A stretch of 17,643 nt of DNA. It comes from Desulfovibrio sp. (GTDB lineage: Bacteria; Desulfobacterota; Desulfovibrionia; Desulfovibrionales; Desulfovibrionaceae). The position numbers were made by a program, and so were the translations under genes. The stretch lies in the NCBI GenBank assembly GCA_014804915.1, contig JAAUYW010000102.1, positions 1-17,643 on the forward strand, written 5' to 3'. The notes beneath the pieces were generated by a model. The model had not been told where the DNA came from, ran no database searches, and saw only the letters and a list, made by a program, of their open reading frames with translations. Every line of letters starts with the position of its first letter. The first letter of the stretch is position 1. Shown here in pieces: positions 1 through 17,643 of the stretch.

Positions 1-61
1 ACTTTTGGGCATCAAGCGCACTACCCTGATTGAAAAATTGAAAAAACGGGGCGTGGCCTAA
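1..61 (+). CDS. C-terminal end of a Fis-type sigma-54 activator (partial)
   Basis: The frame from base 2 reads LLGIKRTTLIEKLKKRGVA and stops at TAA (59-61). This is the recognition-helix end of a Fis-type (HTH_8) DNA-binding domain, with the typical 'LGIxRTTLxxKLKK' pattern found at the C-terminus of NtrC-family sigma-54 activators such as FleQ/FlrC-like regulators. Only 19 codons are in the window, so the receiver or sensor domain and the AAA+ domain cannot be seen and the specific regulator cannot be named. The call rests on the motif alone. A Fis-type tail of another factor is possible, but 'RTTL..KLKK' strongly favours the NtrC family. The next gene is preceded by a sigma-54-like promoter, which fits. 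Confidence 0.8.
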   Translation, partial: LLGIKRTTLIEKLKKRGVA

Positions 62-68
62 GCATAAT

Positions 69-85
69 AGGAATGATTTTTGCAT
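69..85 (+). promoter_or_regulatory. Candidate sigma-54 (-24/-12) promoter for the TPR gene
   Basis: The sequence AGGAATGATTTTTGCAT has GG (70-71) and GC (82-83) separated by exactly 10 bases, the spacing required by sigma-54. The -12 part, TTTGCA, matches consensus well. The -24 part has GG but departs from TGGCAC at other positions. Transcription would start near 95, giving a leader of about 46 bases before the ATG at 141. The upstream gene ends as a sigma-54 activator, which makes the assignment more plausible. No experimental support exists here. Confidence 0.45.
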
Positions 86-100
86 AACTGGGGAATGATT
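70..100 (+). repeat. Direct repeat GGAATGATT, 22-bp period
   Basis: GGAATGATT occurs at 70-78 and again at 92-100, so the copies lie 22 bp apart, about two helical turns. The first copy overlaps the proposed -24 element and the second lies around the expected transcription start. It may be a binding site for a regulator or a chance repeat. Confidence 0.5.
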
Positions 101-140
101 AATAAAACACAAAACGGCATTTGCCTTTAAGGGCAATTAT

Positions 141-2726
141 ATGCGCAAGTACCTTTATTTTCCCCATTTCCAAGTTCACGGCTTCTGGGTTCCCCTGGTC
201 GCGTATCTGTTTTTCCTGTTTGCTGGCTTTTCCTGCGCTTTTGCCGCTGATGTTCCGTCGCGCCAGTCGCTGCGCAGTCCGATCAACCCGGGCGGCCCGG
301 AGGACTGGCCCGAAACTGGCGGACTCTCCACTTCCAGCGCTCCCGCAGGCCAGGCCCATCAGGATGCCGCCCATTTGCGTCCGCCATTCGCGCCGCCTTC
401 CGAAACGCCCATGCCTTCAGTTGAACCCGGGCCGGATGTGACCCTGGGCCATGAGCGCCCCCTTGACTCAGAAGCTCCGGCTGCTCCCCAGCCTGTCCAG
501 GCGCCAGTTGAGCCCCCAGCGGGCGAAGTGCATGTGCCGCAGGCCGGCAGGCAGGCTGGCGGCACGGCCGCAACAACGCAGGTTGGCGCGCCAATGGGCG
601 CAGGGCCAGCCGAAGCGCAGCAGCCGGCCGAGCGCGAAGTCATTTATGTGGATGAAGAGGGCAATCCTGTGCCAAAGCCGCCTGAGCCGGACAAGATGTT
701 TGCCGAGGCTCAGGGCCTTATCGAGCAGGGCAAAAACGACGAGGCCCTGGCCCTGCTTGACAACATTCGCGCCATTCCGTCCCTTGCGCCAGAATTGCTG
801 CAGAATGTGCTTTACGCCATTAGCGATTGTGTCTGGAATCGCTACCAGGACAATCCTCTTGCCGGCTATGAGCCCATCATTTCCGCTACCAACGAGGCGC
901 TGAATGCGAATTTGCGCTCGCCGCGAGTGCCGGACGCATTGCTGCGCCTGGGACTGGCGAACATCAATGTTGGCAACCTGGGCGAAGGCCAGGGCTACAT
1001 TGTCGCGCTTTCGCGGCGTTTCCCCGATTATCCGGGCGTGGCGCAGGGCTTCACGGCCCTTGGCCAGGGCCAGTTGAAACAGGGCAAGGATGCTGACGCC
1101 GAGCGCTCTTTTGGCCTTGTTCTGGATAAATATCCCGAGTCTTCGCAATTGCAGGCTGCCACGGTGGGGCTAGCCAGAGCCCTCATCAACCAGAAAAAGG
1201 ATGAGCGGGCGCAAGTCATTCTGGACTTTCTCAGCAAGCGCTGGCCCCGCTATTACATAAGCGATCCTGATTTTCTGCTGGTGCAGGCCAATAACGATGA
1301 AAAAATGAAGCGCAATGACGCGGCGATGGATTTGCGCTGGCTCTACGTCAACCTTGATCCGTCGCGACCTGAAAACGCGCCGCTCCTACTGAAAATGGCA
1401 GATGAGTACATGGCCAATGGCAAGGCGGATGCGGCCAATTTCATTTATGAGGATATTGGCAGAAATTTTCCTGATTCCGCCGTCGCGCCAACTGCCAGGC
1501 GCAGGCTTGCCGAGCGCGGAATTTATGACTCGCCTTTCAAATATGAGCAGATGGAGCCGGTTTTTGCAGCTGCCGGTCAGGACTCTCTCTGGAAAATATA
1601 TAGCGAGCTCGCTGATGCCTCCAGCTCTGATCAGGAAGGCATAATGGCGCGCCTCAAGCAGGCAATGTGGCTTTACTGGGACAAGCAGTACCCCGAGGCA
1701 ATGGGAAAGGCCGGAGATTTCATTGATGATTATCCTGAAAATCCCGAAACTCCCGAAGCGCCGGATCTCCTCTGGAAAGCGTTTCAAAAGGAGCTGGCCC
1801 AGTCTCTCGCCGAGCAGAATTACGGCCGCATTCTCCTGCTCTGGAACGGATTTCCGCTGGTGCGGGAACGTTACGGCAAAATAGACGCTCCGCTGCGCTA
1901 TGCGCTTGCAGAGGGCTGGGCGGAACGCGGCGACGATCAGAAATCATTTGAGTTGCTCGCTGAATTTCTGAAGGGCCCGATGGATCCGCAATTCGGCGAA
2001 GCTGCCTTTTCCAAATTCTTCAATCATTATTTGCAGCAGGGCGCATGGGACAAGATTCTTGATCTGGGCAAGCTGGTTCGCAACTGGAAGATGCGGCCAG
2101 AATTGCAAAACCAGCTTGATTACGCCGAGGCCCTCTCCGCCCAGAATCTCAACCTTGGCGCTTCCGCCCTTAATCGCTGGCGCGAGCTGGCCAAAAGAAG
2201 CGATATTCCCCTCTACCAGCAGGCCTATGCCACCTATTTCCTGGCAAAGGATGCGGAAAACAGGCGGGATATCCGCAATGCCTATGAGGGCAATCGCAAG
2301 GTGGTGGAACTGTTCCAGCGTCTTGCGGATGAGCGCTCGGACAAGGCTGATCCGGAAAGAATCAAGGAGGCAATGGCCTCGTTAATGGATATTTGCGAGG
2401 TGGGCAACCGCATACCTGAAGCCTTGCAATGGGTGGACCGTTATAGCGCCTATGTTGGCGAGGATTCGTCCGAATATCCAGGCTTGCGCTTTCGCGAGGC
2501 CAGGCTGCATAGAAAGCTGGGCGACAACGCTCGCGCCCAGGCGTTGCTGGAAAACATTGTTGCCAAATTTCCGGATTCCCCTTTTGCGCAGGCAGCAGGC
2601 GCGGAATTGCGCAGTTTTGATGTTTCGCGCGATTTGCAGCGCTATGTTTCTGGCGCTCCGCGCCAGGCCCAGCAGGCAGCCACAGGCTCCACCTCAGGCA
2701 ACTGGAGCAGCACCACTCCCCAGTGA
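141..2726 (+). CDS. Large secreted tetratricopeptide-repeat protein
   Basis: The protein has 861 residues. A signal peptide spans about 1-36: a short basic start (MRKY), a hydrophobic stretch over 17-35, and an AFA-AD cleavage site. No lipobox surrounds Cys32 (AGFSC), so a lipoprotein is not supported. Residues about 40-165 are low-complexity and rich in Pro, Ala and Gln, suggesting a flexible spacer. From about 180 to 840 the protein is helical with many degenerate TPR-like hairpins (for example 'GxxxxAxxxLxxxLxxFP'), ending in a short Ala/Gln/Ser tail. It probably acts in the periplasm or at the outer membrane as a scaffold; the partner is unknown. The ATG at 141 is preceded by TAAGGGC at suitable spacing. 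The gene stands alone behind a sigma-54-like site next to a sigma-54 regulator, so a link to motility or surface functions is possible but is inference only. Confidence 0.85.
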   Translation: MRKYLYFPHFQVHGFWVPLVAYLFFLFAGFSCAFAADVPSRQSLRSPINPGGPEDWPETGGLSTSSAPAGQAHQDAAHLRPPFAPPSETPMPSVEPGPDVTLGHERPLDSEAPAAPQPVQAPVEPPAGEVHVPQAGRQAGGTAATTQVGAPMGAGPAEAQQPAEREVIYVDEEGNPVPKPPEPDKMFAEAQGLIEQGKNDEALALLDNIRAIPSLAPELLQNVLYAISDCVWNRYQDNPLAGYEPIISATNEALNANLRSPRVPDALLRLGLANINVGNLGEGQGYIVALSRRFPDYPGVAQGFTALGQGQLKQGKDADAERSFGLVLDKYPESSQLQAATVGLARALINQKKDERAQVILDFLSKRWPRYYISDPDFLLVQANNDEKMKRNDAAMDLRWLYVNLDPSRPENAPLLLKMADEYMANGKADAANFIYEDIGRNFPDSAVAPTARRRLAERGIYDSPFKYEQMEPVFAAAGQDSLWKIYSELADASSSDQEGIMARLKQAMWLYWDKQYPEAMGKAGDFIDDYPENPETPEAPDLLWKAFQKELAQSLAEQNYGRILLLWNGFPLVRERYGKIDAPLRYALAEGWAERGDDQKSFELLAEFLKGPMDPQFGEAAFSKFFNHYLQQGAWDKILDLGKLVRNWKMRPELQNQLDYAEALSAQNLNLGASALNRWRELAKRSDIPLYQQAYATYFLAKDAENRRDIRNAYEGNRKVVELFQRLADERSDKADPERIKEAMASLMDICEVGNRIPEALQWVDRYSAYVGEDSSEYPGLRFREARLHRKLGDNARAQALLENIVAKFPDSPFAQAAGAELRSFDVSRDLQRYVSGAPRQAQQAATGSTSGNWSSTTPQ

Positions 2727-2758
2727 CAGGCTGGGGCCGGAGCTGTGGGCATAAGTGC

Positions 2759-2776
2759 GCCCCAGTTGGGGGCTTT
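2759..2776 (+). terminator. Weak candidate terminator after the TPR gene
   Basis: GCCCC (2759-2763) can pair with GGGGC (2769-2773) around the loop AGTTG, followed by only three T residues. The stem is short and the T-run poor, so it may only attenuate. The rest of the 185-base gap (2727-2911) shows no convincing gene. A poor sigma-70-like pair (TTGCTT at 2786-2791 and TGTAAT at 2807-2812, spacer 15) could start transcription of the next gene. Confidence 0.3.
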
Positions 2777-2911
2777 GCCGCAAAATTGCTTTTTGGCAGG
2801 GATTCCTGTAATGATGCGGAGGGCTGTTACGCAATGCCATGCAGAGCCTGGCTTGCCAGACGGCGCATTGGCTTCTGGAAACTTTCTCTCACTAATGAGG
2901 GTTCAAGCATT

Positions 2912-3544
2912 ATGAAAATCCGGTTTTGCATCCTTGTGCTGGCAATAGTTGTGGCTGCGCTTTCCGGGAAGGCTTTCGCCCAGGATCTGAAAATTTTTGC
3001 GTGGCTTGAAAATGATACCATTCTTGTCCAGTGTGATTTTGACCGGGGCAGACCCGCGCCGGATGCCTCGATAACGGTTTACGACAGCGTTGACAGGCGG
3101 GAGCTGGCGCACGGCGTTACGAACAGGCAGGGGCGTTATGCCTTTCCGGTGCCAGAGGTAATCAGGCGCGGACATGGCCTTTTGATAATAGCTGACGCGG
3201 GCAAGGGCCACAGGGGTGGCTGGGCCATGGATGCATCGGAGCTTTATGCGGCTGCTTCCCTTACCGCGGGATTTGATGAGGCGGCTCTCGCGGCCCGGGG
3301 CCAGGCTCCTGGCCATGTCAGCCTCCAGACAACGCCTGTTGACGCGCCAGCAGCCCAGGGCCCGCTAACCCGGGAGCATGTGCGCGATATCGTCAATGAA
3401 GCTCTGGAGCTCAAGCTTGCTCCAATCCGCCAGCAAATGGCCGCAAGCTCTTCCTGGACGCTGCTTGCCGAGATAATCGGCGGCCTCGGCTGGATTGTCG
3501 GCCTGATCGGCATAGTTTGCTATTTCAGGGCCCGCAAATCCTGA
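2912..3544 (+). CDS. NikL/CbiL-like periplasmic protein with C-terminal membrane anchor
   Basis: The protein has 210 residues. A signal peptide spans 1-23 (ending KAFA), followed by 'KIFAWLENDTI' and a beta-sandwich carboxypeptidase-regulatory-like region at about 24-115 (ITVYD, NRQGRYAF, LLIIADAGKGH). Residues 155-178 form a helix (VNEALELKLAPIRQQM), and 184-204 form one membrane segment followed by RARK. This order matches the NikL/CbiL accessory proteins that accompany ECF-type nickel/cobalt transporters in Desulfovibrio and relatives. No transporter genes (NikM/CbiM, NikQ/CbiQ, NikO/CbiO) occur here, so the metal role is unproven. The mature start is QDLKIF, whereas I recall related proteins starting with a His after cleavage (AHK/AHR). 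The frame stays open back to 2723, but the ATG at 2912 is preferred because it follows a GAGG site and places the signal peptide at the N-terminus. Confidence 0.72.
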   Translation: MKIRFCILVLAIVVAALSGKAFAQDLKIFAWLENDTILVQCDFDRGRPAPDASITVYDSVDRRELAHGVTNRQGRYAFPVPEVIRRGHGLLIIADAGKGHRGGWAMDASELYAAASLTAGFDEAALAARGQAPGHVSLQTTPVDAPAAQGPLTREHVRDIVNEALELKLAPIRQQMAASSSWTLLAEIIGGLGWIVGLIGIVCYFRARKS

Positions 3545-3595
3545 TATTTCCGATATTTGCCAGAAAGTTTATCGCCGGAGCCGGAAAGCGCAGCC

Positions 3596-5401
3596 ATGAC
3601 TCCCCAGGAACGGATTCGCAATTTCTGCATTATTGCCCACATTGATCACGGCAAGTCAACTCTTGCAGACAGGATTCTTGAAAAGACAGGCCTTGTCAGC
3701 CAGCGGGAGGCGCGCGAGCAGTATCTTGACAAAATGGACCTGGAGCGCGAGCGCGGCATAACGATCAAGGCGCAGACAGTGCGCATTCCGTATATTGCCA
3801 GCGATGGCAGGCAATACGAGCTGAATCTGATTGATACGCCCGGTCATGTGGATTTTCATTATGAGGTTTCCCGTTCTCTTGCAGCCTGCGAGGGCGCGCT
3901 GCTTGTTGTTGACGCTTCCCAGGGCGTGGAAGCGCAGACCATAGCAAATGTCTATCTTGCGCTTGACCATAATCATGAAATGGTGCCAGTTCTGAACAAG
4001 ATAGATCTGCCAGGCGCGGATGTGGAAAAAGTTAAAAAGGAAATTGAGGACAGCATCGGCCTTGACTGCGGCAATGCGCTTGCGATCAGCGCAAAAAGCG
4101 GCCAGGGCGTCGAGGACGTTCTGGAGGCCATAATCCGGCATTTGCCCCCGCCCGAAGGCAATCCGGAGGGCCCGCTCAAGGCGCTGATCTTTGATTCCTG
4201 GTATGACAGCTATCAGGGCGTAGTCACCCTGTTTCGCGTTGTCGATGGCAAGATTCGCCCGGGTGACAAAATTCGCCTGATGAATTCTGGCCGGGAATAT
4301 GAGGTGCTGCGGCTGGGCGTATTTTCGCCTGAAGCCCTGGATGTGCCGGAGCTTGGCGCTGGCGAGGTCGGCTTTCTCTGCGCTTCGATCAAGGAGCTTG
4401 GCCATGCGCGGGTTGGGGACACAATTACGCATGTGGACAATCCCGCTGCCGAGCCCATTGCCGGTTTCAATGATGTGAAGCCGATGGTGTTCTGCGGTCT
4501 ATACCCCACAGAATCTTCTGAATATGAAAATCTCAAGGCCGCCTTGCAAAAATTGCAGCTGAATGACGCCGCATTGAGTTTTGAGCCGGAAACCTCCCAG
4601 GCTCTGGGGTTCGGCTTTCGCTGCGGATTTCTCGGCCTGCTGCACATGGAAATCATTCAGGAGCGGCTGGAACGGGAATTTCAGGTGGGGCTGATTGCTT
4701 CTTCGCCATCTGTCATTTATCGCGTTGAACTCACTGACGGCGAGATTCTGGAAATAGACAATCCGAGCAAGCTGCCCGATATGAGCCGCATCCGCAGCTT
4801 GTCCGAGCCGTATGTAAGCATGGATATTCATACGCCGCCCGAATATGTCGGCAATGTGATGAAGCTTTGCGAAGAAAAGCGCGGCACGCAGAAAAACCTG
4901 AAATACCTGACAGAAAACCGCATTGTCGCCACATACGAATTTCCCTTTGCGGAAATTGTCTATGATTTTTTTGACAGGCTGAAATCTGCTACCCGCGGCT
5001 ATGCCTCAATGGATTACCAGCCGATTGATTACCGCGAATCCGATCTTGTGCGCCTGGATATCATGATCAACGGCGAAATTGTGGACGCGCTTTCCGTGAT
5101 TGTGCATCGCGACAAGGCGTATTCATATGGCCGCTCTCTTGCGCTCAAGCTCAAGCGCACCATTCCGCGCCAGCTTTTCCAGATTGCCATCCAGGCTGCG
5201 ATAGGCCAGAAAATCATTGCCCGCGAAACTGTATCCGCATTTCGCAAGGATGTTACTGCAAAATGCTATGGCGGAGATATTACCCGCAAGCGCAAATTGC
5301 TGGAAAAACAGAAAGCCGGCAAGAAACGCATGAAAAGAATGGGCAATGTGGAATTGCCGCAGGAAGCATTTTTGGCAGCGCTCAAGGTCGGGGATGAATA
5401 G
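3596..5401 (+). CDS. lepA: Elongation factor 4 (LepA), ribosome back-translocating GTPase
   Basis: The protein has 601 residues from the ATG at 3596, the usual LepA length. GTPase motifs are complete: G1 AHIDHGKST (14-22), RGIT (53-56), DTPGH (80-84), NKID (134-137) and SAKSG further on. The C-terminal hallmark [22 protein letters not shown] is followed by the basic tail ending in [12 protein letters not shown], which separates LepA from EF-G and BipA. EF4 binds ribosomes and acts in translation or initiation under stress. The start at 3596 is preceded by GGAAAG. A TTG at 3557 would add 13 residues with no family match and is less likely. The upstream gene ends 51 bases before; the methyltransferase begins 12 bases after the stop, so those two are probably co-transcribed. 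Confidence 0.97.
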
Positions 5402-5413
5402 CGGGCAGCCGAT

Positions 5414-6373
5414 TTGAAAATTTCTTCAAATATTGCTGATAAAGCGGAGGATGTCCTTTCCGGCAATGCCAGAGCTGCGCTCATCCAGTGTGATTGCAGG
5501 AACGTCTTGCCGAAATTGCCAGAAGCCAGCATTGACCTGGTGATTACAGATCCTCCGTATTTCATTGACCGCATGGACCTGGGCTGGGATGATGGGCGTT
5601 TGGCAAACAGCGCCGCGAAAGCCGGTGTAATCGGCGGCTTGCCAATCGGCATGAAGTTTGATCGCAGGCAGGGCGCCGAATTGCAAAAATTCATGCTGCC
5701 TGTTGCGGAAGAGCTTTTCAGAGTGCTAAAGCCTGGCGGTTTCTGTCTCGTTTTCTCGCAGGCCAGACTGTATCACCGGATGGCTATGGCTTTTGATGAA
5801 GCCGGTTTTGAAATCAGGGACATGCTGGCCTGGAAGCGCGAAGGCCAGGCAAAGGCATTCTCGCAGGCGCATTTCATCAGAAAGAATTCCACACTCTCGA
5901 AAGAAGAAAAGGCAAAGCTGATTACGGAACTATCTGTCTACAAGACCCCCCAGCTAAAGCCGCAAATGGAGCCTCTTGTCCTGGCCCAAAAACCGCGTGA
6001 GGGAACGTTTGTTGAAAATTGGCGGAAATATGGGGTGGGGCTGGTTAATTTCAGCGAATCTCTCGATGGCAAATGCCCTGGAAATGTGATGGAAATCTCC
6101 AGGCATGAGCCTGGGAGGGCCAGGATAGGGCACTTGACAGTCAAGCCGCAGCGATTGATCAGCCATCTTGCGAGGCTTTTTTCACGCGCAGGAGGCATAG
6201 TGCTGGATCCTTTTGCTGGCAGCGGCTCGCATGGGGCGGCCGTTCTTGGCAATGGCCGTCGCTTTATTGGCTTCGAGAAAGAGGGCAGATATATCGGGAT
6301 TGCGCGGAGCCGGCTTGCCAGTGGAGCCTGCCAGCAGGATCCTGGGAATTCCTCTGGCGCGCATGGTGGCTAA
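5414..6373 (+). CDS. Orphan beta-class DNA methyltransferase (N6-adenine or N4-cytosine)
   Basis: The protein has 319 residues. The catalytic motif IV, TDPPYF (45-50), lies near the N-terminus, and the AdoMet-binding motif I, VLDPFAGSG (263-271), near the C-terminus. This IV-then-I order defines the beta class in the N6_N4_Mtase family. 'LKPGGFCLVFSQ' after motif IV and 'GNGRRFIGFEKE' after motif I also fit. The middle region (about 130-245) is the likely target-recognition part. DPPY is seen both in adenine-N6 and some cytosine-N4 enzymes, so the product cannot be fixed. The only reasonable start is TTG at 5414, with a stop codon shortly upstream in frame and a weak ribosome site; translation may depend on coupling to lepA 12 bases before. 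No endonuclease is next to it, which suggests an orphan, possibly epigenetic, methyltransferase. Confidence 0.85.
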   Translation: MKISSNIADKAEDVLSGNARAALIQCDCRNVLPKLPEASIDLVITDPPYFIDRMDLGWDDGRLANSAAKAGVIGGLPIGMKFDRRQGAELQKFMLPVAEELFRVLKPGGFCLVFSQARLYHRMAMAFDEAGFEIRDMLAWKREGQAKAFSQAHFIRKNSTLSKEEKAKLITELSVYKTPQLKPQMEPLVLAQKPREGTFVENWRKYGVGLVNFSESLDGKCPGNVMEISRHEPGRARIGHLTVKPQRLISHLARLFSRAGGIVLDPFAGSGSHGAAVLGNGRRFIGFEKEGRYIGIARSRLASGACQQDPGNSSGAHGG

Positions 6374-6543
6374 CCTGATTTTTTTGCAATTGATTCAGGT
6401 ATAAAGCCATAGGCTTGCCTTGAAATAACGCTTGGGTTAATCTGTATGTGCGGCGTCCTGCGGTGCGCAGCTATGGATGTTGGATGGCGAGCGGCCGTCA
6501 TGGCCGGAGCAAGCGCGGCAGCATTTGTAACAAGGAAGCAGGC
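6374..6543 (+). other. 170-base spacer before the glycan operon
   Basis: This gap holds a small hairpin (AAGCC 6404-6408 / GGCTT 6412-6416, loop ATA) without a T-run, so it is not a convincing terminator. A weak sigma-70-like pair is TTGAAA (6420-6425) and TGTATG (6443-6448) with a 17-base spacer. A 33-codon frame (6446-6547) opens here and its stop overlaps the ATG of the next gene. A promoter for the five-gene operon is expected in this gap, but none is strong. Confidence 0.3.
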
Positions 6544-7839
6544 ATGAAAAATTCACCGGCTCAGGCGGAGCAAAAGGCGCAGCCAGGCTATAATCGTAAA
6601 AGGGGCAAGCTCTCTTTTGAGCGCATGGTGGAAATGGCTGAACACATGGGGCTTGCCAATCCGCTTTTTGTCTGTCATGACCGCGCCGCGAAATCGACTA
6701 CAAGCATTGCCGGCAAGGAATATCTCAATTTTTCCACTTACGATTATCTGGATATTAACGCGCACCCGGAAATCACTGCCGCAGTTGCCGAAGTGGCCGC
6801 CAAATTTGGCACTTCCGCCGGCGCTAGCCGTCTGGTAGGCGGCGAAAGGCCGCAGCACCGCAAGCTTGAAAAGGCATTCGCAGATCTCTATGAAGTTGAA
6901 GACGCCATAGTGTATGTCAGCGGGCATGCGGCCAATGTCAATACGCTTGGCTTCATGTTCGGCAACCGCGATGCCATTTTTCATGACGGCCTGGCCCACA
7001 ATTCGCTTGTGCAGGGCTCGATGCTGTCTGGCGCGACCCGTTATTCCTACGCGCATAATGACTGTCACGCGCTTGAGGCGATGCTGAAAAAACACAGGCG
7101 CGATCACAAGTATGCGCTGATAGTTACCGAAGGCCTGTTCAGCATGGATGGCAATATTCCCGATCTGCCCAGACTGATTGAGCTCAAGAAGGAATATGAT
7201 TGCCTGCTGATGGTTGATGAGGCGCATTCCCTTGGTGTGCTTGGCAAGACTGGGCGGGGCGTAAGGGAGTATTTTGGCATCAATCCGTCAGATGTCGATT
7301 TGTGGATGAGCACTCTTTCAAAAGCAATGTGCGGCTGCGGCGGCTTCATCGCTGGCAGCAGTGAGATAATTCATTTTCTTAAATACGGTTCGCCGGGATT
7401 TGTGTTCAGCGTTGGCATGCCGCCAGTTATCGCGGCCGCATGCGACAAGGCGCTTGAGATCATGCTCAGGGAGCCGGAACGTGTGCGCAGGCTCCAGGAA
7501 ATCAGCCAGTATTTTCTGGAATATGCCAGGGTGCGCGGCCTGGATACAGGGGCTGCCCAGGGCTATGCCGTATTGCCGATAATGGTGGGCGATTCCATGG
7601 TCGCCGGCTTTTTGTCGCAGCTTCTGTTCCAGCGCGGCATCTATGTTATGCCAATCGCATTTCCGGCAGTGAAAGAAGGCACTGCGCGCTTGCGCTTCTT
7701 TATTTCGGCCTCGCATACCAGAGAGCAAATTCGCACCGCTATTGACGCCGTTGTCGAAGAACTGCCGAAAGCCAGGACGATAGTGGAAAAATACCGCCAG
7801 GGCCACCCGCAAGAGGCCTCTGCCCCCGCTTCAGACTGA
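6544..7839 (+). CDS. PLP-dependent alpha-oxoamine synthase (RkpG/WcbT/SPT-like)
   Basis: The protein has 431 residues from the ATG at 6544, which follows AAGGA with a 7-base spacer. It has the fold-type I alpha-oxoamine synthase layout: substrate-entry motif YLNFSTYDYLD (60-70), GTSAGASRLVGG (89-100), VSGHAANV (125-132), LAHNS (150-154), DEAHSLGVLG (225-234) and the PLP-binding lysine K260 in STLSKAM. Such enzymes condense an acyl thioester with an amino acid, with loss of CO2, to give an amino ketone. KBL, BioF, serine palmitoyltransferase and CqsA belong here. The text 'GFVFSVGMPP' and the glycan context point to the standalone type found in capsule/K-antigen loci (RkpG, WcbT) rather than BioF, and there are no biotin genes nearby. 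No acyl carrier protein or reductase is in view, so the acyl donor and amino acid are unknown. It is the first gene of the operon; the glycosyltransferase starts 6 bases after its stop. Confidence 0.85.
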   Translation: MKNSPAQAEQKAQPGYNRKRGKLSFERMVEMAEHMGLANPLFVCHDRAAKSTTSIAGKEYLNFSTYDYLDINAHPEITAAVAEVAAKFGTSAGASRLVGGERPQHRKLEKAFADLYEVEDAIVYVSGHAANVNTLGFMFGNRDAIFHDGLAHNSLVQGSMLSGATRYSYAHNDCHALEAMLKKHRRDHKYALIVTEGLFSMDGNIPDLPRLIELKKEYDCLLMVDEAHSLGVLGKTGRGVREYFGINPSDVDLWMSTLSKAMCGCGGFIAGSSEIIHFLKYGSPGFVFSVGMPPVIAAACDKALEIMLREPERVRRLQEISQYFLEYARVRGLDTGAAQGYAVLPIMVGDSMVAGFLSQLLFQRGIYVMPIAFPAVKEGTARLRFFISASHTREQIRTAIDAVVEELPKARTIVEKYRQGHPQEASAPASD

Positions 7840-7845
7840 GCGAAA

Positions 7846-9117
7846 GTGACAGCTGCGCCTGCCTGCCAGAGCTTGCCCGTGGCTTACGTTTTGCTCTGGT
7901 TCCCTCTCTCTTCAGAGACTTTTATTTTTCGCGAAGTGGAAAATCTGGCCGCGCTCGGTCTGGACGTGCGCGTTTATACCCTGTACGGCGACCGTGAAAA
8001 AGGCATTTCCGAAGCGATGCGCAATTATGGCAGGCCGGTGCAAAGAATGGGCTCAAAGGCATTTTTTGCTATCTGGGGCGCATTTTTTCGTCAGCTGCGC
8101 GCCAATCCCCGCCTGGTCTGGCGCCTGCTGCGAAGCGGCCTGTTTCGCAAAATGCGCAATCTGGAAGCGCAGGGCGAAAATCTCTGGTGCTTTATGGCCG
8201 GTTTTCTGCTTGCCGAGAAATGCCGCAAGGATCAAATTGCCCTGATTCACGCTCCCTGGGCGAATGGTCCTGCTACAGCCGCGTGGGTGGCCTCGCAGTT
8301 GAGCGGAATTCCCTTTGCATTCACAGGGCGCGCCGGAGATATTTATCCCCAGGATGGCATTTTGAGGGAAAAAGCGGAATCTGCCCTGTTTGTGCGCGTC
8401 AATAACGAGGCGAATGTGCAGTGGCTGCGCAAATTTTGTCCCCCTGACCGGCAGCAGAAAGTCAAACTGGTTTATAACAGCCTGACTTTTCCGGAAAACT
8501 CCCCTTTGCATTCCCGCAAGGCGGCTCCCCCCTACAGGCTGCTTGCAGTTGGAAGGCTTGTGCGCACAAAGGGCTTTCCCGAGCTGTTTACGGCGATTGC
8601 CAGGCTCAGGCGCGAAAAATTTCCCGTAACGCTTACAGTTGTTGGCGATGGCGCCTGGAAATCAAGGCTTGATAATTTGCGTAAACGGCTGCGCCTTGAA
8701 GAGGTCATCGAGATGGCGGGCTTCATACCCAATGACAGGCTGGCCGCGATAATGCGCGAGCATGACCTGCTGGTTGTGCCCAGCGTTGTTTACAAAAATG
8801 GCGATCGGGATGGCATTCCAAATGTGATCATGGAGGCTGCGTCGCTGGGCTTGCCCGTGGTGGCGACGAATGTCTGCGGTATTGCCGAGGTCATCAGAAA
8901 TGGCGAAACAGGGCATCTTGTGCCGCAGCGCAATCCGGCGGCGCTGGCCTGCGCTATCCGCGATGCGCTGGAACATCCGGCCCAAACGCGCCAGCTGGCA
9001 GCCAATGCAGGGCGGCTTGTAAGGGAAATGTTCGATTCCCGCAAAAACACGCAGGCCCTGAAAGCTCTTTATCTTCAGGCTCTTGGCAGGGATGGTGGCA
9101 ATGCCGGCCAAGCTTGA
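7846..9117 (+). CDS. GT4-family glycosyltransferase A
   Basis: The protein has 423 residues with a GTG start, and is predicted cytoplasmic with the GT-B fold. The N-terminal domain carries LWFPLSSETFIFREVENL (17-34), typical of WcaL/colanic-type enzymes, and HAPWANGPATAAWVAS (135-150). The C-terminal domain carries VGRLVRTKGF (235-244), VVGDG (265-269) and the donor-site motif DGIPNVIMEA (322-331), in which the usual E-x7-E is D322-x7-E330 as in this subfamily, then PVVAT and GETGHLV. The sugar and acceptor are unknown. The ribosome site is poor, so translation may be coupled to the upstream gene 6 bases away. It overlaps the deacetylase. It is a clear paralogue of the second GT4 enzyme (10092-11384). 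The family's usual 'FTAHAxDI' appears here as FTGRAGDIY, so the acceptor pocket may differ. Confidence 0.9.
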   Translation: MTAAPACQSLPVAYVLLWFPLSSETFIFREVENLAALGLDVRVYTLYGDREKGISEAMRNYGRPVQRMGSKAFFAIWGAFFRQLRANPRLVWRLLRSGLFRKMRNLEAQGENLWCFMAGFLLAEKCRKDQIALIHAPWANGPATAAWVASQLSGIPFAFTGRAGDIYPQDGILREKAESALFVRVNNEANVQWLRKFCPPDRQQKVKLVYNSLTFPENSPLHSRKAAPPYRLLAVGRLVRTKGFPELFTAIARLRREKFPVTLTVVGDGAWKSRLDNLRKRLRLEEVIEMAGFIPNDRLAAIMREHDLLVVPSVVYKNGDRDGIPNVIMEAASLGLPVVATNVCGIAEVIRNGETGHLVPQRNPAALACAIRDALEHPAQTRQLAANAGRLVREMFDSRKNTQALKALYLQALGRDGGNAGQA

Positions 9118-10105
9118 TGTGGCAATCAGCCTGGATGTGGAAGAGGAAGGCCTGTTCCGTGGCCAGTATCAATGCCGCGACGTGACAGTTCGCAATGTTG
9201 CCTGCATTTCGAAACTGGCGCCGCTTTTCGAGCGCGGCGTGCGGCCCACTTTTTTTTGCGCCTATCCGGTATTTCTTGATCCTGAAGCGCGGCGGGCGCT
9301 GGAGCAGGCGCGCCAATACGGGGAAATAGGCGCGCATCTGCACCACTGGAACACGCCGCCAGTTGTGCAAAATATACCTGACTCCGGAACCTTGCCGCAA
9401 GTGCCCTCTTTTCAGCTGCCCCTGCAATGTCTGGAGGCCAAGCTGGAGCATCTCCTGCGTGAATGCGACAGCTTCCTTGGCAGTCCCTGCCGGAGTTTCC
9501 GGATGGGACGGTGGGATCTGCATGGCGCTGTCTTTCCGTTGCTTGCAAGGCGCGGGATTCAGGTTGACGCTTCGGTGCGTCCCCTGCACAGTTATGAAAG
9601 TAAAAACTCCGGGCCGGATCATTTTGACGCTCCGGCCGATCCCTACTGGATTCCAGTAAATGGCAGCCGCCTGCTTGAAGTGCCATTGACAGTTGCGCCG
9701 CTTTTTGCGCCGCTCGCGCATATTCCGCATAAATACGCCTGGGGGCGCCAGCTTCGCGCCAGCTTGCGCCACTGGGGGGCTTTGGCAATTTTGCCGGTTG
9801 AGCAGCCCTTGTGGCTTATGAAAATGGCTGCGAATCTTCATGTCAATTCTGGAGGCTCCACACTCTCCATAGCCTGGCACAGTTCTGACCTGATGCCTGG
9901 CGGCAATCCGCGGCTGCCTGATGATGCGGCCGTCAACCGCTTTCTGGCCAGGATAGGCCAGTTTCTGGACTGGCTTGAAAGCAATTTCAGCGTGAATTAT
10001 GTAACAATGACGGAACTGAAAGACAGGGCAAGAATTCAGGCTGCGCGTTGCCAGCGGCCTGCGGACTGGATCTGGGCGCCGGAGACTGAAAATGCCGGAA
10101 ACTGA
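9101..10105 (+). CDS. NodB-fold polysaccharide deacetylase-like protein
   Basis: The protein has 334 residues from the ATG at 9101, chosen because AGGGA sits 8 bases upstream; TTG 9083 and ATG 9092 are alternatives. Features of a carbohydrate esterase 4-like barrel are visible: ISLDVEEEG (9-17, DVE in place of the common T-F-D-D), PTFFCAYPVF (49-58), EIGAHLHHWNTPP (75-87, candidate metal-binding histidines H79, H81, H82), SFRMGRWDLHG (132-142), DASVRPLHS, LEVPLT and AWHSSDL (258-264). The family removes N- or O-acetyl groups from sugars. There is no signal peptide, so it should act in the cytoplasm, presumably on a lipid-linked intermediate. It overlaps the upstream gene by 17 bases and the downstream gene by 14. 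Metal ligands are inferred, not proven; a catalytically inactive relative is possible. Confidence 0.72.
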   Translation: MPAKLDVAISLDVEEEGLFRGQYQCRDVTVRNVACISKLAPLFERGVRPTFFCAYPVFLDPEARRALEQARQYGEIGAHLHHWNTPPVVQNIPDSGTLPQVPSFQLPLQCLEAKLEHLLRECDSFLGSPCRSFRMGRWDLHGAVFPLLARRGIQVDASVRPLHSYESKNSGPDHFDAPADPYWIPVNGSRLLEVPLTVAPLFAPLAHIPHKYAWGRQLRASLRHWGALAILPVEQPLWLMKMAANLHVNSGGSTLSIAWHSSDLMPGGNPRLPDDAAVNRFLARIGQFLDWLESNFSVNYVTMTELKDRARIQAARCQRPADWIWAPETENAGN

Positions 10106-11384
10106 GGGCGCGCTCGCAGCCGGTCAGCCGCATCTTGCCATTGTGCTTTTATGGTATCCCCTTTTTACGCAGCCATTTATTTTCAGGGAAGTGGAGAGCC
10201 TGGCAGCCAGAATGCCTCTGGAAGTCTATACGCTTTATGGGAGAAACCTGCGCCATTGTTCAGGGGAGATGAAAATGGCGGCTGGCCGCTGCCATGCGTA
10301 TGGCTCCGCAAAGGTCGGCCAAATCTGCTGGGAAGCCCTGTGCCAGGTCATTCGCCAGCCGCGGGTCATCTGGAAACTGTTCAGGCGCAGTTTATGGCGA
10401 AAATGGACCAGTCTGGAAGTGTTTGGCGAGAATCTCTGGGCTTTTTTGACTGGAATTTCGCTGGGCAGACGCTTCCGCGAGGATGGCATCGACCTGGTTT
10501 ACGCTCCCTGGCCGCGTGGGGCGGCTACCGCGGCCTGGGTTGGCGCCACGCTTGCGGGACTGCCATTTGCAATAGCGGCGCGGGGAGACAATCTGGAGCC
10601 GGCTGATCCGGATCTGGCGGACAAGCTGGCAGCGGCTGTTCTGGTGCGTGCTAATAACGAGGCTGACAGGAAGCGGATTGAGTTATTTGACTGCGGCCAG
10701 GCAAAAGGCAAGACCGCCCTGGTTTACAACAGCCTGACTTTGCCCGGGCCCAAACGCCGCGAGGCGGGAATGCATTCGCCCCTGCGCCTGTTGAGCCTGG
10801 GCAGATTCGATGTCACAAAGGGTTTTGATGTGCTTTTGCAGGCTTGCGCCATTCTGAAACGGCAAGGCCTTGATTTCAGGCTGACTCTTGCCGGGGGCGG
10901 AGGCAAGGTAATGGGCCTTGGCGCCATGACAGGCACCCTGAAGGAAATGCGCAGGGGGCTTGGCCTTGAGGGCGATGTGGAAATGCCTGGCCTGATTTCC
11001 CATGATGATCTGCCAGACCTGCTCGCCAGCCATGACATTTTTCTCGCGCCCTGCGTAATTGATTCATCCGGCCGCAGGGATGGCATTCCCAATACCGTAA
11101 TTGAAGCTCTTGCAGCCGGGATGCCGGTTATTGCAAGTGATATTAACGCATTGCCGGAAGTTGTGCGCAATGGCGAAACTGGCGTCCTCGTGCCGCAAAA
11201 GGATCCGGCCGCTTTGGCAAGGGCAATCGCCGACTTGTCCGAAAGGCCGGATGAGGCTGCGAAGCTGGGCAAAAATGGCGCGCGCCTGGCGGCTGAACTG
11301 TTTGACGCCGAAGCCAATGCCGCAAGGCTGGCCGAAATGTTGGGAAAAGCCGCCAGCAGGGAAGGGACAGGATGTGCGGGATAG
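10092..11384 (+). CDS. GT4-family glycosyltransferase B
   Basis: The protein has 430 residues; the ATG at 10092 follows GGAG at 7 bases. It aligns by eye along its length with glycosyltransferase A: LLWYPLFTQPFIFREVESL (19-37), APWPRGAATAAWV (138-150), VRANNEAD (185-192), VYNSLTLP (211-218), LGRFDVTKGFD (236-246), and the donor-site DGIPNTVIEA (330-339; D330-x7-E338), then NALPEVVRNGETGVLVP. An extra stretch at about 269-285 (GGGKVMGLGAMTGTLKE) is not in A. The region matching A's FTGRAGDIY is here AIAARGDNLE, so acceptor recognition has probably diverged after duplication. It is cytoplasmic; sugar and acceptor are unknown. It overlaps the deacetylase upstream by 14 bases and asnB downstream by 13. 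Confidence 0.9.
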   Translation: MPETEGALAAGQPHLAIVLLWYPLFTQPFIFREVESLAARMPLEVYTLYGRNLRHCSGEMKMAAGRCHAYGSAKVGQICWEALCQVIRQPRVIWKLFRRSLWRKWTSLEVFGENLWAFLTGISLGRRFREDGIDLVYAPWPRGAATAAWVGATLAGLPFAIAARGDNLEPADPDLADKLAAAVLVRANNEADRKRIELFDCGQAKGKTALVYNSLTLPGPKRREAGMHSPLRLLSLGRFDVTKGFDVLLQACAILKRQGLDFRLTLAGGGGKVMGLGAMTGTLKEMRRGLGLEGDVEMPGLISHDDLPDLLASHDIFLAPCVIDSSGRRDGIPNTVIEALAAGMPVIASDINALPEVVRNGETGVLVPQKDPAALARAIADLSERPDEAAKLGKNGARLAAELFDAEANAARLAEMLGKAASREGTGCAG

Positions 11385-13312
11385 CGGGCCTTTGCCGGCT
11401 TGATGGCAAGCCGCTGCCAGCAGGCGCGGCGCTGGCAGTGAAGGCTATGACGGATGTGATGGCGCATCGCGGCCCGGATGGGGAAGGCCAGTGGCAGGAG
11501 GGTCCGGTCTGCCTTGGGCACAGGCGCCTGTCGATCATTGATATCGCCGGCGGCACGCAGCCAATGCCAGGGCCGCACGGCAAGAGCTGGATTGTGTTCA
11601 ATGGCGAGATTTATAATTTTCGTGAACTGCGCAAGCTCCTGGAAAGCCGCGGCCTGATATTCCGGAACAATTCTGATACAGAAGTAATTCTGGCGGCTTA
11701 CGCAGCCTGGGGAGTGGACTGTCTGGAACGGCTTGAGGGCATGTTCGCTTTTGCGCTTTGGGATTGCGAGAAAAGGCGTCTTTTTTGCGCCCGCGATCAT
11801 TTTGGCAAAAAGCCTTTCTATTATTCGCTCCAGAACGGAATTTTCGCATTCGCCTCCGAGCTGACAGGTCTGGAGCAGCTTGAAACGGCCTGCAAATTCG
11901 CAGACTGGTCCTTCAGCGTTTCGCCGCAGGCGCTGATGCGTTATCTAGCTTATGAATATGTGCCTGCGCCGCAGGCGATCTACAGTGAGGCCAAGGTGCT
12001 CGAGCCGGCGCACTATCTGCTGCTTGAAAACGGCAGCCTGCAAACGCGGCGCTACTGGGACTTGCCGGCGCCTGCGTCCAGCTGCAGGGAAAGCGAGCGG
12101 GAACTCTGCGGCCAGCTCCACGCCCTGCTTGATCGCGCCGTGCAGGCCCGCATGGTCAGCGATGTGCCGCTTGGCGTATTTCTCTCGGGCGGAATTGATT
12201 CCACAATAGTCGCAGGGCTCATGGCCGCGCATTCCAGTCAGCCAGTGCGGACATTTTCCATAGGGTTCACAGAAGCGAGTTATGATGAATCCCGCTATGC
12301 CCGCATTGCGGCAGAGGCCTATCATACTGATCATCACGAAAGAATTCTCTCCGCTGCTGAATGCGCTGACGAATTGCCTGGCATAGTGCGCAGAATGGAT
12401 ACGCCGATGGCGGATGCCTCCTGCGCCCCAACCTGGCTGCTTTCCGGCCTGGCGCGCGAGAATGTTACAGTTGCCCTTGGCGGCGATGGCGCGGATGAGC
12501 TATGGGCCGGGTATGAGCATTATATCGGATTCAGAATCGCGCTCTGGTATAACGCACTGCCGGCCTTTTTGCGCTCCCTGGCCGGCAGGCTGGCGACCCT
12601 CCTGCCAGAATCGGCAGGATACATTAATCCCCGTCTTGCGGCACGAACATTTCTCGCTGGCGCGGCAGCTCCGGACTGGCTTCGCGTCCAGACCATGCTT
12701 ACTGCCATCAGCCCGGAAATGCAGCGCCAGATTCTGGCTCCTGGCTGGCCTGGCCCTGGCGGCGTTCCTGGGCCGGAACAGCTCTTTGCGCCGACGCGGA
12801 AGCAGTTCGAGCACTGGCAGCCAATGCAGGCGGCATCGCCGCTGGCCCGGGCTTTCCATGTTTATTGCAGGCAATTTTTGCTTGATGACATCCTGGTCAA
12901 GGTTGACCGCTGCTCCATGCTCCATTCCCTGGAAGTGCGCGCGCCTTTTCTGGACAGGCATGTCGCGGAATTTGCCGCGCGGCTGCCCCTTGATTACAAG
13001 CTTCGCGGTTTCAGGCGCAAATATTTGCTGAAAAAGGCATTTGCGAAGCTGCTGCCTGCCGCGATTCTGAAGCGCAACAAGCGCGGCTTCCAGATACCGG
13101 TCGCCGCCTGGCTGCGAGGCAGATTGAAACCGCTGCTGCTGGAATTCGGATCCAGGGATTTCCTCGAGAAACAGGGGATCTTTGATTATCAGGGCGTCCG
13201 GAAAATCATGGCTGCGCATTTTTCGGAAAAAGCGGACATGCGCAAGCCGCTCTGGACATTTCTGGTATTGCAGCTCTGGCTTGAAAGCAGGCGCGGTCGC
13301 TTGCGGCCCTGA
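11372..13312 (+). CDS. asnB: AsnB-type glutamine-dependent amidotransferase
   Basis: The protein has 646 residues; the ATG at 11372 follows GGGAAGGGACAGG. An N-terminal class II glutamine amidotransferase domain begins at Cys2 (MCGIAGL) and has HRGPDG (32-37) and FNGEIYN (76-82). The asparagine-synthase domain has the PP-loop SGGIDST (272-278) and GGDGADELWAGY (370-381). Asparagine synthetase B makes Asn from Asp, Gln and ATP. Relatives in polysaccharide clusters (including exosortase/XrtA-linked loci) are thought to amidate sugar carboxyl groups or other acceptors. The position as last gene of a glycosyltransferase operon favours a role on the glycan product, though housekeeping asparagine synthesis cannot be excluded. 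All key residues are present, so it should be active. It overlaps the upstream gene by 13 bases and ends in a terminator. Confidence 0.92.
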   Translation: MCGIAGLCRLDGKPLPAGAALAVKAMTDVMAHRGPDGEGQWQEGPVCLGHRRLSIIDIAGGTQPMPGPHGKSWIVFNGEIYNFRELRKLLESRGLIFRNNSDTEVILAAYAAWGVDCLERLEGMFAFALWDCEKRRLFCARDHFGKKPFYYSLQNGIFAFASELTGLEQLETACKFADWSFSVSPQALMRYLAYEYVPAPQAIYSEAKVLEPAHYLLLENGSLQTRRYWDLPAPASSCRESERELCGQLHALLDRAVQARMVSDVPLGVFLSGGIDSTIVAGLMAAHSSQPVRTFSIGFTEASYDESRYARIAAEAYHTDHHERILSAAECADELPGIVRRMDTPMADASCAPTWLLSGLARENVTVALGGDGADELWAGYEHYIGFRIALWYNALPAFLRSLAGRLATLLPESAGYINPRLAARTFLAGAAAPDWLRVQTMLTAISPEMQRQILAPGWPGPGGVPGPEQLFAPTRKQFEHWQPMQAASPLARAFHVYCRQFLLDDILVKVDRCSMLHSLEVRAPFLDRHVAEFAARLPLDYKLRGFRRKYLLKKAFAKLLPAAILKRNKRGFQIPVAAWLRGRLKPLLLEFGSRDFLEKQGIFDYQGVRKIMAAHFSEKADMRKPLWTFLVLQLWLESRRGRLRP

Positions 13313-13327
13313 TCGCGCCCGCTTTTT
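13290..13327 (+). terminator. Intrinsic terminator overlapping the asnB stop
   Basis: GGCGCGGTC (13290-13298) pairs along all nine positions (one G-U) with GATCGCGCC (13311-13319) around a 12-base loop, followed by CGC and five T residues (13323-13327) then GTTGTT. The stem includes part of the asnB stop codon (TGA 13310-13312). It lies between convergent genes, only 20 bases from the end of the ACT gene on the other strand. In the minus direction no good T-run follows. Confidence 0.75.
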
Positions 13328-13332
13328 GTTGT

Positions 13333-13776
13333 TCAGCCATTGCGCTGCTTCAATTCTTCCTGGCTGATTGGCGCGCAGCCGGCTTTGGCCAGAACCTGCG
13401 CGGCCTTGTCGATATCAGCATCGCGCACGCGAAAGATTACATAGGCCCGATCCTGCTGCCTGCCCACAAAAGCGTAAAGATATTCAATATTAATTCCGGC
13501 CTCGCCAAGCGTGTCCAGCGCTTCGGCAAGACTGCCTGGCGCATCCTTGAGCGGCACTGCCAGCACTGGCGTGATCTTGAACACATAGTTGGCTTCTTTC
13601 AGCGCCAGGGATGCCTTGTGCAGGTCGCTGACGATCACGCGCAGGATTCCGTAATCTTCCACATCGGCTATTGAAAGGGCGCGCAGGTCTATATTTCTTT
13701 CACGCAAAAGGGAGGCAAAGGCCGCCAGGGATCCGGGCCTGTTCTCAATGAAAACAGAGAGCTGGTTTACAGTCAT
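13333..13776 (-). CDS. Tandem ACT-domain protein
   Basis: The protein has 147 residues with two ACT domains: about 1-66 (VNQLSVFIENRPGSLAAFASLLRE) and about 70-140 (VLAVPLKDAPGSLAEALDTLGEAGINIEY). Each shows the typical 'xxNxPGSL' or 'DxPGSL' ligand-loop pattern. ACT domains bind amino acids or related small molecules and regulate partner enzymes. There is no catalytic domain. It starts 11 bases after the paaK stop and its ribosome site (TAGGAG) overlaps that stop, indicating co-translation. Small double-ACT proteins next to phenylacetate-CoA ligase are common in anaerobes, so a role in sensing an aromatic amino acid or its acid is likely but inferred. No signal peptide, so it is cytoplasmic. 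Confidence 0.88.
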   Translation of the reverse strand: MTVNQLSVFIENRPGSLAAFASLLRERNIDLRALSIADVEDYGILRVIVSDLHKASLALKEANYVFKITPVLAVPLKDAPGSLAEALDTLGEAGINIEYLYAFVGRQQDRAYVIFRVRDADIDKAAQVLAKAGCAPISQEELKQRNG

Positions 13777-13787
13777 GGATACGGCTC

Positions 13788-15086
13788 CTAGATTTTCCGG
13801 TTATCTATTATTCTCGCTGCCTTGCCTTCGCTGCGCGTAATCGACTTTGGCGCGACCAGTTTCACTGCCGCAGTGATGCCCAGCATGGCCTTGAGCGCGT
13901 TTGCCAGCTCCTTTTCCCGGGCTGCGACTTCGCCAAGATTGTCAGAAAACATCTCCGGAGTCATTTCCACGCGCACTTCGAGGCTGTCAGTATTTCTCAC
14001 GCGCTCGACAACCAGCTGGTAATTGGCCGGATAGCCCTTGTTGATCAGCACTGTCTCGATCTGGGATGGGAAGACGTTGACGCCCTTGATAATCAGCATG
14101 TCATCGGTTCTGCCCATCAGGCGGGCCATTTTTACGTGCGTGCGTCCGCATGAGCAGGGCTTGCGCGAAAGGCGCGTCAGATCGCGCGTGCGGTAGCGAA
14201 TCAGGGGAAACGCCTCCTTGTTGATGCTTGTAAAAACAAGTTCGCCCACTTCGCCTTCCGGCAACACCTCGCCTGTTTCCGGATCAATGATTTCAGCGAT
14301 GAACTGATCCTCATTGATATGCATGCCTGTTTGCTCGCTGCATTCAAATGAGACGCCGGGGCCGCAAAGCTCGGTCAGGCCGTAGATGTCATGCGCCCTG
14401 ATGCCGAGGCTGTTTTCTATATCGCGGCGCATTTCATCGTTCCAGTCTTCGGCGCCGAAAATGTCGGCTTTCAGTTTTATCTTGTCGCGCGCGCCTTTCT
14501 CATGCACTGTTTCGGCTTTGTAGGCGGCATAGGAGGGCGTGCAGCAGAGAATGGTGGAGCCGAGATCGCAGAGAAACTGCACCTGGCGCTCGGTATTGCC
14601 GGAGGACATGGGCAGCGTGAGGGAGCCCACCATGTGGGAGCCGCCATTCAGGCCAGGGCCGCCAGTAAAGAGGCCATAGCCGTAGCAGACATGCACGACA
14701 TCTTCCTTGCCGCCGCCTGCGGCCACAATCGCGCGCGCGCAGCAGGAATCCCAGGCGTCCAGGTCGTTCTGGGTGTAAAAGGCGACTACGCGCCGGCCGG
14801 TTGTGCCGCTTGTGGACTGGATGCGCACGCAATCCGCCAGCGGCCTTGCCAGCATTCCGTAGGGATAGGCGTCACGCAGATCGTCCTTTGTCAGGAAGGG
14901 CAGCCTGGGCAAATCGTCCACGCCTTTTATGTCCTCTGGCTTGACGCCTTTTTTGTCCATGAGATTTCGGTAATAGGGCACATTTGCATAGACCCGGGCT
15001 ACTGTTTCCACAAGCCGCCTGTTTTGCAGGTCAAGGATTGTCTCGCGATCCGCGCATTCTATTTCAGGCTGAAAGTAGTTTTCCAT
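13788..15086 (-). CDS. paaK: Phenylacetate-CoA ligase (AMP-forming)
   Basis: The protein has 432 residues from the ATG at 15086. It has the ANL-family order: RIQSTSGTTGRRV (88-100, ATP loop TSGTTG), an aromatic-binding region with YGYGLFTGG (135-143), DIYGLTELCGPG (233-244), RYRTRD (297-302), CSCGR (311-315) and the C-terminal KGVNVFPSQIE (334-344). It should make phenylacetyl-CoA or another aryl-acetyl-CoA from acid, ATP and CoA in the cytoplasm. The start is chosen because GGAGG sits 5 bases upstream and the length matches the family; the ATG at 15146 would add 20 non-conserved residues with a poor ribosome site. It lies between the PP-loop gene (75 bases away) and the ACT gene (11 bases away). 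In Desulfovibrio-like bacteria such ligases often go with indolepyruvate oxidoreductase, which is not in this window. Confidence 0.93.
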   Translation of the reverse strand: MENYFQPEIECADRETILDLQNRRLVETVARVYANVPYYRNLMDKKGVKPEDIKGVDDLPRLPFLTKDDLRDAYPYGMLARPLADCVRIQSTSGTTGRRVVAFYTQNDLDAWDSCCARAIVAAGGGKEDVVHVCYGYGLFTGGPGLNGGSHMVGSLTLPMSSGNTERQVQFLCDLGSTILCCTPSYAAYKAETVHEKGARDKIKLKADIFGAEDWNDEMRRDIENSLGIRAHDIYGLTELCGPGVSFECSEQTGMHINEDQFIAEIIDPETGEVLPEGEVGELVFTSINKEAFPLIRYRTRDLTRLSRKPCSCGRTHVKMARLMGRTDDMLIIKGVNVFPSQIETVLINKGYPANYQLVVERVRNTDSLEVRVEMTPEMFSDNLGEVAAREKELANALKAMLGITAAVKLVAPKSITRSEGKAARIIDNRKI

Positions 15087-15161
15087 TGGCGCCTCCGCTT
15101 CAGGGCCAGTAGATGTCTGTCGCAAATTTGCCAGAATGTCGTCCATCTGGCCAAATCCGTT

Positions 15162-16322
15162 TTATTTTTCATCTGTCATGCTAGCAGAAACGTCGGCATT
15201 ATGCAAAAATGCCGCAGTGTTTTTTTTGTCCTGCTGCTTTTGCCTGCGCAGGGCGCGCAGCTCTTCGCGAATATCCCGCCATTCCGGCAGTCCCCAGGTT
15301 TGGGCATGCCTGTCTGCGCAGACGCGCATGGTCATGCCTTCTCCTTCCCGGATGTCCACTGCGCTGCCTCCATGCCGCGTTGTGCAGGAAGCAAGTATTT
15401 CCGCTGCTTCGCGCAATTTCTCCTGAGGCCAGGATTTGCCTTCCCTGCACAGGGCCAGCGGCCCGGGAAAGGGCAGGCGCAGAATGGCGTCGCTGTCCAT
15501 TTTCGCAGCCATTATTTTCTGGTTATCCTGCCGGTTGCGGCCTATGCAGACCCAGTGCCTGAAGCCGTCGCGATGATCAGCGAACATGCGGCCAAGATTC
15601 GCGAGGCTGAAATCTTTTGCCAGCTCGGCAACTGTCCGGCTGCCGGCATTATTTTGATGGCGCTTGAGAATTACCCAGTAGCGCCTGCTGTTTTCAATTT
15701 CTGTAAGGCGGCAGCCGCCTGCCGGAGTCGGAATCTCTTCGATTTCGAGCTCTTTTGCGAGCTGAAGCTGGGCATTTCGTCCGCGTCCTGAAATTGAGGG
15801 CAATTTTTCCAGGTTCACGAGCGCGCTGACGCAGCCCGGGGCAGGGGGGCAATGCCTCGCGCAGAGGGGGCGCAAAAGCTCGTTCTGGCAGCCGCTTTCC
15901 CTGGCGATTATGTTCATTGCGTCTGGCCGCTGCGACATGGGCCGCTGGCCGCTAACTTCTCCGGTGGCTATAAATTTGGCGCCTGTGGCAGCCATTATTT
16001 CACGCGCGGCGCGCAGCAGGACTATTTTGCAATCTATGCAGGGATTGAGCGTTTTTCCTGTGCCATGCGGAGGGGAATTGACGAGCATGGTTATGAAATC
16101 CCTGCTCGCGTCAATAGCGCGGATCTTCAGGCCATGGACTGCTTCCCAGTGGCGGATTTTGCCCGGAGAGCCAAAAAATGGCGAAAAAAAATGCAGACAG
16201 AGGGGATGAAGGCCCTGCTCCTGCAGCAATCTGGCTGCCAGGATGCTGTCCAGGCCGCCTGAAAAGAGCACAAGACAATCAGGAGTGTTTGACATGGCTT
16301 TTTTTAAGCGCACTGGAGGCAT
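15162..16322 (-). CDS. MnmA/ThiI-like PP-loop ATPase, putative tRNA-thiolation protein
   Basis: The protein has 386 residues if the ATG at 16322 is used; the ATG at 16295 (MSNTPDCLVLF) is an equally possible start, and neither has a clear ribosome site. The PP-loop SGGLDS (21-26) opens a HUP-fold ATPase. NPCIDCK (93-99), ATGEVSGQRPMSQ (119-131) and PAGGCRLTE (200-208) are characteristic of MnmA/ThiI-like relatives often annotated as tRNA thiouridylase-like. Cysteines C95, C98 and C204 are candidate sulfur-handling residues. The C-terminal half (about 215-330) resembles the NFACT-R/DUF814-like RNA-binding part found in this family. It probably adenylates a tRNA base for sulfur transfer, but the exact base is unknown. 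A segment with CARHCPPAPGC (154-164) is Cys-rich and differs from the usual Pro/Leu-rich text there. It is first in a minus-strand group with paaK and the ACT gene. Confidence 0.75.
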   Translation of the reverse strand: MPPVRLKKAMSNTPDCLVLFSGGLDSILAARLLQEQGLHPLCLHFFSPFFGSPGKIRHWEAVHGLKIRAIDASRDFITMLVNSPPHGTGKTLNPCIDCKIVLLRAAREIMAATGAKFIATGEVSGQRPMSQRPDAMNIIARESGCQNELLRPLCARHCPPAPGCVSALVNLEKLPSISGRGRNAQLQLAKELEIEEIPTPAGGCRLTEIENSRRYWVILKRHQNNAGSRTVAELAKDFSLANLGRMFADHRDGFRHWVCIGRNRQDNQKIMAAKMDSDAILRLPFPGPLALCREGKSWPQEKLREAAEILASCTTRHGGSAVDIREGEGMTMRVCADRHAQTWGLPEWRDIREELRALRRQKQQDKKNTAAFLHNADVSASMTDEK

Positions 16323-16596
16323 GGAGCAAGCAAAAACTGGTTTAACGCAGGGGCAAAAATTGGCATTTAATTGAGATAAAGTTGATGAAAAGTCTTGAAA
16401 ATTTCATGAAAAAACAGGGAAATATAGGCAAAATTGGTAAAATTTGCGCCCATAAGGCCTAAATTTTTTTTCTTTACCAGATAAGGCTTGCGATTTTTTC
16501 TAAAGGCGGCTATTGCTACTTCAGCAGCCATTGCCAGAGGCGGACAGGAAGGGCCCCTGCTGGCGGGTTTCAAGAAATCATATTTTGGGAGGCATC
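16323..16596. other. Divergent AT-rich region with phased A-tracts
   Basis: This 274-base gap separates genes facing away from each other. A-tracts centred near 16379, 16389, 16399, 16411, 16421, 16431 and 16440 recur about every 10 bp, the pattern expected for intrinsically curved DNA; further tracts lie at 16332-16336 and 16355-16359. TGAAA-A-TTTCA (16396-16406) is a short palindrome. A weak sigma-70-like pair for the rightward gene is TTGCGA (16488-16493) and TATTGC (16511-16516), spacer 17. No convincing leftward promoter was found. From about 16500 the base content returns to normal. Confidence 0.55.
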
Positions 16597-17595
16597 ATGA
16601 AAACTCTGCGGTATCTTGCCCTGGCGGCGGTTATGGTTCTGGGCCTTGCGGTCGCGGCCACAGCCGCAGCGCCGACTTGCAACAAAAAGGTCAACAGTTT
16701 TGATTTCGTTGTGGACTATTCAGGCTCCATGATGATGCAGAACAAGCAGCTGAAGCTTGACAAGATTGTCGTGGCCAAAAATGTCCTGCAGCGCATCAAT
16801 TCTTCGATTCCCGCTCTGGACTTTAATGGCGGCTTGCACACCATCACCCCGAATGGCGTGATTATCCCCCAGGGTCCCTGGGATCGCGCAGCCATGGGCG
16901 CAGGCATTGACCAGCTCAAGACCGGTTTCCCGATTTTTGGACGCATGACTGGCATGGGCGACGGCCTGCAGAAGTATGAGCCATTCATTTCCGCAATGCA
17001 GGCTCCTTCTGCCATTATTCTGGTAACCGATGGCGACAACAACCGCGGCATTAACGTAGTTGACGAGATTCGCCAGCTTTACGCCAGCCAGCGTGATCTT
17101 ACTGTGCATATCATTTCCCTTGCCGATAATGCGAAGGGCGAAGCCATTATCAAGGAAATCGCCGCCCTTAATCCCAACTCGGTTGTTGTGCGCGCCGAAG
17201 AGCTCGCCACCAGCGACGCGGCTGTTGAGCGCTTTGTGCTGGCAGTATTCTGCCAGGATGAGGACGTGATCGTGCTGCGCGGCGTGCACTTCGCGTTCAA
17301 TTCCTATGCTCTTGACAGCAAGGCCCAGGGAATTCTGAATGAAGCAGCCACAATCATCAAGGAACATCCGAATCAGAAAGTCATCCTGAAGGGCTGGACA
17401 GACTACATTGGCTCCGATGCCTACAACAAGCGCCTGTCCCAGAACCGCGCCAATTCTGTGAAGAATTACCTTGAAAAGCAGGGCATTCCAGCCAGCCGCA
17501 TGACTGCTATCGGCTGCGGCAAGTCCTTCAAGTATGACAATCATACTGAAGAAGGCCGCTACATGAATCGCCGTGTTGAGATCTCATTTGAATAA
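16597..17595 (+). CDS. Periplasmic VWA-domain protein with OmpA peptidoglycan-binding domain
   Basis: The protein has 332 residues; the ATG at 16597 follows a strong GGGAGG site 4 bases away. The signal peptide spans about 1-24. The von Willebrand A domain (about 33-220) has a full MIDAS metal site: DYSGS (D40, S42, S44), TGMGDGL (T118) and TDGD (D145). The OmpA-like domain (about 223-332) has FAFNSYALDSKA, GWTDYIGSDAYN (267-278), LSQNRANSV (280-288) and GRYMNRRVEI; D269 and R284 correspond to the residues that bind diaminopimelate in peptidoglycan. It lacks an obvious beta-barrel, so it is probably a soluble periplasmic protein tethered to the cell wall that binds a partner through the VWA face. 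Cysteines C28, C219 and C307 could form a disulfide. The frame open back to 16513 gives only a non-conserved extension. Confidence 0.92.
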   Translation: MKTLRYLALAAVMVLGLAVAATAAAPTCNKKVNSFDFVVDYSGSMMMQNKQLKLDKIVVAKNVLQRINSSIPALDFNGGLHTITPNGVIIPQGPWDRAAMGAGIDQLKTGFPIFGRMTGMGDGLQKYEPFISAMQAPSAIILVTDGDNNRGINVVDEIRQLYASQRDLTVHIISLADNAKGEAIIKEIAALNPNSVVVRAEELATSDAAVERFVLAVFCQDEDVIVLRGVHFAFNSYALDSKAQGILNEAATIIKEHPNQKVILKGWTDYIGSDAYNKRLSQNRANSVKNYLEKQGIPASRMTAIGCGKSFKYDNHTEEGRYMNRRVEISFE

Positions 17596-17623
17596 TTCCT
17601 GAGCAAGCGAGTTTTTCGCAGGG

Positions 17624-17643
17624 CCGGAGTCCACGGGCTCCGG
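17624..17643 (+). terminator. Hairpin after the VWA-OmpA gene (cut by window end)
   Basis: CCGGAG (17624-17629) pairs perfectly with CTCCGG (17638-17643) around TCCACGGG, 28 bases after the stop codon. The position suits an intrinsic terminator, but the T-run that would confirm it lies outside the window. Confidence 0.55.

Follow-up and report, generated by a model that had tools for sequence, protein, structure and literature searches.

Five adjoining genes of Desulfovibrio sp. (contig JAAUYW010000102.1) are proposed, with about an even chance of being right, to form one half of a two-operon cell-envelope pathway core to the genus, which would make and export a glycosylated, sphingoid-like amino-lipid. 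They lie in a stretch of 17,643 nucleotides, here called the window, and are arranged as follows.

6544..7839, + strand: PLP-dependent alpha-oxoamine synthase (AOS) of the SPT/BioF/KBL fold type (PF00155, E 8e-48)
7846..9117, + strand: GT4 glycosyltransferase a (GT4a; PF00534, E 2e-34)
9101..10105, + strand: NodB/CE4-fold protein, probable deacetylase or deformylase (predicted structure; alternative starts 9083 and 9092)
10092..11384, + strand: GT4 glycosyltransferase b (GT4b), paralogue of GT4a (PF00534, E 1.6e-33)
11372..13312, + strand: AsnB-type glutamine amidotransferase (PF00733, E 3e-101)
13302..13317, + strand: weak hairpin with a T tail, the terminator of an earlier reading (no excess over chance)

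Layout and conservation of the five-gene block

The five open reading frames are found where an earlier, sequence-only reading had placed them, with the spacing it gave (+6 bases, then overlaps of 17, 14 and 13 bases), and Pfam and NCBIfam models support the PLP synthase, the two GT4 enzymes and the AsnB-type amidotransferase. The 17-base overlap assumes that the NodB-like gene starts at the ATG at 9101; a TTG at 9083 and an ATG at 9092 are also in frame. The same reading had closed the block with a single terminator, which did not hold up: the site is one of 8 comparable ones, against 10.5 expected from shuffles. With that exception, the five-gene observation is confirmed.

Across the genus the block behaves as one operon-like unit, as had been claimed. 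A search for the gene order in other genomes, which the reading had proposed, showed the set to be co-conserved, with the exact five-gene order in 48 of the 68 loci in which 6 kb or more of sequence follows AOS (8 of the 76 loci were shorter and were set aside). Because this order recurs, and because the LepA and methylase genes located 5' of the block in the window were not seen immediately ahead of it in the other loci, the arrangement goes beyond chance. Junction gaps in the genus loci were taken to the nearest in-frame start, which biases them toward small values. AOS is present in 76 of 79 genus genomes and in all 55 of high quality. GT4a occurs in 55 of the 68 loci, with 12 lacking it alone and keeping the rest of the block, and GT4b in 62. 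Two reduced symbiont genomes retain the whole set, despite the reported loss of several of their LPS genes.

The glycan genes are nevertheless variable, since four genomes have only GT4a and AsnB and one (G240) only AsnB, and NodB relatives occur without a close AOS in many genomes (e.g., 14 of genus g26), the latter also counting against the proposed amino-lipid. Both observations would suit glycan genes that serve an O-antigen- or EPS-like polymer, with AOS loosely connected to them. This explanation is improbable, as AsnB lies downstream of AOS in 67/68 loci, GT4 and AsnB genes adjoin a full-length relative of the AOS partner protein in genome G134, and none of the genes in the block was recognised as a polymerase.

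A protein with the PF13480 domain, which we take to be the domain of VimA, is encoded in 57 of the 79 genomes, on contig C35 in the source genome, and no match was found in G261, G235 or G209. It lies no more than 9 kb from AOS in 7 genomes.

The synthase and its relatives

The best solved relatives of AOS are 8s1y/7poa and the SPT structures 8guh/3a2b. Alignment with 8guh shows the Lys/His/Asp/Arg residues used in catalysis by this fold family, kept in the core rows shown (duplicates included); the PLP-Lys and the motif AHS[LF]G, the latter as in 8guh, are kept as well. Core AOS proteins are those with at least 62% identity to the window AOS, a cut chosen by us. In a FastTree analysis of 103 AOS rows the 83 core rows (duplicates included) grouped, with a support of 0.017 after midpoint rooting from which nothing was inferred. 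The NCBIfam SPT equivalogs score AOS below their cut-offs (NF047600, 294.6 vs 640; NF047599, 246 vs 500; NF047603, 186.9 vs 670), which, together with the BioF and KBL scores given below, counts against the amino-lipid.

A role in biotin or threonine metabolism, which the sequence-only reading had named among the findings that would overturn its view, is highly improbable. By bit score BioF ranks first among the NCBIfam models, yet all biotin and threonine models stay below cut-off (TIGR00858, bioF, 351 vs 426 bits; NF005394, KBL, 316.9 vs 460), and several of the same genomes encode a further family member, of about 37% identity, that is probably the BioF or KBL. An ordinary biotin or threonine enzyme was rejected on these scores.

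The names rkpG and wcbT, which we take to be those of the synthases in the Rkp and Wcb loci, had been offered earlier as a lead to surface polysaccharides, and the relatives of AOS bear it out. In other genera they follow long PKS frames, one of which scanned as fully reducing, and a KpsS/C-type capsule protein lies near three of them (PF05159 cluster in L065, L068 and L070) and, within the neighbourhoods inspected, was seen only near PKS-linked AOS. In the genus itself, 16 of the 17 genomes with a second AOS have a complete iterative PKS with a ketosynthase (KS) beside it, as read by eye. In genus g30, channel and HlyD genes likewise accompany the PKS-linked AOS, which lies on one contig with NodB in 3/3 genomes that have such an AOS.

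The second operon

The earlier reading had noted that the window lacks an acyl carrier protein (ACP), a flippase and an exporter. This is true of the window itself and not of the genome, where all three are encoded on contig C62 (locus L083):

4077-7190: AT-ACP (acyltransferase-acyl carrier protein)
7205-8656: outer-membrane channel
8587-9552: HlyD protein
9559-10956: Wzx-like flippase

The two operons sit on separate contigs in the source genome; in 52 of 76 genomes the AT-ACP operon is divergent from AOS, within 2.5 kb and with back-to-back starts, and G217 has an additional divergent AOS/AT-ACP pair. AT-ACP itself is present in 75/79 genus genomes, including 55/55 good ones. From 79 matched loci, 3 with proteins below 780 aa and then 6 same-genome repeats were left out; the remaining 70 rows comprise 2 full-length and 68 KS-less proteins, among the latter one each from genera g27 (L056) and g4 (L164).

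By profile, the KS-less proteins have AT in 68/68, ACP in 68/68 and KS in 0/68 and, in most rows, neither ER nor a recognisable KR, so that by domain content AT-ACP resembles a polyketide synthase minus its ketosynthase. KR and KS were judged by profiles rather than regular expressions, as both full-length controls failed the motif match too. The AT Ser, Arg and His and the ACP Ser are kept in all 68. The AlphaFold model is poor (mean pLDDT 53.9, 6 sequences), and its C-terminal part alone was used; this part matches PKS dehydratases in the model (3kg6 chains, TM by target 0.64-0.67), and the absence of the DH His from this region, judged by eye, is only suggestive. A protein search with the C-terminal part listed 5 proteins, the query among them. 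That AT-ACP is an eroded SgaA-like PKS was considered and rejected: profiles made from the ER-KS-AT-ACP-KR-DH type (L160, L162) match its ACP and DH, and they match 0/18 long frames of the other PKS set.

Several features of this operon count against an amino-lipid. Lacking a ketosynthase, AT-ACP would not provide the source of a long chain, and the Arg and the FH motif of its AT point to malonyl loading. The placement of the two operons on separate contigs in the source genome also counts against it. G020 has a full-length AT-ACP relative without a close AOS, G003 has the AT-ACP operon with an AOS of the PKS type only, and G222 (67% complete) has channel, HlyD and Wzx genes beside AOS with AT-ACP not found. 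One alternative is that AOS converts a short acyl-ACP into a small aminoketone, and that this compound would become a glycan substituent instead of the lipid part. The reduced domain content of AT-ACP and the AT Arg typical of malonyl-loading enzymes in 68/68 would favour this, as would the precedent of the Wbp/Vim sugar, an amidated uronic acid that bears amino-acid substituents, and the lack of a PF16197 match in G261 and G235, neither of which thus showed a type I PKS ketosynthase. We consider it rather unlikely, given that close AOS relatives stand behind long PKS frames, one of them fully reducing by scan, and that SgaB, a PKS-linked AOS, works on long chains (PMC12134224).

The export genes and the PKS ancestry could also point to a soluble, sugar-bearing secondary metabolite secreted beyond the envelope, as many small molecules leave through HlyD and TolC-type channels. 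Such a product seems quite improbable: occurrence in 55/55 good genus genomes and in two reduced symbionts is unlike a typical accessory metabolite, and the Wzx-like flippase suggests a lipid-linked substrate.

Glycan enzymes and the proposed pathway

The NodB-like protein, as claimed earlier, has the NodB/CE4 fold in its predicted structure (pLDDT 91.8), although it matched no Pfam or NCBIfam model, nor any Pfam family even at E<=5, polysaccharide deacetylase profiles included. In 40 sequences D18, H85 and H87 are invariant and H88 nearly so, which makes them candidate metal ligands from sequence. AsnB scores highest with TIGR03108, the XrtA-associated amidotransferase, yet below its cut-off (560.5 vs 816.9 bits); it does clear the cut-off of TIGR01536, a broad model for asparagine synthases (502.1 vs 267.1), which counts against an amino-lipid, as does the absence of an SDR or ceramide-synthase-like gene from the core block.

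From the observed genes, their order, co-conservation, linkage and domain content, the following chemistry, substrates, product and cell location are proposed for the amino-lipid pathway. The AT domain would charge the ACP of the same protein with an acyl unit; alternatively, a chain would be completed there by a trans-acting ketosynthase of ordinary fatty-acid synthesis. By analogy with its family, SgaB and ACP-dependent SPTs, AOS would carry out a condensation between an amino acid, in all likelihood serine, and the acyl group on the ACP, releasing CO2 and yielding a 3-oxo amino-lipid that resembles a sphingoid base. The GT4 enzymes would attach sugars to form a short glycan, from which the NodB-fold enzyme may take off an acetyl or formyl group and in which the AsnB-type enzyme may convert a uronic acid to the amide, steps with precedents in VimE and WbpS. 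The Wzx-like protein would then flip the product, and HlyD and the channel would carry it to the outer surface.

Counted for this pathway are the genus-wide presence of AOS and AT-ACP, their divergent linkage, the kept block order, the second operon with its export genes, the kept catalytic residues, the channel, HlyD and NodB genes that go with the PKS-linked AOS of g30, the SgaAB, AcpR and WbpS/VimE precedents, and the retention of the set in reduced symbionts. The gene set would fit the lipid-linked, deacetylated and amidated glycan proposed in the sequence-only reading, which is partly supported: its co-conserved operon-like set and RkpG/WcbT lead stand, its terminator is not supported, and the ACP, flippase and exporter that it missed are encoded on contig C62. 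More tentatively, and with less than even confidence, we propose a genus-wide, hitherto undescribed outer-surface glycosylated amino-lipid, its lipid made by an AOS fed by a KS-less PKS-derived protein, exported through Wzx, HlyD and the channel, and kept despite LPS gene losses. Among the literature matches listed, in a search whose coverage left out most subscription journals, no description of the five-gene or two-operon set in Desulfovibrio was found.

Desulfovibrio is a gut resident termed an opportunistic pathobiont (PMC10383351), and PKS-derived bacterial sphingolipids have been shown to act on an animal host (PMC12134224). A genus-wide sphingoid-like surface glycolipid made by a core pathway would be a new host-facing molecule, and Desulfovibrio would join the possible sphingolipid-type producers as a new group. 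AT-ACP would show clearly how a polyketide synthase can shrink to the functions of loading and carrying while its partner PLP enzyme is retained. The two-operon set opens these ideas to tests by gene deletion and by mass spectrometry of lipids.

Comparison with known systems

The XrtA/PEP-CTERM EPS loci share a TIGR03108-like amidotransferase, a deacetylase fold and GT4 enzymes with the block. Such a locus was rejected, as exosortase (PF09721) is absent from 79 genus genomes (0/79; 1/14 in the control set) and the amidotransferase stays below the TIGR03108 cut-off.

The Wbp/Vim linking-sugar pathway likewise has a NodB/CE4-type enzyme, a TIGR03108-like amidotransferase and glycosyltransferases, and a similar vimA/deacetylase/GT/AsnB arrangement is mentioned there for D. 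vulgaris (PMC7468200). The PF13480 protein near AOS in seven genomes may be a further likeness. Unlike that pathway, the window has no wbp genes among its proteins, and AOS and AT-ACP take their place.

In the Rkp/Wcb capsule loci (rkpA/wcbR PKS) a PKS and a synthase are tied to a surface polysaccharide (PMC3908369), and some AOS relatives adjoin a PKS and a KpsS/C-type protein in the same way. The core AOS locus differs in having, in place of a complete KS-bearing PKS gene, the KS-less AT-ACP, together with Wzx, HlyD and the channel. The AcpR/AasR-dependent SPT of Rhodobacteria also pairs a PLP synthase with a dedicated ACP (PMC9386255), whereas the Desulfovibrio ACP and an AT are fused into one PKS-like protein of degenerate kind and no acyl-ACP synthetase gene was recognised in the block.

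SgaAB of Pseudomonas fluorescens MYb115 consists of an iterative type I PKS and an AOS, with SgaB activity measured; there too a PKS-derived protein serves an AOS whose sequence has SPT-like features, and a long-chain base is the proposed product (PMC12134224). The Desulfovibrio partner, in contrast, is KS-less (0/68), rather than a complete iterative PKS beside AOS, and derives from a different type of PKS; it is linked with genes for the glycan and for export, and its AOS is known from sequence. On the proposed reading, the Desulfovibrio two-operon set would be a variant of the PKS/synthase lipid systems, and itself new.

Conservation of the Five-Gene Block

The block at 6544..13312 (+) encodes, in this order, a PLP-dependent alpha-oxoamine synthase (AOS), GT4a, a NodB/CE4-fold protein (NodB), GT4b and the amidotransferase AsnB. 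AOS was found in 76 of the 79 Desulfovibrio genomes, including all 55 good ones (completeness of 90% or more, contamination of 5% or less); the three genomes in which it was not found have a completeness of 63-80%. The AOS locus was retrieved from all 76 genomes, and eight loci with less than 6 kb downstream were set aside, leaving 68. The exact order AOS-GT4a-NodB-GT4b-AsnB occurs in 48 of these and the same order minus GT4a in 12, while the individual counts are 67 for AsnB, 62 for GT4b, 61 for NodB, 55 for GT4a and 47 for an M48 peptidase. The five genes are a conserved block, and the co-conservation for which the sequence-only reading had suggested searching other genomes is borne out.

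The exceptions include G196, G211, G245 and G246, where GT4a and AsnB are the only downstream genes kept, and G240, which kept only AsnB; NodB is absent from the AOS block in G242 and G248, and GT4b and AsnB from that of G200. In the full loci, the gap to the nearest in-frame start, a measure that favours small gaps, is at most 30 bases at all 44 GT4a-NodB junctions, at 46/48 for GT4b-AsnB, 31/48 for NodB-GT4b and 27/47 for AOS-GT4a.

The block has these neighbours in the window:

5414-6373, + strand: N6/N4 DNA methylase (PF01555), flanked by LepA and the operon
13333-15146, - strand: ACT-like protein and PaaK-like ligase, named by reading ORFs, converging on the operon
15162-16322, - strand: ThiI-like protein, partial match to the ThiI domain
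16513-17595, + strand: OmpA C-terminal domain protein (Pfam), its N-terminal part VWA-like by eye

LepA and the methylase were not found directly 5' of the block in other AOS loci, and no restriction enzyme was recognised within the window. An ACT relative lies immediately upstream of AOS in four other loci (L107 and L111-L113). Many genus loci carry the M48 peptidase and a small protein, c10 (no Pfam match), 3' of AsnB (e.g., L044:14460-15752); neither was found after AsnB in the window. One AOS block adjoins a 749-aa IpgD match (L052:2043-4289, +; PF05925, E 2.9e-61, inositol-phosphatase-type family). Contig C12 of the window's genome bears a second NodB-like paralogue (L167:7545-8516, 43-44% identity), in whose surroundings no operon relatives were recognised.

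The Second Operon

A second operon begins with AT-ACP, a PKS-like protein lacking a ketosynthase (KS) domain, and in 52 of the 76 genomes it is divergent from AOS, with starts at most 2.5 kb apart. In loci extending further, AT-ACP is followed by an outer-membrane channel (PF02321), a HlyD protein and a Wzx-like flippase. Among the other 24 AOS loci, six are too short upstream to judge and 18, including the window, have different neighbours. The window was earlier read as lacking an ACP, a flippase and an exporter, which holds for the window but not for its genome, where the second operon, with ACP, flippase, HlyD and channel, lies on contig C62. Over their best segments, the C62 proteins share 69% (channel), 66% (HlyD) and 72% (flippase) identity with Pfam-tested counterparts. 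The C62 locus (L083) comes from a metagenome genome and has numerous ambiguous bases, translated as X.

AT-ACP is present in 75 of the 79 genus genomes and in 55/55 good ones. G217 has an additional divergent AOS/AT-ACP pair, and in G230 AT-ACP adjoins a partial second AOS. Seventeen second-operon loci lie apart from AOS; in four of them (L147, L151, L153 and L154) a NodB and a GT paralogue stand beside the flippase, and one of the four is in G242, whose AOS operon is without NodB. The exception is G222 (67% complete), where channel, HlyD and flippase adjoin AOS and no AT-ACP was found.

Full-length relatives of AT-ACP occur in other genera (2,431 aa in G020; 2,592 aa in G134), with FabK-like enoyl reductase (ER), KS, AT, ACP, KR and DH domains; in G134 a GT4 (36%) and an AsnB (56%) adjoin the relative. 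Their layout (L160:3569-10864, L162:5885-13663), with the FabK-like reductase fused before KS-AT-ACP-KR-DH, is unusual for a PKS. Profiles built from these two proteins and run on 68 distinct KS-less proteins matched AT and ACP in 68/68, DH in 64/68 and KR, weakly, in 3/68, while KS and ER matched none. Among 18 long frames from PKSs of the other type, the KS profile matched 17 and the ACP and DH profiles none. All 68 KS-less proteins conserve the Ser, Arg and His of the AT domain and the Ser of the ACP. AT-ACP has thus retained loading and carrying, with chain extension gone; its KS may have been lost or may never have joined.

The reduced symbionts G261 (a single contig of 1,410,056 bases, with the second operon ~55 kb from AOS) and G209 both retain the five-gene block together with the second operon; for the symbiont phylotypes to which they are assigned, several LPS genes are reported as lost (PMC7608387). 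PF16197, which marks type I PKS ketosynthases, had one match, below cut-off, in the window's genome and none in G261 and G235, so in the latter two AOS and AT-ACP seem to work independently of such a ketosynthase.

AOS Loci Linked to PKSs

The wider AOS family includes a second, accessory kind of locus, Rkp/Wcb- or Sga-like (e.g., L065:1-13102). A long PKS-cluster frame precedes AOS in 18 of 19 other loci (L057-L059, L061-L076; truncated in L071) and lies on the opposite strand in the nineteenth, L067. The sole frame scanned, that of L062, reads KS-AT-DH-ER-KR-ACP. GNAT, SDR and sulfatase genes recur in these loci, and the capsule-synthesis protein PF05159 appears in three (family scanned in one). 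Within the genus, 17 genomes have a second AOS (49-57% identity), and in 16 of them this AOS shares its contig with a PKS-type frame (both counts read by eye). The PKS-AOS locus of genus g30 carries MacB-like, channel and HlyD genes, and AOS and NodB share a contig in 3/3 g30 genomes with such an AOS, so the link of AOS, NodB and trans-envelope export recurs with a different PKS.

Proposed Pathway and Comparison with Known Systems

The two operons probably form one pathway in Desulfovibrio. AT-ACP would present an acyl group, which AOS would condense with an amino acid; the GT4s, the NodB-fold enzyme and AsnB would then assemble a short, modified glycan, and the product would be exported via flippase, HlyD and channel. 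A serious rival is that AOS makes a small aminoketone substituent rather than a lipid. Several observations count against the proposed pathway: neither an SDR nor an N-acyltransferase could be recognised within the core block, the AT of AT-ACP, by its Arg and FH motif, looks malonyl-loading, and AsnB scores above the cut-off of the broad asparagine synthase model. Likewise, a close AOS is missing from G020, which encodes the full-length PKS; G003 (89% complete), which carries the AT-ACP operon, has a single close AOS match, at 53% identity and 3' of a PKS-cluster frame; and many genomes that lack a close AOS, including 14 of genus g26, contain NodB relatives.

Steps of the proposed pathway have precedents. 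The motif AHS[LF]G, found in at least 81 of 83 core AOS rows (at least 62% identity to the window AOS; duplicates included), is shared with the serine palmitoyltransferase (SPT) 8guh, whereas 8s1y differs there; AHALG replaces it in 6/20 PKS-linked AOS rows. SgaB, an AOS adjoining a PKS, has measured SPT activity (PMC12134224), the SPTs of Rhodobacteria favour an acyl-ACP dedicated to them (PMC9386255), and WbpS (TIGR03108 family) produces a uronamide, with the putative CE4 enzyme VimE as the proposed deacetylase of that sugar (PMC7468200).

No description of the gene set was found among the literature matches listed, and exosortase, which defines XrtA loci, was not found in the 79 genus genomes. 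The nearest known systems are SgaAB (PKS and AOS of Pseudomonas fluorescens MYb115), Rkp/Wcb, AcpR-dependent SPT, Wbp/Vim and the XrtA loci, and the gene set is grouped here with PKS/AOS lipid systems, as a form of its own.
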